Source: Vulcanisaeta thermophila
Lineage (GTDB): Archaea > Thermoproteota > Thermoprotei > Thermoproteales > Thermocladiaceae
Assembly (NCBI RefSeq): GCF_001748385.1
Contig: NZ_BCLI01000004.1
Coordinates: 310,001-374,000 of the forward strand
Length of the DNA: 64,000 nucleotides
Direction: 5' to 3'
Shown here: piece by piece, positions 1 through 64,000 of the stretch
Numbering within the stretch: the stretch's first letter is position 1
Layout of the letters: every line of letters begins with the position of its first letter
The notes under the pieces: model-generated
Database searches by the model: none
Told to the model about the DNA's origin: nothing
Seen by the model: only the letters and a program-made list of their open reading frames with translations
Made by a program: the position numbers and the translations under genes

Positions 1-533
1 AAAAGTAGGAATAGTGTCATTAATCCAGTGGCGAGTAAAGGTCCTGAGCCTTGCGCCGTCTGAGCCACACCAAGCCACATGGCTCTACTACCCGTGGGTG
101 CAAATTCACCAGTCAGTGTTATACCTCCGCCAAACTCCCCACCTAATGAGAAACCTTGCAAAAACCTAAACACAGTCAATAGTATTGGAGCCCATATACC
201 AATCTGATAATACGTAGGTAACACAGCCAACGCGACGCTGGCAAGACCCATTAATGATATTGTGAAGACCAGGGTATACTTACGACCAATTTTATCACCA
301 AGGTGGCCAAAAACTATGGCCCCAAGGGGTCTACCCGCAAAACCAGTGGCAAAGGATATGAAGGTATAAAGAAGGGAAAGTAATGCATTCTTAACTGGAA
401 AGAATAAACTTGCAAGCACCGGTGCTGCATAACCAAAGATTAGGAAGTCGTAAAATTCAAAGGCAATTCCTAAAGAAGATGCGATTGAAACCTTCAACAA
501 CTCACCCGTACTTACCTGCATAGTACTACCCAT
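1..533 (-). CDS. MFS transporter, metabolite:H+ symporter type (3' end outside window)
   Basis: This is the N-terminal part, about 177 residues, of a major facilitator transporter; the gene runs off the left edge. The first helix carries the FEFYDF-type motif of the metabolite:H+ symporter (ProP/ShiA/KgtP-like) subfamily. The loop between helices 2 and 3 has the MFS signature GHLGDKIGRK. Around residue 130 comes FLQGFSLGGEFGGG, also typical of this subfamily. The ATG at 531-533 is preceded by a GGTGAAGG Shine-Dalgarno-like run, and a TATA-like tttataaag lies about 34 nt upstream. The substrate cannot be told from the visible half; carboxylates or amino-acid-like compounds are usual for the subfamily. 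Confidence 0.85.
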   Translation of the reverse strand, partial: MGSTMQVSTGELLKVSIASSLGIAFEFYDFLIFGYAAPVLASLFFPVKNALLSLLYTFISFATGFAGRPLGAIVFGHLGDKIGRKYTLVFTISLMGLASVALAVLPTYYQIGIWAPILLTVFRFLQGFSLGGEFGGGITLTGEFAPTGSRAMWLGVAQTAQGSGPLLATGLMTLFLL

Positions 534-978
534 ACCTTCACCGCAATTGTTTGAATACAACTACTTTATAAATTTTATCCATTTGATCATCGATAACTAA
601 GAATTATTCCTTAATTATAAAAGTAACACTATAGTATTGATGTTATTAAATATATAATATTTTCTCTAGTGGTTTTTCGTAGCCATATGTAGGCATATAA
701 TGATACCGAATATTGCTACTATAATAGAGATGAGTTCGCTGTGATCCTCCATGAATCACGATGATATTGATTAGACTACGGCATACTAAGCGCAAATGAT
801 GAATTGAAGGTTATCTTAAGTTTAGTTATGTTATCATTAAGAAATTTAATTTCTCTAAAATTTAGGGAATTATCCCAATCTTATTTATTTTTGCACAATG
901 TTTATCACATACCCGATGGATAATGGAATGAATATTTTGAGGCTAGAAGTGCTTCATTAAGGGATTGTCATGCCTGAG
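534..978. other. AT-rich intergenic region without a recognised gene
   Basis: About 445 nt separate the MFS gene from the molybdopterin oxidoreductase gene. The stretch is markedly AT-rich and full of stops in all frames. It holds the promoter of the MFS gene (TATA-like run near 562-575 on the reverse strand). I see no RNA gene, long inverted repeat or tandem repeat in it. Confidence 0.6.
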
Positions 979-1644
979 TCACTCCTTAATGAACCTGACT
1001 CTCCTTCTCATGCTTCTAAGAGTTTCCTGTTGTTGGTATCTCTCCTCTAGCCACGGGTCTCCGTTATCGTGGTACCCCAGTAATTCCCAGTAACCCCTCT
1101 CGTTCTCATCCATTACCACTAACTGGCCTAGGTACTTGGCTGATTTCCAGCCGTACCTGCTGGGTACCACGAGCCTTAGCGGGTATCCGTGCTCCCTGGG
1201 TAGTATTTTCCCGTTCATTGCGAAGGCCACGATGCTCGTGTCCTCCATGAGCGCCTCTAGGGGTAGGTTGGTTGTGTACCCATCGAGCCCCACTGCCATT
1301 ACGTAGTTACCCATTGGTTTTGCGAGCTCCAGTAAGTACCTCGTTGGTACTCCCCTCCATTTTACGTTGAGTACTGACCACCCTGTTACGCAGTGGAAGT
1401 CCGTGGTTAGGTCTACGCAGGGTAGTTTCGTTAGTATGTCTACGTAGGGTATCTCAAGCTTGTGAGCCACATGACCCGTTACCCTAAGCTTTAGTTCACT
1501 CGGTTCCGCATTGCTTGGTGGGTCGTAGACATCATAGATTATGAACCTGGGTATGACCCTTTGGTTCGGCGGTAGTTCTCGCTTGTAAGTTATTGCTTTG
1601 CATTCCCTGGTTAATGCCAATTCCACCAGTGATGAAATCTCCAT
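979..1644 (-). CDS. Sulfite oxidase-like molybdopterin-dependent oxidoreductase (YuiH type)
   Basis: A compact protein of about 221 residues made of only the molybdopterin-binding SUOX fold. DFHCVTGWSV contains the conserved cysteine that ligates molybdenum, followed by WRGVP, and YPLRLVVPSRYGWKSAKY near the C-terminus is the other family hallmark. There is no heme domain, dimerisation domain or Tat signal, so it is a soluble cytoplasmic YuiH-like enzyme whose substrate is unknown for the family. An ATG at 1653 is possible, but a TATA-like ttaataaa lies about 27 nt upstream of the second ATG (1644), favouring a leaderless start there. It is divergent from the UPF0126 gene. Confidence 0.82.
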   Translation of the reverse strand: MEISSLVELALTRECKAITYKRELPPNQRVIPRFIIYDVYDPPSNAEPSELKLRVTGHVAHKLEIPYVDILTKLPCVDLTTDFHCVTGWSVLNVKWRGVPTRYLLELAKPMGNYVMAVGLDGYTTNLPLEALMEDTSIVAFAMNGKILPREHGYPLRLVVPSRYGWKSAKYLGQLVVMDENERGYWELLGYHDNGDPWLEERYQQQETLRSMRRRVRFIKE

Positions 1645-1839
1645 TGATTCCATGCGTATTGGGGGATTTTATTAATTGGTTGTCCAGGTTAGTTGGGAAT
1701 TAAGGGCGCCCGTTGTGATGTGCCTAAACGAGCTAGGTAAGGCATTGATTGAGTGTGCCTGTGGGGTCCTGAGCCGTGCACCTTTGCCATGGGTTTATGG
1801 GGCATTAATGATTTAAGTGGGTCTCGAAAGCCGTGGCTT

Positions 1840-2502
1840 GTGAACCCACTTCCGATAATCATAAATGTCATGAATTACATTGGGATTATAGCCTTTGCCA
1901 CGTCAGGGGCTCTTAAGGCTGCTGAGAAGGACCTGGATATCCTGGGTGCCGTGGTCCTTGGTTCGTCGGTGGCCCTGGCTGGTGGTATCATTAGGGATGT
2001 GCTCGTGGGTGTGACACCCCCTGTTAATATAACGTACCTGCCGTACCCCATAACTGCGATCACGGCGTCACTCGTAGCCTACGTACTATACCCCTTCATT
2101 GTCAGGGTTAGGGATTCCCTGATGTATGCGGATGCCGTGGGTTTAGGGACCTTCGCCGCGATAGGTGCCGAGGTGGCCTTTGAGCATCACCTAAACGTCC
2201 TTGGTATAGTGCTCATGTCCGCAGTGACCGCGGCTGGGGGTGGTGTTGTTAGGGACATACTCGCTGGTGAAATACCCACCATATTCAAGAGGGATATCTA
2301 CGCCACGGTGGCCGTCATGGGGGGTGTCGTGTATGTGCTCACGGAGCCAGTCCTTGGTAATGAGGCTGCCGTGCTAACTTCCGCGTTATTAACGGTGCTC
2401 GTGCGGGTGGTTATAATTCTTAAGAATTGGGATAGGGCCCACATAACCCTTAGGGTGGGCAGGGCGGTGGCGTTGATGAATAGGAAACGTGAGGGTAGGT
2501 AA
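1840..2502 (+). CDS. TRIC channel / UPF0126 family membrane protein
   Basis: A membrane protein of about 220 residues with seven predicted helices. It contains two copies of the UPF0126 (YicG/TRIC) repeat: FATSGALKAAEKDLDILG with GGIIRDVLVG in the first half, and FAAIGAEVAFEH with GGGVVRDILAGE in the second. Prokaryotic TRIC proteins form trimeric monovalent cation channels; glycine uptake has also been proposed for some members. The open frame extends back to 1753, but the extra N-terminus is not family-like. The GTG at 1840 lies about 25 nt after a TATA-like atttaag, so I chose it; an ATG at 1870 is an alternative. Its stop overlaps the ATG of the next gene by 1 nt (TAATG), so the two are probably co-translated. 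Confidence 0.82.
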   Translation: MNPLPIIINVMNYIGIIAFATSGALKAAEKDLDILGAVVLGSSVALAGGIIRDVLVGVTPPVNITYLPYPITAITASLVAYVLYPFIVRVRDSLMYADAVGLGTFAAIGAEVAFEHHLNVLGIVLMSAVTAAGGGVVRDILAGEIPTIFKRDIYATVAVMGGVVYVLTEPVLGNEAAVLTSALLTVLVRVVIILKNWDRAHITLRVGRAVALMNRKREGR

Positions 2503-3473
2503 TGGTGGTTACTGTGAAACCGGACGTAATAGTGCTGGGTGATTGTGTGATTGATATTTTCTACCTCATTGAGAAATTACCTGTAAATGCGGGTGATATT
2601 GCCATCTCAAGCGATTTGAGGATACGCCCTGGGGGTTCCTGCAACGTTGCCATAATGCTCAGGAGATTGGGGGTTAACGTGGGTGTTATTGACAGGTTTG
2701 GAACAGACCCACTCTCCAACTCATTAACTAGTGAATTGAGGGGGTTGGGCATAACCGTGATGAGTAAGGTAATGGGTGGCGTAATAACGGTATCCAACAA
2801 CGTAGTTGATGGGCATGGGGACCATGCATTCATTGGTTACGTGGGCACCAACGCGTACCTAAGTCCCGAGGACATTAATGAGGAATTGATTGCGAGCTCC
2901 AGGGCATTATTCACCAACGGGTTCAGCGCCATGTCCAGGGGTACCGTGAAGGAGACAGCGCGTAAGGCCATTAACCTAGCCCTGGGGCATGGTAAGTACT
3001 TATTCTTCGATGTGGGCCCCATCATAGAACCTTCAAGCGATCTGTATGGGGTGGTGATGGGGCTTAATTACCATGAGCGCTTCGTATTTATGAATGAGGA
3101 TGAGGCCAGGAGGTTGTTTGGGCGTGATGTTAGGGATGTGCAGGGAATACTCGCCGGTCTTGATGGGGTCTTCCTGATAAAGCTCGGTGCCCATGGTGCC
3201 GTGGTAATAGAAGACAACAGGGTAATCAAGTGCCCGGCGTTTAGGCCTAGGTTTGTGGTTAATAGCGTGGGTGCTGGTGATGTATTTGACGCGGTTTTCA
3301 TGACCGGCGTGTTGAGGGGGCTTGATTATTACGAGGCTTGTTCCCTAGCGAGTTTCCTAGCCTCCCTTAAGCTTGAATATGTGAGCGTGGCGGATATGCC
3401 GTCACTAACCGAGTTGAGGGCTAGGGCTGTGTCTGAGGGTCTCGGGCAGTTGTTTAGTAGATTAGTCGATTAA
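2502..3473 (+). CDS. PfkB family carbohydrate/nucleoside kinase
   Basis: A ribokinase-fold kinase of 323 residues. The N-terminus VIVLGDCVIDIF is the first PfkB strand, followed by RIRPGGSCNVAIMLRRLG (signature 1 region with the GG substrate loop). VVNSVGAGDVFDAVFMTGVL is signature 2, and the aspartate of GAGD is the catalytic base. Length and motifs are intact. It phosphorylates a sugar or nucleoside hydroxyl with ATP, but the substrate cannot be assigned by motif. It starts inside the stop of the TRIC gene and converges on a small reverse ORF, overlapping it by 12 bp. Confidence 0.87.
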   Translation: MVVTVKPDVIVLGDCVIDIFYLIEKLPVNAGDIAISSDLRIRPGGSCNVAIMLRRLGVNVGVIDRFGTDPLSNSLTSELRGLGITVMSKVMGGVITVSNNVVDGHGDHAFIGYVGTNAYLSPEDINEELIASSRALFTNGFSAMSRGTVKETARKAINLALGHGKYLFFDVGPIIEPSSDLYGVVMGLNYHERFVFMNEDEARRLFGRDVRDVQGILAGLDGVFLIKLGAHGAVVIEDNRVIKCPAFRPRFVVNSVGAGDVFDAVFMTGVLRGLDYYEACSLASFLASLKLEYVSVADMPSLTELRARAVSEGLGQLFSRLVD

Positions 3474-3635
3474 AACCTCTATGCCCAGCTCCCTTGCGAA
3501 GTTGATGAGCCTCTGCATCTTGCTCCAGGACTTACCCCTAATCACCACCAGGTCCCCGGTTACCTCGTAATCAAGGCCAAGCTCCACAACCTTACTAATT
3601 AATTTATTGAAGACCACACTATCCGTAACGGCCAC
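3462..3635 (-). CDS. Small hypothetical protein downstream of rfcL
   Basis: A possible 57-residue basic protein translated from a GTG at 3635, just after the rfcL stop codon (TAA 3642-3640), with a gaggg purine run upstream. It reads as one alternating helix-strand unit: two helices rich in Val/Leu/Lys around VVFNKLISKVVELG and SKMQRLINFARELG, with strands DLVVIRG and IEVLID. The fold suggestion is inference and I do not recognise the family. Its position makes it the third cistron of the RFC operon. A longer in-frame ORF up to 3743 lies within rfcL and is probably a shadow. Confidence 0.45.
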   Translation of the reverse strand: MAVTDSVVFNKLISKVVELGLDYEVTGDLVVIRGKSWSKMQRLINFARELGIEVLID

Positions 3636-3639
3636 GTAA

Positions 3640-4950
3640 TTACCCTCTGGATCCCTTCTTCGCCGCCCTACGTTCAACGCCCTGCTCCTCATGACCCGCA
3701 CCAATGCCCAGGGCCTTCTCGAGGCTCTCCTGTGAATACCCAAGTATTTTTATCAACCTCTCAGTGAGTTTCTTCCTGAACATGTCACTATTCATCATGA
3801 GCCTCAGGAGGGGTATGTAGTACAGGGCCACCTCGGAACTACTCACGTGAAGCTCTGCCCTTAACCTATCCACCAACGCATCCCTTAATTGCCTAATCTC
3901 CTTGGTCTGCGCCAATAACCTAATCCTCTCTGGGAAGGACAGCCTAACGAACCTGGCAAGGGGTGGTTTATTGCGGACTAGGGCCACACCGGCCGTCATC
4001 AACTCAATCATGTACGGCATTAACTCCCACTCCTGGGTCCTGGTAATCCTGCCCCTGACCACGTCTGACAGTGATAGGTTATCCAACGCGTCGCTTATGG
4101 CCTCGGGTGATTTAGCGTAGACGTTGGGTATGTTGTCGAGGGCCCAGGGGTAAAAGCTCTCCCAATCGAAGCTTGGTAGGAAGGATACCGCCCTCGCCTC
4201 ATCAAATCTCCTGGCGTGGAAGACATCACTCATTAACTTGAACATGTCATACTGGTGGGCCCTCTCCGCTATTGCCACGTCATCCCTAGTCACCTTATCC
4301 TTACCTTCAGCCACCGCCTGTAGGTCGTTGATCGCCGCCCTAAGATCGCCACCTGAGGATCTTGCAATGAGTCTTAGGGCGTCCTCCTCGCACTTAATGC
4401 CCTCGTTGTTGCATATCCTCCTTAGTAGGTTCACAATGTCCTCCTCCTCAAGGGGCTTTAGGGATATTACCTCAGCCTCCTCCCTTAACTCCCTGAACTT
4501 TGGGTCCCAGGGATTGTTTGCTGTCATTATTATGGGCCAGGTGGACTCCCTAATCAACTCAATAATGGCTGTTAACCCACCCTTATCCTCCCTAACATTC
4601 AACCCATCAACCTCATCGAACAGTATTAACCTACCCCTAAAGCCAAAGAGGGATCCCTGCCTCATGGATCTACCCACAGCCTCCCTAATCCTCTCACCGG
4701 TCCTAACATCGCTGGCATTCAATTCCAACACCTCGTAACCCTTCTCATTGGCTAGGGCATAGGCCAATGTGGTCTTACCCACGCCAGGAGGACCGGCCAG
4801 GAGCACCGCCCTCTTCGTGGGCTTCCCCCTCTCCCAGGAATTTATCCAATCCAACAACGCCTTCTTGGCCTCCTCCTGATCAACAACCTCGCTGAACCTC
4901 CTTGGCCTGTACTTCTCAACCCAGGGTATCCTCTTACTCAACAAACTCAC
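3640..4950 (-). CDS. rfcL: Replication factor C large subunit (clamp loader)
   Basis: A 436-residue clamp-loader large subunit that, with four small subunits, opens and loads PCNA. The N-terminus WVEKYRPRRFSEVVDQEE is the RFC box. Walker A is AGPPGVGKTTLA, Walker B ILFDEVDGL, and sensor 1 lies in TANNPWDP. The C-terminus (KKGSRG, no clear PIP box by eye) is short and charged. The GTG start at 4950-4948 overlaps the rfcS stop as GTGA, which shows translational coupling. No intein is present. Confidence 0.96.
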   Translation of the reverse strand: MSLLSKRIPWVEKYRPRRFSEVVDQEEAKKALLDWINSWERGKPTKRAVLLAGPPGVGKTTLAYALANEKGYEVLELNASDVRTGERIREAVGRSMRQGSLFGFRGRLILFDEVDGLNVREDKGGLTAIIELIRESTWPIIMTANNPWDPKFRELREEAEVISLKPLEEEDIVNLLRRICNNEGIKCEEDALRLIARSSGGDLRAAINDLQAVAEGKDKVTRDDVAIAERAHQYDMFKLMSDVFHARRFDEARAVSFLPSFDWESFYPWALDNIPNVYAKSPEAISDALDNLSLSDVVRGRITRTQEWELMPYMIELMTAGVALVRNKPPLARFVRLSFPERIRLLAQTKEIRQLRDALVDRLRAELHVSSSEVALYYIPLLRLMMNSDMFRKKLTERLIKILGYSQESLEKALGIGAGHEEQGVERRAAKKGSRG

Positions 4951-5984
4951 CTCTTCCTAGCCGCTGCCCTGCCCTCCTTACCAGCCCCCTCAGCAGCCAT
5001 GCCGTACTTCCTACCAATCATCATGAGCCTGGCCAGGAATGCGGATAATTGAATCTCCTCGTCAGATCCCTCGGTGAGCCTAAAGTCTATGTCGGCAGCT
5101 AATTCCGCAATTTCCACCTTGGCCTCCTCGGGGACCTTTATCCCACCGCTTAGTATGTTCCTCTGTATGGCCCTCAGGATCTCAGTCCCCGAGGCACCAC
5201 TCTCGTACATTATACTCCTCAACTTCTCACGGGCCTTTATGAAGTCACCACTCAACGCCGTATTAACAAGCTCCACCAACTCCCTGGGCTCTATGTAACC
5301 CACGGTCTTGTAAACAACCTCGGGCGTTATCTCCCTTGACGTGGCAGCCGCTGCTTGTAGTGTGTTTATGGCTTTTCTCATGTCTCCCTGGCTCACGTCC
5401 CATATGGCTTCTAGGGCTTCGTTTGTTATCTTCACACCCTCCCTACCAGCAATCTCCCTAAGCCTAGCAAGAACAGCATCCTTAGGCAATGGCGAGAACC
5501 TGAACATGGCACATCGGGACTGTATTGGGTCTATTATCCTGGACACGTAATTGGCTATTAGCACGAACCTGGTAATGCCCGCGTACATCTCCATCATCCT
5601 CCTCAGGGCTTGCTGCGCATCGGATGTCATGTTGTCCGCCTCATCTAGTATTATCATCTTGAAGGGTGCCTTACCCATGGGCGCAGTCCTGGCAAACTCC
5701 TTAACCCTCTCCCTAATCGTGGTTATTCCCCTCTCATCGCTTGCGTTCAACTCTAGGACATTCTCACGCCAGGCATCACCATAAAGCTCATGGGCAATGG
5801 CAAGGGCCATTGTGGTCTTACCAGTACCAGGAGGACCATAAAAAAGGAGGTGCGGCATGTTGCCAGACTTTAGAAACTGCTTAATCCTCTCCTTAACCTC
5901 CTCCTGATCAATGATGTCATCAATCCTAGAGGGCCTATACTTCTCAACCCATATTAATTCAGATACTGACATCCCAAACTCCAT
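4947..5984 (-). CDS. rfcS: Replication factor C small subunit (clamp loader)
   Basis: A 345-residue AAA+ clamp-loader small subunit, first gene of the rfcS-rfcL operon. RFC box LIWVEKYRPSRIDDIIDQEE, Walker A YGPPGTGKTT, Walker B LDEADNMTSDAQQALRRMME, and the SRC motif (PIQSRCAMFRF) that carries the trans-acting arginine finger are all present. Many archaeal rfcS genes host inteins; this one has none. The start at 5984 (M1) or 5972 (MSVSEL) is undecided because two TATA-like runs (near 5998 and 6005) fit one each. Length is normal for the family. Confidence 0.96.
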   Translation of the reverse strand: MEFGMSVSELIWVEKYRPSRIDDIIDQEEVKERIKQFLKSGNMPHLLFYGPPGTGKTTMALAIAHELYGDAWRENVLELNASDERGITTIRERVKEFARTAPMGKAPFKMIILDEADNMTSDAQQALRRMMEMYAGITRFVLIANYVSRIIDPIQSRCAMFRFSPLPKDAVLARLREIAGREGVKITNEALEAIWDVSQGDMRKAINTLQAAAATSREITPEVVYKTVGYIEPRELVELVNTALSGDFIKAREKLRSIMYESGASGTEILRAIQRNILSGGIKVPEEAKVEIAELAADIDFRLTEGSDEEIQLSAFLARLMMIGRKYGMAAEGAGKEGRAAARKR

Positions 5985-6030
5985 GTCCTAGGGGTAATAA
6001 ATTATTTATGCCCCATAGTAGGAAGTACCA

Positions 6031-6723
6031 TCAACCTGGCCTGGCACTCCTTATGTAATGATCCACCAACTTCCTAATGGCACTTCTTAGGTGAATATTC
6101 ACAGCCATTTTACTAACATCATGAATCCTAACCAACTCCTCTAGGGTCACCCTCCTGGGTATTTCGAAATAACCCAATGAGTAAGCACTCAGAAGTAACC
6201 TCTCCTCAATATTCGTCAAGTTCGGATTTGAATTATTAAAGGCATTGAATGATTGTGGGTTTTATTCAACTGAAACTCAATAATTTTACCATAATCACCA
6301 ACCTCGTGACGGATCCTGGAAATCCTACCCTCCAGGTCATCCAGGGAGCCTATGAAGTGGGTCGTGAAGTACTTAGCCCCATTTCTAATGATGACATTAG
6401 TAATTATGCCTCCCTCCCTCAATAATACGTACTTAACCATATTCTTAAAATCACCCTCAAAACACTAATTCATACTCATGATCATTAACCTTATACATAC
6501 CAATAACACTATAAATATTGTTCAGGTACTTAAAGCGCATTATGAAGTCCTTCAGGAGGTTTTTATCATCACCATAAACCCTCAGTACTTCCAGCATTAG
6601 GTTGTTGCTTTGTGGGAAATAGAAAATGGGTTTAACGACAACCCTGAAATCCCTCGTCGCCTGGCTCCAATCACCGTAATGTTCAATACCAATACGTAAT
6701 TCATACCTTCTCAATCTTGGCAT
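6031..6723 (-). pseudogene. Bat-like HTH_10 transcriptional regulator broken by two single-base frameshifts
   Basis: Three adjacent reverse reading frames reconstruct one regulator of about 230 residues. Part 1 (6723-6457) begins MPRLRRYELRI and ends ELVF. Part 2 (about 6456-6260) continues as EGDFKNMVKYVLLREGG if one T is removed from the run complementary to 6459-6462. Part 3 returns to the first frame with one extra base near the A run complementary to 6260-6263 and gives NPNLTNIEERLLLSAYSLGYF-EIPRRVTLEEL, the HTH_10 DNA-binding domain of bacterio-opsin-activator-like archaeal regulators. The shifts are +1 and -1, so they compensate. Both lie in homopolymer runs, so sequencing error, real decay or slippage are all possible. 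As read, only separate short peptides could be made. Confidence 0.72.
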
Positions 6724-6787
6724 GGAAGTAAATATAACGAATAATATTTAAGCATTGCTTTTTACTATATTATTGATAAATTAATTA

Positions 6788-8194
6788 TTATTCATACGAA
6801 AGCCCAGCATTTACTAAGATATCTGGGTGCCTCCTCCAGTAATAAATAGCCAGCACCGCACCTATTACCAGCCAGATGAAGCTGGCTATTACGGCCACAT
6901 TGTAGGGGTATGAGGGTAGTGGGTAAACGCTGTAGAAGAATACCACGGCACCCAGTATGGATGCCACCGTGGGTATCAACCCGTGTTTTAACCAGTTGGT
7001 CCTGAGCATACCATTCCTGTAGGAGTATACGGTTAGTGCCGTATTGGCGACTATGTGAACGGCTATTATGCCTAAACCCGCGAAGGTTAGTAACCAAATG
7101 CCCGCGTTTGTGGGTCCCATTATGATGCCCGTAACTATGTTTATAATGAGTATGATGCTGGCGAACCAAATCAGTGCCCTGTATGGCGTCTTATACCTTG
7201 GGTGTACTTTATCCATGCCCAATCTCCTAAACCATAGGCCATCCCTCGCGGAGCTGAACCAAATCCTACTCACCGCATTGTACTTAGCGGTCATGTATGA
7301 GAAGTAACTATTAATCGTGAAGGCAACCAGTAGTGCCCAGCCGGGGAGGCCCAGGTACTTCATGTACACAATCAATCCAGGGTCTGGTGAGGATGCGTAA
7401 CTACTCATTTGATTCACGCCCCAACCCACGGTGAGGGCGTAGGAGGGCACTATCAGGGCTAACCCAGAGAGGATCCACGCCGTCACGATGGCCCACCTAA
7501 TAATGCGCCTTGGGTCCTTAACCTCCTCGGATACCGTGGTCGCCGTGCCGAGGCCCGTGAAGTCCAGGATTGAGAATATCGCGCCAAAGAAGACAGGGGC
7601 CCAGTTCCAATTAAGGGGTTCTGGGGTCCAAACCACCCAGGTGTTCCTTGGACCCAGCATGGCTATTATTATCAGGGCGCTTATGAAGAGGAACAAGGCC
7701 TCGGCAAACCCTGTGTACATTAAGTACTCTAGCGATGGCCTTATGCCCAGGTAGGATAGTATGAAACCAAAGGCCCATATGATCACCGCAAAGGCTATCC
7801 AAAGATACGGTATTCTAGAAATAAGGGGACTTATTAGGTATAGGAATCCAGCAAGGCCCAGTATCCCAAAGGCGGGCCCCGTTATCTGCTCAAGCATCCA
7901 GTACCACAGCGCTACCACGCCAAGTGTGCCGTGCGCCCTTGCTGAGTACGCGTAGTAACTGCCCGCATTTACTATGTACTTGGAGAACTCGTAGGGAACC
8001 ACAATCCATAATCCATAGATTAGCCATGCAAGTAGGACCGCCAGTGGTGTTGCCCCCAATGCAAATGCCGCAGTGCCAATTAGTAAAATGGCCACATCAC
8101 CCGCAGGGGCTACGAAGGAGAAGGATTGAAAAACAGCGTGCCAAAAGGCCACGGCACCCCTCCTTAACTGGGTTCTCCTGGCCTCTGAAGACAC
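6788..8194 (-). CDS. APC superfamily amino acid permease
   Basis: A polytopic membrane protein of about 468 residues with roughly 12 hydrophobic segments and the amino acid-polyamine-organocation layout. The first helix region (AFWHAVFQSFSFVAPAGD) carries the unwound substrate-binding glycine segment, and EEVKDPRRIIRWAI is the conserved loop of APC permeases. The frame is open to a TTG at 8218, which lies within the apparent TATA element; the GTG at 8194 lies about 28 nt downstream of aagttta and is preferred. It is divergent from a class III aminotransferase, so it may import the amine or amino acid that enzyme uses; that link is inference. Confidence 0.87.
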   Translation of the reverse strand: MSSEARRTQLRRGAVAFWHAVFQSFSFVAPAGDVAILLIGTAAFALGATPLAVLLAWLIYGLWIVVPYEFSKYIVNAGSYYAYSARAHGTLGVVALWYWMLEQITGPAFGILGLAGFLYLISPLISRIPYLWIAFAVIIWAFGFILSYLGIRPSLEYLMYTGFAEALFLFISALIIIAMLGPRNTWVVWTPEPLNWNWAPVFFGAIFSILDFTGLGTATTVSEEVKDPRRIIRWAIVTAWILSGLALIVPSYALTVGWGVNQMSSYASSPDPGLIVYMKYLGLPGWALLVAFTINSYFSYMTAKYNAVSRIWFSSARDGLWFRRLGMDKVHPRYKTPYRALIWFASIILIINIVTGIIMGPTNAGIWLLTFAGLGIIAVHIVANTALTVYSYRNGMLRTNWLKHGLIPTVASILGAVVFFYSVYPLPSYPYNVAVIASFIWLVIGAVLAIYYWRRHPDILVNAGLSYE

Positions 8195-8280
8195 AGTAGC
8201 TGTTTCAAATGGGATCAATAAACTTTATTTTTACATGTAAATGACAAAGTTTAATAATTAGGGCATTGCTGTTAACGTGT

Positions 8281-9669
8281 ATGTCCATAGAATCCGAATT
8301 AGAAAGCCTGAGCTTCCCCGAGGCACCCAAGATAATTGTTAAACCACCCGGCCCCAAGTCCCTCGAGCTGCTCAGGGCCCAGGAGGAGCTGGAGACCAGG
8401 GCCTTAGTTTACCCCAAGGCCTTTAGGTTCGCCATAGACTCCGCCCGCGGGGCTACGATTAGGGATGTGGATGGTAATTACTACATTGACTGGGTGGCTG
8501 GTATTGCTGTTATGAATGTGGGCCATAACAATCCATACGTAGCCCAGGCCATTAAGGAGCAGTTGGATAGGTATTGGCACTGGATGAGTGAGGTCCCCAG
8601 TGAGGTCAGGATTAGGTTTTTGAGAAACCTACACTCAATACTTCCCGAGGGCTTGAGGGGTAGGGCTAAGGTTATGACCACCGTAACGGGTGCCGACGCC
8701 TGCGAGGCAGCCATAGCACTGGCCAGGTGGGTCACTAGGAAGCCCGTGGTCATGGCATTCGAGGGGGCCTACCACGGTGTTCACCAGGGCATTGTGATGG
8801 CCACGGCTAAGACCGAGCTTCAGCACTTCGCCGGTGTGCCCCTGGTCAATGTGGTCCGTGTGCCGTACCCATACCCCTACAGGTGCCCATTACCTGCAAA
8901 GGACCCGGAGGACTGCGGTAATGCTGTTCTTAACTACATAGAGCACCTGCTCAGTGACCCCTACACTGGCATTGGTGAGGTGGGTGCCATAATTGTGGAG
9001 CCCATACAGGGGGAGGGTGGCTATATAGTTCCTCCGAGGAACTTCCTAAGGGGTCTTAGGGAGATTGCTGATAGGCATGGAATACTACTGATTGCCGATG
9101 AGGTACAAACAGGGGTGGGTAGGACCGGTAGGTGGTGGGCTGTGGAGCACTTTGGGGTCACCCCAGACATCATGTGCGTGTCAAAGGCCATTGGTGGCGG
9201 CATACCCACATCCTTCATAGTCTACAGGTCCGAGTACGATGAGAAAGTGCCTGAGATGTTCCACTTCGGAACCTACAGGGCCAACCCACTGGCCCTTGCC
9301 GCCGGCTCCGCGGTTATTGAGTACATACAATCAAGAAACCTCCTGGAAAGGACAAGGCAGTTGGGTGAGTACGCGCTGAGGGCCTTTGAGGATATTGCCG
9401 AGAGGTACCAGGTAATTGGTGATGTGAGGGGGCTGGGCTTCATGATCGGTATTGAGCTGGTTAAGGATGCGAGGACCAAGGAACCCGGTGCTGAGTTGGC
9501 TGTGCAGGTTAGGAAGGAGTTGTTCGAGAGGGGTGTGTTAATGCATACCTGCGGACATTACGGTAATGTAATGAGGTTCATGGCACCACTGGTACTAACC
9601 AGGAGGCACCTTGATGAGGGGATAAGGGTGTTCGAGGAAGTCATCAGGGGCCTATCCACGCACAAGTGA
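8281..9669 (+). CDS. Class III PLP-dependent aminotransferase (GABA/acetylornithine type)
   Basis: An omega-amino-group transaminase of 462 residues. DGNYYIDWVAGIAVMNVGHNNP and GADACEAAIALAR form the family N-terminal core. LLIADEVQTGVGRTGRWWAVEHFGV contains the PLP-nitrogen-binding aspartate, and MCVSKAIGGGIP contains the Schiff-base lysine. The closest recognised group is 4-aminobutyrate/2,4-diaminobutyrate aminotransferases, but the exact substrate is uncertain. The ATG at 8281 (MSIESELE) lies 29 nt after a TATA-like ttaataa and is preferred over 8266. The gene is followed at 10 nt by a glycerol-1-phosphate-dehydrogenase-like gene and is divergent from an amino acid permease. Confidence 0.88.
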   Translation: MSIESELESLSFPEAPKIIVKPPGPKSLELLRAQEELETRALVYPKAFRFAIDSARGATIRDVDGNYYIDWVAGIAVMNVGHNNPYVAQAIKEQLDRYWHWMSEVPSEVRIRFLRNLHSILPEGLRGRAKVMTTVTGADACEAAIALARWVTRKPVVMAFEGAYHGVHQGIVMATAKTELQHFAGVPLVNVVRVPYPYPYRCPLPAKDPEDCGNAVLNYIEHLLSDPYTGIGEVGAIIVEPIQGEGGYIVPPRNFLRGLREIADRHGILLIADEVQTGVGRTGRWWAVEHFGVTPDIMCVSKAIGGGIPTSFIVYRSEYDEKVPEMFHFGTYRANPLALAAGSAVIEYIQSRNLLERTRQLGEYALRAFEDIAERYQVIGDVRGLGFMIGIELVKDARTKEPGAELAVQVRKELFERGVLMHTCGHYGNVMRFMAPLVLTRRHLDEGIRVFEEVIRGLSTHK

Positions 9670-9679
9670 GTGGTTGGTA

Positions 9680-10723
9680 ATGAAGATCATAAGGTTCTCC
9701 ATAAACATGACCGCAGGGCTGGGTTCGATAGAAACCATAGCCGAGGTACTCGAGAACGTGGGCTTCCCAAGGAAATTAACCGTGATTGGAGGCCCCACAA
9801 CAATGAAATTAATAGGCAATGAAGTTACCAAGCGCTTAATAGAGGGCGGCTTCATAGTGAACACGGAGGTGGTTGAGGGCGGTGCAACCAAAGAGAATGC
9901 CGATGAGTTGGTTAACCGCGTTAGGAAAAGCGGCTCAGAGGGTATTGTTGGCGTTGGTGGTGGCTCGATAATAGACCTCGCCAAGTACGTGGGTCACGTA
10001 CTCAATCTAAGGGTGGTCTCGGTACCCACCACACTCTCGAGTGATGCCATAGCATCACCATTTAGTGTGATTTGGAGTGGTGGTAAATCCATGGCCATAA
10101 AGACCAAGGCCCCTGACGTCATCATTGGCGATTATGATGTACTGCTGAAGGAGCCCCATAGGTTCGTGGCCGCGGGCTTTGGTGATATGATTGCGAAATA
10201 CACCGCGCTCTATGATTGGAGGTTGGCTTATTGGCTTGGGGATGAGCCCTACCTGGACTTCGCAGCTCAACTGGCTGATTCCATACTACAATTGTTAATT
10301 AGGAGGGTTAATGATGTGGCCAGGCAGAATTACATAGGTATTGAGACGCTGTTTTACGCCGAGGTCACTGATGGCTACCTAATGGAGCTTGCAAACACCA
10401 CCAGGGTTGCCGCTGGCTGTGAACATTTGATTGCATTTGCAATAGAAAGTACATGCAACGCCGGGATTCATGGTGAGCAAGTGGGTATTGGAACAATCAT
10501 ATGCGCATACCTTCAGAATAGGGATTATAGGATGGTTAGGGAGTTACTGAGTAAGGTGGGTTCACCAACAACCGCCGAGCAATTAGGCACTGATAAGGAG
10601 TGCCTTATTAGGGCATTAACCATTGCCCACGCCATGAGGCCATGGTACACAATACTGGGTACCAGGGGTATTAGCTCAACGAAGGCCGAGAGGTTACTTA
10701 GGTATTCGGGCGTAATCTCATGA
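9680..10723 (+). CDS. Glycerol-1-phosphate dehydrogenase family protein (paralogue)
   Basis: An iron-containing-alcohol-dehydrogenase-fold protein of 347 residues in the G1PDH/AraM group. NAD(P)-binding GVGGGSIIDLAKY and the VPTTLSSDAIASPFSV loop are conserved. The predicted metal ligands are present: Asp169 (AAGFGDM), His249 (GCEHL) and His264 (IHGEQ). However, the usual SGSEHLFSHALD segment is replaced by AGCEHLIAFAIE, whereas the second copy at 61557 retains the canonical version. It may be the lipid-forming enzyme or a paralogue acting on another polyol phosphate. The ATG at 9680 is preferred over the TTG at 9674. Confidence 0.8.
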   Translation: MKIIRFSINMTAGLGSIETIAEVLENVGFPRKLTVIGGPTTMKLIGNEVTKRLIEGGFIVNTEVVEGGATKENADELVNRVRKSGSEGIVGVGGGSIIDLAKYVGHVLNLRVVSVPTTLSSDAIASPFSVIWSGGKSMAIKTKAPDVIIGDYDVLLKEPHRFVAAGFGDMIAKYTALYDWRLAYWLGDEPYLDFAAQLADSILQLLIRRVNDVARQNYIGIETLFYAEVTDGYLMELANTTRVAAGCEHLIAFAIESTCNAGIHGEQVGIGTIICAYLQNRDYRMVRELLSKVGSPTTAEQLGTDKECLIRALTIAHAMRPWYTILGTRGISSTKAERLLRYSGVIS

Positions 10724-10731
10724 TTGGCATT

Positions 10732-11403
10732 TTACCTGGCTGATGCGGCTATCCTCTCCATCTCGTCCTTCTTCCTAATGGCGTAGCTCCTCTGGTCATT
10801 CTGTGCAGCGGCTATTATCTCATCCGCTAGACACTCCTCAATGGGCTTGGGATTATTGAAGGAGCACTGCCTAGCGCCCTCTGTGATCCACCTAATGGCC
10901 AGGTCGAGCCTCCTCAACGGCGAAACATCCACCGATACTGGGTACGCAATACCTCCATAGATAACCCTCGTGATTTCCTCCCTAGGGGCCGTATTTACCA
11001 GGGCATCCACAAAAACCTGTATGGGGTTCTGCCTGGTCTTTAGGTATATTATGTCGAAGGCCCTCTTGACGATGTTATAGGCCTTGTGCTTCTTGCCCGC
11101 ATTCCTACCTGGGTGCATTAATTGATTCATTAACCTCTCTATGACGGGTATCCTGGCCTTACCAAACCTCCTCTTCTGGTACCTACCCGCCGTGTGGGGT
11201 AGGTACATGGGCTTTAGGCATATGTACCTCCTAAGCCCCGGATCCCTAACCACAACACCCTCAAAGGTCCACTTACCAAATAACTTAATGGGCTCACCAT
11301 CCAGCGTCTTCAAATCCCTGGGGCACTCTTCAATTATCGTTACACCACCCACCTGGTAAGTGGTGGTTCCCTTAGGCAATGTTATACCCTTGTCAGTACT
11401 CAT
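10732..11403 (-). CDS. rps7: 30S ribosomal protein uS7
   Basis: Archaeal uS7 of 223 residues, which binds the 3' major domain of 16S rRNA near the decoding/exit region. [30 protein letters not shown] and [36 protein letters not shown] (two separate stretches of the core) are diagnostic, and the C-terminus ends [18 protein letters not shown]. The frame opens at 11463, but the ATG at 11403 lies 27 nt downstream of a strong TATA box (11425-11436), so I chose it as a leaderless start. It is not next to rps12 or elongation factor genes here, unlike in many archaea; it is followed by the G1PDH paralogue in convergent orientation. Confidence 0.95.
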
Positions 11404-11424
11404 CCTGAGAGCCCGATTAATGAG

Positions 11425-11436
11425 CCTTTTTAAGGT
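11425..11436 (-). promoter_or_regulatory. TATA box of rps7
   Basis: The reverse-strand sequence accttaaaaagg is centred 27 nt upstream of the ATG at 11403. This spacing sets transcription at or beside the start codon (leaderless) and decides between the two possible starts of uS7. Confidence 0.6.
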
Positions 11437-11476
11437 TTTAGCCCCGTTGATGTAGTACATCAATCATTATAAGAGG

Positions 11477-12931
11477 TTATCCCTTAACGACGCCGATGGG
11501 TACGTGCCTCGAAACCCTCTTGGCCATGCCCGTGGCCTCAGCAACCTCAGCAACCTTATCAACATTCTTATAAGCCTCGGGCGCCTCCTCACTTATTATC
11601 TCGCTCTCCGCAGACCTAACTATAATGCCCCTACTCTCCAGGGCACCCCTCACCTTATTGGGTGGTAGCATCCTAACCGCGGCTGACCTACTCAGGGTCC
11701 TACCAGCCCCGTGGGGCGCCGTTCCAAAGGTTACCTGGAATGATGTGGGTAGGCCAATTAGTACGTATGATGCGGTCCCCATACTGCCTGGGATCAACAC
11801 GGGCTGCCCGATGTCCCTGTACTTGGGCGGTATTTCAGGCCTACCAGCCGGGAAGGCTCTCGTGGCGCCCTTCCTATGCACGAGGACCCTCCTAACGTGG
11901 CCCTCATCATCAACCACGTGATCCTCAATCTTAGCTATGTTGTGCGCCACGTCGTAAACAACCGTCAGCCCCAGCTTGTCCGGGTCCCTGTTAAACACCC
12001 TCCTAAAGGCCTCCCTAACCCAGTGCGTTATTATCTGCCTATTGGTCCATGCGTAGTTGGCCGCTGCCTTCATTGCGGCTAGGTAGTCCTGGGCCTCCTT
12101 GGTATTTAGCGGTATTGAGGCCAACTCCCTGTCTGGTAGGAATAGGCCCCACTGCTTCATCTTGCTCTCGGCAAGCCTTATGTAGTCAGTGGCCACTTGG
12201 TGGCCCAGTCCCCTACTCCCCGTGTGTATTAGCACCATTACCTGCCCCTCCTGCTCAATACCAAGCCTCTTGGCCAGCTCCACATCGAATATCTTATTAA
12301 CCACCTGAATCTCTATGAAGTGGTTACCGCTGCCCGTGGTGCCAAGCTCATCCTTACCCCTCTCCTTAGCCCTCTGACTAACCTTGCTCGAGTCCGCGCC
12401 CTCATAGTGCCCAAATTCCTCGATGAAGTTCTTATCATCACCCCAACCATAACCCTTGGACAGGGCCCAATCCACACCCTCATCGAGAACCTTATCTAAC
12501 TCGCTAATTGATAGCTTCAAAAGCCCAGTTTCACCAACACCAGCGGGTACTAGCTTGAATATCGTGTCCACCAGCTCCCTGAGCTTGGGCCTGACGTCCT
12601 TCTCGGTGAGGTTGGTCCTAAGGAGCCTAACGCCGCAGTTGATGTCATAACCAATACCCCCAGGGCTCACTACTCCCTTCTCCATGTCCATAGCCGCCAC
12701 ACCACCCACTGGGAACCCATATCCCTGGTGCGCGTCTGGGAGTGCTATACTGTACTTGTAAATCCCGGGTAGGCAGGCCACGTTTGCCGCCTGTTCCAGG
12801 GTCATGTCCGTCTTCATCTTCTCAATGAGAGTTTCGTCAGCGAATATCCTGGCTGGCACCTTCATGCATGGTTTATAGTCCCTTGGTATCTCCCAGACAT
12901 AATCACTGATTTTCCTAAGTGGTGGCGCCAT
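11477..12931 (-). CDS. rtcB: tRNA-splicing RNA ligase RtcB
   Basis: A 484-residue GTP- and Mn2+-dependent ligase that joins 2',3'-cyclic-phosphate and 5'-OH ends, as needed for splicing archaeal tRNA introns. PDAHQGYGFPVGGVAAMD and PGGIGYDINCGVRLLRTNL hold metal ligands. The GSGNHFIEIQ segment, HTGSRGLGHQVATDY, and the C-terminal SMGTASYVLIG and GAGRTLSR region with the guanylylated histidine area are all present, and VYDVAHNIAKIE is conserved. Length is normal and no intein interrupts it, although archaeal rtcB genes often carry one. The start ATG follows a GGTGAT run and a TATA-like tttattaagc. Confidence 0.96.
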   Translation of the reverse strand: MAPPLRKISDYVWEIPRDYKPCMKVPARIFADETLIEKMKTDMTLEQAANVACLPGIYKYSIALPDAHQGYGFPVGGVAAMDMEKGVVSPGGIGYDINCGVRLLRTNLTEKDVRPKLRELVDTIFKLVPAGVGETGLLKLSISELDKVLDEGVDWALSKGYGWGDDKNFIEEFGHYEGADSSKVSQRAKERGKDELGTTGSGNHFIEIQVVNKIFDVELAKRLGIEQEGQVMVLIHTGSRGLGHQVATDYIRLAESKMKQWGLFLPDRELASIPLNTKEAQDYLAAMKAAANYAWTNRQIITHWVREAFRRVFNRDPDKLGLTVVYDVAHNIAKIEDHVVDDEGHVRRVLVHRKGATRAFPAGRPEIPPKYRDIGQPVLIPGSMGTASYVLIGLPTSFQVTFGTAPHGAGRTLSRSAAVRMLPPNKVRGALESRGIIVRSAESEIISEEAPEAYKNVDKVAEVAEATGMAKRVSRHVPIGVVKG

Positions 12932-13131
12932 TACAGTGCATCACCAGTATATGGCTTAATAAATCTTTATCCTGAGCATGAAATCCAGGGGTTAACCCCC
13001 ATTTGTTACCACCCTTGGTAATTCACCCAGCAAATACGCATATGGGCAGTGCCATTTCGTTAACGAATCAATGAATGACCAGTCCATAAATGCCCGGGTT
13101 TATTCTTATAAATCTTATATATAATCATTGG
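12932..13131. promoter_or_regulatory. Divergent promoter region between rtcB and the dehydrogenase gene
   Basis: A 200-nt divergent spacer. Toward rtcB there is a TATA-like tttattaag around 12956-12966 on the reverse strand. Toward the dehydrogenase there is a strong AT run at 13105-13123 (cttataaatcttatatata) ending 8 nt before the ATG. The middle holds a short inverted repeat ggggttaaccccc (about 12991-13003). I see no gene. Confidence 0.5.
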
Positions 13132-14145
13132 ATGATGAGGGTAGCGGTGATAGAGGGTGATGGGGTGGGCCCCGAGGTCGTTAATTCAGCACTAAGGGTT
13201 CTAAAGCACGCATCGTCAATATTCAACCTAAACCTTGAGTTCCTAACCGTGGAGGCCGGTGACGGAGCCCTTAGGAAGTATGGCGAGGCCCTACCCAGCA
13301 GGTACTGGCCCATTATTGAGTCCTCGGACGCAATACTCAAGGGACCCGTGGGCGAGAGCGCCGGTGAGGTTGTGGTTAAGCTAAGGAGGGGGCTTGATTT
13401 ATTCGCCAACATAAGGCCCGCCAGGAATTACCCAGGGGTTAAGGCCGTAAGGGATGGTGTTGACTTGGTAATTGTTAGGGAGAATACCGAGGATGTTTAC
13501 GTTAGAGCCGAGTACATGCTCAACAACGAAACTGCCGTAGCCCTGAGGGTCATAACCAAGAGGGCCAGTGAGAGGATTGCCAGGGCAGCCTTCAACCTGG
13601 CGGTTAATAGGCGTAGAAGGGTGACCATTGTCCATAAGGCTAATGTACTAACGGTGAGCGATGGTTTGTTCAGGGACACGGTTAAGCAGGTGTCGAGGGA
13701 GTACCCAGACGTTGCGGTTAATGAAATGTACATAGATGCGGCCGTGATGGACCTCGTTAGGAGGCCCCAGGACTTCGACGTGATAGTAACCACAAACCTC
13801 TACGGCGACATACTCAGCGACTTAGCCGCGTACGTAACGGGGAGTATTGGCTTAGCACCCTCAGCAAACATAGGCGATGCCAAGGCGATGTTTGAGCCAG
13901 TCCATGGGGCCGCCTTCGACATAGCGGGTAAGGGCATTGCGAACCCCACGGCCATGATACTATCCGCAGCCTGGATGCTGAGGTGGTATGGCGAGAGCAG
14001 GCACGTGAGTAATTACGTAATGGCTGGGAGCGCGGTGGAGAATGCAGTGATTGAGACCCTGAGGAGTGGGGTCTTAACCGCAGACCTAGGGGGTAACGCA
14101 AGTACGGAGCAGTTCACGGATGAGGTGATTAAGAGAATTCGTTAA
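13132..14145 (+). CDS. Homoisocitrate / 3-isopropylmalate dehydrogenase family enzyme
   Basis: A beta-decarboxylating dehydrogenase of 337 residues. EGDGVGPEVV opens the fold. VRENTEDVYVRAEY is the substrate-discriminating region, more like homoisocitrate/isocitrate dehydrogenases (RENTEGLY type) than classical LeuB (RELTGGIYFG). HKANVL with the catalytic lysine, TTNLYGDILSDLAA with metal-binding aspartates, and EPVHGAAFDIAGKGIANPTA follow. It may serve leucine or alpha-aminoadipate (lysine) synthesis, or both as reported for some thermophile enzymes. The start at 13132 (MMRV) is supported by the TATA run at 13105-13123; the frame open to 13090 includes that promoter. Confidence 0.85.
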   Translation: MMRVAVIEGDGVGPEVVNSALRVLKHASSIFNLNLEFLTVEAGDGALRKYGEALPSRYWPIIESSDAILKGPVGESAGEVVVKLRRGLDLFANIRPARNYPGVKAVRDGVDLVIVRENTEDVYVRAEYMLNNETAVALRVITKRASERIARAAFNLAVNRRRRVTIVHKANVLTVSDGLFRDTVKQVSREYPDVAVNEMYIDAAVMDLVRRPQDFDVIVTTNLYGDILSDLAAYVTGSIGLAPSANIGDAKAMFEPVHGAAFDIAGKGIANPTAMILSAAWMLRWYGESRHVSNYVMAGSAVENAVIETLRSGVLTADLGGNASTEQFTDEVIKRIR

Positions 14146-14253
14146 TTAACGATTAATAATTAGAGTTTATATTCTACATGTGTAAAAATAATGGAGATCG
14201 CATGGAATATAAAGCTTAAATATAGATTGCAAATATCTAATTATTGCACCACT

Positions 14254-16215
14254 ATGGCTATAGTTAATAAGTATCCCTCGGGCTGTGGCATCCTAGGCAT
14301 AATGAGAAGGAGTTATGAGAAGGTCCACGGCGATGTGGTGGTTAGGGCCATAGAAACCGTGAGGTTCAGGGGCGCGGGTTTAGGCGCCGGTTTTGCGCTA
14401 ATGAATGCGGAGTCCATGGGGATGAGGGTGGGTTTATTCATACGTGAACCCATGATTAATGATTACCTGAACTCCATAAAGGAGGTCCTTGGGGATGCTG
14501 GGTTTAAGGTTACGGATGTGAGGGTGAGGGCTAGGGTTAATGGCATTGCGGACCTTGAACTACCCCTAAGTGGTGATGGTGATCTGGATGGAGCCATTGG
14601 TAAGATTAACGATGCACTTTGGGAGGGTGGGATTGGTAGGGTGTACTACTGGGGTAGCCACGTGACCGTATTTAAAGGCGTGGGCCACCCTGCGGATATT
14701 GCCTCAATATATAATGTGGAGAGGTACGAGGCCGATCTATGGCTATCCCACACAAGATTCCCCACGAACTCCCCAGGCTACATGCCCTACTGGTCGCACC
14801 CCTTCTCCGTCAATGACCTAGCCATTGTACACAACGGCGAGCTCAGCTCATACGGGCTTAACACATCGTACCTGAGGTACACCATGGGCATTAACTCCTT
14901 CGTGGGTACGGACAGTGAGGTGGTTGCCTACCTAATGCATTACCTGGTTAGGGTTTATGGGTTTGATGTTGAGGATGCTGTGAAACTTCTAACAAGCCCC
15001 AACCTGAAGAATGTCAGTGATGAGGGACTGAGGGAACTACTCACAACTTATAAATGGGCCAGGCTTGATGGGCCCTTCACAATAGTAATGGGGCTTCACC
15101 ACAATGATGACCTATACCTAATAGCCATTGCGGATAAGTTCAAACTAAGGCCCGTGGTTGTGGGTATGGATGATGATTACTACTACGTCGCCAGTGAGGA
15201 GGCTGAGATTAGGGCTGTATCGCCGAACGCGAGGGTTTGGACCCTCGAGCCAGGTGGCTACTTCATAGCATCCCTTAAACGGGGCGTTATTTCCTGGGGC
15301 CGTGATGAGACCACGCTGGACATTTTCTTCCCAGTTAGGGCCTTCCCAACCTATACGGGAAGTGACGCAATAAATGCTGAGGGTCTTGGTTATAGGGAAT
15401 TGAATGAGGAGATACTCAGGAGGGTGAGGGAGGGGCGGAGGGTGATAAGGGTTGTTAATGTGAATGGGCAGAGGTTCATAGGGGTTAACCTACCAAGGTA
15501 CGGGGTCAAGGACGTTAGGATAGAACTCTATGGAACCCCAGGAAACTCCCTGGCAAACCTAAACAATGGTGTTGAATTCGTGGTCTACGGCAATGCCCAG
15601 GATGATGTTGGCGATACAATGCACGGCGGTAGGGTAGTGATACATGGAGATGCCAGGGACGTGCTGGGGCAGACATTACAGGGTGGGGAGATATTCGTCA
15701 GGGGTAATGCCGGTAATAGGGTTGGTATTCAAATGCGTGAGTACAGGGATAAGAGGCCGTACTTAATAATTGGCGGTAGGGTTGATGATTACTTAGGGGA
15801 GTACATGGCCGGCGGTGTAATAATGGTACTCGGCATAGACTCAATCGGCAAGTGCGGTGTCGAGTTGACTGGCAAGTACGTGGGCAGTGGCATGGTTGGC
15901 GGTAGAATATACATAAGGGGTAGGGTGTCAAGTGGTAAAATAGGGCTTACGCTATCAAGCATTGAGATTAGGAATTTCATGAGGGCCATTGAGGAGGAGG
16001 GCTTGAGTAATGAGGAGGCCCAGGAACTGTATGAATTAATGACCAAGTCAGAGCATGTTAAGAGGGTGGGGCATGAGTACAGGGAATTGACTGAGAGTGA
16101 AATCAAGGAATTAAAGCCAGTACTGATGAGGTATGTCAATGAATTTAACCTAGGTATTGATTTAATCAATGACTTGCTCAGTTATAAGTACACCGTGGTC
16201 ACACCCATTACTTAA
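14254..16215 (+). CDS. Glutamate synthase, glutaminase (GATase II) plus GXGXG domains
   Basis: A protein of 653 residues carrying two of the glutamate synthase large-subunit domains as a separate gene. The N-terminus reaches CGILGI at Cys11, the nucleophile of class II glutamine amidotransferases once processed or used internally. WLSHTRFPTNSPG, HNGELSSYGLN and FVGTDSEVV follow as amidotransferase motifs. The C-terminal part (about 400-590) is the right-handed beta-helix GXGXG domain: GGRVVIHGDARDVLGQ, GGEIFVRGNAGNRVGIQ, GGVIMVLG, GGRIYIRG. It supplies ammonia from glutamine to the FMN domain encoded next. The ATG at 14254 (MAIVNKYP) is preferred over 14191, which overlaps the TATA-like cttaaata. 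Confidence 0.9.
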   Translation: MAIVNKYPSGCGILGIMRRSYEKVHGDVVVRAIETVRFRGAGLGAGFALMNAESMGMRVGLFIREPMINDYLNSIKEVLGDAGFKVTDVRVRARVNGIADLELPLSGDGDLDGAIGKINDALWEGGIGRVYYWGSHVTVFKGVGHPADIASIYNVERYEADLWLSHTRFPTNSPGYMPYWSHPFSVNDLAIVHNGELSSYGLNTSYLRYTMGINSFVGTDSEVVAYLMHYLVRVYGFDVEDAVKLLTSPNLKNVSDEGLRELLTTYKWARLDGPFTIVMGLHHNDDLYLIAIADKFKLRPVVVGMDDDYYYVASEEAEIRAVSPNARVWTLEPGGYFIASLKRGVISWGRDETTLDIFFPVRAFPTYTGSDAINAEGLGYRELNEEILRRVREGRRVIRVVNVNGQRFIGVNLPRYGVKDVRIELYGTPGNSLANLNNGVEFVVYGNAQDDVGDTMHGGRVVIHGDARDVLGQTLQGGEIFVRGNAGNRVGIQMREYRDKRPYLIIGGRVDDYLGEYMAGGVIMVLGIDSIGKCGVELTGKYVGSGMVGGRIYIRGRVSSGKIGLTLSSIEIRNFMRAIEEEGLSNEEAQELYELMTKSEHVKRVGHEYRELTESEIKELKPVLMRYVNEFNLGIDLINDLLSYKYTVVTPIT

Positions 16216-16297
16216 ATTATAAATATACCCGTTGCTCCTCTCCGTGTAATATACATAAATGGTAATGCTTATAAATAGTTTCATTACTTATCTCGGG

Positions 16298-16412
16298 GTG
16301 AGAATTTATACTCAATATTAACGTAAAGTACGTAAGGGAGTTCATCAGGGCCTCGGGTAAGGACATTACGAGGGACTTTTGGGATCACGAAACGATAAAT
16401 GAGATAAGGGCC
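16298..16412 (+). other. Coding-like extension upstream of glutamate synthase domain 2, without an in-frame start codon
   Basis: In frame with the ATG at 16413, codons from about 16320 read NVKYVREFIRASGKDITRDF and then WDHETINEIRAMS, which resembles the normal N-terminus of glutamate synthase domain-2 proteins. No ATG, GTG or TTG lies in this frame after the stop near 16299. A GTG at 16298 sits about 26 nt after a TATA box (cttataaatag, 16268-16278), but its frame stops at 16319-16321. Skipping one T at 16319 would join GTG to the conserved segment. So either a 1-nt insertion is present, or translation starts at a non-canonical ATA/ATT, or frameshifting occurs. Confidence 0.55.
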
Positions 16413-18545
16413 ATGTCCCTTACGGGGAGGCCCCAGAGATTGTTTAGGAGGCCAAGGAGGCCATACAGGATCCTTGACCTGGTTGGTTTCGGTATTGACG
16501 AAGTCAGGGTCGAGGGGCATGGGGTTGGTAAGGCCAGTATATCAACGGTGTTCAGTGGTATTGAGGTTTCGGCACCGATATACCTTGCGGACATGTCCTT
16601 TGGATCCCTGGCTGGGGTTCCGAATATTGTGGAGGCTGAGTTGGCCGATGAGTTGGGGTTGATTAGCGGTACTGGCGAGGGTGGGCTTCATCCTGAGGTG
16701 GCTAGGCATAGGAGGATATTTGTTCAGTGGGCCTCGGCAAGGTTTGGTGTGGATATTAATACGTTAATGGCTGGCATGGGCATAGTGATTAAGATAGGGC
16801 AGGGCGCCAAGCCCGGCATTGGGGGTCACCTACCCGGCACTAAGGTGACCAGTGTTATATCCATGGTTAGGAGGATACCCGTGGGTGTTGATGCACTATC
16901 ACCTGCACCACACCATGATATTTACTCCATCGAGGACCTAAAGCAGAGGATAGATGCCCTTAAGGAGGCCACGGGGAAGCCCGTTTACGTTAAGATAGCG
17001 GCCACGAACTATGCACCGTACATAGCCACTGGGATAGCCAGGATGGGTGCCGATGGAATCATAGTGGATGGTCATGGGGCGGGCACGGGGGCAACCCCCC
17101 TGGTGGTTAGGGACAACGTTGGCATACCCATTGAGTTAGCCATAGCCTCGATAGACAGGATGCTGAGGGATGAGGGGATTAGGGATAGGGTTACCTTAAT
17201 AGCGTCTGGTAGGGTCTCCACCTCGGATGATGCACTGAAACTAATGGCGTTGGGTGCCGATGGGGTTGCCCTGGGCACGGCCCTTCTAATATCCATGGGG
17301 TGCGCCATGGCCAGGACATGCCATAGGGGTAATTGCCCCGCGGGCATAACTTCTAAGATAACCGAGGGATCATTAATAGTGGATCACGACTTCGCCAAGG
17401 CTCACTCAATGAGGTTCCTGAGGGCCTTCATGGAGGAGATGAGGTTGATGCTCGATTACCTGGGCATTGATGACGTGAGGAAGATAGTGGGGAGGAGGGA
17501 CCTACTCAGGGCACGCTGTGTGGGTGAGGTTACGGCCAAGGTACTGGGTGTCAAGGCCATTGATTGTGAGGAGAGGCTCAGGTTAACCGTTGAGGGTGAT
17601 TTATGGAGCCCGGATTACTCCATATACGCAACGCAGTTAGTTAGAACGGGCGATGTGGTCATAGTGAGTATGGGTAGTACTGGGCCCCCTGAGGTGGAGC
17701 CGCCTAAGAGATTAATTGACTGGCTTAGGTTTGATGGGGCCCAGGTCACGAAGCCAGCCATTGACCCCTACAGGGAGGATATAGACACAACCACGGTGCT
17801 CGCCAGGGGTAGGCTCATCCTCTCGGCACCCATAATCCTAAGGCCACCCACCCAGTGGGGTTCTGATAGGATAGCCATGGTTAAGTTCGCGGCCCACGCA
17901 ACCTCATTACTAACGGACCTCAGGCAGATGGGTGATGTGGGTAATAAGCACCTGGGCGCCGTGATGTGGGACCAGTACGTAGATGGCTTAGGGGCCCTTG
18001 TTGTGAATTACGAGGATTATGGGGGATTCCGTGGGCGCGGGATTAACACACCGGTCTATGTGAGGGTTTACGCGGGTGATGTTAATGTGGGTTCCCTAGT
18101 GGGCATGCTCCGTGAGAATAGGCAGGTAATTAATGGCGTGTTAATTGAGCAGTTGGGTGGTGAGTACGTGGAGCCCTACATCGTCAACCTGGATCTTGAG
18201 TTGAAGAGGGCGGGATTAAGGCATAGTATGGATTTGATAGTTCATATGCCCAGCGTTAGGAGCAGTGGTGACATCATTAAGTTAGTGGCCCTGGGCGCCG
18301 ACGCTGTCGAGGTTAGTGAGCTGATGATTAGGGCGTTGCACGGTAAATCAGGTAAGGATTTCCTAACCTCCATGATTAGGTTCATAATGGGTCTAAGGAG
18401 GGAGCTCGCCCAATTATTGGGGGCCGCCGGCATTTACTCACTACAGTCCGTGGTGGGTAATAGGGAGTTGCTTAGGACAATGGATGACAGGGTTAGGGAG
18501 TTACTAATGGTTAAGATAGCGGGTGAGGAGGTACTATATAGGTAA
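16413..18545 (+). CDS. Glutamate synthase, FMN-binding synthase domain with tandem barrel repeat
   Basis: The synthase domain (710 residues from the first ATG) converts 2-oxoglutarate plus ammonia to glutamate on FMN. Residues up to about 400 are the classical barrel: LADMSFGSLAGVPN, GTGEGGLHPEV, QGAKPGIGGHLPG, VDGHGAGTGATP, and the 3Fe-4S cysteines in GCAMARTCHRGNCPAG (Cys-x5-Cys-x4-Cys). The C-terminal 300 residues look like a degenerate second copy: DIIKLVALGADAVEVSELMI mirrors DALKLMALGADGVALGTALL, and both halves end with VVGNRELLR / IVGRRDLLR. The second copy lacks the iron-sulfur cysteines. No GltD partner lies nearby, so ferredoxin is a likely donor (inference). The true N-terminus probably lies upstream of 16413. 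Confidence 0.88.
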   Translation: MSLTGRPQRLFRRPRRPYRILDLVGFGIDEVRVEGHGVGKASISTVFSGIEVSAPIYLADMSFGSLAGVPNIVEAELADELGLISGTGEGGLHPEVARHRRIFVQWASARFGVDINTLMAGMGIVIKIGQGAKPGIGGHLPGTKVTSVISMVRRIPVGVDALSPAPHHDIYSIEDLKQRIDALKEATGKPVYVKIAATNYAPYIATGIARMGADGIIVDGHGAGTGATPLVVRDNVGIPIELAIASIDRMLRDEGIRDRVTLIASGRVSTSDDALKLMALGADGVALGTALLISMGCAMARTCHRGNCPAGITSKITEGSLIVDHDFAKAHSMRFLRAFMEEMRLMLDYLGIDDVRKIVGRRDLLRARCVGEVTAKVLGVKAIDCEERLRLTVEGDLWSPDYSIYATQLVRTGDVVIVSMGSTGPPEVEPPKRLIDWLRFDGAQVTKPAIDPYREDIDTTTVLARGRLILSAPIILRPPTQWGSDRIAMVKFAAHATSLLTDLRQMGDVGNKHLGAVMWDQYVDGLGALVVNYEDYGGFRGRGINTPVYVRVYAGDVNVGSLVGMLRENRQVINGVLIEQLGGEYVEPYIVNLDLELKRAGLRHSMDLIVHMPSVRSSGDIIKLVALGADAVEVSELMIRALHGKSGKDFLTSMIRFIMGLRRELAQLLGAAGIYSLQSVVGNRELLRTMDDRVRELLMVKIAGEEVLYR

Positions 18546-18633
18546 CTAATCACTCAGGCGCCTTATAAATATGGGGTAATGCTTATTAATTAGTCTTTAT
18601 ATTACAGCCCGTGAGCGGGTTGGAATTCAGGAT

Positions 18634-19584
18634 GTGATAAGCGCCATCAGGGATGCAGAGCAGTCACTGGCTAGGTTGCGCACCCTATTGGGTATGTATA
18701 GGGGGCCCCGAGAGGCGTTAATGACGGCGACCAGGGACCCAGATGTGATAAGAATTGTGAATGAAGCCCTGCTTAACAATGACAGGGTGGGCTTCCTGGG
18801 GCCTGAGGGCTCCTACTCCCACGAAGTCGCCCTTAAGTTCTTTGGGGGTGGTGGGAGGTTCATCCCGTATAGGAATATTGAGGGGGTTATTAAGGGTGTT
18901 TATCAGGGCGAGGTGGCCCTTGGCGTGGTGCCCATTGAGAATAACCTGGCAGGTGTCGTGGGTGAGGCGATGGATGGGCTTATTAAGTGGAGGGTCTATG
19001 TTAATTACGCCGTTGAGTACAGAATAACCCTCTGCCTAGTGGTTAATGATGAAACCTCACTGAGTGAGGTAAGGGAGGTTTACTCGCACCCTCACGCCAT
19101 TGCTGAGGCCCTATCCTTCGTATCAAAACTCGGAGCCGAGGTACACTACACGCAGTCAACCTCCGAGGCCCTGGAGGCTGTTAAGGGGCATCGTGGGAGG
19201 GCAGCCATAGCCTCTAGGGTTGGTGCTGAGATTCATGGGTTGAGGACGCTGGTTTGTGGTATTGAGGATAGGCCCAGTATTACTAGGTTCCTGGTAATAT
19301 CCAGGCAATTTCAGGAGCTTGGGGATAGGTCCCTAGCCATTTTCTCAGTGCCCAATAAACCGGGATCCCTATTCAATGCCCTGAGACCCTTCGCAGACCT
19401 CAATATTAACCTATCCATGATATACTCAAGACCCAATAAATCCAGCCCCTGGGGTTATGACTTCCTACTCGAGGCGGAGTGCGAGTTAAGGGATGCCAGG
19501 TGCAGGGACGCATTTAATAGGTTGAGGGATGCATCAGTCTACACCTGGATCCTGGGCAGTTACCTCCAGGTGAGTATGGCCTAG
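18634..19584 (+). CDS. pheA: Prephenate dehydratase with C-terminal ACT domain
   Basis: A 316-residue enzyme converting prephenate to phenylpyruvate for phenylalanine synthesis. The catalytic domain starts near residue 50 with VGFLGPEGSYSHEVALKFFG and continues through GVVPIENNLAG. It is followed by an ACT regulatory domain from about residue 240 (IFSVPNKPGSLFNALRPFADLNINLSMIYSRP) expected to bind phenylalanine. The N-terminal 45 residues are helical (IRDAEQSLARLRTLLGMYRG) and could be a short remnant of a chorismate-mutase-like helix, but no mutase site is visible. The GTG at 18634 is the only plausible start in frame. Confidence 0.92.
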   Translation: MISAIRDAEQSLARLRTLLGMYRGPREALMTATRDPDVIRIVNEALLNNDRVGFLGPEGSYSHEVALKFFGGGGRFIPYRNIEGVIKGVYQGEVALGVVPIENNLAGVVGEAMDGLIKWRVYVNYAVEYRITLCLVVNDETSLSEVREVYSHPHAIAEALSFVSKLGAEVHYTQSTSEALEAVKGHRGRAAIASRVGAEIHGLRTLVCGIEDRPSITRFLVISRQFQELGDRSLAIFSVPNKPGSLFNALRPFADLNINLSMIYSRPNKSSPWGYDFLLEAECELRDARCRDAFNRLRDASVYTWILGSYLQVSMA

Positions 19585-19649
19585 GCCCTCACTAATCATC
19601 AAAAGCCGTATTCTATATATTTAACCGTGAAATTATATATGAAGGCGTA

Positions 19650-19661
19650 ATTTATAAATAC
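19650..19661 (+). promoter_or_regulatory. TATA box of ppcA
   Basis: The element tttataaata is centred about 28 nt upstream of the ATG at 19683, giving a leaderless transcript. A second AT run (aattatatatg, 19631-19641) lies further upstream and may be an alternative element. Confidence 0.55.
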
Positions 19662-19682
19662 TGATAATTATAAAGGTAATCA

Positions 19683-21215
19683 ATGAAGCATGTACCAAGG
19701 ACCCTGTGCACCCAGCACCCTGACTACGCAAACGTGCCCCAATGGGTCATGGGGGATTTCATACAGGGTGATGATGAGGTCCACGAGGCATACCTCGCGT
19801 ATAGTTACTACGGTTGTCATGAGGTTATGTGGGATTTCGAGGGGAAGGACGCGGATATATACGTGGTTAGGAAGTTACTATCCAAGTACAGTGACTTCTT
19901 TAGGGGCCACGTGCTTGGTGAGGATGTTTACCTAACCCTTAGGTTACCCAATCCCTGGGTTGAGGTGGCTGAGAGAAAGGTCTTCGTGGAGGCCCTGGAG
20001 TTAATACCCACGGCCAATGACGTGGCCAGGGAATTCTACGGTAGGGACGTTAATGCGGTGTTCCAGGTAATACTACCACTGACGTCCAAGCCTGAGGATT
20101 TAATAATTACGCACATGTACTATAAGAAGGTTGTTGTGGGTAAGGAGGGTATTGAGTTAATTCCAGGGGTTAAGGTGCTTGACATAATAGGTGAGGTTAA
20201 GCCCAGGTTCATAGACGTGATACCGCTGATTGAGGATCTAAACTCAATGCTCAACGTGGACAGGATAATAACTGGTTATTGGAAGGTGGTGAGGCCTAGG
20301 TACGTTAGGTTGTTCATTGCCAGGTCAGACCCGGCTATGAATTATGGCCTAATACCCGCGGTCCTCATGGCCAAGGTCGCCCTGAGTAGGGCATTGACTT
20401 TAGGGTCGGAGTTGGGATTACCAATATACCCAATGATTGGTGTGGGCCCGACACCATTCAGGGGCCATCTCAACCCACTCAATGTGAATGGTGTGTTGAG
20501 GGAATACCCATGCGTCTACACATTCACTATCCAATCAGCCTTTAGGTATGACTACCCAGATGATACCGTTAAGAAGGCCATTGATTATATTAATAACCAT
20601 GAAATTCCCGGGCAGTGCCAGGTCGTGGATGAGGCGGAGGTTATCAATGTGATTAGTAAGTATATTGGGAATTACCAGGGAGAGGTGGAGGGGCTGGCCA
20701 ACCTCATAAATACGGTCTCTCAATTCATACCACCAAGAAGGACCAGGAAGTTACACGTGGGCTTATTCGGCTATAGTAGGGGTTTCCGTGGGGTCACGCT
20801 GCCCAGGGCAATAACATTCGTGGGTGCCCTGTACTCCGTGGGCTTACCCCCTGAACTCATGGGATTAAGGACACTGCGTAAACTGAGTGATGGGGAGTTC
20901 AATGCCATTGTTGAGAACTACCTGGCGTGGAGGTTTGATGTGGCTGCCGCGGCTAAGTATGCCTGTTGGGAGTGCATTGACATGATTAGAGAGGGTGCGG
21001 GTAAGCTGGGTGTTAGTGTTGAGGCGCTTAATAGCTACATTGAGGACTTGAAAACGGCTGAGGAGTTGGGAATACACGTGGGTCCCAGTGATTATGAGAG
21101 TAGGAAGCACGTGCTTTACAGTCAACTACTCATTAACTCATTAATTGATGGGAAGACTCATGATGTGAGGCAGTATGTGTCCGAGATGATGCGTATTAGG
21201 CATGCCGTTGGTTGA
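19683..21215 (+). CDS. ppcA: Archaeal-type phosphoenolpyruvate carboxylase
   Basis: A 510-residue PEP carboxylase of the short archaeal family, about half the length of the bacterial/plant enzyme. It forms oxaloacetate from PEP and bicarbonate. The N-terminus MKHVPRTLCTQHPDYANVP and MWDFEGKDADIYVVRKLL are diagnostic of the archaeal form; GVGPTPFRGHLNP carries the substrate-binding arginine, and RAITFVGALYSVGLPPELMG follows. The start is fixed by a TATA box at 19650-19661. The downstream hisD starts 39 nt later from its own promoter. Confidence 0.95.
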   Translation: MKHVPRTLCTQHPDYANVPQWVMGDFIQGDDEVHEAYLAYSYYGCHEVMWDFEGKDADIYVVRKLLSKYSDFFRGHVLGEDVYLTLRLPNPWVEVAERKVFVEALELIPTANDVAREFYGRDVNAVFQVILPLTSKPEDLIITHMYYKKVVVGKEGIELIPGVKVLDIIGEVKPRFIDVIPLIEDLNSMLNVDRIITGYWKVVRPRYVRLFIARSDPAMNYGLIPAVLMAKVALSRALTLGSELGLPIYPMIGVGPTPFRGHLNPLNVNGVLREYPCVYTFTIQSAFRYDYPDDTVKKAIDYINNHEIPGQCQVVDEAEVINVISKYIGNYQGEVEGLANLINTVSQFIPPRRTRKLHVGLFGYSRGFRGVTLPRAITFVGALYSVGLPPELMGLRTLRKLSDGEFNAIVENYLAWRFDVAAAAKYACWECIDMIREGAGKLGVSVEALNSYIEDLKTAEELGIHVGPSDYESRKHVLYSQLLINSLIDGKTHDVRQYVSEMMRIRHAVG

Positions 21216-21223
21216 GGCGGAGT

Positions 21224-21234
21224 TTTTATAAATT
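21224..21234 (+). promoter_or_regulatory. TATA box of hisD
   Basis: The element tttttataaat is centred about 26 nt before the ATG at 21255 and lies in the short spacer after ppcA. It shows that hisD has its own leaderless promoter. Confidence 0.55.
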
Positions 21235-21254
21235 CTATATAAACCCCAGACCCA

Positions 21255-22448
21255 ATGAGGGTTCGTGGCAGGGAGGAACTCATTAATTTAATAAACAGGG
21301 CGTTGGATATACAGGGGTTTTTGAGGTCTGTGGAGCCCATAGTCAGTGACGTCAGGGCTAGAGGTGATGCTGCGGTTATTGAGTACACAAGGAGGTTTGA
21401 TGGGGTCTCCCTAAGCAGGCTCTCTGTGGATCATGAAGAGTTAGGGAGAATTAGTGAGGGTGTTGACGAGGAGGTTAGGCACCACATAGACCAAGCCATG
21501 GATTCCGTGAGGACCCTCTACGAGTTAATGAAGCCGCCCAACGTGGTTCATGTCTATAATGGAGTTGAGAGGAGTGTGAGGTGGATCCCCATTAGGAGTG
21601 TTGGTATTTACGTCCCAAGGGGCTACTTCTCGACGTTAATTATGACGGGCGTGATTGCCAGGGTTGCTGGTGTTGAGGAGTTGGTGGTAACCACGCCTCC
21701 CAATAAGGATGGTGGGATAAGCCCTGAGGTGGCGTATGTGGCGTTTAAATTAAATGCTAGGGTTTACAGGGTCGGTGGTCCCATGGCCATTGCGGCCATG
21801 GCGTTTGGAACAGAGAGTGTGCCCAGGGTGGATAAGATTGTGGGTCCAGGGAATCTCTACGTACAGGCCGCCAAGCTCGTGGTCTCGCCCTTCGTGGGTA
21901 TTGATGGGTTTGAGGGGCCCACGGAGTTGGTGGTGTGCACGAGCCCTGGGCAGAACCCTGGTATGGTGGCCCTGGACCTAGCCGCGCAGTTGGAGCATAG
22001 TGGGGCCGTGGGCGTTGTTATGACTTGGGATGAGGATTACCTCCGTAAGGTTGAGGAGGAAATTGACGGGTTAACCAACGCACCTTACTTCTCAATTCTA
22101 GTGAGTGGGCCCAGGGAGTGTGTTGAGTTAATTAATGAGTTAAGCCCAGAGCATGCGTCCCTATGGGGATTGGGTGATTACGTGGGTTATGTGAGGAATG
22201 CCGGCGCTATTTCCGTGGACACACCCTCAGCGCTCATTGATTACGTGGCCGGCCCAAGCCATGTACTGCCCACGAGTGGCTCCGCCAGGTGGAGGGGTAC
22301 CCTGACGGTCCTTGACTTCATGAAGCCCCTGGCCACGGTTAGGGTTGTGAGTGGTGAGTCCTCACGTGGCATGTTCATGACTGGGCATAAGTTGGCACTG
22401 CGTGAGGGGTTTAGGATACATGCAAAATCCCTACTTCCTACTGAGTGA
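21255..22448 (+). CDS. hisD: Histidinol dehydrogenase
   Basis: A 397-residue zinc enzyme that oxidises L-histidinol to L-histidine in two NAD-dependent steps. YVPRGYFSTLIMTGVIARVAGVEE, VDKIVGPGNLYVQAAK, DGFEGPTELVV, AAQLEHSGAVGVVMTWD, LSPEHASL and FMTGHKLALREG-F cover the usual substrate and zinc sites (Gln/His in AQLEHS, and the C-terminal His). Length is slightly short of the bacterial enzyme, mainly at the N-terminus. The 3' end overlaps the convergent hisH by 18 bp. Confidence 0.95.
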   Translation: MRVRGREELINLINRALDIQGFLRSVEPIVSDVRARGDAAVIEYTRRFDGVSLSRLSVDHEELGRISEGVDEEVRHHIDQAMDSVRTLYELMKPPNVVHVYNGVERSVRWIPIRSVGIYVPRGYFSTLIMTGVIARVAGVEELVVTTPPNKDGGISPEVAYVAFKLNARVYRVGGPMAIAAMAFGTESVPRVDKIVGPGNLYVQAAKLVVSPFVGIDGFEGPTELVVCTSPGQNPGMVALDLAAQLEHSGAVGVVMTWDEDYLRKVEEEIDGLTNAPYFSILVSGPRECVELINELSPEHASLWGLGDYVGYVRNAGAISVDTPSALIDYVAGPSHVLPTSGSARWRGTLTVLDFMKPLATVRVVSGESSRGMFMTGHKLALREGFRIHAKSLLPTE

Positions 22449-23042
22449 TAGGAATCTCCTGAGAACCTCGAGGCCAGCCCTGGAGCTTTTTTCTGGGTGG
22501 AATTGAACACCAAATACGAGCCTATCCTCATCACAGAGCACGCTTAATATCTGGTCATTACCGTACTTGGTGATTCCCGAGTATGGTACCTCACCGCCTG
22601 GGTTTATAACTGCGTAACTATGCATGAAGTAGTAATAATCGTCATTAGTGAGTATGGGGCAGGGCCTAACCACCCTGACCAGGTCCCAACCTATGTGGGG
22701 TACCCTTGGGCCGTTTATCCTCTTAACCCACGACTTGTACCAGGACAAACCCCTTAATACACCCTCATCACTCCCCTCGAACATTAACTGGAGGCCAAGG
22801 CAAATACCCAGTATTGGTATGCTTGACACAGCCTCGTTAATGTAATCCACGATTTGACTTAGGTACTTAACCGCCGCATCGAAGGCGCCAACCCCTGGGA
22901 GGACCAGGGCATCCACACTCCTCACTAAATGTGGGTTCTCAGGGCCAATTAGCTGAACCTCACCACCCACTCTCCTGAATGCATTGATTAGGCTGCCCAG
23001 GTTACCCACGCTGTAATTAATAATGCCCACCTTAACGACCAC
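22431..23042 (-). CDS. hisH: Imidazole glycerol phosphate synthase, glutamine amidotransferase subunit
   Basis: A 203-residue class I glutamine amidotransferase that feeds ammonia to HisF. IINYSVGNLGSLINAFRRVG starts the fold, the oxyanion segment is LPGVGAFDAAV, the nucleophile is the cysteine in GICLGLQLMFEGS, and QFHPEKSS completes the triad. The GTG start at 23042 lies inside the end of hisE (11 bp overlap) and is preceded by GGTGATG, so the two are coupled. The partner hisF lies 1.7 kb away across hisI and an AT-rich gene. Confidence 0.94.
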   Translation of the reverse strand: MVVKVGIINYSVGNLGSLINAFRRVGGEVQLIGPENPHLVRSVDALVLPGVGAFDAAVKYLSQIVDYINEAVSSIPILGICLGLQLMFEGSDEGVLRGLSWYKSWVKRINGPRVPHIGWDLVRVVRPCPILTNDDYYYFMHSYAVINPGGEVPYSGITKYGNDQILSVLCDEDRLVFGVQFHPEKSSRAGLEVLRRFLSLSRK

Positions 23043-23334
23043 TACCCATCACCTCATGCCTCCTAACCAACTCTGCACACACATTATCAAAACCAATGCC
23101 CAGGTACCTAAGCAAAACCAGTAGGTGGTACACCAGGTCGGCCGTCTCCCTAACCACTTGCTCCCTATCCCCACTCATTGCCGCCACCACAACCTCCACA
23201 GCCTCCTCACCCACCTTCTTACTAATTAACCCCAAACCACCCACGTAGAGCCTATGCGTATAACTGCCCTCACCACCATTCCTAAACCTATCATCAATGA
23301 TCTCACTGAGTTTATCCAGGAAGTCGCAGACCAC
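23032..23334 (-). CDS. hisE: Phosphoribosyl-ATP pyrophosphohydrolase
   Basis: A protein of about 100 residues that hydrolyses PR-ATP to PR-AMP, second step of histidine synthesis. The all-helical MazG-like fold shows GEGSYTHRLYVGGLGLISKKVGEEAVEVVVAAM and the metal-binding ETADLVYHLLVLL. No ATG exists in frame: a TTG at 23355 lies within the promoter, whereas the GTG at 23334 lies about 26 nt downstream of the TATA-like tttatatt, so I chose the GTG. It is separate from hisI, which is on the opposite strand 72 bp away; in many bacteria the two are fused. Confidence 0.92.
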   Translation of the reverse strand: MVCDFLDKLSEIIDDRFRNGGEGSYTHRLYVGGLGLISKKVGEEAVEVVVAAMSGDREQVVRETADLVYHLLVLLRYLGIGFDNVCAELVRRHEVMGSGR

Positions 23335-23406
23335 AGGTTGGTTATAAATAGGCAATATAAATACCTAACCCAATGTAGAAATGCATTTATTACCTATTTA
23401 GACATA

Positions 23407-23817
23407 ATGAACGTGCAGGGTATTAAAGCATTGAGACTCAGCCAGGAGGATGCAGAGAGGATTGCTAATTCCCTATGGTATAGACACACAGACGATACCG
23501 TCATAGCCGTAGCCCAGGATTATAAAACTAAGGAGGTACTCATGGTAGCCAACATGAATAGGGAGGCCGTGATCAAAACCTTAACCACGGGAATGGTGCA
23601 CTACTGGTCATTAAGCAGGAAGAAACTATGGCTTAAGGGCGAAACTAGTGGACACTATCAATACCTTATGGACTTTAGAGTGGATTGCGATAGGGACGCA
23701 ATTCTATTACTGGTTTACCAGGTAGGAAATGCATGCCACCTGGGCACTAGATCATGTTTTAATAACAATTCTAATTACCTAAAAATAAATCTAAATAAAA
23801 ATAATGATTACAAATAA
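23407..23817 (+). CDS. hisI: Phosphoribosyl-AMP cyclohydrolase
   Basis: A 136-residue zinc enzyme that opens the adenine ring of PR-AMP. VLMVANMNREAVIKTLTTGMVHYWSLSRKKLWLKGETSGH is the core, and VDCDRDAILLLVYQVGNACHLGTRSCF holds the zinc cysteines and magnesium-site aspartates. The last 20 residues form a low-complexity Asn/Lys tail coded by AT-rich sequence that continues into the following AT-rich spacer; this tail is not part of the family fold. The ATG at 23407 is the natural start. It is divergent from hisE. Confidence 0.93.
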   Translation: MNVQGIKALRLSQEDAERIANSLWYRHTDDTVIAVAQDYKTKEVLMVANMNREAVIKTLTTGMVHYWSLSRKKLWLKGETSGHYQYLMDFRVDCDRDAILLLVYQVGNACHLGTRSCFNNNSNYLKINLNKNNDYK

Positions 23818-24018
23818 TTAATATAAATTAATGACTAAATAAATTCATTAAATTACATAAAATATTGAAAAATTATAATCAATGATGATAATATTACTGA
23901 ATTTTTAAGTTTAAATTTACCTCCCTTTTAAATTTAAGCTTTACTCTTCTGCTTCTCAGTAAATGCCGTGGAATATATTTTAAAAGATACTTAATTTTGA
24001 CATCATTTGGGTGAAACA
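23818..24018. other. AT-rich spacer between hisI and the unknown gene
   Basis: A 200-nt spacer of very low GC made of repeated aaatta/aataa words. It holds no recognised gene. The composition shift begins in the 3' end of hisI and continues through the next gene into the 3' end of hisF. Confidence 0.5.
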
Positions 24019-24768
24019 ATGGAGGTGAAGTTCCTCGCAATTCCTGACGTAGTCTCGTACCCATTGCTAATGGCACCTACTGAAACATTAAATAATATAA
24101 ACATTATTTTTAGGGAGCTCAATAAATTTGATGAGATTAATGAGATTGATGGCTTTAATGGAGATATATTTTCCGTCTATATTAAGACAAAAGACATCAA
24201 TAATCTTAGGCCGCGTTGGGTCTTAGTAAGGAATTATATATGGGTTTTAGAGAGAAGACGGTGGTTAATTAACGATAGTGTTGTTGGAACAAAGTATGGG
24301 GGTTCTGTGGCCGATATAGCACTTAGAATTTTTACTCAGACACTTGGCATGAAAATTAAAATAATTAATTACGAAGATCTAGATGAGTTATTATACGATT
24401 ATGAACATGAGAAATTGAATGCAGTAATACTACCACTTTATGATTATGGAGTACTCGGTATACATCCTAATTATCCAATAGATAAATTATTCATGAATAT
24501 TTTAGGTACAATACTTCCTGGACTTTATGCGATAGCAGTTAGAGAGCAGGCGGCTAATATAGTAAAAATGATTTATGTTCAGGGTGTGAAGAAGCTTAAG
24601 GAAAATAATTCAATTAATATATTGAAGGAGAAAATAATTAATACTTTTAATATAAATATTTCAACAAAGTTTCTGAACTTAATTATAAATAATGTCAAAT
24701 TTGAGTTAATGAATAGCAATTGTGTGAATATAATGTGCAGTAGATTAAGGACGATATATAATGTGTGA
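24019..24768 (+). CDS. AT-rich gene inside the his cluster; periplasmic-binding-protein-like fold, function unknown
   Basis: A 249-residue cytoplasmic protein without signal peptide. The layout MEVKFLAIPDVVSYPLLMAP, then FSVYIKTKDIN, then GTKYGGSVADIALRIFTQTLGMKIKI, then LNAVILPLYDYG resembles type-2 periplasmic-binding folds such as MqnA-like or the crenarchaeal DUF3834 family; this assignment is tentative. The gene is far richer in AT and in Asn, Ile and Lys than its neighbours, which suggests recent acquisition or relaxed selection. The ATG at 24019 follows a gggtgaa run; the TTG at 24007 is less likely. It converges on hisF with no gap. Confidence 0.7.
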   Translation: MEVKFLAIPDVVSYPLLMAPTETLNNINIIFRELNKFDEINEIDGFNGDIFSVYIKTKDINNLRPRWVLVRNYIWVLERRRWLINDSVVGTKYGGSVADIALRIFTQTLGMKIKIINYEDLDELLYDYEHEKLNAVILPLYDYGVLGIHPNYPIDKLFMNILGTILPGLYAIAVREQAANIVKMIYVQGVKKLKENNSINILKEKIINTFNINISTKFLNLIINNVKFELMNSNCVNIMCSRLRTIYNV

Positions 24769-25530
24769 TTAAAACCTGACTTTAATACCGCTTTCTGATA
24801 AGAAATGCTTAAGCCTTGTTATATTTATAATATTCATATGAAAAACACTAGCAGCTAGTGCAGCATCTGAGTATTTAAGTACTTCTAGGAAATGCTCTGG
24901 TTCACCAGCACCACCACTTGCTATTATCGGTATATTAACTATAGTTGATATACTCTTATAAAGCTCTATATCATAGCCAGCCTTGGTGCCGTCGGCGTCG
25001 ATGCTCGTTATTAGAAGCTCGCCTGCGCCTAACTCCTCAGCCCTTTTGGCCCATTTAATTCCATCCAACCCAGTGGGTGTTTTTCCGGCTTCCACAAAAA
25101 CCATCCATTTATTACTAATCCTCTTAACATCTATTGCCACGACCACGGATTGCGAGCCGTACTCTCTAGCTAGCGTTGTTATTAAGTTGGGGTTCCTAAC
25201 CGCTGCTGTGTTTATGCTAACCTTATCAGCACCTGCCTTGAAGGCTGCGTCAGCATCCTCGAGACTCCTAATGCCGCCGCCAACGCCCAGGGGTATATTT
25301 ATGGCACCCGCCACGTCCTTAACGGTTTTTAAGAAAGTTTTTCTACCCTGGATCGTAGCGGTTATGTCTAGGAGAAATAACTCATCAGCACCCTCCTCCT
25401 CATACCTAGAGGCCAGTTCCACGGGATCACCAACCACCCTCAAACCCTCGAAGTTAACCCCCTTGACCACCACATTAGCGTCCACGTCCATGCAGGGTAT
25501 TATCCTCCTAACAACACCTACGGGCCTCAT
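24769..25530 (-). CDS. hisF: Imidazole glycerol phosphate synthase, cyclase subunit
   Basis: A 253-residue (beta/alpha)8 barrel that, with HisH, makes imidazole glycerol phosphate and AICAR. IIPCMDVDANVVVKGVNFEGLR has the first catalytic aspartate and LLITSIDADGTKAGYD the second; the phosphate sites are GVGGGIRSLEDA and ASGGAGEPEHF. Last gene of the hisC-G-A-B-F run; its ATG overlaps the hisB stop (ATGA). The final 40 residues are AT-rich, matching the adjoining low-GC island. Confidence 0.96.
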   Translation of the reverse strand: MRPVGVVRRIIPCMDVDANVVVKGVNFEGLRVVGDPVELASRYEEEGADELFLLDITATIQGRKTFLKTVKDVAGAINIPLGVGGGIRSLEDADAAFKAGADKVSINTAAVRNPNLITTLAREYGSQSVVVAIDVKRISNKWMVFVEAGKTPTGLDGIKWAKRAEELGAGELLITSIDADGTKAGYDIELYKSISTIVNIPIIASGGAGEPEHFLEVLKYSDAALAASVFHMNIINITRLKHFLSESGIKVRF

Positions 25531-26105
25531 AGGGATCCCTTGGTACTCATTACCCTATCGTTAATTAATTCCATGGCCATGCCCAGGGATAGCCCAAGGG
25601 ATTTAAAAACGGCCTCGGCTATGTGGTGGTCATCCTCGCCCCACTTAATCTCCACGTGTACTGTGGCCCTCAGGTACGTGGCCAGCGTCCTTATGAAGTG
25701 GGGGATCATGGAGCTTGTCATGTCACCAATAACGCCCTTGGTGAATGAACCCCTGAACACCCAGTAGGCCCTACCACCAAGGTCCACAGCCGTTAGGGCC
25801 AGGGCATCATCCATGGGCACCAGAGACCAACCAAACCTCCTAATACCAATCCTATCACCCAGGGCCTTATCCAGCGCTGTTCCCAGGGCTATTGCCACGT
25901 CCTCAATCACGTGGTGATCATCAAAGCCCCTCAGATCCTCGGCATAGACCTCCCCCGATGCACCCATGTAGAATATCAACGTCTCGAGCATGTGGTTGAA
26001 AAACCTCACGGGCGTGCTCACCCTAACCTCACCGGGCGTTAGCGATACCCTAACCTTAACCCTGGTCTCCCTGGTACTCCTCTCGAAGTGCGCCTCCCTA
26101 GTCAT
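25527..26105 (-). CDS. hisB: Imidazoleglycerol-phosphate dehydratase
   Basis: A 192-residue Mn2+-dependent dehydratase, monofunctional with no phosphatase domain. Two metal-binding repeats are visible: FDDHHVIEDVAIALG and EDDHHIAEAVFKSLG, with FFNHMLETL at the N-terminus. The start overlaps the end of hisA and follows a GTGAGGTG run; the stop overlaps hisF as ATGA. The phosphatase step (histidinol phosphate to histidinol) must be supplied by another gene. Confidence 0.95.
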   Translation of the reverse strand: MTREAHFERSTRETRVKVRVSLTPGEVRVSTPVRFFNHMLETLIFYMGASGEVYAEDLRGFDDHHVIEDVAIALGTALDKALGDRIGIRRFGWSLVPMDDALALTAVDLGGRAYWVFRGSFTKGVIGDMTSSMIPHFIRTLATYLRATVHVEIKWGEDDHHIAEAVFKSLGLSLGMAMELINDRVMSTKGSL

Positions 26106-26784
26106 TACACCTCACCCCCTTAACGTAGAATGCATACCCTATGATCACACCATCAAACCCCAAGCTCCATAGCTTGGCCACGTCATCACAACCACCAACA
26201 CCGCCCGCGTAGTAAACCTCGTCAGCAATGGACCTAAGCTCCTCAACAATGCCCCCACCAACCCTGACGCCCATTCCAGTCCCCTCCACATCAATATCCG
26301 TGAAAACCACAGCACCCACCCTAGGCAATGCCCTAATCACCTCGGGGAGTGGGGCAACCCTCCTGGTCCAACCTCTACTCATGACGTAGCCGCCACTCAC
26401 GTCAAGCGAGACCACGACATGCTCCCTACCCAACACCCTGAGGAACTCCATTAACCTGCCAGGCTCCTCAACAGCCACGGAACCAAGTACCACCCTATCA
26501 CAGTGATTCAGCATCTCCTTACCCACACCCACATCCCTAATGCCACCGCCCATCTGGCACTTACCGTTAACCTCAAGGGCCACCTTACGTATGGCATCCA
26601 CATTGACCGGGCGTCCCACCTCGGCACCGTCCAGGTCCACAATGTGGATCCTTGGGTAGCCCTTAACGAGCTTTACGGCCTCGTCAATCCCAAGCCTCAC
26701 CTGCTCAGTACCCCTCAATCCCCTAACCCTCTTAACCACGTAACCACCGCTTAAGTCGACAGATGGTATTAATAACCTGCCCAC
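26098..26784 (-). CDS. hisA: ProFAR isomerase (phosphoribosylformimino-AICAR-phosphate isomerase)
   Basis: A (beta/alpha)8 barrel of about 228 residues catalysing the Amadori rearrangement before HisF. LLIPSVDLSGG (catalytic aspartate, Asp for the usual AIDL), IHIVDLDGAEVGRPVN, QMGGGIRDVG, VVFTDIDVEGTG and YAGGVGGCDDV are typical. The frame is open to a TTG at 26790 that overlaps hisG, but GGTGAT lies 6-7 nt before the GTG at 26784, so the latter is preferred. It is embedded in the hisC-G-A-B-F run. Confidence 0.94.
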   Translation of the reverse strand: MGRLLIPSVDLSGGYVVKRVRGLRGTEQVRLGIDEAVKLVKGYPRIHIVDLDGAEVGRPVNVDAIRKVALEVNGKCQMGGGIRDVGVGKEMLNHCDRVVLGSVAVEEPGRLMEFLRVLGREHVVVSLDVSGGYVMSRGWTRRVAPLPEVIRALPRVGAVVFTDIDVEGTGMGVRVGGGIVEELRSIADEVYYAGGVGGCDDVAKLWSLGFDGVIIGYAFYVKGVRCND

Positions 26785-26786
26785 GG

Positions 26787-27620
26787 TCAAATCACCTTCT
26801 CAATACTCATGACCAGTATGTCCTTAGCCCCCGCATCCCTAAGTCTTGTTAGTAATGTTGGTAGTTCGTCCTCGGGAACCACCGATATGACCTCCTTAAA
26901 GGGCTTACCTGCTATGTCCGCAACCGTGGGCCCCTCCATGGCAGGCAATATACTGAGCACCTTATCAATGCTTTGGAGGGGCACGTTCATGAGGACCAAC
27001 TTCTTATTCCTACTCCTCAACGTACCGCGAAGAAGTAGGAGGAATTTCCTAACCACCTCATCATCCTCATCATTACCTATCAACACGGCCTCCGTATCCA
27101 TTATCTTCGCAATGGGCTTTAACCCGTGGAGCCTCAACGTGGTTCCCGTGGACATAACATCCACTATGGCATCAGCAACCCCCAGGAGTGGCATGATCTC
27201 GGCACTCCCCGAGATCCCTATGACCCTGACTTCCCTACCCACCTCATTGAAGAAGTTCTTGGTTATATTAACGTACTTAGTGGCCACTTTAAACCCATCC
27301 TTAATGTCATCGATACTCTCAATTCCCGAATTAACGGGAACCGCCAGGACCAGGGATCCCCTACCAAAGCCCAGCCTCTCGAGCACCTTAACCGGGGCTC
27401 CGCTCTCAACCACATAATCAAGCCCCGTGATCCCCAGCTCCACGGACCCACCACCAACTATGTTGGGTATGTCCTCTGTCCTAACCCTGACAATACTAAG
27501 CTCGGGCCAGTTGGTGGGTATTATTAACGACCTATCATCGGTACTTTGAAGCCTTAGGCCGATTGCATTTAGGAGGTCTATGACCTGACCAACCAAGCGT
27601 CCCTTTGAGGGTATCGCCAT
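26787..27620 (-). CDS. hisG: ATP phosphoribosyltransferase, long form
   Basis: A 277-residue first enzyme of the pathway, joining ATP and PRPP. The N-terminus AIPSKGRL, the VRTEDIPNIVGGGSVELGITGLDYV segment and the PRPP loop AIVDVMSTGTTLRLHGL are conserved. The C-terminal 75 residues (LPAMEGPTVADIAGKPFKEVISVVPEDELPTLLTRLRDAGAKDILVMSIEKVI) are the ferredoxin-like regulatory domain that binds histidine in the long form, so HisZ is not required. The ATG at 27620 is separated from hisC by about 94 nt that contain AT-rich promoter-like runs. Confidence 0.95.
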   Translation of the reverse strand: MAIPSKGRLVGQVIDLLNAIGLRLQSTDDRSLIIPTNWPELSIVRVRTEDIPNIVGGGSVELGITGLDYVVESGAPVKVLERLGFGRGSLVLAVPVNSGIESIDDIKDGFKVATKYVNITKNFFNEVGREVRVIGISGSAEIMPLLGVADAIVDVMSTGTTLRLHGLKPIAKIMDTEAVLIGNDEDDEVVRKFLLLLRGTLRSRNKKLVLMNVPLQSIDKVLSILPAMEGPTVADIAGKPFKEVISVVPEDELPTLLTRLRDAGAKDILVMSIEKVI

Positions 27621-27714
27621 CAGTCGTGTTCCAGGTTATTCATCGGGTTACGAAGTATTTAGAGTATATAAGTATTACCGCTATGGTAAATAGACTAATA
27701 CCGTGCGCCCTAAC

Positions 27715-28755
27715 TTATTTGATTAATTCCTGGAGGTTCTCCAGTAGTTTATTGGCTACGTTTATTGGCGGTACCGTAACCCTTAGGCAGTCCTCACACA
27801 TTACCTTACCACTCAGGTTCCTCAGTATGAAGCCCCTCCTGTACAATTCCTCATAAACCACGTCAGGGTTGCCCACATGGAATGTTAGGAAGTTCGTGAC
27901 CGAGGGGAGTACAGAAAGCCCCAGTGACTCAAGCCTCCCCCTGAGGTACTCCCTGGCACTCCTCATCCTCTCTATACTCTCATCCACATAATGCCTAAGC
28001 TCCAGGGCCTTGGCGACCATGGCCATTGAGGGATATGGTATATTATGCGGTAGGGATATCCTCTTCAAACCCTCTATCACGGGCTCAGAAGCCACCACAT
28101 AGCCAACCCTTAAACCAGCCAGGCCCCATGCCTTTGAGAATGTCCTAACAACCGCAACATTGTCGTAATGCTTAATTAAGTCAATTAGGGTTAAGCCTGC
28201 GAATTCGGCATAGGCCTCATCAATGATTATGAGGGCGTTAAGCCTCGAGGCCAGGTACTCAATGTCACCTCTATTGAATGCGTTCCCTGTTGGGTTATTT
28301 GGGTTGCATATGTAGATTACGCCCGCATCGTAGCCCCTCTTAATTATGTCATCAACGTTGAGTTGATAGTCCAGATTAAGCACTGACTCCTCAACCTTAA
28401 CACCCATGGATTCGGCAATAACCCTGGGCATTGAGTATGTGGGTTCGATCATGAGTAGTTTGTGGTTACCGTGCAGTGCGAATTGGGTAAGGAGCCTAAT
28501 ACCCTCATCACCACCGGCGGTGGCGAATACGTTACCAGCGTCCACGTTGATGTGCCTGGCTATGAGCTCATTAAATGTTGGGTTGAGGGGCTCGGTGTAG
28601 TACCTAATTAAGTCGGGTTCCATCAACACGCTCATGATGGATTCATAGTACTCCCTGGGCAGGAATAAGTTCTCATTGAAGTGGAGCCTATGGACCTTAT
28701 AACCCACATTGGGCTCCTCATAAAAGGCAACCTTAAGCACGTCCCTCCAACTCAT
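27715..28755 (-). CDS. hisC: Histidinol-phosphate aminotransferase
   Basis: A class I/II PLP transaminase of 346 residues. HFNENLFLPREY at the N-terminus, CNPNNPTGNAF, IIDEAYAEFAG and the lysine in VRTFSKAWGLAGLRVGY (Schiff base) identify it, and RVTVPPINVANKLLENL closes the fold. The GTG at 28773 would give an 18-nt longer product, but a TATA-like atatattt lies about 28 nt before the ATG at 28755, so that start is preferred. It is the first gene of the reverse his run. Confidence 0.93.
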   Translation of the reverse strand: MSWRDVLKVAFYEEPNVGYKVHRLHFNENLFLPREYYESIMSVLMEPDLIRYYTEPLNPTFNELIARHINVDAGNVFATAGGDEGIRLLTQFALHGNHKLLMIEPTYSMPRVIAESMGVKVEESVLNLDYQLNVDDIIKRGYDAGVIYICNPNNPTGNAFNRGDIEYLASRLNALIIIDEAYAEFAGLTLIDLIKHYDNVAVVRTFSKAWGLAGLRVGYVVASEPVIEGLKRISLPHNIPYPSMAMVAKALELRHYVDESIERMRSAREYLRGRLESLGLSVLPSVTNFLTFHVGNPDVVYEELYRRGFILRNLSGKVMCEDCLRVTVPPINVANKLLENLQELIK

Positions 28756-28840
28756 CAACGCCCAATGCCCCACACCTAAAAATATATTTCCCTATATACC
28801 ACCACGGAGTCGCATCAGTACTTACGCCCCTTAGTAAATA

Positions 28841-29521
28841 ATGGTGGGGGAGAAAATTAAAAGGGGTTGTTTTTACATAGTGTCAATGTTGGGGTTGGAT
28901 TTCATAGCCAAGGTCATAATAATCAGCGCCTCTGGGGCCTTAGCACCAGGTCCACTAACGGCCTCTGCGGCATCACTGGGCGCCATGGGTGGCTGGAGGG
29001 CTGGGTTTAGGGAGGCTATAGGGCACATGGTGGTGGAGTTCCCGCTGGTTTTGACCATAGCCTATGGATTAAGCACGGTATTTAATAACCCAGTTGTTAA
29101 GGTATTCATGGGATTAGTCGGGGGTTCCTTCCTGTTATTCTTCGCATACCTAACCCTCAGGGATGCTGTGAGGGCTGGGTTCATGGGTAACCCCAGTATT
29201 CGTTATGCCTCAGCCATGACCACGGGAGCCGCCCTATCCCTCTTCAACCCATACTTCATAGCCTGGTGGATTGGTGTGGGTACACCCTTAATAATGCAGG
29301 CATTCCTCACGGCGGGTTTAGTGGGCATTTTAATACTCTACGCATCACATGTATGGCTTGATTATGCTTGGTTAACCTTCGTGGCGTCCCTGGGCTCCAT
29401 GAGCAGGGTGAGGATGAGCGTGTATAGGGGGTTAATGATCGTGTTGGGTGTGGCAATAATGTACTTTGGGGTTTCAATGATCCTTAACTTCCTAAGTGAT
29501 CTCCTGCCGATTATGCGCTGA
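28841..29521 (+). CDS. LysE/RhtB family amino acid exporter
   Basis: A 226-residue membrane protein with about six helices. SASGALAPGPLTASAASLGAMGGWRAGFREAIGHMVVEFPLVL is the LysE-type translocator signature, and NPYFIAWWIGVG is the conserved mid-protein motif. The family exports basic or neutral amino acids; the substrate is unknown here. The start is uncertain: ATG at 28841 or an ATG at 28886 (MLGLDF), the latter closer to the first helix. It is divergent from hisC and convergent with a decayed oxidoreductase gene. Confidence 0.82.
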   Translation: MVGEKIKRGCFYIVSMLGLDFIAKVIIISASGALAPGPLTASAASLGAMGGWRAGFREAIGHMVVEFPLVLTIAYGLSTVFNNPVVKVFMGLVGGSFLLFFAYLTLRDAVRAGFMGNPSIRYASAMTTGAALSLFNPYFIAWWIGVGTPLIMQAFLTAGLVGILILYASHVWLDYAWLTFVASLGSMSRVRMSVYRGLMIVLGVAIMYFGVSMILNFLSDLLPIMR

Positions 29522-29522
29522 A

Positions 29523-29949
29523 TCACCTTATGCCTGAGCTCAGTGAGAGCCTCCATAGGTAGTTTAGGAACTCATCAATGTCCTTCTCAAGCTCCTTAAT
29601 CTCCTCATCACTGATGTGTGAGAACCTGCTCTGTGCCTTTATGAACTCCTTGAGTGGTTTCCTATTCTCCTTCTTCATGTAGTAATCACTGGGTGGGTTT
29701 ATCACAAGCCTATCCTTATCCCACTCGTATAGTGGGAAGTAACCTGTTTCCGTGGCCAGCCTGGCAATCTCTATCATCTTCTCATCCGGGAACCCCCAGC
29801 CTGGTGGGCATGGAGCTAGTACGTGAATAAATGCAGGGGCCCTAATCGAGGTATCTCAGTGCTTTTCTTACCTTATTCGCTAGGTCTATTAGGCATGCTA
29901 TGTTTGCCGTAGCCGCATACAGTATACGATGAGTCACTACAATACCCAT
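29523..29949 (-). pseudogene. Decayed 3' relic of pyruvate:ferredoxin oxidoreductase beta subunit
   Basis: Translation of the reverse strand from an ATG at 29949 gives VVTHRILYAATANIACLIDL, then ANKVRKALRYLD and a stop. One base later the next frame continues RAPAFIHVLAPCPPGWGFPD, then EKMIEIARLATETGYFPLYEW and RKPLKEFIKAQSRFSHI. Together this is the C-terminal third of PorB-type subunits (VATASIAYP..., APCPTGWGF..., ETGIFPLYE..., RKPVEEYL...). The TPP-binding N-terminal half is missing: the pyrC gene ends immediately upstream at 29971. A single T in ATTAGGG (near 29853) causes the frameshift. The C-terminal 84 codons remain open from an internal ATG at 29777. Confidence 0.8.
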
Positions 29950-29970
29950 TATATCCTTAATTGCAAATGC

Positions 29971-31281
29971 TCAATTAATAATTTTAAATGCGCGATCTAA
30001 GGCCTCAATCACCCTCTGATCGGTGAACTCCTGGTTCAACCACGCCAATTCCCCGTGAAGTACTGTGGCGCTCACGGCAACATCAACCTTAAAGCCCCTG
30101 AAGGGTGAGAACCTGGCCTTTGATTGGAACCTGGATGGGTCTATTGAGTAACTAACCTTAGTATTTATTATTGTTAAGTCCGCACACTCACCAATACCCA
30201 GGCCACTATTGAAGTTTAGGAATTTCATGGGCCTCCCATGAAGAGTATTAACTATGTTACTCATGGTCGTGAGGCCCCGCTTCCACAGCGTTAATAATAA
30301 TGGTGCTGTGGTCTCGAGACCCACAATACCGGGCGGTGCATCATCGTAAGGAAGCTCCTTCTCCTGCTCAGAGTGTGGTGCGTGGTCGCTGGCAACCATG
30401 TAAACCTCACCCCTGAGGAACATCCCAAGTAATTCCCTCCTGACCTCCTCACTCCTTAGTGGTGGATTAACCTTACAGTAACCGGGCTTCTCGGCAATCC
30501 TTAGGCACTCCTCCTGGCTTAGGAGCATGTGGTGTGGAGTTACGTCAAAGGTTATGTCCAACCCCGAGTCCCTAATCAACCTGATTGACTGGGGCAGGGT
30601 GAGGTGTGTTAGGTGGACCCTGGCTCCATACCTAAGAACCAGCCTAATTATGTTGTGCACACAGGAGAGTTCAGCCCTGGGGCTCCTAATCTCACCATGG
30701 TACTGGAAGTCCCTGGGGCCCCTGTACTGATTAATTATTAATGGATCCTCACAGTGGATTATGACGGGTATACCAACCTCGGAAGCCTTTTGGAGTAATG
30801 CGTCCAGGTAATCATCACCGCCATAATCAAGAACCTCCTCGGGGAATACCTCGCCTATGGCGTGGGCGCCCGCATCCCTAGCGTCCTTAATCAATGATAG
30901 GTCCTTAACCGCCCCAAAGTACTGCCTAGTATGTAATGGCGACTTTGATAGTAGCTCAATCCTCCTCCTAAGCAGGTCCAGGGTCTTCACGGGCGGCTTT
31001 GTGTTGGGCATGTCCCCTAGGGCCACGAAGCCCCCCGCCAGGGCTGCCCTAGTCCCTGAGTTAATGTCCTCCTTGTAGGATAGTTCAAAGTCCCTGAGGT
31101 GCACGTGAATATCGACCAGTCCTGGGAGCACTATGTAATTACTGGGTAATTCCACGGTTACGCGGCCCCTCAGTGACCCCCCGACCTGTGTTATGACACC
31201 ATTACGTATACCAATGCCCACATTCCTTAACTCGCCGTTTATGTATGCCCTGGTGTTTATGACTACGTCGAACTCACTCAT
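29971..31281 (-). CDS. pyrC: Dihydroorotase
   Basis: A 436-residue amidohydrolase of the class I dihydroorotase type, closing the dihydroorotate ring in pyrimidine synthesis. Zinc ligands are seen in LPGLVDIHVHLRDFELSYKED and in IIHCEDPLI, LTHLTL and MVASDHAPHSEQEK; GFVALGDMPNTKPPV is the family loop. The usual carboxylated lysine position is not obvious in GAHAIGEVFPEE, as in some type III dihydroorotases. The start ATG at 31281 lies about 28 nt after the sufC stop, so the two may be co-transcribed (sufC upstream). Confidence 0.92.
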   Translation of the reverse strand: MSEFDVVINTRAYINGELRNVGIGIRNGVITQVGGSLRGRVTVELPSNYIVLPGLVDIHVHLRDFELSYKEDINSGTRAALAGGFVALGDMPNTKPPVKTLDLLRRRIELLSKSPLHTRQYFGAVKDLSLIKDARDAGAHAIGEVFPEEVLDYGGDDYLDALLQKASEVGIPVIIHCEDPLIINQYRGPRDFQYHGEIRSPRAELSCVHNIIRLVLRYGARVHLTHLTLPQSIRLIRDSGLDITFDVTPHHMLLSQEECLRIAEKPGYCKVNPPLRSEEVRRELLGMFLRGEVYMVASDHAPHSEQEKELPYDDAPPGIVGLETTAPLLLTLWKRGLTTMSNIVNTLHGRPMKFLNFNSGLGIGECADLTIINTKVSYSIDPSRFQSKARFSPFRGFKVDVAVSATVLHGELAWLNQEFTDQRVIEALDRAFKIIN

Positions 31282-31309
31282 TTAGTTACACAGGACTCGC
31301 AGCATTATT

Positions 31310-32068
31310 TTACTTTGCGTTTACCTTCTCAAAGAACTTCTCGTAACCCATGGACTCTATTTCCTTAACCACGGACTCATCACCCTCATAAACAACCCTG
31401 CCCCCTGACATTACAATGACCCTGCTGGGCCTCACGTAGTGCAGTATCTCCGCGTGGTGCGTCGTGACCAGCACCGCAGAGCCCTCCTGGGCCATTTGGG
31501 CTATGGCCCTCCCTATAACGGCTATGCCGTCCACGTCAAGACCCGAGTCCGGCTCGTCGAGCATGGCCACCCTGGGCTTGTACATTAATAGTTGAAGGAC
31601 CTCGGCCCTCTTGGACTCACCACCACTGAAGCCAGCATGGACACCCCTGCTCAGGTGTTCGGGTTTCAGCCCCAGCTCGGTTACTAACTTGTTCATCTGC
31701 ATGAGCATCTGGGGCGTGGGTGGGTCTGTTATGTGCTTACCAGCTCTCTTATTCAGCATGGCCACTATGAGCGTTGATAGCCTAACCTCGGGCACTGGGG
31801 TTGGGTTTTGGAGCGCAAGGAGTATCCCCTTCTGGACCCTCTCCTCTGGGTATAGGTTGATTATTGACTCACCATCAAGCCTTATATCCCCATTGACAAC
31901 CCTGTACCTTGGGTGCCCCGCTATGGTTAGGAATAACGTGGTTTTACCACTCCCATTGGGGCCCATTATGGCCACAACCTCACCCGAGGAAACGCTTAGG
32001 CTCACACCATTGAGTATCCTCTTACCGTCAACCTCAACCTCCAGGTTTATGATCTCAAGCTTACTCAT
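31310..32068 (-). CDS. sufC: Fe-S cluster assembly ATPase SufC
   Basis: A 252-residue ABC-type ATPase of the SUF scaffold complex. Walker A IMGPNGSGKTTLFL, the SufC-specific signature FSGGESKRAEVLQLL, Walker B VAMLDEPDSGLDVDGI and the switch histidine in LVTTHHAEILHYV are intact. In most genomes it is beside sufB/sufD; here neither is within the window, so the scaffold must be encoded elsewhere. The ATG at 32068 is supported by family alignment (MSKLEIINLEVEV). Confidence 0.93.
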   Translation of the reverse strand: MSKLEIINLEVEVDGKRILNGVSLSVSSGEVVAIMGPNGSGKTTLFLTIAGHPRYRVVNGDIRLDGESIINLYPEERVQKGILLALQNPTPVPEVRLSTLIVAMLNKRAGKHITDPPTPQMLMQMNKLVTELGLKPEHLSRGVHAGFSGGESKRAEVLQLLMYKPRVAMLDEPDSGLDVDGIAVIGRAIAQMAQEGSAVLVTTHHAEILHYVRPSRVIVMSGGRVVYEGDESVVKEIESMGYEKFFEKVNAK

Positions 32069-32123
32069 TGGGGTGCCTGCGCGACACTGATTATAAATCT
32101 TTTGGCAGTGTCTCAGTGGGTTA

Positions 32124-33926
32124 TTAACTCCGTGATCGCCTCTTGATCTTGATTATGTCCTTCAGGAGGTTTATTTCATCCTCGGTTAGGTACTCCCTGA
32201 ATTGGCTCATTAGTGCTAGTGCGTGTTCCTCGGGCACATCCACGTAAAGCTCATCGCCCTCCTTGACCTGCCTACCCACCATCACATTACCCTCAATGGA
32301 TATTGCAACCTCCATGCCCTTCCTGGCCATTGGCACGGGCTTACCCTTATCCTGTATCTGCATTATAACGCCAACCCTCCTACCATCACCCCTAATCAGT
32401 GGGTATCCGGGCTTGATCAAACCCTCGAGTACGGAGATACCCACTATCGCTGGATTGCTCCTCCTGAATACGTAGCCGGGCAGTATCTTTATCTTACCAG
32501 GCCTTATGTACTTCTCAAGCTCCGCCTCAACAGCCTTACTCCTCTGCTCCCTATACCACTGGGTAAAGTCCTCAACGAGCCTGTAGAGTATTTCGTTCCT
32601 GAATATCCTAACACCGTACTGCATGGCCTCCACCTCAACATCGTGGGGAACCTTCACATTGAATGCCAGGATCACACCATACAGTGGGTTCTTCTTCCTA
32701 ACAATGGATGCCTCAACCACATCCCTCCTACTCACATTACCCACGTCAGCCTTCCTAACGGGTATTCCCTGGTTTCTCAGGTACGTCACCATGGCCTCCA
32801 GCGTGCCCAGTGTGTCCGCCTTCGCCACCACGCCCTCCCTATCAGTCTCAATCCTTATCTCGGAGACCTCCTCCTTAACGAGCTTTATGTAATCATTCAA
32901 TTGGGACTCCTGGGGCACCACGAACACTGGGGCCCCTGGAACCACTTGGTCAAGCCCATCAGCCACTATCTTAACGCCTGCGGCGGCTGTGACCTCGTCC
33001 ATGAACATGTACCTGTCCTCTGGATCCCTCATCTCATCAAGGGGTTTGGGCATTACGAGGAGCTTCACCTTACTGATTACTGGGCTTTCCATACCCATGG
33101 TGACCACCGTGTCGCCCCTCCTAATCACGCCATCGTACAGGACCACATCAGCCGTAACTCCCCAACCCCTCTCCTCCCTAACCTCCATAACCACTCCCTT
33201 ACCAGGTCCCTTACTAATCCTCAACTTCTCCTTACTAAACCTCTGGCTAAGCCCTGCAAGTATCACGAGTAGGTCCGAGAGCCCCTCGCCAGTGACCGCG
33301 CTGGTGGGTACAATGGGTACCTGGGTGTTGAAGTTAGTCACCCTATCATACCTATCCGCCTCCATACCCAACTTATTGAACTCCTCAATAATCCTGGCAA
33401 TGGCCTCCTCAACCCTACCCTGAACATCCTCCCTCTGCTTCTCGAAGGATTCAAGGAATGGCGAGTTCTCATGGGGCTCCCAACCGTAGATCCTATCCAA
33501 CTTGTTGGCGGCGACCACGAAGGGTATGTTCCTGGACCTAATCAGGGTTAGGCTCTCGTAGGTCTGCTCCTCAAACCCCTTGGTTATGTCGATAACCAGT
33601 ATTGCCAGGTCAGCCACAGAACCACCGCGCCTCCTAAGGTTTGAGAAAGCTGCGTGGCCTGGCGTGTCCACCATGAGGAAGCCCTTAATCCAAACCCTAC
33701 CCTTTAACCTAAAGCGCTCGAGTAGTGGTTCCGCCAACCGCTCCACCGCATTCCATGGTATGAAGGATAGGCCTATGTGCTGTGTTATCATACCAGGCTC
33801 CCTATAGGCTACGAAGGTACCCCTGATCTTGTCCAGCATTAACGTCTTGCCCACGTCCACGTGCCCCACAACAACGACAATGGGGGGCCTATAATCCACC
33901 GAGGATTCCTGGGGCGCCTTACTCAT
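32124..33926 (-). CDS. infB: Translation initiation factor aIF5B (IF2 family GTPase)
   Basis: A 600-residue GTPase that promotes ribosomal subunit joining. G1 is [20 protein letters not shown] (His-to-Val as in other archaeal forms), G2 region [15 protein letters not shown]3 [10 protein letters not shown]4 AANKLDRI, G5 [10 protein letters not shown]. After the G domain come the domain II/III/IV regions, with [12 protein letters not shown] and KPGYPLI. It has the short archaeal N-terminus and no intein. The ATG at 33926 and a TTG at 33932 are both compatible with the TATA-like ttataag upstream (32 and 26 nt); ATG is used. Confidence 0.95.
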
Positions 33927-33978
33927 TACCAATCAAGCCATTGGGCGGATTTGGACTTATAAATCATTCTTCACACGC

Positions 33979-34507
33979 CTAATCCCTGATAATAACATTC
34001 ATGACCCTCTCCACCAGGAATAGTATGAGTATGGCCAGGGAAGCCATTAGGAATATGGTGAAGTAAGCAACATTTATGTTAAGGGACCCCATGTAAACGC
34101 TTATGTGGTTGTAAATCAACCCGTAGGTGTTAAGTACGAATAGGATAATCAGCACCACGGGTATCAGGGAGAGAATGAAGACGTCAGTATTCACAAAGCC
34201 CCCTAATACTAGGAATACCACTATTGACGCAATCACTGAGGATGCGTAGATCAAGGCCCATGGCAGTGCTGGGTTGAGTAGCGAGAGGGCCACCACGGTT
34301 GATGCCTCGTTTATTATGAATAGTGTGATTACGTGATCCCCCAAAGTCATGAATTAGTGATGAAAGGAGTACGGCGCACTCCACGGCTAGGGCTAAGAAT
34401 AATGGGGTCCTCGTGAGATGCACGTGCATGAGTAGTGATAATGCATTAATTATTATATTAATATTCAATACAAGCCTAGTAGGTGGTTTTGTTAGTTCGA
34501 AGTACAT
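33979..34507 (-). pseudogene. Polytopic membrane protein of unknown function, split by a frameshift in a G run
   Basis: Two overlapping reverse frames join into one membrane protein of about 174 residues with five hydrophobic segments. The first (from ATG 34507) reads MYFELTKPPTRLVLNINIII, then LAVECAVLLSSLIHDFG. The second continues DHVITLFIINEASTVVALSL to the stop at 33979. The junction is a run of five G on the coding strand (34338-34342); four would keep the frame. Read as given, only the second half could be made, from an ATG at 34350 six nucleotides after an in-frame stop. I do not recognise the family. It is adjacent to a DUF4129-like gene, divergently oriented. Confidence 0.6.
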
Positions 34508-34590
34508 CTACATACTTAATATGCAACCCATAACCATGGGGGCAGGGACAGGCCCCAATAATCGCCAATGCGCTACCCCACGGGTTAAGG

Positions 34591-35022
34591 ATGACCAGAG
34601 CCACGGCTAACCCCATCAACGCTGGGAGTACCACCGTGGACACAAACCACACTGCCAGCGTCAGCAGTGAAGGTGCGGTGGGTGGGAGGGGTTACTCGGT
34701 GTATGGTTTGATTCCCTGGGTAACCGTGGGTTTCACCATAACCCTAATGTGCATGTTGATGGTTGCCCAGCAATTAGTGCTCAGGATGCGTAGGAACCCC
34801 AGGGAGTGCCTTGAGGAGGGTATTGTTAAGATAGTGAGGAGGCTGGGTATTAGGGAGCCAAGCACCACGCACAGGGATTCGCTTAGGATACTCAGCCTAA
34901 GGGTTAATGATGACCTTGTCACGAGGCTGCTGTTAATGTATGAGGAGGGTGTTTATGGGGGTAGGAATGTTGATTGTGATGAGTACACGAGGCTACTAAG
35001 GAAGTTACTAAAGTCCCTCTAG
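34591..35022 (+). CDS. Single-span membrane protein with DUF4129-like C-terminus
   Basis: A 143-residue protein with a Thr/Ser-rich N-terminal segment (about 1-38), one hydrophobic helix (VTVGFTITLMCMLMVAQQLV, about 45-65), then a cytosolic helical tail. The tail pattern RNPRECLEEGIVKIVRRLGI...DDLVTRLLLMYEEGVYGG...DEYTRLLRKLLKSL resembles the DUF4129 domain, usually found at the C-terminus of transglutaminase-like membrane proteins; the match is by eye and moderate. It is divergent from the split membrane protein gene, and the pair could act together at the membrane (inference). Confidence 0.65.
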   Translation: MTRATANPINAGSTTVDTNHTASVSSEGAVGGRGYSVYGLIPWVTVGFTITLMCMLMVAQQLVLRMRRNPRECLEEGIVKIVRRLGIREPSTTHRDSLRILSLRVNDDLVTRLLLMYEEGVYGGRNVDCDEYTRLLRKLLKSL

Positions 35023-35064
35023 GATACATAAGCTTTAAAAACTCGAGTGATTACGCGTGGTTGT

Positions 35065-35262
35065 ATGAGGGTTTATACATGCGCCTTTTGCGGTGGACCC
35101 ATACCACCGGGTACAGGGATTATGTATGTTAGGAGCAATGGAACAGTACTTAGATTCTGTAGTAGGAAGTGCTTCGTGAGCGCCATCAAGTTTAACAGGG
35201 ATCCCAGGAGGCAGGCATGGGTTAGGAAGAAGGCTAGAAAGGCTATTAAGAGCCAAAGGTAA
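35065..35262 (+). CDS. rpl24e: 50S ribosomal protein eL24
   Basis: A 65-residue zinc-ribbon ribosomal protein. [19 protein letters not shown] and [27 protein letters not shown] give the Cys-x2-Cys and Cys-x3-Cys pairs, and the tail is strongly basic. The frame is open to 35047, but the ATG at 35065 lies 30 nt after the TATA-like ctttaaaaac, giving the normal family N-terminus [10 protein letters not shown]. It is followed at 11 nt by a Nudix gene, so the two may share a transcript. Confidence 0.95.
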
Positions 35263-35273
35263 TTCCGTAAATC

Positions 35274-35798
35274 ATGACAATAATATACCAGGGAAGGCGG
35301 GTAACACTGGAGATATTCGAAACGGTGCTGCCCAATGGAAATAGAATGATGGTTGAGAGGGTATTATTCCCAAGCGCCGTGGCCGCCCTACCAATAATTA
35401 AGGGGACCACGGACGTGGTATTAATAAGGCAGTTCAGGCCCGTCCTGAACAACTACATAATAGAGATACCGGCTGGCATTATAAACCCTGACGAAAAACC
35501 AGAGGAGGCCCTCATTAGGGAATTGAGGGAGGAGGTTGGGGGTGTTGTTGATGATTACGAATTAATGTTTCAGGGGTACACGAGTCCCGGTTACTCCACG
35601 GAGTACCTATACCTCTACTCAGCAACCCTGAAGTACCTGGGTGATAGGGAGCCAGAGCCCCATGAGGTGATTGAGGTTATTCGATTAAACATTAAGGATG
35701 CGCTTAGGATGCTCCTTAATAATGAGATTAGGGATCATAAGACCGCGCTGGCGCTAACCCTCTATGCTTATAGGCACGGTTTAAGTGTTAATCCATGA
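35274..35798 (+). CDS. Nudix hydrolase, ADP-ribose pyrophosphatase type
   Basis: A 174-residue Nudix enzyme. The Nudix box runs from Gly68 with Glu74, Arg82-Glu83 and Glu86-Glu87 (GIINPDEKPEEALIRELREE), matching G-x5-E-x7-REUxEExGU. The preceding VVLIRQFRPVLNNYIIEIPAG and the following YTSPGYSTEYLYLYSA are typical of ADP-ribose pyrophosphatases. Its stop overlaps the ATG of the endonuclease III gene by 4 bp (ATGA), suggesting co-translation and a possible role in nucleotide sanitation beside DNA repair. Confidence 0.92.
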   Translation: MTIIYQGRRVTLEIFETVLPNGNRMMVERVLFPSAVAALPIIKGTTDVVLIRQFRPVLNNYIIEIPAGIINPDEKPEEALIRELREEVGGVVDDYELMFQGYTSPGYSTEYLYLYSATLKYLGDREPEPHEVIEVIRLNIKDALRMLLNNEIRDHKTALALTLYAYRHGLSVNP

Positions 35799-36535
35799 TT
35801 GTGGGGAAAGGCTTAGAAACCACGCCCATTACTATGGATGTGCCCGTATTAACGAGGGACGTGGTCCTTAGGGTTCTCAGCAGCGTTAATGTGGATATTA
35901 AGAATTTCGTGGCTGCCTATGTTTTCAGGACTGGCGGTGATGTCTTTAAGGCGTTGGTTGCGACTATACTGACCCAGAATACCAGTGATAGGAATGCCAT
36001 GAGGGCCTATGATAACCTGGTGCGGGGGCTTGGTGACGTAACGCCAGAGAATATACTAAGGGCCGGCGTTGGCAGGGTTGCTGAGTTGATTAGGCCGGCG
36101 GGTATGTACAGGGTTAGGGCTAGTAAGATTGTGGAGTTGGCGAGGGTGGTGCTGGAGAGGTACCATGGTGATTTAAACTGGATTGCTAAGCTACCCATTG
36201 ATGAGGCCAGGAGGTTACTGTTGGAGTTACCCGGGGTTGGTGAGAAGACTGCCGACGTGATCCTCGTGAATCTGGGCAAACCCGCATTTCCTGTGGATAC
36301 CCACATAACCAGGATAACCCTTAGGCTGGGGCTTGCTAGGTCTAGGAGTTATGGGGAGGTTCAAAGGGCCTGGGTTAATATACTTGGTGATGCCGTGGAT
36401 AAGTACCTGGAGGTTCATCTAAGGCTTATTCAGTTTGGACGTGATGTGTGCAGGGCCAGGGGGCCCAGGTGCGATGTCTGTGGCTTCCGTGATTACTGCA
36501 ATTATTACAGGACACGGTTAGGAGGACTTGAGTAA
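35795..36535 (+). CDS. nth: Endonuclease III-type DNA glycosylase
   Basis: A 246-residue HhH-GPD glycosylase/AP lyase for oxidised pyrimidines. The helix-hairpin-helix LPGVGEKTADVIL carries the catalytic lysine (Lys151) and FPVDTH the catalytic aspartate (Asp168). The 4Fe-4S ligands Cys219, Cys226, Cys229 and Cys235 follow the classical C-x6-C-x2-C-x5-C spacing. The N-terminus may start at 35795 (coupled to the Nudix gene) or at Met14. The 3' end overlaps the convergent psmB by 18 bp. Confidence 0.94.
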   Translation: MIVGKGLETTPITMDVPVLTRDVVLRVLSSVNVDIKNFVAAYVFRTGGDVFKALVATILTQNTSDRNAMRAYDNLVRGLGDVTPENILRAGVGRVAELIRPAGMYRVRASKIVELARVVLERYHGDLNWIAKLPIDEARRLLLELPGVGEKTADVILVNLGKPAFPVDTHITRITLRLGLARSRSYGEVQRAWVNILGDAVDKYLEVHLRLIQFGRDVCRARGPRCDVCGFRDYCNYYRTRLGGLE

Positions 36536-37171
36536 TTCCTTTAGGTATGGCTCCGCATCAATCTCTTTATAACCCTCCTTAGTTATCGTAACCACATCAA
36601 TACCCTCGCCGGAGCCTGGGTCGTGGTATATGGCTGACCTGACCGCCCTAATGGCCAGTTTAACCGCTTCCTCAATGCTCATGTCCCTCCTATACCCATC
36701 CTCAAGTACTCCGAATGCCGTGGGTGACCCCGAGCCCGTGGCCATGAACTCGCTCTCCCTGGTTAGGGTACCGAAGAAGTCCAGCATGTAGATCACGGGC
36801 CCCTCGTCCGGGTCCCAACCGCCGAATATCATGTGGACCAGGTATATGAAGGGCCTGCTGGAGAATACCACGAGAGATGCGTAGTTGGCCAGGGCCCTTA
36901 TTGATATGGGCCTTCCCGTCTCTATCTTATGCTCAAGGGCCACCGCGGTTAATGCATCCAGCACTTTCTGAAGATCCGCCACGCCACCGCTCATTGTGGC
37001 TGCCACGTGGTTATCAATCTTCCAAATCTTCACGCCCCTCTTCCTATGGGCTATGTAGTAGCCTGCGGTTACCCTCCTATCCGTGGCCAGGACAACGCCC
37101 TCCTTCGTCACAATACCCACTGTCGTGGTTCCCGTGGTCAACCTCGCTGGGTTGTACCTATCTGTAAACAT
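36518..37171 (-). CDS. psmB: Proteasome subunit beta
   Basis: A 217-residue catalytic beta subunit. The propeptide is about 14 residues and is expected to be cleaved between Gly14 and Thr15 (LTTG/TTTVGIV), freeing the nucleophile Thr. Asp in DRRVTAG and the lysine in HRKRGVKIWK complete the active site; ATGSGSPTAFGVLEDGY with SIEEAVKLAIRAVRSA is typical of active subunits. No alpha subunit is in the window. Thermoproteales often have two beta genes, so this may be one of a pair. It converges on nth. Confidence 0.94.
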   Translation of the reverse strand: MFTDRYNPARLTTGTTTVGIVTKEGVVLATDRRVTAGYYIAHRKRGVKIWKIDNHVAATMSGGVADLQKVLDALTAVALEHKIETGRPISIRALANYASLVVFSSRPFIYLVHMIFGGWDPDEGPVIYMLDFFGTLTRESEFMATGSGSPTAFGVLEDGYRRDMSIEEAVKLAIRAVRSAIYHDPGSGEGIDVVTITKEGYKEIDAEPYLKELLKSS

Positions 37172-37214
37172 CGGGTTGTCTTTGCTAGGGGCTAATTAAA
37201 ACATTTCCACTGGA

Positions 37215-37994
37215 TTATTGTTGCTGACCTTGCTGCTGACCCTGCTGTGGTTGTTCCGTTGCCTGGCCACCCTGCTGTGGCTGTGCCTGCTGTGCCTCCT
37301 CCCTCTTAACCTCTATCTCGTCTATGAACACCACCTTCTTGACACTACTTATTCTATTGCCGATGTCATCGGCTATCCTAGCCCTTAGGGTGCCCATGTT
37401 CTCCATGAACAGGGTCTCGATGGGGAGCTTTATTGTTATTACGGAGTTGTCCTGGCTCACGTCCACAACCACCCTATCGGGCTCAATCCTAGGTATGTAC
37501 TGCTTAATAATGTACCTAACCCTGTCCTGTATGGTCTCCAGCTTCTTAACCACCTTGGCTGTGACTATGAGTGTCTTGCCGGCCAGTGGGTGGTTGAAGT
37601 CTAGGGTCACCCTGCCACCGGTTATACTCACAACCCTGGCCTGCTGGTTATTAACCTCCACCACATCACCAACCCTGGGGAGCTTACCGTACCTATAAAA
37701 CTCCCTTATGGATATGACCTTAACCTTACTAGGGTCCCTCTGTCCAAAGGCCTTCTCTGGAGGTACTTCCACAGTGACCTCCTGACCCTCATTGGCATTG
37801 AGCAGCGCCTGCTCCAGGGGTTCAAAGAGCCTCGTCTCGCCGATGATTATGAGCCTTGGTTCGTAAACCTCATCGGGCCTATAAATACCGGCCTCCCTGG
37901 CCCTCTCCTCCACCGTGGTCTCCACAACCTTGTTACTATCCTTATCAATCACCGTGTACTCCAGTAATACGTAATCGCCCTTCTGCAACGTCAT
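37215..37994 (-). CDS. FKBP-type peptidyl-prolyl isomerase (SlyD-like) with Gln-rich tail
   Basis: A protein of about 259 residues. The N-terminal FKBP domain begins KGDYVLLEYTVIDKDSNKVVETT and is interrupted by an IF (insert-in-flap) chaperone domain (EVTVEVPPEKAFGQRDPSKV, VEVNNQQARVVSI, LDFNHPLAGKTLIV), as in archaeal long FKBPs. A second alpha/beta region follows, then a low-complexity Gln/Gly/Pro tail (about 30 residues). A frame extending to 38033 is open, but the TATA-like cttataaatt (38015-38024) lies 26 nt before the ATG at 37994, which is preferred. Confidence 0.92.
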   Translation of the reverse strand: MTLQKGDYVLLEYTVIDKDSNKVVETTVEERAREAGIYRPDEVYEPRLIIIGETRLFEPLEQALLNANEGQEVTVEVPPEKAFGQRDPSKVKVISIREFYRYGKLPRVGDVVEVNNQQARVVSITGGRVTLDFNHPLAGKTLIVTAKVVKKLETIQDRVRYIIKQYIPRIEPDRVVVDVSQDNSVITIKLPIETLFMENMGTLRARIADDIGNRISSVKKVVFIDEIEVKREEAQQAQPQQGGQATEQPQQGQQQGQQQ

Positions 37995-38082
37995 CGCAGT
38001 GCAGTAACCCACGCAATTTATAAGTTTTAGCACCTCACGCTATAGAGATAGGTTTATAAGTTAACAACGACCTTATCGGGTG

Positions 38083-38355
38083 ATGATTGATTTAATAACG
38101 CTGGCTGTGGCTTTATCCATAATCCTCGCCATAATAGGCGTTGTACTCATAATCGTGGATCTCATGAGGTCGGGGAGTAAGGAGGATGAAGAGAGAGGAA
38201 GTAGAAAGACTGGCTTTGGTGGTGTTGTCCTCATAGGCCCTGTACCCATAATATTCGGTAATGACTCATCGACCATTAAGTGGGCCATTATATTGACCAT
38301 GGTGGTTGTTATAATCTTCATACTACTAATGGTGATACCAGCCCTCGTGGGGTGA
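38083..38355 (+). CDS. DUF131 family membrane protein (first of a tandem pair)
   Basis: A 90-residue protein with two hydrophobic helices flanking the family motif GGVVLIGPVPIIFG, the hallmark of DUF131 (TIGR00304) archaeal membrane proteins of unknown function. The ATG at 38083 lies about 27 nt after the TATA-like tttataag; a GTG 3 nt upstream is less likely. It is followed after 4 nt by a second copy with the same layout. Confidence 0.85.
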   Translation: MIDLITLAVALSIILAIIGVVLIIVDLMRSGSKEDEERGSRKTGFGGVVLIGPVPIIFGNDSSTIKWAIILTMVVVIIFILLMVIPALVG

Positions 38356-38359
38356 TGGC

Positions 38360-38683
38360 ATGAGGCTGTATCAACTGGGCATATTGTTGATATTTCTCTC
38401 GGTACTAATACCAATAGTACTTATACTAATAGGTGTTGCCTTATCCACGACGACCAGTGGATTATCGTATACACAGCCCAGCGTGGGCGGTGCCGTGATT
38501 ATATTCCCCCTAGTGCCCATACCCATACTAATAACCTTTGGACACCCAACAATAACACAACCACTCCTCTGGCTAACCTACGCCATATTCCTGGTATTCC
38601 TAGCCCTAATAATATTCTCTGTGGTTCAGTACGTACGAGCAAGGAGGGAGGCCCTTAAGCGTTGGCAGGAGGAACACAAATAA
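38360..38683 (+). CDS. DUF131 family membrane protein (second of a tandem pair)
   Basis: A 107-residue two-helix membrane protein. GGAVIIFPLVPIPILITFG corresponds to the DUF131 motif in the first copy, with a longer cytoplasmic basic tail (VQYVRARREALKRWQEEHK). The ATG at 38360 is 4 nt after the previous stop and preceded by a GGGGTGATGG run, so the pair forms an operon. Function is unknown; tandem DUF131 genes suggest a hetero-oligomer (inference). Confidence 0.8.
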   Translation: MRLYQLGILLIFLSVLIPIVLILIGVALSTTTSGLSYTQPSVGGAVIIFPLVPIPILITFGHPTITQPLLWLTYAIFLVFLALIIFSVVQYVRARREALKRWQEEHK

Positions 38684-38707
38684 ATAACCAAACCACCCAA
38701 TTAACCA

Positions 38708-39838
38708 ATGCTTAGATGGTCACCCGTGGAGTTGGCAAGTAGGATTGTCAAGAGTAAACCTATCACGTACAACTTTGCCACGGGGTCCCCAGACCCATCA
38801 CTAATACCGATTGATGAGGTCAGGAGGTCCTTTGAGAATGTCATTGAGAGGTACGGTGTGTCAACCCTTGCATACCCAGGCGCCGGTGGGCTTAAGGAGC
38901 TGAGGATAGAGGTCTCAAGGTACCTGAGCAGGGCACTTGGTATTGAGGTTGGTTGGAGGAACATCATAATAACCAGTGGCGCTCAACATGCAATTAAGTT
39001 ACTCTCCCAATTGCTCATGAGGAGGAGGACCGTGGTTTACACGGAGAACCCCACTTTCGTGGAGACGGTGATGCCCATGAGATTCCAGGGGGTTAGGTTA
39101 GTGGGTGTTCCGTTGGATGATGAGGGATTGAATGTCTACGAACTGGAGAGACTGGTTAAGATCCACGGTAGCGGCATCGTCTACGTCATACCCAACTGCC
39201 ACAACCCCACCGGCGTGAGCATGAGCATGGATAGGAGGAAGTACCTGATAGAGTTGAGTGAGGGTTATGGGCTGACCATCATTGAGGACGACCCATACAC
39301 GCCAATATCCCATGAAAAAACAACACCACTGAGGGCCTTAAGTGATGGTGTTATTTACGTGGGGTCCTTCTCAAAGGTACTGGGGCCTGGGTTGAGGATT
39401 GGCTTCCTGGTGATTACGGATAACGTGCTTAGGAGCAGGGTTGAAATGCTGGAGCAGCATGACTTCTCAACATCCACACTAACCCAGTACATTGTTTATG
39501 ACATGCTCAGGAGGGGCGTCATTTATAGGGCCATGGAGAAGGCCGATGACGTTTATAAGCTCAAATTGAACACACTAATTGATGCGCTGAGCCGGTACAT
39601 GCCCGGCGCCCTAATGTATAAACCGCACTGTGGATTCTACACCTTCGTGAACCTGGGGAGGAATGCGTGGGATGTTTTAAAGGAATCGGTGAGGTATGGA
39701 ATAGCCTTTGTACCTGGTGATGGCTTTTACGTGGAGAAACCCATAGTGACTAGCGCTAGGCTTAGTATAGGCACCATACCCATTGATCGCATTGAAGAGG
39801 GCATTAGATTATTAAGTGATGTAGTTGGGCGGGGTTGA
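38708..39838 (+). CDS. Class I/II aminotransferase, 2-aminoadipate (LysN)-like
   Basis: A 376-residue PLP transaminase. FATGSPDPSLIPIDEVR and LAYPGAGGLKELRIEVSRYL open the fold. VIPNCHNPTG and IIEDDPYTPI hold the PLP contacts, and the Schiff-base lysine is in YVGSFSKVLGPGLRIGFLV. This SFSK-GLR-G pattern and the N-terminal helix are those of LysN/2-aminoadipate and multi-substrate aminotransferases, though the exact substrate is uncertain. With the homoisocitrate-like dehydrogenase at 13 kb it could serve lysine synthesis. The 3' end overlaps a convergent surface protein gene by 27 bp. Confidence 0.85.
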   Translation: MLRWSPVELASRIVKSKPITYNFATGSPDPSLIPIDEVRRSFENVIERYGVSTLAYPGAGGLKELRIEVSRYLSRALGIEVGWRNIIITSGAQHAIKLLSQLLMRRRTVVYTENPTFVETVMPMRFQGVRLVGVPLDDEGLNVYELERLVKIHGSGIVYVIPNCHNPTGVSMSMDRRKYLIELSEGYGLTIIEDDPYTPISHEKTTPLRALSDGVIYVGSFSKVLGPGLRIGFLVITDNVLRSRVEMLEQHDFSTSTLTQYIVYDMLRRGVIYRAMEKADDVYKLKLNTLIDALSRYMPGALMYKPHCGFYTFVNLGRNAWDVLKESVRYGIAFVPGDGFYVEKPIVTSARLSIGTIPIDRIEEGIRLLSDVVGRG

Positions 39839-41731
39839 ACGTATTATCAAGTAATCATTGGAGTCGCCGGAATCACCTCCACCCCCGAAGCCCCTGAGGA
39901 TTATCCCTATTATTAATATGAGTAGTAGTAATACGGATATTGTGAGGAGGGAGTTCACACTCAACTTACTAATGGTCCACAACCTAACAGTGACTTCACC
40001 ACTCGTTAGGTTGACCACGTAGACGTCATTACCATAGCTCACAAACCCCACGCTTGAGCCAATGGGTATGCAGTAACTACCGGGGCCCACAAAGCTTAGA
40101 CTTCCAACGTTAAGTGTTGCGTAGGGTACCTCCTCATTGAGTAGGTCAAGCGCCCTGAACGTCACCACCCTGGGCTTAAGTATCACGTAACCCTCACTTG
40201 AATTATTAACTTCAACGCTTGTGGTGTATAGTGTTGTTCCATTACCAATTAATTGAACCAGCACCCTGGTGCCCACGAGTACGTTGGTTAAATTAACAAG
40301 TATAGAGTTACCATTAAGTGGGTATTGCATGTTAACCCCATTGTAGTTAATACCCACCTGTAATCTAAGCTCTGGGCATTGGTATGGTAGTGATATGTTT
40401 AATTCGTAATTCTCAAAGTACGGTAGCGTGATCACCGCACCATTAACCAAAGACTCATTGCCCAGGTTTATTAATGCGTTGTTTATTAAGGCGTAGACCA
40501 CGTAATTGCCTGGGTATATACACGTATTATTACTCAGTAGGAGGAATTCCCCATTCATGTAGATGTACAATGGCACATTGACCGGCTCCCCATTCTCATC
40601 CACCAATTCAATGCTTGACCTGGTCATTAGGTTGAGGGGTATGCTCACGCTGTACGTGGGTATGGAGCCCAGGGTTACACTGATGTACTTAACACCACTC
40701 ACCACTATGTGGAATTCCCTATTCACTAGGGGATTGAGGGTTAGCGTACTCGATAGGTTCAGGGTACCATTCCCCCTAGGAAGTAATACGTAGGTATTGG
40801 TGCACATTACATTGTTGGGTAGTCCCGTGAACCTCACAGTGACGGGACTAACCGTGTAATTAACCGTGCATTGCTGTGTGTATGAGTAGTACGAGGTCCA
40901 GGGTGTTAGGATTGGTATGCTGAGGTTTACAGTGCCGCATGAATTGACTGAGTAGTGAATCCAGGGCGCCCCACTCACTGCGAGCAATGGTTGTCTCTGT
41001 AGCACTGTTATGCCTGGGTTTCCCGTAATTCTCAGTGCGTAGTACGGTGTTATGTCCACGTACGTAGTACCATTACTAATGATTTGCAGCGTGTCTATGT
41101 AGGTCACGTAGGTGACCACGTAGGCGTTGGCTGTTATTGAGGATATTGTTAGTGATTCCAGGGTTTCGTTAATGGGCTCCGTAAATGGAGCCTTCAATGT
41201 GAAGGAGCCTGGGAGTATGGTGATGACCCTAACTATTGAGAATGCGTAATTAAGCCCTGGAATTGTGGGTATTGTTATGTTCTCAGAACCACTGGTGAGT
41301 TGGTACGTTAACTCGTCACCCTGTATTAATAATTCCTCCATGGGTATTGATGGGTAATTACCCACTGTAAGGACCACCCCGTAGATCGGTAATGAGCAAT
41401 CTATGTTAATGAGTACGTACTTGGGGCTGTAATTGACCAGGGTTGGTGTTATCCTGGAACCGTTATAGAGTATGAGGTATACTGAGGAAAAACCAAGGTT
41501 GGAGAGGGGGTCCAGGTAAGCACTTATACTTATGGTGTCGGGGCCACCGCAGTATTGATAAACCGGTATTAACAGTGTATTACTTGTTATGTTTATTAGC
41601 CGAGAAAAGGATTGAGATTGGGATGTAATACCCACGTACACTAGGTTTATGGTGTATGATTGGGCATGGGCAATGATGGGTATTAGCAGCACTCCCATTA
41701 GTAACGTAATCACTAATCCTCGTAAATTCAT
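39812..41731 (-). CDS. Large secreted surface protein with C-terminal membrane anchor
   Basis: A 639-residue protein. A Sec signal peptide is visible (MNLRGLVITLLMGVLLIPII-AHAQ, cleavage probably after AHA, near residue 23). The body is beta-rich, with many Asn-x-Ser/Thr sequons, Tyr, Thr and Ser and few charges, as in glycosylated crenarchaeal surface or S-layer-associated proteins. Near the C-terminus, SVNSLLTISVLLLLILIIGIILRG is a single anchor helix followed by a Gly/Asp-rich cytoplasmic tail. No enzymatic motif is seen. Its function is unknown. Confidence 0.8.
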   Translation of the reverse strand: MNLRGLVITLLMGVLLIPIIAHAQSYTINLVYVGITSQSQSFSRLINITSNTLLIPVYQYCGGPDTISISAYLDPLSNLGFSSVYLILYNGSRITPTLVNYSPKYVLINIDCSLPIYGVVLTVGNYPSIPMEELLIQGDELTYQLTSGSENITIPTIPGLNYAFSIVRVITILPGSFTLKAPFTEPINETLESLTISSITANAYVVTYVTYIDTLQIISNGTTYVDITPYYALRITGNPGITVLQRQPLLAVSGAPWIHYSVNSCGTVNLSIPILTPWTSYYSYTQQCTVNYTVSPVTVRFTGLPNNVMCTNTYVLLPRGNGTLNLSSTLTLNPLVNREFHIVVSGVKYISVTLGSIPTYSVSIPLNLMTRSSIELVDENGEPVNVPLYIYMNGEFLLLSNNTCIYPGNYVVYALINNALINLGNESLVNGAVITLPYFENYELNISLPYQCPELRLQVGINYNGVNMQYPLNGNSILVNLTNVLVGTRVLVQLIGNGTTLYTTSVEVNNSSEGYVILKPRVVTFRALDLLNEEVPYATLNVGSLSFVGPGSYCIPIGSSVGFVSYGNDVYVVNLTSGEVTVRLWTISKLSVNSLLTISVLLLLILIIGIILRGFGGGGDSGDSNDYLIIRSTPPNYIT

Positions 41732-41838
41732 CAGCTCAGTTATGAGGGAGGAGATAATAATATAAATGCATAAAATAACTCATTAGCCGGTGATGAGGCA
41801 GTTCGCGAATGAGTGGTGAAGAGGTCCTCGAAAACTGA

Positions 41839-43482
41839 TTAAGCGGTTACATGCCTCAGTGAGTATGGTGATGGTAATTCATGCTTCCTATTAATGGCGG
41901 CCCTCAGTAGGGCTATGAATAGCGGGTGGGGCCTCAGTGGTCTACTCCTAAACTCTGGGTGGAATTGCGTGGCTACGAAGAAGTAGTGGGTAGGTAACTC
42001 GATTATCTCAACGCGTGGCTTATCCACACGCCAGCCTGAGAACACGAGGCCCCTCTCGGTCAGTGCATTGAAGAACCTGGGGTTCACCTCATACCTATGC
42101 CTATGCCTCTCCTGTATTTCGGCTCTGCCGTAGATCTCATGGGCTATGGTGCCCTCCATAATCTTGATTCTCCTGTTACCGAGTATCATGGTGCCGCCCA
42201 AGTCCTTAACATTCGCCTCCTCTGGGGTTATGTCAATGACTGGGTAGGGCGTGTTTGGGTCCACCTCGGTTGTGTGGGCGCCCTTTAGCCCAACCACGTT
42301 CCTTGCGAACTCAACAACGGCTAGCTGCATCCCGTAGCATATGCCGAGGAATGGTATGTTGTTTTCCCTAACGTACCTAATGGCCTCTATCTTACCCTCA
42401 ACACCCCTGGCCCCAAAGCCGGGTAGTACTATGACTGCATCTGCATTGTTCAATTCAGTAACCTTAGAGGGCTCCTTCTCGATCTCCTCGGTATCGCACC
42501 ACACTATCTCGGGCTTAACCTTTAAGTGAGCGGCTGCGTGCTTAATGGCCTCCACAATGCTTATGTACGAGTCATGAAGCTTCACGTACTTACCACACAT
42601 GAATACCCTAACCACCTCCTTTGCATTCTCCAGGGAGTTTACGAAAGACACCCAGTCATCAAGCTTAGCAGGCCTATCCTCAAGCCCCAACTTCCTTATT
42701 ATGTACTTACCAAGCCCCTGCTCCTCGAGGATTAATGGAACCTTGTATATAGTGTCCACGTCGTAGGAGGTGAACACGGCCTCTAGGGGTACATTTGTAA
42801 AGAGTGAGATCTTACGCTTAGTTCCCTCATCCAATGGCTTAGGCGACCTGGCAATTATAATGTCGGGCTGTATACCAACCCTCCTCAACTCAGCCACGCT
42901 GTGCTGCAGGGGTTTTGTCTTTAATTCTCCCGTTGTTGATAATAGGGGTACCAGCGCCACATGCACGAACAACACATCCTCAGGCATTTCAAGCTTCATT
43001 TGCCTAGCGGCCTCTAGGAATGGAAGTCCCTCGTAATCACCGACCGTGCCCCCTATTTCCACAAGGACAACATCGGGCCTCTCCCTCCTTGTTACGAGCA
43101 TTATCCTCCTCTTAATCTCATCCGTGACGTGTGGTATTAACTGGACTGTTTGGCCGAGGTACTTACCCCTCCGCTCCTTCCTAATTACCGAGTAGTAAAC
43201 CTGCCCACTGGTTATGTTGTGGTACTTGGGAACCTCTATATCCAGGAATCTCTCGTAATGCCCAAGATCGAGGTCCGTCTCACCACCATCAAACGTAACA
43301 AAGACCTCGCCATGCTGAAATGGGTTCATGGTACCTGCATCAACGTTCAGGTATGGGTCTATCTTCACCGCAGTTACATTGTAACCTCTAGCCTGCAGTA
43401 TCTTGCCAATGGATGATGTGGTAATGCCCTTACCAAGCCCGGACAGCACCCCTCCAGTAACAAATACGTACTTAGTCGTCAT
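41839..43482 (-). CDS. pyrG: CTP synthase
   Basis: A 547-residue enzyme making CTP from UTP, ATP and glutamine. The synthase domain opens with [22 protein letters not shown] and continues through [24 protein letters not shown]. The class I glutaminase domain begins near residue 300, with the nucleophile in [18 protein letters not shown] and the His-Glu pair in [18 protein letters not shown]. Length is typical. With pyrC at 30 kb it completes part of the pyrimidine pathway. Confidence 0.97.
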
Positions 43483-43537
43483 GCAAAAAACGTGATGCCC
43501 GCTTATTTAATACTTTTGCTTTTAATAAGGGGTACAT

Positions 43538-43840
43538 TTAGGTCAAGGCATTACCTGCTAGTTTTGATGACAGCTCATTGTAAATACTAAGTATTAATTC
43601 ATGCCTCTTCATAATCCTCCTCTCCATGGTGCTCACTATATTGCGCAGGTAGTACAACTCCGCCCTTAACTTACTTAGCCTATTGATTAATTCTAACTCG
43701 CTTGGTGTTAGTAAATAATCTAGGTTCTTGCCCGGCATCAATGTTTTTAATGCCAGGTATATATCTAGGTTACTCATCCCCTTTGCTCTCAATTCCCCAA
43801 TTATCCTGGCCACCCTCTTATCCTGTAAGGTTGAAAGCAT
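43538..43840 (-). CDS. Small coiled-coil protein next to pilin-like gene
   Basis: A 100-residue charged helical protein. The first part (LQDKRVARIIGELRAKGMSNLDIYLALKTLMPG) could be a small helical domain, followed by a probable coiled coil (LTPSELELINRLSKLRAELYYLRNIVSTMERRIMKRHELILSIYNELSSKL). No signal or membrane segment. The ATG at 43840 lies within the last codons of the upstream pilin-like gene (23 bp overlap), so they are translationally coupled; a longer form from 43864 is possible. I do not recognise the family. Confidence 0.6.
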   Translation of the reverse strand: MLSTLQDKRVARIIGELRAKGMSNLDIYLALKTLMPGKNLDYLLTPSELELINRLSKLRAELYYLRNIVSTMERRIMKRHELILSIYNELSSKLAGNALT

Positions 43841-44057
43841 TGGACAACACCCTTTGCAGGTCATTGATGAAACCGTTTAATGCGCCGTTCACAGTATTTT
43901 GTAGGTGCATTATTCCATTGACTGTGTTGCCGAAGAGGCCGGATATGAGGGATACCAGGGCTACCAGTATTGCCATGGCTATCCCTATTAGGAGAACCTC
44001 CTCTACGAATAGATCCCCCGCACGACTACCCCTCCTTCTACTAAACATGCCCTTCAT
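43818..44057 (-). CDS. Small pilin-like membrane protein
   Basis: A 79-residue protein with a basic N-terminus (MKGMFSRRRGSRAGD) followed by one strongly hydrophobic helix (LFVEEVLLIGIAMAILVALVSLISGLFG). A short polar tail follows. A charged leader ending before a small residue, with Glu near the start of the hydrophobic segment, is the layout of class III (PibD-processed) archaeal pilins, although it is shorter than most and the cleavage site is not certain. It is coupled to the coiled-coil gene downstream. Confidence 0.6.
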   Translation of the reverse strand: MKGMFSRRRGSRAGDLFVEEVLLIGIAMAILVALVSLISGLFGNTVNGIMHLQNTVNGALNGFINDLQRVLSNAFNLTG

Positions 44058-44106
44058 CAGTTAATTCAATCCAGGTAGATATTTAAACTACTGATGCTTA
44101 GGCCCC

Positions 44107-45099
44107 TCATTGTATGATGCGCTTGGGCTCCCTATAGTTAAGCTTGGCCACTATGTACGGTATAACTATGGGTAGCACTATCGTTGCGTCTGCAAATACG
44201 AAGGCTTGCTTTGCCGTGGGCTTAACCTTACCCCAGGTAATGGCCTCCCTTGGACGAGCACCACTTAATGAGCCGTCCCACTCCACGGCCATGGTTATGT
44301 AGACCACGTAATCAAGACCCCCCGTAAACTGGCTCCACCATATCACGTGATGCTTACTGATGCCACCACCCACTATTAAGGCCCCCAGGGATTTACTTGA
44401 GTAAACTATATCCATTAATTCATGCTCATCCTTAAGCAGGTCAATCCTAATGGGCCTACCCTCAGCCCTGGCCCTCTGTGTCTCATTGTATGTTAATATT
44501 GCCGTGCCAAATGCGCCGTCTACGAAGCCAGGCACGTATATGGGCACCCTGGCCCTGGCGGCTGCCCTAATTATTGAGTACTCATCATCAACCCTACTAC
44601 CCAATTCCCAAATCAACTCCCTAATACCCCATTCACCTTTAACCCTGGATAATTCACTAAGTGCTGAATGAACAAACCTCTCAATTAGGGGTCCATAGTG
44701 CTCCTTACTCACCGCCACATTACCAATCCTATGAATACCGGCCCTGCTCATCTCCACGTCATCAACGTCGAAGTAACTCAGGCGGTATTTACCACCCATG
44801 GACTTGGCGATGTCGTGGTCCAGGGTGCCCGCGGTGGTTATTACCACATCCACGAACCCCCTCTCGATGAACTTAGCAATTAATCCCCTCAGGCCCGTGG
44901 ATACTAGGTTGCCTGTGAAGGACATGAAGACCGTGGTGTCCCTATTGCTGTACATCTCCAGGAGCACATCCACCGCATCCGCCAAGTGCCTACTTTGGAA
45001 GCCTCCCATGACCCTGTACGCATTTATTAATTCATCGAGGCTCCTTATACCCACGTCTAGGTCCAGTACATCACCTACTATAAATGGTATTTCAGACAT
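44107..45099 (-). CDS. dys: Deoxyhypusine synthase
   Basis: A 330-residue enzyme that transfers the butylamine group of spermidine to a lysine of aIF5A, the first step of hypusine formation. VFMSFTGNLVSTGLRGLIAKF and ITTAGTLDHDIAKSMGG form the NAD site. PIYVPGFVDGAFGTAI, then VGGGISKHHVIWWSQFTGGLDYVVYIT, then WDGSLSGARPREAITWGKVKPTAKQAF with the lysine of the WGK motif (catalytic in the family) are all present. Length is normal and the gene stands alone. Confidence 0.95.
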   Translation of the reverse strand: MSEIPFIVGDVLDLDVGIRSLDELINAYRVMGGFQSRHLADAVDVLLEMYSNRDTTVFMSFTGNLVSTGLRGLIAKFIERGFVDVVITTAGTLDHDIAKSMGGKYRLSYFDVDDVEMSRAGIHRIGNVAVSKEHYGPLIERFVHSALSELSRVKGEWGIRELIWELGSRVDDEYSIIRAAARARVPIYVPGFVDGAFGTAILTYNETQRARAEGRPIRIDLLKDEHELMDIVYSSKSLGALIVGGGISKHHVIWWSQFTGGLDYVVYITMAVEWDGSLSGARPREAITWGKVKPTAKQAFVFADATIVLPIVIPYIVAKLNYREPKRIIQ

Positions 45100-45136
45100 A
45101 ACGCACCTTAGTGAGGGGTATTTTAAAAAGGCAATC

Positions 45137-45814
45137 TTACTTGATGAGCCTGAGCTCCTTAACGAGACCTGTCTTAATTAATTCATTAATCATATTCCTA
45201 ACCTGCCTATTGGTTAGTCCAGTCTTAAGGGCTATATCCTCAATGGACCTATTCCCATCAATAAGCTTCGCTATGCTTATTAGGTTCTCATCATGTAGTA
45301 GCGTGTCCGCGTTCTTAATCCCCTCAGTGGGTATGGGCACCTCCATACCCGGTATCTTATAGAGGTAAATCTTATGGCTCCTCCACTCCTCGTACAGATC
45401 CTCCACAATGAGGGGTTTCCAGCCGGGCATTTCGAAGTCGTGACTAACAACCCTAGTGCCCGGCCTTAACTCCCTCTCTAATTTAGGCCTAATCCTCTCA
45501 TTCACACTGGTTAGTAGGTACATAAAGACCACGTCCGCATCCGAGAGATCCTCCTCGAAGAAGTTCCCATAAATCACCTTAACCCTATCCTCAAGGCCTA
45601 GGTCCTTAACCCTCCTAAGCGTTTGCTCGTAGAGGTCCTTCCTAATCTCTATGCATGCTGACTGGGCCCCAAACTCCCTGGCCGCTATTATGACAACCCT
45701 ACCATCGCCACAACCAAGATCGTAAACCACCTCATCCCTCCTCACATTGGCCAGTTGGAGCATCCTCCTGACCACAACCTCAGGCGTGGGTACGAAGGGT
45801 ACGTCGTAGGGCAT
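45137..45814 (-). CDS. aKMT-like protein lysine methyltransferase fused to a winged-helix domain
   Basis: A 225-residue protein. Residues 1-155 match the crenarchaeal protein lysine methyltransferase aKMT known from Sulfolobus: FVPTPEVVVRRML, SAM motif YDLGCGDGRVVIIAA (DLGCGDG at 32-38), GNFFEEDLSDADVVFMYLLTSVNE, LRPGTRVVSHDFEMPGWKP. Characterised aKMT is about 160 residues and ends there. Here about 60 extra residues (NADTLLHDENLISIAKLIDGNRSIEDIALKTGLTNRQVRNMINELIKTGLVKELRLIK) form a winged-helix-like module. The extension may tether the enzyme to nucleic acid or partners; this is inference. Confidence 0.8.
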   Translation of the reverse strand: MPYDVPFVPTPEVVVRRMLQLANVRRDEVVYDLGCGDGRVVIIAAREFGAQSACIEIRKDLYEQTLRRVKDLGLEDRVKVIYGNFFEEDLSDADVVFMYLLTSVNERIRPKLERELRPGTRVVSHDFEMPGWKPLIVEDLYEEWRSHKIYLYKIPGMEVPIPTEGIKNADTLLHDENLISIAKLIDGNRSIEDIALKTGLTNRQVRNMINELIKTGLVKELRLIK

Positions 45815-45870
45815 GGAGGTATGGTAATCCAGTGATATTTATTTCTTTGCTTAATATCAATCACAAAGCA

Positions 45871-46314
45871 TCAAGTGCTCGCAAGCCCCGGTGATGCCCT
45901 GTGAACCCCGGGCCTCCTTATTAACCTAACCCTAACCTTACCGTCATACTCAACATCGAAGTCCAGTAAACCCCTCTTCCTGAGTATTTTCAGGGCGTCG
46001 ATTAATAAACCACGCTCATCACTGGACACCCTGGATAATGCATCGTCAAGATCCTCGGAATCACTCAGAACGTTAATAAACTTCTTAATCAATGCCGAGT
46101 TTAAATCCAGGTTCTTAAACTCATCATTACTGAAGATTAAATCCCTCGTGGAAGCCTCGGTTATTGAGTACACCTCAATCAGCGCATTAATTATGGATAT
46201 GCATCTAAATATTAGGTCGTTAATTAATGGGACCAATTCCGAGAACTCGGGATACTTAGTACCCAACTTGTCAATGATTACCTTTAGTTCACTCATTTTC
46301 TCAATCAGATCCAT
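45871..46314 (-). CDS. Helical protein of unknown function
   Basis: A 147-residue protein, mostly helical and acidic in the first 120 residues (MDLIEKMSELKVIIDKLGTKYPEFSELVPLINDLIFRCISIINALIEVYSI) and then short and basic (YDGKVRVRLIRRPGVHR). DERGLLIDALKILRKRGLLDFDVEYDGKVRVRLIR looks like the last helix and wing of a winged-helix domain. It is the downstream-most gene of the compact reverse run 45871-51640, 66 nt after the M48 protease gene. I do not recognise the family. Confidence 0.6.
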   Translation of the reverse strand: MDLIEKMSELKVIIDKLGTKYPEFSELVPLINDLIFRCISIINALIEVYSITEASTRDLIFSNDEFKNLDLNSALIKKFINVLSDSEDLDDALSRVSSDERGLLIDALKILRKRGLLDFDVEYDGKVRVRLIRRPGVHRASPGLAST

Positions 46315-46380
46315 GACAGAGGTAGTGCGTGCAGGGCCCTAATTAAGGTAATCCGTGGAATTCACTAAATGTGGTATGTA

Positions 46381-47658
46381 TTATACATGTATCACTGAAC
46401 TGTGTATCCGTGGTTCTGGGTATGATGATACCTTCATGATCCTCTTAATTATTGTTGGGTGCATTGAGAATAGCCCGGGCCTCCTATGGGTAACCTCCAT
46501 CAATAATTCCCTCCAGGCAACCTTCCTTAGCGCATTTATGAGGGATTCCTTACCCACAAAGTTTAGTGTGTACTTATCAGCTGAGTACTCACTGAGCTTC
46601 ATTACATACGTTATTAATAGTAATTCCATAAGCACCAACGCCATGAGCATTGGTATGACCGGGAGACTTAACATTGACGTTAAGTGGGTTATGAAGGCTA
46701 TGTTCAGGGCCTCGCTTAATGATATTAGGAATAGGAGCTTAATGGAATCCGAATGCCTAATATGGCCGATTTCATGGGCCAACACCGCCATTAACTCATC
46801 AATGTTTAAGCACGAGATCAACTTGGTACTGATCAGCACATAATTCAGGCCGGGTAATCCCATGGATGCCGCATTGCATTGATTCATGTTTACCAGGTAT
46901 AGGCGCACATTCCTACCAATCCTCAACCTAGACCTAAGCTCGCCAATGCTTATCGTATCCTCACTAAAACCAACAACACCCCTCAGTGAAGCCAGTAGGT
47001 AAATGAACCTCCTAACCTCATCAATGGATTTAGAACCACCAATACTACTGAGTAACTTATTTACGCGTTCCGAGTCCACGCTCAATTCATCGTAGACGAC
47101 CGTGAACCTGATTATACTTACATCATCAATTAAACCACCCCTAATACTAATCCTTAGTAAGTATGCGTAGAGTATGGGTATTAATAATGGTGTTAGGACC
47201 ATTAAGAGCACAATGTGCATTGAGATTGCCCCACTAAGCAGTCTAAGGAGGATTGCTACTATTGATATTGAGAATAGGGTTATGATTAAGATACCCATTA
47301 GGCCAAGGAGTGGGGAGCCCAGGTTTGGTAATTCACTAATCCTATAAACCCTATCCCCCCTCCTTATTAATAATATTGAGATTCTACGTAGACCCTCAGT
47401 GCCTATGTACCTAAAGACCAGGGCATTAATCAACTCCTTAGTCCTACCCTTACCCCTGATCTCCAGCGAGTCATTTAGTTTCACCTGGGCATAGCCATTA
47501 TCGTCGTATAGGGATAGCTTCACGGATTCGTTGGTAACCTCCTTAACAATATAGGGTGCATTTATGACCGTGTGGGTATAGCGCTCGATGTAGTTTATGA
47601 GACCTGTGGGGTTTGTGATTAATTTACGGATTATTTGATTGGGATTTGAATCCGCCAT
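46381..47658 (-). CDS. Membrane M48 family metalloprotease (HtpX-like)
   Basis: A 425-residue protein. The zinc site is HEIGH at 295-299 (AVLAHEIGHIRHSD). Two hydrophobic segments at about 115-140 and 146-170 and a pair near 307-350 give the HtpX/Ste24-like layout. The downstream EYSADKYTLNFVG supplies the third zinc ligand region (E-x3-D). An N-terminal soluble region of about 110 residues, including VKLSLYDDNGYAQVKLNDSLEI, is not part of the usual HtpX and may be a sensor or substrate domain. The start overlaps the upstream winged-helix gene by 35 bp, so the two are coupled. Confidence 0.85.
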   Translation of the reverse strand: MADSNPNQIIRKLITNPTGLINYIERYTHTVINAPYIVKEVTNESVKLSLYDDNGYAQVKLNDSLEIRGKGRTKELINALVFRYIGTEGLRRISILLIRRGDRVYRISELPNLGSPLLGLMGILIITLFSISIVAILLRLLSGAISMHIVLLMVLTPLLIPILYAYLLRISIRGGLIDDVSIIRFTVVYDELSVDSERVNKLLSSIGGSKSIDEVRRFIYLLASLRGVVGFSEDTISIGELRSRLRIGRNVRLYLVNMNQCNAASMGLPGLNYVLISTKLISCLNIDELMAVLAHEIGHIRHSDSIKLLFLISLSEALNIAFITHLTSMLSLPVIPMLMALVLMELLLITYVMKLSEYSADKYTLNFVGKESLINALRKVAWRELLMEVTHRRPGLFSMHPTIIKRIMKVSSYPEPRIHSSVIHV

Positions 47659-48088
47659 CCGTGATGGGTTGCAGAGAGTTTATTTTTTGTGCATTAGCCA
47701 AGTCCTTAATCATATTAATACTTATATTACCTCTCCTAGTGGTGCGGTAATTATCGATTAGCATGAGTATTTCGTGTACATTGCCAGATTCTAGGAGGAG
47801 CCAGAAGTCGGAGCCCCTCATGATCCCGTAAACCTTACCACGGGCACTCCTCTTAATTACACGCACCAAGCCCAACTCCACTAATTCCTCCAGGAAGTTC
47901 CTAACCACCACACTCTCTGACCTTGGGCTCTTCCTGGTCCAAATCGATATGTCCTGGGCCACCTTAGCGGGCCTAAACGTTATTAATTGCCCCCTGGAGT
48001 TCCTAACCATGTCCTTAAGCATCTGCAGGATTAGTATTTTCACCTTCCTCGTGTCCATCACTGGGTTTTCGTACGTTGATTTATGCAT
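47624..48088 (-). CDS. Winged-helix DNA-binding protein
   Basis: A protein of about 154 residues. VKILILQMLKDMV...KVAQDISIWTRKSPRSESVVVRNFLEELVELGLVRVIKRSARGKVYGIM has the helix-turn-helix with wing of archaeal MarR/ArsR-like regulators. A C-terminal helical tail follows. The ATG at 48088 fits a TATA-like aatttaag about 27 nt upstream; a TTG at 48091 and an ATG at 48058 are alternatives. It overlaps the protease gene, so it probably regulates or works with it. Confidence 0.7.
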   Translation of the reverse strand: MHKSTYENPVMDTRKVKILILQMLKDMVRNSRGQLITFRPAKVAQDISIWTRKSPRSESVVVRNFLEELVELGLVRVIKRSARGKVYGIMRGSDFWLLLESGNVHEILMLIDNYRTTRRGNISINMIKDLANAQKINSLQPITDGGFKSQSNNP

Positions 48089-48180
48089 CAAGGGCTTTAC
48101 GTATATCTGCTTAAATTTATAATTTGAATATTGAGAACACTGGCGGTGAATGCTCCGTCAGAGTATCAATGGAGGGTTCC

Positions 48181-49548
48181 CTATTTATCTTTCAATTTGT
48201 AATCTATATCCAGTATCTTCTCAATCAGTTTCTCATCAGCCTGTAGTATTCGTTCTATCTCATTAATACGATCCCTAAGACCAGCCACCTCATCCTCCAA
48301 GTCCGCCAACTGCTTACTAAACAATGACTCACCCGGTGCATTACCCAAGGCTCTACTTAGTAATGCGTTACCGTCAGTTAAATCCCCATTGCCATTACCA
48401 TTGGGTTTCTGGGGACCAACTGCCCTTAAATCCCTGGTGCCTCCATGGTCACCGGAATCCCTGACGGTGGTACTAACCTCCATAAGCCTATCCACGCCTT
48501 GATCCTCACTGGCTTGTTTAGTCTTCGTGCCTGTAAATCTAACTATCACGTGATTCCTAACTGGGGGCGAGCGTAATGGTCTTATTCTCACTATTCCCTC
48601 GCCAGTAATCACGAGGGCCTCCTCGGGGGTTATCTCACTCAGTTTCTTAATTAACTCCTCAGATAGGAAAACACCACCCTCTAGGAAATCGGGCTTCATC
48701 TTAAACATGATAATGTTACAATGCTTAAGCAGTGAGGTTCTGGGTATGGCGTTACTCACTAGGACCGCCCTAACGCCATACTTGCCAGTCTCCATGAGTA
48801 TGTGATCAACTATTGTGAAGCCACTTGAGTCATTACCAACCAGGTTCTGGGCCTCCTCAATAACCAGGACGTGGCTCACACCCCTACGTATAATGCCCTC
48901 CCTCATGTAGTGGACGTATAATGACGCGAGTAGGAACGCCATCACCAACCTCTTCTCCTCAATAATCGTTAAGTCACTGAGGTCAATAACGGCGTCTGAC
49001 CTTGTAAGGAGCTTTATGTCAATGACACCACCGTCTAGGTTACCCGCCACGTACTCCAACCTCCTTAGTATCCCAGCCTTCATCTCGGCCTCGGCCCTTG
49101 TGTTCACGAGGTAGTTATTGACCTTGTCAATAATGTCGCTGAGGCTTTCATAATCGCCATCCCTAATAATCCTATAGAGAAGGTACATACTGGGCTCGTT
49201 GAGGTTTAGGCCGAAGCCCAGTATTTCAGTTAGTAGCTTCGGGGGTATACCCCTGAGGTTTATCCTGATGGCGTTAACGGGCACTGTGGTCAGAAGCCCT
49301 GAGTACTCCCCATGCCAGTCCAAAACAGTGACCACGTACTTCCTACTTAGCCTATTAACCATGGCCCTGACGAGGGATGACTTCCCACTCCTGGTGGGCC
49401 CCAGGATGCATATGTGCTTATTCAGCGGTAGCCTATACGGTACCCCATACCTAGTCCCCACGGTAACACCGTCACTAATGTCCCTAACGAATGATGCTAA
49501 GGTTACGGATGCCGAAACAGCCAGCGCGCCCAGTGCCAGTGGATCCAC
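48181..49548 (-). CDS. HerA/VirB4-like ATPase with hydrophobic N-terminus and coiled-coil C-terminus
   Basis: A 455-residue FtsK-HerA superfamily ATPase. Walker A is LGPTRSGKSSLV (Gly50-Ser57), followed by VTVLDWHGEYSGL as in HerA (DxHGEY). Walker B is HVLVIEEAQNLV with Glu231-Glu232. VLVSNAIPRTSLLKHCNIIMFKM is the sensor/arginine region. The canonical N-terminal HAS barrel is absent; a hydrophobic segment (residues 1-21) may be a membrane anchor. The C-terminus from about 400 is a heptad-like coiled coil (LADLEDEVAGLRDRINEIERIL). No NurA nuclease is adjacent. It lies 33 nt downstream of an XPD-like helicase gene. Confidence 0.82.
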   Translation of the reverse strand: MDPLALGALAVSASVTLASFVRDISDGVTVGTRYGVPYRLPLNKHICILGPTRSGKSSLVRAMVNRLSRKYVVTVLDWHGEYSGLLTTVPVNAIRINLRGIPPKLLTEILGFGLNLNEPSMYLLYRIIRDGDYESLSDIIDKVNNYLVNTRAEAEMKAGILRRLEYVAGNLDGGVIDIKLLTRSDAVIDLSDLTIIEEKRLVMAFLLASLYVHYMREGIIRRGVSHVLVIEEAQNLVGNDSSGFTIVDHILMETGKYGVRAVLVSNAIPRTSLLKHCNIIMFKMKPDFLEGGVFLSEELIKKLSEITPEEALVITGEGIVRIRPLRSPPVRNHVIVRFTGTKTKQASEDQGVDRLMEVSTTVRDSGDHGGTRDLRAVGPQKPNGNGNGDLTDGNALLSRALGNAPGESLFSKQLADLEDEVAGLRDRINEIERILQADEKLIEKILDIDYKLKDK

Positions 49549-49581
49549 GTATAATGATGTGCAGGTAATTTAATAAGCCAC

Positions 49582-51192
49582 TTAATCCCCGGCCCATGGG
49601 TTTAGCTTAAGCAATGCCCTGTAATTAATACTCCTCATGCTAACCGCTAACCACCTGGGCATGAACCTCCTGTACTTATAGAACCTCTCGTCAAGCAATA
49701 ACGCCACCTTCCTATTCCTATCCAAATCCCTGAGGAGCCTTCCGATTATTTGAACCGTGAGCGAGACCGCTGGGAATAGATACGTGGTTGTGAACCCACC
49801 CACGCCCATCCTTGAGTAAAACCTGGCCTTCATGGAACCCCACTGGCTAAATTGGGGTAGTGGGAAGCCCACGATCATAATCCCCACGAGCTCGTTATCC
49901 AGGAAATTAATACCCTCACTCACGGGGCTCTGGGCGTACGTTATGAGCAGGGACCTCCCCCACCTAGCCTCCTCCCTAAACTTATCAATCACCTCCGATG
50001 ATTTGGATGAATCATCAAGTACAAACACGGGCACCCCCCAGGGAGGGTCTAGGTGATTGTTCACGAAGAACGACAAGTACTCAATACTTGGAAAGAACAC
50101 GGCCAGGCCCCCGGCAGGCGGTGCCGTGTTTACGAAGTGCCTAATGAAGTCGTTGATTAACTCAACGTAGGGCTTAGACACCCTTAGGTTGAGGGTTAGT
50201 TTCAACCCCCCGGCAACAAACACCCTTAGGTTCGCTGCGTAGTCCCTGGGCATCTCCTCAATATCAACATAACCAGGCCTTAAACCAACTAGGCTTAGTA
50301 TCTTCATGAAACGCCTACTCACCGATGCCGAAAGGAACAACGCATTAGAGACCCTATTGACCAAGTCCCTAATGGGCCTCAGGCTTAGGCACCTAAGCCT
50401 AACCAACCTACCATCGAATGTGAATGCGCATAGGTCATCCCCATGGTGCATTAATAATTTAAGTGCTAAATCACTCATTCCCTCAGAACCCTCAAGCAAC
50501 TCCTCAATATCAAAGCCCCTAAGCAACACCACCTCCTCACCCTCAGCAACAACCTCACCAATCCTCTGGAGGAGCCTCCTCGCAAGTTTATTACCATCAT
50601 GGGCCCACCGCGCTAAGTCCCTGGGCTCCAGGGTTATTACGGTCTCAACACCGGGGATCACATTATGAAACTCATCCATAATGAGTAGAACGCCATCCCT
50701 GCCCCACTCATTCAATATGTTAATTAATTCCAGGTATAACTCGTTATTAGAAAGAAAGGCATGCGTCACCACCACAATGGGTAATTGATGCGCCAGGGCC
50801 CTGTTTACCTCGTAAGGACAAACACTAAGCTTTATGTAATCCATCAAGTCACAGGTGTTGAGGGTTAAGGGGCTCCTTAAGTCCTTAACCTTACAAACAC
50901 CGCTAAGCCTAAGATCAAGGCACTGCTTCTGGGACTGGGCGTTGAAGGGGCAGAGAACCTCGCGACCTAGGAATAAACTAACCCTATCCCGAAGCCCCAA
51001 TTCGCTGAAGAAACCACATAGTTGAAGGGCCTCCATCCTAGACCTTGTCATTATGAGAACCCTACCACCACCCTCAACCCATCCCTTGGCAACCCTCACG
51101 GCCAGCCTCGACTTGCCAAAGCCAGGGTATGCGTCTATGACTAGGGAGCCTCGCCTTCGCAATTCATTGATTACCCATGCCTCATTAATCAT
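49582..51192 (-). CDS. XPD/DinG-like Fe-S superfamily 2 helicase
   Basis: A 536-residue divergent Rad3/XPD-type helicase. Motif I is IDAYPGFGKSRLA (Gly24-Ser28, not the usual TGSGKT). Cysteines 81, 91, 100 and 125 (LCPF, KQC, GVC, CPY) are spaced like the 4Fe-4S ligands of XPD. Motif II is IMDEFHNV (DEFH 173-176). The second RecA domain carries GLAVFFPSIEYLSFF, ITYAQSPVSEGINF and QIIGRLLRDLDRNRKVALLLDERF (motif VI). It is related to XPD but clearly not the standard archaeal XPD; a bona fide XPD would be elsewhere. It is followed closely by the HerA-like gene. Confidence 0.84.
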   Translation of the reverse strand: MINEAWVINELRRRGSLVIDAYPGFGKSRLAVRVAKGWVEGGGRVLIMTRSRMEALQLCGFFSELGLRDRVSLFLGREVLCPFNAQSQKQCLDLRLSGVCKVKDLRSPLTLNTCDLMDYIKLSVCPYEVNRALAHQLPIVVVTHAFLSNNELYLELINILNEWGRDGVLLIMDEFHNVIPGVETVITLEPRDLARWAHDGNKLARRLLQRIGEVVAEGEEVVLLRGFDIEELLEGSEGMSDLALKLLMHHGDDLCAFTFDGRLVRLRCLSLRPIRDLVNRVSNALFLSASVSRRFMKILSLVGLRPGYVDIEEMPRDYAANLRVFVAGGLKLTLNLRVSKPYVELINDFIRHFVNTAPPAGGLAVFFPSIEYLSFFVNNHLDPPWGVPVFVLDDSSKSSEVIDKFREEARWGRSLLITYAQSPVSEGINFLDNELVGIMIVGFPLPQFSQWGSMKARFYSRMGVGGFTTTYLFPAVSLTVQIIGRLLRDLDRNRKVALLLDERFYKYRRFMPRWLAVSMRSINYRALLKLNPWAGD

Positions 51193-51232
51193 TAAAACCT
51201 TAAATTATAATCCAGGATTACTAATAAGGTGC

Positions 51233-51640
51233 TTATGTCCCTGTCTCGTAAATCCTGGACTTACTCTCCCCAAGGAATTTCTTCTTAACATCATTCAGCT
51301 TATTCAGGACATCATTGAGGGTCTTCATAACAACATTGTCATTCCTCACCTCGTCTAGGTCCATGCAGTTTTTGATCAACCTCTGAAATAACTCATCAAC
51401 AATGCCCTCAGGGAGTCTTTCCAAGGCCTCCCTGTAAATCCTGGGCAGTTCATTGTCTATGAAGTTTAGCAGGTCCTTAATGTCTCTCCAATTATCCTCG
51501 GACTGCCTAATGATTGATAGGATGGTTTCCAAGCTGTACCTCTCATCGGCGGATAACTTAGTATCGTCAATGCCCAGGTAGGCACGGTTGAGGCAGTACC
51601 TAACGAACCTGTAAAGCAGTGGGTTCACGCTAAGGGCCAT
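51233..51640 (-). CDS. Helical protein of unknown function upstream of XPD-like helicase
   Basis: A 135-residue all-helical acidic protein (LSADERYSLETILSIIRQSEDNWRDIKDLLNFIDNELPRIYREALERL). A basic end (DVLNKLNDVKKKFLGESKSRIYE) may be a tail helix. The start is the ATG at 51640, and the stop lies 40 nt before the helicase gene, so it is the first gene of the reverse run. It is divergent from a threonine-synthase-like gene. I do not recognise the family. Confidence 0.65.
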   Translation of the reverse strand: MALSVNPLLYRFVRYCLNRAYLGIDDTKLSADERYSLETILSIIRQSEDNWRDIKDLLNFIDNELPRIYREALERLPEGIVDELFQRLIKNCMDLDEVRNDNVVMKTLNDVLNKLNDVKKKFLGESKSRIYETGT

Positions 51641-51661
51641 TGACTTAGCCTGTGAATTAAC

Positions 51662-51671
51662 GTTTAAAAAT
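51662..51671 (+). promoter_or_regulatory. TATA box of the threonine-synthase-like gene
   Basis: The element gtttaaaaat is centred 27 nt before the ATG at 51693, giving a leaderless start. It decides against the ATG at 51681. Confidence 0.55.
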
Positions 51672-51692
51672 CTAAGCCCTGTGACTACGGTA

Positions 51693-52793
51693 ATGGACGC
51701 GCATTATAAATGCGCAAGGTGCGGATTCACGGCGCCCATTGATAGGTGGTTCTGGAGATGCCCCAGGTGCGGCGGTACATTGTACATAGAGCTTGAGAGG
51801 CCCAGGTTAGTGTTGACAAGCAACCCAGGTATTTGGAGGTACTCCAGCATCATACCCGCAAGGCCCCTGGTAACCCTGGGCGAGGGCAACACACCGCTTG
51901 TGGAAGCTAAGTTCCTGGGCCCCGCGGTGTACCTGAAGCTCGAGTACCTAAACCCCACGGGATCCTTCAAGGATAGGGGGTCCGCGGTTGCGGTGTCAAA
52001 GGCCGCGGAGCTCGGTGGTAGGGTTGTTGTTGAGGACTCCAGTGGTAATGCGGGCATTTCAATAAGCGCCTACGCCGGGTCCGTGGGCATCAGGGCTAGG
52101 ATTTACGTACCCGCGGACGCGCCCAGGGGTAAGAAGGAATTGATAAAGGCGTTGGGTGCGGAGGTTGTGGAGGCACCCACTAGGGAGGACGCGGGTAAAA
52201 TGGCCGTTTCATCATTGGGCGTGGGCGAATTCTACATAGGGCACTCGTGGAATCCCTGGTTCCTCGAGGGCACCAAGACCCTGGCCTACGAATTAATGGG
52301 ACAGCTGGGCCATGGGCCGAGCGCGATCATACTGCCCGTGTCCGCGGGCACACTCCTCCTGGGGCTTTATAAGGGATTCAGCGAGTTAATAGGTATGGGC
52401 ATTGTGGATAGGTTACCAAGGCTATTCGCAGTTCAGGCGATGGGTTACGCGGATATTTACAGGGCCCTCCATGGGGAGGCACCCGGCGAGCCCTCTAAAT
52501 TAGCCGACGCGCTCAGGGTTAAGAATCCACCAAGGCTTGAGGAGGCTGCGAATGCCGTTAGGATGAGCGGTGGTGATGCCGTTGTTGTTAATGATCACGA
52601 GATTACGAAGGCGTGGCAGTACTTAATCAGGAGGGGGTTCATTGTGGAGCCCAGTTCAGCAACGGCTCTGGCCGGTTATTGGAGGCTTAGGGAGAGCGGC
52701 GCCCTGAGCGAGCGTGATGAAGTTGTCATTGTGCTCACGGGCAGTGGTTTGAAGTACGTGGATTTAATGGGCATTGCCTCGGGCGGCTCATGA
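51693..52793 (+). CDS. Threonine synthase-like PLP enzyme with N-terminal zinc ribbon
   Basis: A 366-residue fold-type II PLP enzyme. The N-terminal zinc ribbon KCARCGFTAP...WRCPRCGGTL gives two Cys-x2-Cys pairs. ARPLVTLGEGNTPLVEA, YLNPTGSFKDRGSAVAVS with the Schiff-base lysine, and EDSSGNAGISISAYA are the threonine synthase hallmarks. SAGTLLLGLYKGF is the phosphate loop and VIVLTGSGLKY ends the fold. It converts O-phosphohomoserine to threonine, but cysteate synthase or related PLP enzymes cannot be excluded. It starts at the ATG at 51693 set by the TATA box at 51662-51671. Confidence 0.87.
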   Translation: MDAHYKCARCGFTAPIDRWFWRCPRCGGTLYIELERPRLVLTSNPGIWRYSSIIPARPLVTLGEGNTPLVEAKFLGPAVYLKLEYLNPTGSFKDRGSAVAVSKAAELGGRVVVEDSSGNAGISISAYAGSVGIRARIYVPADAPRGKKELIKALGAEVVEAPTREDAGKMAVSSLGVGEFYIGHSWNPWFLEGTKTLAYELMGQLGHGPSAIILPVSAGTLLLGLYKGFSELIGMGIVDRLPRLFAVQAMGYADIYRALHGEAPGEPSKLADALRVKNPPRLEEAANAVRMSGGDAVVVNDHEITKAWQYLIRRGFIVEPSSATALAGYWRLRESGALSERDEVVIVLTGSGLKYVDLMGIASGGS

Positions 52794-52865
52794 GGCATGG
52801 ACTCACCTTCCCTAGCTGTTCAAGGGGCTTTAGGACTCCCTGGCTTCACAGGTCAGGGGATGAGG

Positions 52866-52925
52866 ATTACTCAGTCCTGCGTGGTGGGTAATCATCCCTC
52901 ATTTCCCCGGTCCTCATCACAGATT
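52866..52925 (-). ncRNA. Candidate C/D box small RNA
   Basis: On the reverse strand a C box GTGATGA (52920-52914) is followed by an 11-nt guide, a D'-like ATGA, a 3-nt spacer, a C'-like ATGATTA, a 14-nt guide, and a D box CTGA (52874-52871). A TATA-like atttaagg lies upstream, and the whole is about 55 nt in a gap without a gene. The C and D boxes match consensus; D' and C' are imperfect. By the +5 rule the guides point to targets with the cores TTCCCC and TCCTG. The layout is that of archaeal 2'-O-methylation guides, but I could not confirm the target in rRNA or tRNA. Confidence 0.4.
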
Positions 52926-52967
52926 AACCTTAAATAGGACAGGGTTAGTGCTTAATATGTATTTAGC

Positions 52968-53516
52968 GTGGGCGCGTCATTGAGTGATAGGGTAATTAGG
53001 GGTTTGGTGGGCAGGGGATTTGTAATTGATAGTGTGGAGAACCACTTAATAAGGGCTAGGCTCGGTAAACTGTTGATAGAGGTGTTCCTTGTACCAGGAA
53101 TAGAATTTCCAATATGGTTCAACCCACTGGATATGATAAATGAATTAAAGCTGGATGACGTCAGGGCGCTCATAGTGGTTTCGGAGAGGCCATACACGAT
53201 AACGGACCACATACTCGATAACATCAACAAGGCCCGTTATTGGTTTAACAGGAACATAAACCTTAAGGTCTATGCGGTAAACTCCGAAAAACTCGAGGAG
53301 GATCTTGAGGACGCAGTGAACCTGATAGTGACCAACTTTCACGATGACGTGAGTAACACAGACTCGCTGGGCTCTAAATGCCCCAGTTGCGGTAATCCCA
53401 TGAGGGTTAGGTACACCTTTAGGTATAACTCGGTCAGGTGGCGGTCATGGGTTAACGAAACCGTGGAGGTCTGCGATAGGTGTAATGTCATAATTCATAG
53501 ATTGCAATTGGGTTAG
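52968..53516 (+). CDS. Zinc-ribbon protein of unknown function
   Basis: A 182-residue protein. The first 130 residues look like an alpha/beta domain (LIEVFLVPGIEFPIWFNP, VRALIVVSERPYTITDHILDNINKA) similar in rhythm to restriction-endonuclease-like or DUF-type folds, but no catalytic motif can be fixed by eye. The C-terminus has CPSCGNPMRVRY and EVCDRCNVIIHR, a zinc ribbon. The GTG at 52968 is the first start in frame; a TTG at 52980 is possible. I do not recognise the family. Confidence 0.65.
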   Translation: MGASLSDRVIRGLVGRGFVIDSVENHLIRARLGKLLIEVFLVPGIEFPIWFNPLDMINELKLDDVRALIVVSERPYTITDHILDNINKARYWFNRNINLKVYAVNSEKLEEDLEDAVNLIVTNFHDDVSNTDSLGSKCPSCGNPMRVRYTFRYNSVRWRSWVNETVEVCDRCNVIIHRLQLG

Positions 53517-53572
53517 GGAATTGGTGCCATTACGTTAGGGAGTAAGTTTATTAACCACCCACTGTATTACAT

Positions 53573-54082
53573 GTGGAATTAATTCCTATGTCAGAGGGAC
53601 GAAGCATACCATTCATGCCCCTTGAGGCCAGGTTGGCAGATGTCTTGGGGCTACTGGACACATTGGCCAATGAGTTCTCGGGTAAAGCCGACATATTCAT
53701 GATAGCCAAGGACATGGAGTCCGATGTGGATGACATAATGCCGGCTTTACATGCTGCCGTGTACCTGGGCTTTGTGGAGGTTAGTGGTGGTGATGTTAAA
53801 CTCACCGAATTGGGTCAGGAGTTCTTGAAGTCTAGGATTGGGGATAGGAAGAGAATACTGAAGAAGGGATTGTTAAACCTCGAACCATTCAGGACAGCCT
53901 ATGAAATGGGGATGCACAGGCCCTTTAAGATTGAGGAATTGATTGAAGAATTGGACAGGAAGGGTTATACGGAGGTTAGGGAACCAGGCATTAAACACCT
54001 ACTTGAGATCTTACTATCCGAGTGGGCCGCGTTCGCCGGAATAATTAAGAAGAGGGGTGATGATTACATAAGCATACCCTGA
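53573..54082 (+). CDS. Stand-alone AAA-associated C-terminal domain protein (PF09821-like)
   Basis: A protein of about 169 residues matching the AAA_assoc_C domain usually found at the C-terminus of nitrate/sulfonate-type ABC ATPases. LADVLGLLDTLANEFSGKADIFMIAKDMESDVDDIMPALHAAVYLGFVEVSGGDVKLTELGQEFL is diagnostic by eye. No ABC ATPase lies beside it, so it acts as a separate protein, perhaps as a small helical sensor or regulator. Start: GTG at 53573, about 23 nt after tttatta, or ATG at 53588. Confidence 0.8.
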   Translation: MELIPMSEGRSIPFMPLEARLADVLGLLDTLANEFSGKADIFMIAKDMESDVDDIMPALHAAVYLGFVEVSGGDVKLTELGQEFLKSRIGDRKRILKKGLLNLEPFRTAYEMGMHRPFKIEELIEELDRKGYTEVREPGIKHLLEILLSEWAAFAGIIKKRGDDYISIP

Positions 54083-54086
54083 GGCA

Positions 54087-54512
54087 TTACTTAACCTTTA
54101 CAAACACCATCCCCGATATAATCTCTTCCTCAATAACACCATCATTAAGCAATTGATTATAAACCAACTGGTAAGCCTCACCCACAAGCTTCATGAGCAA
54201 ATCCTCAAACTCAGGCTTGGGCACGGCACCCCTCACCTCACTCCTTAACCTCTCCACTATCCTCTGCATGTTAATCTTGGCACTACCTACTCCCTGCTCA
54301 TTATCATCACTCATAACCCTGCGTTTTATGTAGAAGGAGTCCTCGAGCACGTCGTACATAACCTCAAAGAGCCTGGTCTTGTTCAATTCGTAGAGGAGGT
54401 TCAGTGGAAATTGAACACCAACGACCCTCTCCACGTAATCAATCCTAACCCAATCATTACCCACAACCTTACTTAAAGCCTCAATCAAACCATTACTTAT
54501 GGATGACCTCAT
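54087..54512 (-). CDS. Hypothetical protein, mixed helical, probable winged-helix parts
   Basis: A 141-residue protein. The first half (LIEALSKVVGNDWVRIDYVERVVGVQFPLNLLYELNKTRLFEVMYDVLEDSFYIKRRV) and last part (LVYNQLLNDGVIEEEIISGMVFVKVK) have the helix-strand-strand rhythm of winged-helix units, separated by a charged linker. I do not recognise the family. It is convergent with the AAA-associated gene and divergent from the next gene; it may be leaderless. Confidence 0.6.
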   Translation of the reverse strand: MRSSISNGLIEALSKVVGNDWVRIDYVERVVGVQFPLNLLYELNKTRLFEVMYDVLEDSFYIKRRVMSDDNEQGVGSAKINMQRIVERLRSEVRGAVPKPEFEDLLMKLVGEAYQLVYNQLLNDGVIEEEIISGMVFVKVK

Positions 54513-54577
54513 TAAGTGGGGCTCCCTTTATACATATAAATCCCAATTACTTAATTTAATCCAGTGATTAACGAGGA

Positions 54578-55297
54578 ATGAGCGTCTCCTTCAAGACACC
54601 AGTGACCCTGGTGATGGGGAGGATGAATAACGAGGTGGCCTTTTGGAATCATGATAAGGGTGAGGTCACATTACTGGGTAGCCTCAGGGGTGTTGAACTC
54701 ATCGATGAACTCAGGGTGGACAAGGAGGTGAGGGGGCACCTGGCCCTGGCATCCTTCAGTTACTACCTAATAAAGGCTGTGGACCTTGGGAGTAAGGGTG
54801 GTAGTTACGTAATTAGTGAAGCAAACCAGCTAATTAAATTACCAAGCAACCCAAGGATCAACTTCAGGAATTTCAATGGATGGTACACAATCAGGAACTC
54901 CTTCATACTCATAGGAAACCCAGAGGTTAACGAGGGCCCATACCCACTGGTGTGTCCGTACCGTGTTGGTGACACGCTCTTCATTAATGTTGGGTACGCT
55001 AATGAGGATGACCTGAGGAACTTAATATCCCTAATGAACATTCTACGTAATAATGCCGAGGGCGGTATCATGACGGTAACAACCATGTGCAGGATACCAT
55101 CAATGCCCGTGGAAATGGCCCTAATACTGGGGAATAGGTACCTAATGGTGCGTACATTCATAAACAATGCCGTACCCACCTCAGGTAGTAAGTACCTAGT
55201 CATAGTTACAAGCGGAGGTAACATAGTTAGTAAGTATTCAGTGAATACCGGCGTGCTTGACGCATTATCGGACGCGCTTAATCAAATGAGAAAGTGA
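54578..55297 (+). CDS. Hypothetical protein, beta-rich, function unknown
   Basis: A 239-residue cytoplasmic protein without signal peptide or membrane span. It is rich in strands (TPVTLVMGRMNNEVAFWNHD, GSYVISEANQLIKL, GWYTIRNSFILIGNPEV, YLVIVTSGGNIVSKYSV), with short helices, perhaps an NTF2-, profilin- or roadblock-like fold; this is only a guess. No catalytic motif is obvious. It lies upstream of the ThiR-like gene on the same strand with 53 nt between (ATG at 55351), so the two may share a transcript. Confidence 0.6.
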   Translation: MSVSFKTPVTLVMGRMNNEVAFWNHDKGEVTLLGSLRGVELIDELRVDKEVRGHLALASFSYYLIKAVDLGSKGGSYVISEANQLIKLPSNPRINFRNFNGWYTIRNSFILIGNPEVNEGPYPLVCPYRVGDTLFINVGYANEDDLRNLISLMNILRNNAEGGIMTVTTMCRIPSMPVEMALILGNRYLMVRTFINNAVPTSGSKYLVIVTSGGNIVSKYSVNTGVLDALSDALNQMRK

Positions 55298-55350
55298 TAG
55301 TGATGTAGTAAGGAATATAATGATTGCCATGGGAAGTTCATGAGGCTGTA

Positions 55351-56286
55351 ATGAGCGTAAATACCGGGTTTGAGTTTGTGACGGAGCACGTAATGCCCAT
55401 AATCAGGAGCCTCATAGCCAAGAGACTAACATTGGTGGGGTTCAGCCAGTTAAGGATTGCCAAGGTCCTTGGGATAACGCAACCGGCGGTTAATAGGTAC
55501 ATTAATAAGGATGAGGGGAAATTACTGGGTAAAATACGGGAGCTGGGGATCGACAGTGGTTGGGTTATGGGGATTGTCGACAACGTGGTTAGGTTGGTCA
55601 TGGAGGGTAGGGAGTACGAGGCCTTGGAATACTTAACCAATGAAATAGCTCTTGAGCTGGGATCCCTGAGGCTCTGTAATGCGCATAGGAGGGTGGTGCC
55701 CACAATACCAACAACCTGCAACGTCTGCTCCATACTCCTGGCTGGGATCAGCGACTCGGTGATTAAGAATTTGGAAAGGGCCTTGTCAATCCTAGAGTCG
55801 CACCCTGAGGTTAGGTACCTAATACCCAGGGTTCTCATGAACATAGTGGAGGCCAAGCCAAACGCAGCCACTGAGGATGACGTGGCTGGGGTTCCAGGTA
55901 GGATCGGGGTCTTCGAGAATAGGGTCGTCATTGGGTCAAGGCCCTCATACGGCGGTAGTAAGCACCTGGGTAGACTCATCGTGAGGGTCATGGCCCACAA
56001 ACCCCAGTACAGGTCAGTGGCCAGTATAAAGTATGATGAGGAGGTTGAGGAGGCCATCAAATCCAGCGGTTTTAGGTACAGTAAGGTGGGCCCCCATGAG
56101 AAGCCCAATGAGGATGAGGTTGTGGATAACGTGACCGACGCCATCAGGAGGGAGCCGGACCTGGACGTGGTTATTGACCTCGGTGGTTACGGTCTAGAAC
56201 CAGTGACCTACGTCTTTGGTATGGACTCAGTGGACACCGTGATGAAGATCATAAAGATAGCATCGCACATGAAGCTCACCTCTTAA
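55351..56286 (+). CDS. ThiR-type transcriptional regulator (HTH plus ThiN domain)
   Basis: A protein of about 311 residues. The N-terminal helix-turn-helix FSQLRIAKVLGITQPAVNRYIN is followed by a cysteine-containing linker (LCNAHRRVVPTIPTTCNVCSILLAG) and a C-terminal ThiN-like domain, the thiamine-phosphate synthase fold (FRYSKVGPHEKPNEDEVVDNVTDAI, VVIDLGGYGLEPVTYVFG). This order defines the archaeal ThiR regulators of thiamine biosynthesis and transport genes, in which ThiN senses thiamine phosphates. No thi gene is in this window, so its targets are elsewhere. The TTG at 55324 gives a longer form; the ATG at 55351 is preferred from a TATA-like run near 55316. Confidence 0.82.
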   Translation: MSVNTGFEFVTEHVMPIIRSLIAKRLTLVGFSQLRIAKVLGITQPAVNRYINKDEGKLLGKIRELGIDSGWVMGIVDNVVRLVMEGREYEALEYLTNEIALELGSLRLCNAHRRVVPTIPTTCNVCSILLAGISDSVIKNLERALSILESHPEVRYLIPRVLMNIVEAKPNAATEDDVAGVPGRIGVFENRVVIGSRPSYGGSKHLGRLIVRVMAHKPQYRSVASIKYDEEVEEAIKSSGFRYSKVGPHEKPNEDEVVDNVTDAIRREPDLDVVIDLGGYGLEPVTYVFGMDSVDTVMKIIKIASHMKLTS

Positions 56287-57181
56287 TCTTACTCACCAGG
56301 TACTTAATTATATAGTGAGCTGGGTTCTTACCAGTGACCCTCTTAAAGCCCTGCCAGGACATGGTGGGATTGACCTCGAGTATGAAGTAACCATCCCTAG
56401 TCTCCGCAATATCCACACCACCGAAATCAAGGCCGAGAACCCTTATAGCCCTCAACGATAACTCCTCAAGCTCTGGAGCCAACTTGACGGGCTCCGGCCT
56501 GGCACCCTGGGCCACATTGCTCTTCCATGACGATGCGGCCCTTCTGAACTCAGCCCCTATGACCTCATCCCCAACCACCACAACCCTATAATCACCACCA
56601 CCCACCTTCTCCAGATACCTCTGAACATACATGGGCTTGTTCAGGTTAACGAGGTAACTAAAGATGTGGAAGGCCACGTCAGCATCACTAACCTGAAAAA
56701 CACCAAACCCCATGGCACCACGTAACTGCTTAACCACAGCATTCTCAAACTCCTTAACCGCGTTGTAGGCAACGAACATGTTCTCGGAAACCACCGTGTC
56801 GGGGACTGGTAACCCATTCTTCGCAAGCACCAGGAGTGACGCAAACTTATCGCTGGCGATGAGCCAGTTAATCACGGGGTTCATAACGTACACACCACTA
56901 AGCTCAAGGGCCCTCACGGCCCATATCCTGAAGGAGAACTGCTCGAAATCCTTAATAACACCAATATGCCTCAGAACTGCACCGCTTACGTTAATGTCAT
57001 CACGTATAGACCTACCAATTAACTGCGATAGGTATACCCCACTCCTCCCAAGTCTGATATCCATCATGTCGATGTAGATCCTCTTAACACCAAGTCCGAG
57101 ATCCCTAGCCGCGTTTTCCAGGTCCACCACATCCTCGGGGTTGAACTCGACCTCGTACGGGCGTATTATGCCAATATCCAC
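56276..57181 (-). CDS. RimK-family ATP-grasp ligase
   Basis: A 301-residue ATP-grasp enzyme. NPVINWLIASDKFASLLVLAKNGLPVPDTVV is the N-terminal lobe, VVKQLRGAMGFGVFQV the ATP loop, and GVDIAETRDGYFILEVNPTMSWQGF the metal-binding Glu/Asn pair. The family adds amino acids (often glutamate) to carboxylates: RimK, LysX, MptN and CofF. The specific reaction is not decided by sequence; coenzyme polyglutamylation or LysX-like lysine synthesis are options. The GTG start is at 57181. The 3' end overlaps the convergent ThiR gene by 11 bp. Confidence 0.85.
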   Translation of the reverse strand: MDIGIIRPYEVEFNPEDVVDLENAARDLGLGVKRIYIDMMDIRLGRSGVYLSQLIGRSIRDDINVSGAVLRHIGVIKDFEQFSFRIWAVRALELSGVYVMNPVINWLIASDKFASLLVLAKNGLPVPDTVVSENMFVAYNAVKEFENAVVKQLRGAMGFGVFQVSDADVAFHIFSYLVNLNKPMYVQRYLEKVGGGDYRVVVVGDEVIGAEFRRAASSWKSNVAQGARPEPVKLAPELEELSLRAIRVLGLDFGGVDIAETRDGYFILEVNPTMSWQGFKRVTGKNPAHYIIKYLVSKIKR

Positions 57182-57252
57182 AGGCGTGCAAGTTAGCGGG
57201 TAATTAAAAAGTTAAGTCTGGTTATGCGTATACGTGTAGTATACGTCTACAT

Positions 57253-58608
57253 CTAATCACTTGATGAAATATTCAGCTTATTAATATCGAGGGTGGCGGG
57301 TATCACGCCTCGTTTGAATCTTTCCCTACTCATTCCAATGGGCATAGTCGCGTCAACACCAACCTTGGTGGTTAATCCCGAAATGGGATCGGCCACGGGA
57401 TCCAGCGTGGAGCCCCTGGCATGCTGAATAATTACCAAGTCCTCATCAGCCCTGAACCTAGTGGCAATGGCCCACTCAACCTCAACTGGGTCATCAATGT
57501 TTATGTCCTCATCAACCACAACCACGTGCTTCAGGCTTGGGTGTGCTGCGAAGGCGGCCATTATTGCGTTCTTTGGATCACCATCACTCTGCTTCCTGAT
57601 GGAAATAACCGCATGCAGCCAGCCGCACCCACCATCGGTTAGCCTAACGGCCTTTACCTCAGGGACTACGTTGGATACGAACTGCCATATCTTGGCCTCC
57701 TTCTCAATACCCATGAGCACCTTATGCTCGGAGTAACCGGAGACCAGTGCGTGAGCGATTAGGGGTGGTTCCCTCCTAACGTAGACCCTGGTCACCTTAA
57801 CCACGGGTTGCTCCCTAACCTCATCGTAGGTCCCCAGTATGTCCATGCAAGGCCCCTCCCTAGCCGTTTTATTGGCAAGTATGTAGCCCTCCATCACCAC
57901 CTCAGCAACCGCGGGCGCCGGGACGCCGTTATCCATGTACTTAACCCTGAGGGACCCATTGAGCAGGGCATTGGCCATGTTTAGCTCGGAAACCCCAAAG
58001 GGTGGTGATGAAGCAGCCGCTATGAGTAGGGCTGGATGCACGCCCCATGCAATGACCACAGGCGTGTCCTTACCCAGCTCTCTATTCCTATTATAAATCC
58101 TGTAAAGGTGCCTAGGGACAAGCCTAATCACGAACTCACCGGGCCCAATTGGGGTTAGCCTATGTATGCTCATGTTAAGGAACCCATCCCTCAAGTCCTT
58201 ACCTATTACCACGGCGCTTGTTAGGCAGGGACCTGGCTCCAACTCGAAGTATCTGGGTATGGGTAATTTCCTTAGGTCCACCTCAGGGAGTGCGTCGTAA
58301 ACCGTGTCATTGGTTTCCCTGGGGTTATAAGCGCTGGAGCCCGCGTTCTCCTCGGCCCAAAGGAGCTTCCTGTAAAACTCAGCGTCTGTGGTAAAGCCCA
58401 ATGCCCTGTAAACCTTATCCCTAGTATTGAGTAGGTTACCCACTACGTGGACGTTACTAAATCCCTTAACCCTTATGAACCTCAGTGCAGGGCCCTTATC
58501 GAGTTTTGCTATTACGTACGGTATTTCATAATCGAGGCTCAGCTCATCCTTAACAATCCTTAGCGAATTCGCATCCCTTAACTGGTTTATGTAGTCACGA
58601 ATATCCAT
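57253..58608 (-). CDS. UbiD family decarboxylase
   Basis: A 451-residue prenylated-FMN-dependent decarboxylase. MDIRDYINQLRDANSLRIV, the VVGNLLNTRDKVYRALGF region, TPIGPGEFVIRLVPRHLYRIYN, CMDILGTYDEVREQPVVKV and the C-terminal VDEDINIDDPVEVEWAIATRF (DxDxDD acid cluster used by the family) identify it. The substrate (aromatic or unsaturated acid) is not set by motif; in archaea one paralogue acts in menaquinone or prenyl-precursor routes. The UbiX partner is not in the window. Confidence 0.92.
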   Translation of the reverse strand: MDIRDYINQLRDANSLRIVKDELSLDYEIPYVIAKLDKGPALRFIRVKGFSNVHVVGNLLNTRDKVYRALGFTTDAEFYRKLLWAEENAGSSAYNPRETNDTVYDALPEVDLRKLPIPRYFELEPGPCLTSAVVIGKDLRDGFLNMSIHRLTPIGPGEFVIRLVPRHLYRIYNRNRELGKDTPVVIAWGVHPALLIAAASSPPFGVSELNMANALLNGSLRVKYMDNGVPAPAVAEVVMEGYILANKTAREGPCMDILGTYDEVREQPVVKVTRVYVRREPPLIAHALVSGYSEHKVLMGIEKEAKIWQFVSNVVPEVKAVRLTDGGCGWLHAVISIRKQSDGDPKNAIMAAFAAHPSLKHVVVVDEDINIDDPVEVEWAIATRFRADEDLVIIQHARGSTLDPVADPISGLTTKVGVDATMPIGMSRERFKRGVIPATLDINKLNISSSD

Positions 58609-58643
58609 TGGTTATGCCGTTGCTGGCATTAATTTTAATTTTA

Positions 58644-58838
58644 TTACGACGCACCCCTCCTCTGCGCCTCGAATATAGTATAGCCGCACTTACCGCATGC
58701 CCACCTGGGCACTGGTACCTTGTGATAAGCCATCACAGACCCGCACCTGGGGCATATCCTCCTTAGGAACTTTATGGTCCCCTTCTCATAATCCACCTCA
58801 TACCACGTATGCGCCCTTGCCTTAACCTCCTTAGGCAT
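58644..58838 (-). CDS. rps27ae: 30S ribosomal protein eS31 (S27ae)
   Basis: A 64-residue zinc-ribbon ribosomal protein: FLRRICPRCGSVMAYHKVPVPRWACGKCGYTIFEAQ has both Cys-x2-Cys pairs. The N-terminus MPKEVKARAHTWYEVDYEKG is the usual short basic lead. An ATG at 58880 is in frame, but a TATA-like tttaaaag (58861-58868) lies 26 nt before the ATG at 58838, which is therefore the start. Confidence 0.95.
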   Translation of the reverse strand: MPKEVKARAHTWYEVDYEKGTIKFLRRICPRCGSVMAYHKVPVPRWACGKCGYTIFEAQRRGAS

Positions 58839-58880
58839 TACGCACGCCTCACCTGTGTGTTTTAAAAGTCTTATTATCAT

Positions 58881-59093
58881 CAGCCTTGCCAGAAATCATC
58901 ATTGGGTCAGGTAACTCCGACGTCTTCACCTAGGAGGGGAGTAATTCAGTGGTTATTAGCCCTTTTGCAACACCCACTTCATAAACCCCTCGGTGGTGAG
59001 CCGCGGACCGTACTCTCAGCATGATACTGGTTTATTCACGATCTTTACCTCAGGTGCTCACCTCACCGGAATAAGTACCGTCAACCTAGGCGT
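58881..59093. other. GC-rich gap with a strong potential hairpin; possible structured RNA
   Basis: A 213-nt gap between eS31 and the glycosyltransferase, without a protein-coding frame. Unlike other spacers here it is GC-rich. CGGTGGTGAGC (58991-59001) pairs with GCTCACCTCACCG about 55 nt downstream (11 bp with a 2-nt bulge), and ACTCC/GGAGT form a shorter stem near 58916-58950. It does not fit tRNA: no T-loop consensus is present. I saw no match to SRP or RNase P cores either. Both strands are possible. Confidence 0.35.
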
Positions 59094-60296
59094 TCACCAC
59101 AGGGTTGTCCACTGGGCTCTTTGGTACTCCTCCAGTATGTTGCTGTAAACCCTCTTGGTCCAACGTGCTATTCTATCCCACGTGTACCAAGCCTCCACGG
59201 AGGCCCTGGCATTCCTACTAATCTGCCTCCTAAGCTCCTCATTTGTAAGCAGTACCTTAGCCGCATTCACTATATCCTCAACGTTGTTTGGCCTCACCTT
59301 AACGCCATTGTACCAATTATGCACTATCTCCCCAGGGCCCCCCACGTCGGTTGTTATGACCACCGCACCCGCAGCCATGGCCTCGAGGATTGTGATCCCA
59401 AAGGGTTCGTAGCGGCTTGGTAGGATGGCTAGGTCGGACACCTTAAGCAGTGAGTATAGGGTTTCATCATCAACTCTACCTGTGAAGTAAACCTTCTGCC
59501 AAATGCCCCATTCATACGCAAGCCTCATTAGGTACTCCCTCATGGGCCCGTCACCCGCAACAACGAGCTTCAGGTTCCAGTCCCACTTCAGTAATTCCCT
59601 AAAGGCTGCCAGGACCAGGTCAGGCCCCTTCTCATACACTAACCTGCCCACGAACATTATTATCCTCTCGCTGGGCATGGCGTACAAGTCCCTGAATCCC
59701 TCCTTAACCCTGACTGAGTCTATAACGCCCAGGTCAATCCCGTTGGGTATCATGTAGATCTTATCCTGAGGCACCCCATGAACCCTCATGACCTCACCAA
59801 CCATGTAATTGGAGCACACGATAACCTTCCAAGCCTCGAAGGCCGTCCTCCACTCCCACCAGTGAATAATTGACTGCTCCTCATTGTAAATACCACCCCT
59901 CCTACCCTGCTCGGTGGCGTGTATCGTAACCACCAGGGGTTTATGGAGGAGGTGCTTGAGTGCGATGCCCGCGGGCCCCGTTAACCAATCATGAACATGC
60001 ACAACATCGAAATCCACACCCTCATCAAAGAGTTTCAGTGCCTCCTCAACCATTGCATAATTGAAGTTTAGGACCCACGTGATGAACCCATCAGACCTAA
60101 ACCTAAAGGGGTCGACTCTACGTACATGAACCCCATCAACCTCCTCCACCTCCTTAGTCCCTGGTAATGAAATGCTGATGACGGTGGTGTCCACGCCCTC
60201 CCTGGCCAGGTACCTGGTGAGGTGGTAAACATGCCTACCGAGACCACCAACCACGTGCGGTGGGTACTCCCAACTCAGGTGGAGGACTCTTAACAT
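59094..60296 (-). CDS. Family 4 glycosyltransferase (glycogen-synthase-like)
   Basis: A 400-residue GT-B enzyme. The N-terminal domain begins LRVLHLSWEYPPHVVGGLGRHVYHLTRYLAREG, the starch/glycogen-synthase-like nucleotide-sugar loop. The C-terminal domain holds IIMFVGRLVYEKGPDLVLAAF, VVAGDGPM, YFTGRVDDETLYSLLK and the acidic motif PSRYEPFGITILEAMAAGAVVITTDVGGPGEIV (E-x7-E). It transfers a sugar from a nucleotide donor, perhaps for glycogen-like storage or glycan synthesis. A TATA element at 60317-60328 lies 27 nt before the ATG. Confidence 0.9.
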   Translation of the reverse strand: MLRVLHLSWEYPPHVVGGLGRHVYHLTRYLAREGVDTTVISISLPGTKEVEEVDGVHVRRVDPFRFRSDGFITWVLNFNYAMVEEALKLFDEGVDFDVVHVHDWLTGPAGIALKHLLHKPLVVTIHATEQGRRGGIYNEEQSIIHWWEWRTAFEAWKVIVCSNYMVGEVMRVHGVPQDKIYMIPNGIDLGVIDSVRVKEGFRDLYAMPSERIIMFVGRLVYEKGPDLVLAAFRELLKWDWNLKLVVAGDGPMREYLMRLAYEWGIWQKVYFTGRVDDETLYSLLKVSDLAILPSRYEPFGITILEAMAAGAVVITTDVGGPGEIVHNWYNGVKVRPNNVEDIVNAAKVLLTNEELRRQISRNARASVEAWYTWDRIARWTKRVYSNILEEYQRAQWTTLW

Positions 60297-60316
60297 GGCA
60301 TTAAATCAATACCTTC

Positions 60317-60328
60317 TATATTTAAAAT
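60317..60328 (-). promoter_or_regulatory. TATA box of the glycosyltransferase gene
   Basis: The reverse-strand attttaaatata is centred about 27 nt before the ATG at 60296. It forms a divergent promoter pair with the element of adkA at 60349-60358. Confidence 0.5.
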
Positions 60329-60348
60329 CTTAAATATCGTAAAATAAA

Positions 60349-60358
60349 GTTTAAAATC
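60349..60358 (+). promoter_or_regulatory. TATA box of adkA
   Basis: The element gtttaaaatc is centred about 27 nt before the GTG at 60381 and is why that codon is preferred over the TTG at 60369. Confidence 0.5.
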
Positions 60359-60380
60359 CCATGCAGCGTTGAGGGGTGCT

Positions 60381-60986
60381 GTGAAGATAGTACTCATAGC
60401 AGTACCAGGTGCTGGTAAATCCACAACGTTGAAGTACGTTAAGGAGATGCTCCCCGACGTGACCATTGTAAATTACGGTGATTACATGCTCGAGGTGGCC
60501 AGGAGGAATTATGGGATAACGAATAGGGATGAGATGAGGAAGAAGTTGCCAGTGGATGAGTATAGGAAGGTTCAGGAGATAGCCGCTGAGGAGATAGCCA
60601 AGTTACCTGGCGACGTCATAATAGACACACACGCCAGTATAAAGGTTCAGGGAGGCTTCTACCCAGGGCTCCCTGACAGGATAATAACGAAGCTGAGGCC
60701 AGACGCCATAGTGCTCATGGAGTTCAACCCACTGGATATACTGGAGAGGAGGGCTAAGGACGTGGGCCTTAGGGATCGCGAGAACGAAACCCCAGACGAT
60801 ATTGAGCTACATCAAATGGCGAATAGGTACTACGCATTCGCCGCGGCCAACGCCGGTGAGTGCTCGGTCTATATCCTGGACTTCAGGAAGAAACCCCAAA
60901 CAAGGCCCTTTGAGCATGCAGAGGAGGCCGCCAGGTTCATAGTGAATTTAATACTAAGGGATAGGGAGGCCAGGAAGAGGCTGTGA
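60381..60986 (+). CDS. adkA: Archaeal adenylate kinase
   Basis: A 201-residue adenylate kinase of the archaeal trimeric type, converting AMP and ATP to two ADP. Walker A is AVPGAGKSTT (P-loop), followed by VTIVNYGDYMLEVARR, the AMP-binding region, and VIIDTHASIKVQGGFYPGLPD. The lid region RRAKDVGLRDRENETPDDIELHQ is typical. The GTG at 60381 is fixed by the TATA box and yields the family N-terminus VKIVLIAVPGAGKS. It is divergent from the glycosyltransferase. Confidence 0.95.
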   Translation: MKIVLIAVPGAGKSTTLKYVKEMLPDVTIVNYGDYMLEVARRNYGITNRDEMRKKLPVDEYRKVQEIAAEEIAKLPGDVIIDTHASIKVQGGFYPGLPDRIITKLRPDAIVLMEFNPLDILERRAKDVGLRDRENETPDDIELHQMANRYYAFAAANAGECSVYILDFRKKPQTRPFEHAEEAARFIVNLILRDREARKRL

Positions 60987-61036
60987 TCATAACCACAACT
61001 TAAAGCTTAAAATTAACCGCCTTAGCATGCCGTGAG

Positions 61037-61573
61037 ATGAAGGCGTTGATCATTGTTGCGGACACGTCATACCCAGGGGAGTACTCACTGGTCAAGGAGG
61101 CCCTGAAGAAGGTGGGCGCTGAGGTAGTGGTGGGCATTGTGAGTAAGAACCTAAACATTAATTACGACCTGGACTTCACGGAGGAGGTTAAGGAGGATGC
61201 GCTGAGGGATTACGACGTGGTGGCATTCATAGGTGGTTACTGGGCCTACTTCGCGGCCACGGGTAAGAAGGTGCCCAGGCGGGTTAACCCAATGGTTAAC
61301 ACGGACTCCCTAAACAAGTTACTAACCCATGCCATAAATAGCGGTAAGAAAACCATACTACCCCTAACCATGCCAGCATATGCCGCAAAGCTTGGCCTAC
61401 TCAAGGGTAAGAAGGCTACGGTTTACCCAACCACGGACTTAATAAGGATCCTGAGGGACAATGGTGCCGAATTCACCGACACCTCACCCACCGTTGATGG
61501 TTCATTAATAACCATGAGTAGGTTAAACCAGGATGACATCGTAAGGGTGCTTAGCGTTGCCCCTGCCCAGTAA
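61037..61573 (+). CDS. DJ-1/PfpI superfamily protein lacking the usual nucleophile cysteine
   Basis: A 178-residue alpha/beta protein. LIIVADTSYPGEYSLVKEALKKVGAEVVVGIVS and YDVVAFIGGYWAYFA begin the PfpI-like fold. GLLKGKKATVYPT (compare GLLKGRKAT), DNGAEFTDTSPTVDGSLIT and the C-terminal strand complete it. At the elbow, where PfpI proteins carry AIC-HGP, this one has ILPLTMPAYAAKLG: no cysteine. So it may not be a peptidase or deglycase, or it may have changed role. Its stop overlaps the start of egsA (17 bp), so the two are co-translated. Confidence 0.75.
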   Translation: MKALIIVADTSYPGEYSLVKEALKKVGAEVVVGIVSKNLNINYDLDFTEEVKEDALRDYDVVAFIGGYWAYFAATGKKVPRRVNPMVNTDSLNKLLTHAINSGKKTILPLTMPAYAAKLGLLKGKKATVYPTTDLIRILRDNGAEFTDTSPTVDGSLITMSRLNQDDIVRVLSVAPAQ

Positions 61574-62627
61574 GTCCCTGGAGATTTACGAGATCCCCAG
61601 GATCGTGGTCTTCGGGCCCGGCGCCATCGATAGGATTAATGAGGTAATTAACAAACTGGGCCTATCACAAATGAGGGGCTTGGTGGTAAGGGGGCCCAAT
61701 TATGGTGATAAGGTAATTAGTAAGATTGAGTGTAGGGAGTGCCACGTGGAGGTTATCGATGAGGTGGAGCCCAGCAAGATACTGGGTCTGTCCAGGAGGT
61801 ACTCCGGCACTCTGGACTTCATAATAGCCGTGGGTGGCGGCAGGATTATCGATTTCAGCAAGGCATTGGCTTACATAATGAATATACCCTACATATCAGT
61901 ACCAACCGTGGCATCCCACGACGGTTTCGCATCACCCTACGTATCGCACATATTGCAGGTGGACCTGAGTGCTCATGGCATTGGTAAGGTTCAGAGGTCC
62001 CCCATAGCCATCATTGCTGACACGTCAATAATCCTAGAGGCGCCCAGGAGATACCTACTGGCGGGCATTGGTGAGTTGGTGGGGAAGTTCATAGCCGTTA
62101 AGGATTGGGAATTGGCGGTTAGAATTAAAGGTGAGGAATTCAGCGAGTACGCAGCCGCCCTAGCCAGGGATAGCTCCATGATGATACTTAAGAATGAGGA
62201 GAGGCTGAAGCAGCATAACGAGGAGGCTGTTAGGCTTGTGGTGAAGGCGTTGATTGGGTGTGGCGTGGCCATGGCTATCGCAGGAAGCTCAAGACCATGC
62301 AGTGGTTCCGAGCACCTATTCTCACACGCAATAGACATGCTAGCCAGGGAGAGGGGGTTCAAGCCGGCGCTCCATGGGGAGCAGGTGGCCCTGGGCGCCA
62401 TAATGATGTCCTACCTACACGGCATGAGATGGAGGAGGATAAGGGGCTTCCTCCAGAGGCTTGGTATACCCACAACGGCCAGAGAACTGGGTTTGGATAG
62501 GGACATAATCATAGAGGCATTACTCATGGCTCACAGGATAAGGCCGGATAGATTCACAATACTCGGTAACGATGGGCTCTCAAGAAAGGCCGCTGAGAAT
62601 TTAGTGGAGATAACGGGGGTTGCTTAA
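61557..62627 (+). CDS. egsA: Glycerol-1-phosphate dehydrogenase
   Basis: A 356-residue sn-glycerol-1-phosphate dehydrogenase, which makes the stereo-specific backbone of archaeal lipids from DHAP. IIAVGGGRIIDFSKALAY is the NAD(P) site and VPTVASHDGFASPYVS the family loop. SRPCSGSEHLFSHAID contains His253, and ALHGEQVALG contains His273. At the third metal-ligand position, where an aspartate is usual (AGFGD), it has Glu173 (AGIGELVGK). The TTG start at 61557 lies within the end of the DJ-1-like gene, and no ATG is available. A second, more divergent copy is at 9680. Confidence 0.88.
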   Translation: MPLPSKSLEIYEIPRIVVFGPGAIDRINEVINKLGLSQMRGLVVRGPNYGDKVISKIECRECHVEVIDEVEPSKILGLSRRYSGTLDFIIAVGGGRIIDFSKALAYIMNIPYISVPTVASHDGFASPYVSHILQVDLSAHGIGKVQRSPIAIIADTSIILEAPRRYLLAGIGELVGKFIAVKDWELAVRIKGEEFSEYAAALARDSSMMILKNEERLKQHNEEAVRLVVKALIGCGVAMAIAGSSRPCSGSEHLFSHAIDMLARERGFKPALHGEQVALGAIMMSYLHGMRWRRIRGFLQRLGIPTTARELGLDRDIIIEALLMAHRIRPDRFTILGNDGLSRKAAENLVEITGVA

Positions 62628-62722
62628 TCAGAAGCGGCGTTCCTCCTCATCAACTCAGTTGGGTTCATCCTCATCATTGTGCAAGTGCAAGGTTTTTATA
62701 TCCTAAATTTAACTTAATATAC

Positions 62723-63433
62723 GTGTCTAGGTTTATTAAAGACTTTTGGGGGAAACTGCTCTCACCACTTTATGTTGGTGAGAGGGAATTTATAACTAAA
62801 TTAAATAACCACTTGAGATTAAGTAATGAGGCTCTCTCCATACTTGAGGGAATGATACTCAGCACAGCTGATAATGAGAATGGTAAGGTTAGGATTTCTG
62901 AGGGGATGAGGGAAATATCGGCATTGGAGCGTGAGGGTGATGAGATAGTGAGGAGTATTAATAATGAGATACTAAGGGGCGCCGTGCCCATAACCACAGC
63001 GTCGGTGATGGACGCCATAGTTAATAAAGCCGATGACATACTAGATGGCATTCACATACTCGCTAGGGAGATTAGGAGGGCGTACCTACTATGTAATACG
63101 GAGCCTGTTAGGAGGTTCCTAAATGAGGAGCTCCTTGAGATGATTAGGATAGGCATGAACGCGATGGGTAAGCTTGTGGATATAGTGGAGAATATAGGTA
63201 AAAGGGACTTAGAGGATATAAGGATAGCCGTACTGGGCATTCAAAAACTCGAGGAGGAGGTGGATGATATAAAGGATTCAGCACTGGATAAACTCTACGC
63301 CAGTGCCAAGGAGCTCACGTACGTAGAATTTATGAGCATAATGAGCATAATATTCGGAATTGATGATGTGCTGGATTCCATAAAGGACATAGCCTACATG
63401 CTACTAACAATGTTAACGACATACACTGCGTGA
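62723..63433 (+). CDS. DUF47/PhoU-like phosphate transport regulator
   Basis: A 236-residue all-helical protein of the DUF47 (PhoU-like) family that accompanies PiT phosphate transporters. ISALEREGDEIVRSINNEILRGAVPITTASVMDAIVNKADDILDGIHILAREI carries the E-x3-D metal-binding repeat, and LEEEVDDIKDSALDKLYASA repeats it. The GTG start is at 62723. The PiT gene starts 6 nt after its stop, so they form an operon. Confidence 0.9.
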   Translation: MSRFIKDFWGKLLSPLYVGEREFITKLNNHLRLSNEALSILEGMILSTADNENGKVRISEGMREISALEREGDEIVRSINNEILRGAVPITTASVMDAIVNKADDILDGIHILAREIRRAYLLCNTEPVRRFLNEELLEMIRIGMNAMGKLVDIVENIGKRDLEDIRIAVLGIQKLEEEVDDIKDSALDKLYASAKELTYVEFMSIMSIIFGIDDVLDSIKDIAYMLLTMLTTYTA

Positions 63434-63439
63434 GGGCCC

Positions 63440-64000
63440 ATGATAAACCTGGAATTGGTAAACTACGTACTAGCCTTCATACTCTCCTTCCTAGTCTCGG
63501 GAAACAACCTATCTGCAAATGCCGGGGCTGCCGTGGGCTCGAGAACCATTGATTATAAGTACGCGGTTATCCTCGCGGCTTTGGGCTACGTGCTTGGGCT
63601 TTGGCTTCAGGGTATTTACATGAGGGCCAATGAGGTGGTTGGTGAGGTTGCCATGATAGCCATGGCGGTCTCCATAGTAATATTCATAATAGGCGAGTCC
63701 ATGAGGGTCCCAATATCATTAACCGGCTCATTATACGCAGGGCTTGTGGGTGCCTCGTTAGCCCTGGGGCATGTGCTCGCCAACGCATGGTTTGTACTGG
63801 CCTACTGGCTCTCCTTACCGGTGATGGTCATGATACTTTCCTACCTACTTTATAGGCTACTTAACATACTGGGCAGGGGGTCCTTCAGGTACGTGGGTAT
63901 TTACAGACTCCTAACCATAGTAACAGTATTCCTCCTCTCCTTCTCCTTCGGGGCAAATAACCTGGGGCTCCTCTGGGCCTTACTGGGCTTTAGTACTGAT
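63440..64000 (+). CDS. PiT family inorganic phosphate transporter (3' end outside window)
   Basis: The first 187 residues of a low-affinity phosphate permease. FLVSGNNLSANAGAAVGSRTIDYKYA is the PiT signature in the first half; the second GANN motif (SFSFGANNLGLLWALLG) begins just before the end. Four to five membrane helices are visible. The ATG at 63440 lies 6 nt after the DUF47 gene and is preceded by gtgaggg. The gene runs off the right edge. Confidence 0.9.
   Translation, partial: MINLELVNYVLAFILSFLVSGNNLSANAGAAVGSRTIDYKYAVILAALGYVLGLWLQGIYMRANEVVGEVAMIAMAVSIVIFIIGESMRVPISLTGSLYAGLVGASLALGHVLANAWFVLAYWLSLPVMVMILSYLLYRLLNILGRGSFRYVGIYRLLTIVTVFLLSFSFGANNLGLLWALLGFSTD

What the first reader, a model, noticed from the sequence alone, without database searches (positions are those of the whole stretch)
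29523..29949. Relic of pyruvate:ferredoxin oxidoreductase beta subunit between pyrC and lysE
C-terminal PorB sequence (APCPPGWGF, ETGYFPLYEW, RKPLKEF) is readable across a 1-nt frameshift, with the TPP-binding half gone. Truncation plus frameshift argues for genuine decay, not a read error. It marks a past por operon or a rearrangement breakpoint.
Basis: partly seen in the sequence, partly recalled or inferred. Interest (0 to 1): 0.5.

Follow-up and report, generated by a model that had tools for sequence, protein, structure and literature searches.

The report
Displaced remnant of a PorB gene
A heat-loving archaeon carries a short, broken piece of a metabolic-enzyme gene that its close relatives still have whole elsewhere in the genome; it is an ordinary gene fossil, useful mainly as a marker of a past chromosome rearrangement.

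Summary
On the minus strand, window 29523-29958 is the last 44% of a porB gene (residues 177 to about 318 of 323), with one in-frame stop and a 1-nt frameshift. The genome is Vulcanisaeta thermophila CBA1501T, an Illumina assembly at 688-fold coverage, so a read error is unlikely.

The ortholog (80-82% identical) was found in 7 of 11 other genomes of the genus; two of those copies are cut or interrupted in the assembly.

It is real decay, but not the remains of a por operon at this place. Where an intact copy could be placed, the porGDAB genes belong to a HdrA/HdrC-por block between ilvC and leuC. V. thermophila has lost that block there, keeping only a broken citrate-synthase fragment. In 4 of 4 relatives where pyrC and lysE are neighbours, nothing por-like lies between them. 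The fragment is therefore a displaced piece at a rearrangement junction.

A codon model shows relaxed constraint on the relic branch and no support for a retained short protein. Three other PorB-type genes remain. This is an ordinary pseudogene. A side result: leuC, but not ilvB, groups V. thermophila with block-bearing species, suggesting the block moved with leuC.

The parts
29840..29958 (-). Upstream piece of the porB relic (from porB codon 177 to the frameshift near codon 216), in the other frame, with an in-frame TAG at 29842-29844
   Evidence: Pairwise alignment to G008 and G011 porB; codon mapping
29523..29838 (-). C-terminal piece of the porB relic (about codons 216-318), open frame; 84-aa ORF from ATG at 29777; ends SSGIR-stop, lacking the last few codons of intact orthologs
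   Evidence: 58% to own paralog, 80-82% to orthologs
29971..31281 (-). pyrC (dihydroorotase); its stop lies 12 nt before the porB homology
   Evidence: TIGR00857 315.3 bits against a cut-off of 279.05; ORF list
28841..29521 (+). LysE-type translocator, convergent with the relic; C-terminus longer than in G008 and G004 (DLLPIMR tail)
   Evidence: PF01810 E 2.2e-34; C-termini compared
27715..28773 (-). hisC-like aminotransferase, first of the his genes beyond lysE; other side of the rearranged junction
   Evidence: TIGR01141 260.2 bits, just under its cut-off of 276.55; in G008 hisG lies at 580 kb and lysE at 233 kb

Best explanation
The feature is a pseudogene fragment: the 3' 44% of one of the genus's porB paralogs (beta subunit of a pyruvate-type 2-oxoacid:ferredoxin oxidoreductase). 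Shown: relatives keep the full gene, in an HdrA-HdrC-(citrate synthase)-porGDAB block between ilvC and leuC; in V. thermophila the block is gone from that site except for a broken citrate-synthase piece, and the porB piece sits about 138 kb away between pyrC and lysE. Inferred: the block was lost in a rearrangement or deletion, during which a roughly 430-bp internal piece of porB was captured at a break between pyrC and lysE, where relatives carry other DNA. The piece makes no functional enzyme (no TPP-binding half) and is decaying without selection, tolerated because a second complete por operon remains.
For: Homology, stop and frameshift. Relic is sister to all intact orthologs (UFboot 97). 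Relic-branch dN/dS 0.23 against 0.061 elsewhere (2dlnL 5.16, 1 df); neutrality not rejected (2dlnL 1.48); no difference between the pieces before and after the frameshift (2dlnL 0.54). Block location in relatives and its loss at ilvC-leuC in V. thermophila. porA of the block is absent: best own match 66%, all matches in longer paralog frames. Intact own por operon at C4:599-602k. pyrC-lysE neighbours without porB in 4 of 4 relatives. Illumina MiSeq, 688-fold.
Against: The roughly 104 residues after the frameshift are still open and well conserved. At sites invariant in all other copies, the relic changed at 4 of 26 before the frameshift but only 2 of 53 after it, a mild asymmetry that could hint at retention or just a young relic. 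Raw reads were not available. The capture step itself was not observed.
Confidence: 0.9

Rival explanations
1. The C-terminal 84-110 aa ORF is kept and expressed as a short protein, for example a decoy or assembly factor for the remaining POR complex.
For: Open frame of 110 codons; few changes at invariant sites after the frameshift (2 of 53).
Against: The 21 codons between the frameshift and the first ATG are just as conserved although they would be untranslated (0 of 14 invariant sites changed), so conservation reflects youth. The codon model shows no difference between the two pieces and does not reject neutrality. No genome among 41 has the short form of this porB; its two shortened copies (G001, G009) are a contig end and a 1-nt gap in an otherwise full-length gene.
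Confidence: 0.04
2. A whole por operon once stood between pyrC and lysE in this lineage (a second copy or a moved operon) and was deleted down to this piece.
For: In G011 and G001 pyrC lies only 9.6 and 7.6 kb from porB, so rearrangement can bring these loci together. The relic and the his genes beyond lysE are on the same strand, as por and his are in G002 and G003.
Against: In G011 and G001 the two genes are on opposite strands with asd, lysC and leu genes between them. lysE, not a leu gene, adjoins the relic. No other part of the operon is found near it (tblastn of the block's genes over C4:140-380k).
Confidence: 0.1
3. Sequencing or assembly artefact of an intact gene.
For: Only one stop and one frameshift; several relatives do show homopolymer indels.
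Against: The gene's first 176 codons are missing, with pyrC 12 nt away instead; 688-fold Illumina coverage; neighbouring ORFs are intact.
Confidence: 0.02

Closest known systems
Archaeal PorB, pyruvate synthase beta subunit (NF008819; Pfam TPP_enzyme_C region)
   Same: The relic aligns to residues 177 to about 318 of the intact genus orthologs, whose best NCBIfam match is NF008819 (400.7 bits against a cut-off of 405).
   Different: The first 176 residues, including most of the TPP-binding domain, are missing; one stop and one frameshift.
Ordinary prokaryotic pseudogenes (gene decay; PMC522871, seen only in the search listing with the start of the abstract)
   Same: Truncated, frameshifted, relaxed constraint, intact orthologs in relatives.
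   Different: Lies away from the operon it came from, at a rearrangement junction; otherwise typical.
por operons of Vulcanisaeta (own C4:599-602k operon, and the HdrA-HdrC-por block of relatives)
   Same: Same gene family; the relic is an ortholog of the block's porB.
   Different: The own intact operon is a paralog (58% to the relic; 68% between its PorB and the block's PorB).

Membership tests
Pseudogene (decayed protein-coding gene) | Clear homology to an intact gene | tested here: met
   80-82% to orthologs in 7 of 11 other genus genomes
Pseudogene (decayed protein-coding gene) | Disabling lesions | tested here: met
   Loss of codons 1-176, in-frame TAG, 1-nt frameshift
Pseudogene (decayed protein-coding gene) | Absence of purifying selection after inactivation | tested here: inconclusive
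   Relaxed on the relic branch (2dlnL 5.16); omega = 1 not rejected (2dlnL 1.48); the branch mixes time before and after inactivation
Pseudogene (decayed protein-coding gene) | No functional product | not testable with these tools
   Needs RNA and proteome data
Functional PorB | TPP-binding domain (Pfam TPP_enzyme_C) | tested here: not met
   No Pfam match for the relic's open frames; intact ortholog matches residues 53-222
Functional PorB | Co-encoded gamma, delta and alpha subunits | tested here: not met
   None of the block's other genes near the relic; no porA match in the genome above 66%
Pyruvate (rather than other 2-oxoacid) substrate of the intact ortholog | NCBIfam equivalog score above cut-off | tested here: inconclusive
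   NF008819 400.7 of 405 bits for PorB; NF040682 461.2 of 550 for PorA

The most novel reading that the evidence does not exclude
The HdrA-HdrC-(citrate synthase)-porGDAB block is a mobile metabolic island of Vulcanisaeta that inserts between ilvC and leuC and travels together with its own leuC; V. thermophila obtained it (or donated it) horizontally, then lost it, leaving a citrate-synthase remnant in place and a porB remnant displaced 138 kb away.
Probability: 0.3. Interest if true: 0.3.

Novelty: new member of a known kind. Interest (0 to 1): 0.13.

Why it matters
By itself it is one more archaeal pseudogene. It matters slightly as a breakpoint marker. Together with the citrate-synthase remnant at ilvC-leuC it shows that V. 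thermophila once had, and recently lost, a POR operon next to HdrA-type genes that several relatives keep. The pattern points to gain and loss of a redox block in the genus. Annotators should not call the 84-aa ORF a PorB subunit.

Tried and rejected
Retained short protein: tested by a codon model with separate rates before and after the frameshift and by looking for the same short form in 41 genomes; not supported. The raw asymmetry of changes at invariant sites (4 of 26 against 2 of 53) was noted but is weak, and the model does not support it.

Programmed frameshift: rejected, because the start and the first 176 codons are absent and there is also an in-frame stop.

Chimera with the own paralog: the piece before the frameshift is nearer in DNA to the own paralog (0.778) than to orthologs (0.69-0.72), but the tree of that piece is unresolved (UFboot 30); left open.

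blastn of the relic against intact porB coding sequences printed no alignment; replaced by a pairwise aligner. A first script for gene trees failed after its table was printed and was repeated with corrected settings. In one search, rows shorter than 0.7 of the longest were dropped, which removed short fragments such as the G007 ilvC end.

The genome-contig scan returned relatives of at most 68% and did not list the orthologs held under the G handles; only the genus name was taken from it, and none of its 80 loci was analysed further. L083-L088 were fetched but not analysed. leuD of V. thermophila was not found in C4:108-380k but was not sought genome-wide.

Full report
What is there. On the minus strand, window 29523-29958 is homologous to the 3' part of porB. 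Translation in the frame ending at 29523 gives APCPPGWGFPDEKMIEIARLATETGYFPLYEW... to SSGIR-stop. The piece upstream, IMGIVVTHRILYAATANIACLIDLANKVRKALRYLD-stop, is in another frame. Aligned to intact orthologs, the relic covers porB nucleotides 528 to about 953, that is residues 177 to about 318 of 323, with a 1-nt frameshift and an in-frame TAG at codon 215. The homology starts 12 nt after the pyrC stop, and the relic's stop codon is 1 nt from the lysE stop.

Chance is excluded: 58% identity to an own-genome PorB paralog with E 1.2e-30, 80-82% to orthologs of the genus, and matches to solved PorB-type chains.

Organism. The genome held for the window has 2,022,594 bases in 10 contigs; its contigs C1 and C4 have 791,731 and 634,758 bases. 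These are exactly the figures given for Vulcanisaeta thermophila CBA1501T in PMC5069417 (part 1 of 2 of the whole text read), which was sequenced by Illumina MiSeq at 688-fold coverage. The paper places this strain as outgroup to the other Vulcanisaeta in an OrthoANI dendrogram. G008 has 2,374,137 bases, the size of the V. distributa type strain genome (PMC3035369, start of the abstract in the search listing). These two names rest on size; the other G handles are left unnamed.

Intact relatives. Of 41 genomes searched, the relic's own class (80% or more) is found in 7 of the 11 other genus genomes. Five have open frames of 325-329 aa; G009 has a single-base gap in an otherwise full-length gene; G001 ends at a contig end. 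No such match was found in 4 of 11 (G004, 99% complete; G006, G007 and G010 incomplete). In the 29 genomes of other genera the best match is 58%. V. thermophila itself keeps three other PorB-type genes, one within a complete porG-porD-porA-porB operon at C4:599-602k.

Where the gene belongs. In G008 and G005 the order is ilvB, ilvC, HdrA-like (1226 aa in G008, with FlpD, Fer4 and Pyr_redox_2 domains), HdrC-like, citrate-synthase pieces, porG, porD, porA, porB, leuC, leuD, a LeuA/citramalate-synthase-type gene, then lysC and asd in G005. G011 has the same block with ilvB and ilvC on its HdrA side and leuC on its porB side, apart from an added 4-hydroxyphenylacetate-3-hydroxylase-type gene between porB and leuC and no citrate-synthase match. 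In G004 and G007 ilvC and leuC are neighbours, with about 156 and 67 bp between the aligned ends. In G012, of another genus, the gap is about 139 bp. So the empty site is probably ancestral in the family and the block an insertion. The names ilvB, lysC, asd, thrC and AbrB rest on general Pfam matches or on recalled resemblance; the 109-aa AbrB-like neighbour gave no Pfam match.

What V. thermophila has there. Between ilvC and leuC at C4:199.8-202.7k lies only a broken N-terminal part of the citrate-synthase gene: C4:201145-201423 holds a frame matching L063 citrate synthase at 54% over 61 residues, then loses frame. porG, porD, porA, HdrC, HdrA and the N-terminal half of porB give no ortholog-level match over C4:140-380k. 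Genome-wide, porA's best match is 66% and HdrA's 61%, in long frames of paralogs. The porB piece between pyrC and lysE is about 138 kb from that site.

What is at pyrC-lysE elsewhere. In G004, G005, G008 and G009, pyrC and lysE are convergent neighbours 0.6-1.6 kb apart, with no porB match between them. G008 has a MaoC/mesaconyl-CoA-hydratase-type gene and a 109-aa gene there. That MaoC-type gene has only a 35% partial match in V. thermophila, on another contig. In G011 and G001, pyrC lies 9.6 and 7.6 kb from porB but on the opposite strand, with asd, lysC and leu genes between. Beyond lysE, V. thermophila has the his genes, whose hisG lies 346 kb from lysE in G008. The LysE C-terminus is extended compared with G008 and G004. 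All this marks the place as a rearranged junction. The relic has both ends inside porB, so it is a captured piece rather than the stump of an operon standing here; this last step is inference.

Selection. In a DNA tree the relic is sister to all intact orthologs (UFboot 97). It does not reject 1.0 on that branch (2dlnL 1.48), and finds no difference between the pieces before and after the frameshift (2dlnL 0.54) (the differences were worked out by hand from its log-likelihoods). At sites invariant in all other copies the relic changed at 4 of 26 before the frameshift, 0 of 14 between frameshift and ATG, and 2 of 39 in the ATG frame. The relic looks young: against G008, syn-only codon differences outnumber amino-acid changes (55 against 26 codons over the three segments), so most divergence probably predates inactivation.

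A side result. ilvB places V. thermophila outside G004, G008 and G011 (UFboot 97), as the paper's OrthoANI does, whereas leuC places it with the block-bearing genomes and leaves G004 and G007 outside (UFboot 100 and 99; 88-89% against 78% identity). ilvC is unresolved (UFboot 30 and 48). leuC may therefore have moved with the block. Only these few genomes were used, so this is a lead, not a result.

Literature. Searches for 'Vulcanisaeta' with 'pseudogene' (6 papers, listing only), 'Vulcanisaeta', 'genome', 'pyruvate' (21 papers, 15 listed) and 'Vulcanisaeta thermophila' (4 papers) showed no title or abstract start about this relic. The part of PMC5069417 that I read does not mention it.

Verdict. 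Observation confirmed. Interpretation partly supported: genuine decay and a rearrangement breakpoint, yes; a past por operon at pyrC-lysE, no evidence. Ordinary, low interest.

Noticed in passing
L066:7146-7424 (G000:C4:201145-201423, outside the window): Truncated, frameshifted citrate-synthase remnant between ilvC and leuC, a second relic of the same lost block.
   Followed up: yes
leuC against ilvB trees, L066, L057, L058, L111, L112, L244: leuC groups V. thermophila with block-bearing species (UFboot 100) although ilvB (UFboot 97) and the published OrthoANI put it outside; possible joint transfer of leuC with the block.
   Followed up: partly
L057:6535-7899; L060:6346-6853; L058 and L061 between HdrC and porG: The citrate-synthase gene in the block also looks broken or gone in several relatives (split frames in G008, large gaps in G005, no match in G011 and G003).
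   Followed up: no
window 29495-29521: LysE of V. thermophila has a C-terminal tail (DLLPIMR) missing in G008 and G004, right at the relic junction; the break may have altered the end of lysE.
   Followed up: partly
window 24007-24768 (+): ORF next to the his genes matching DUF3834 (PF12916, E 1.3e-12), function unknown.
   Followed up: no
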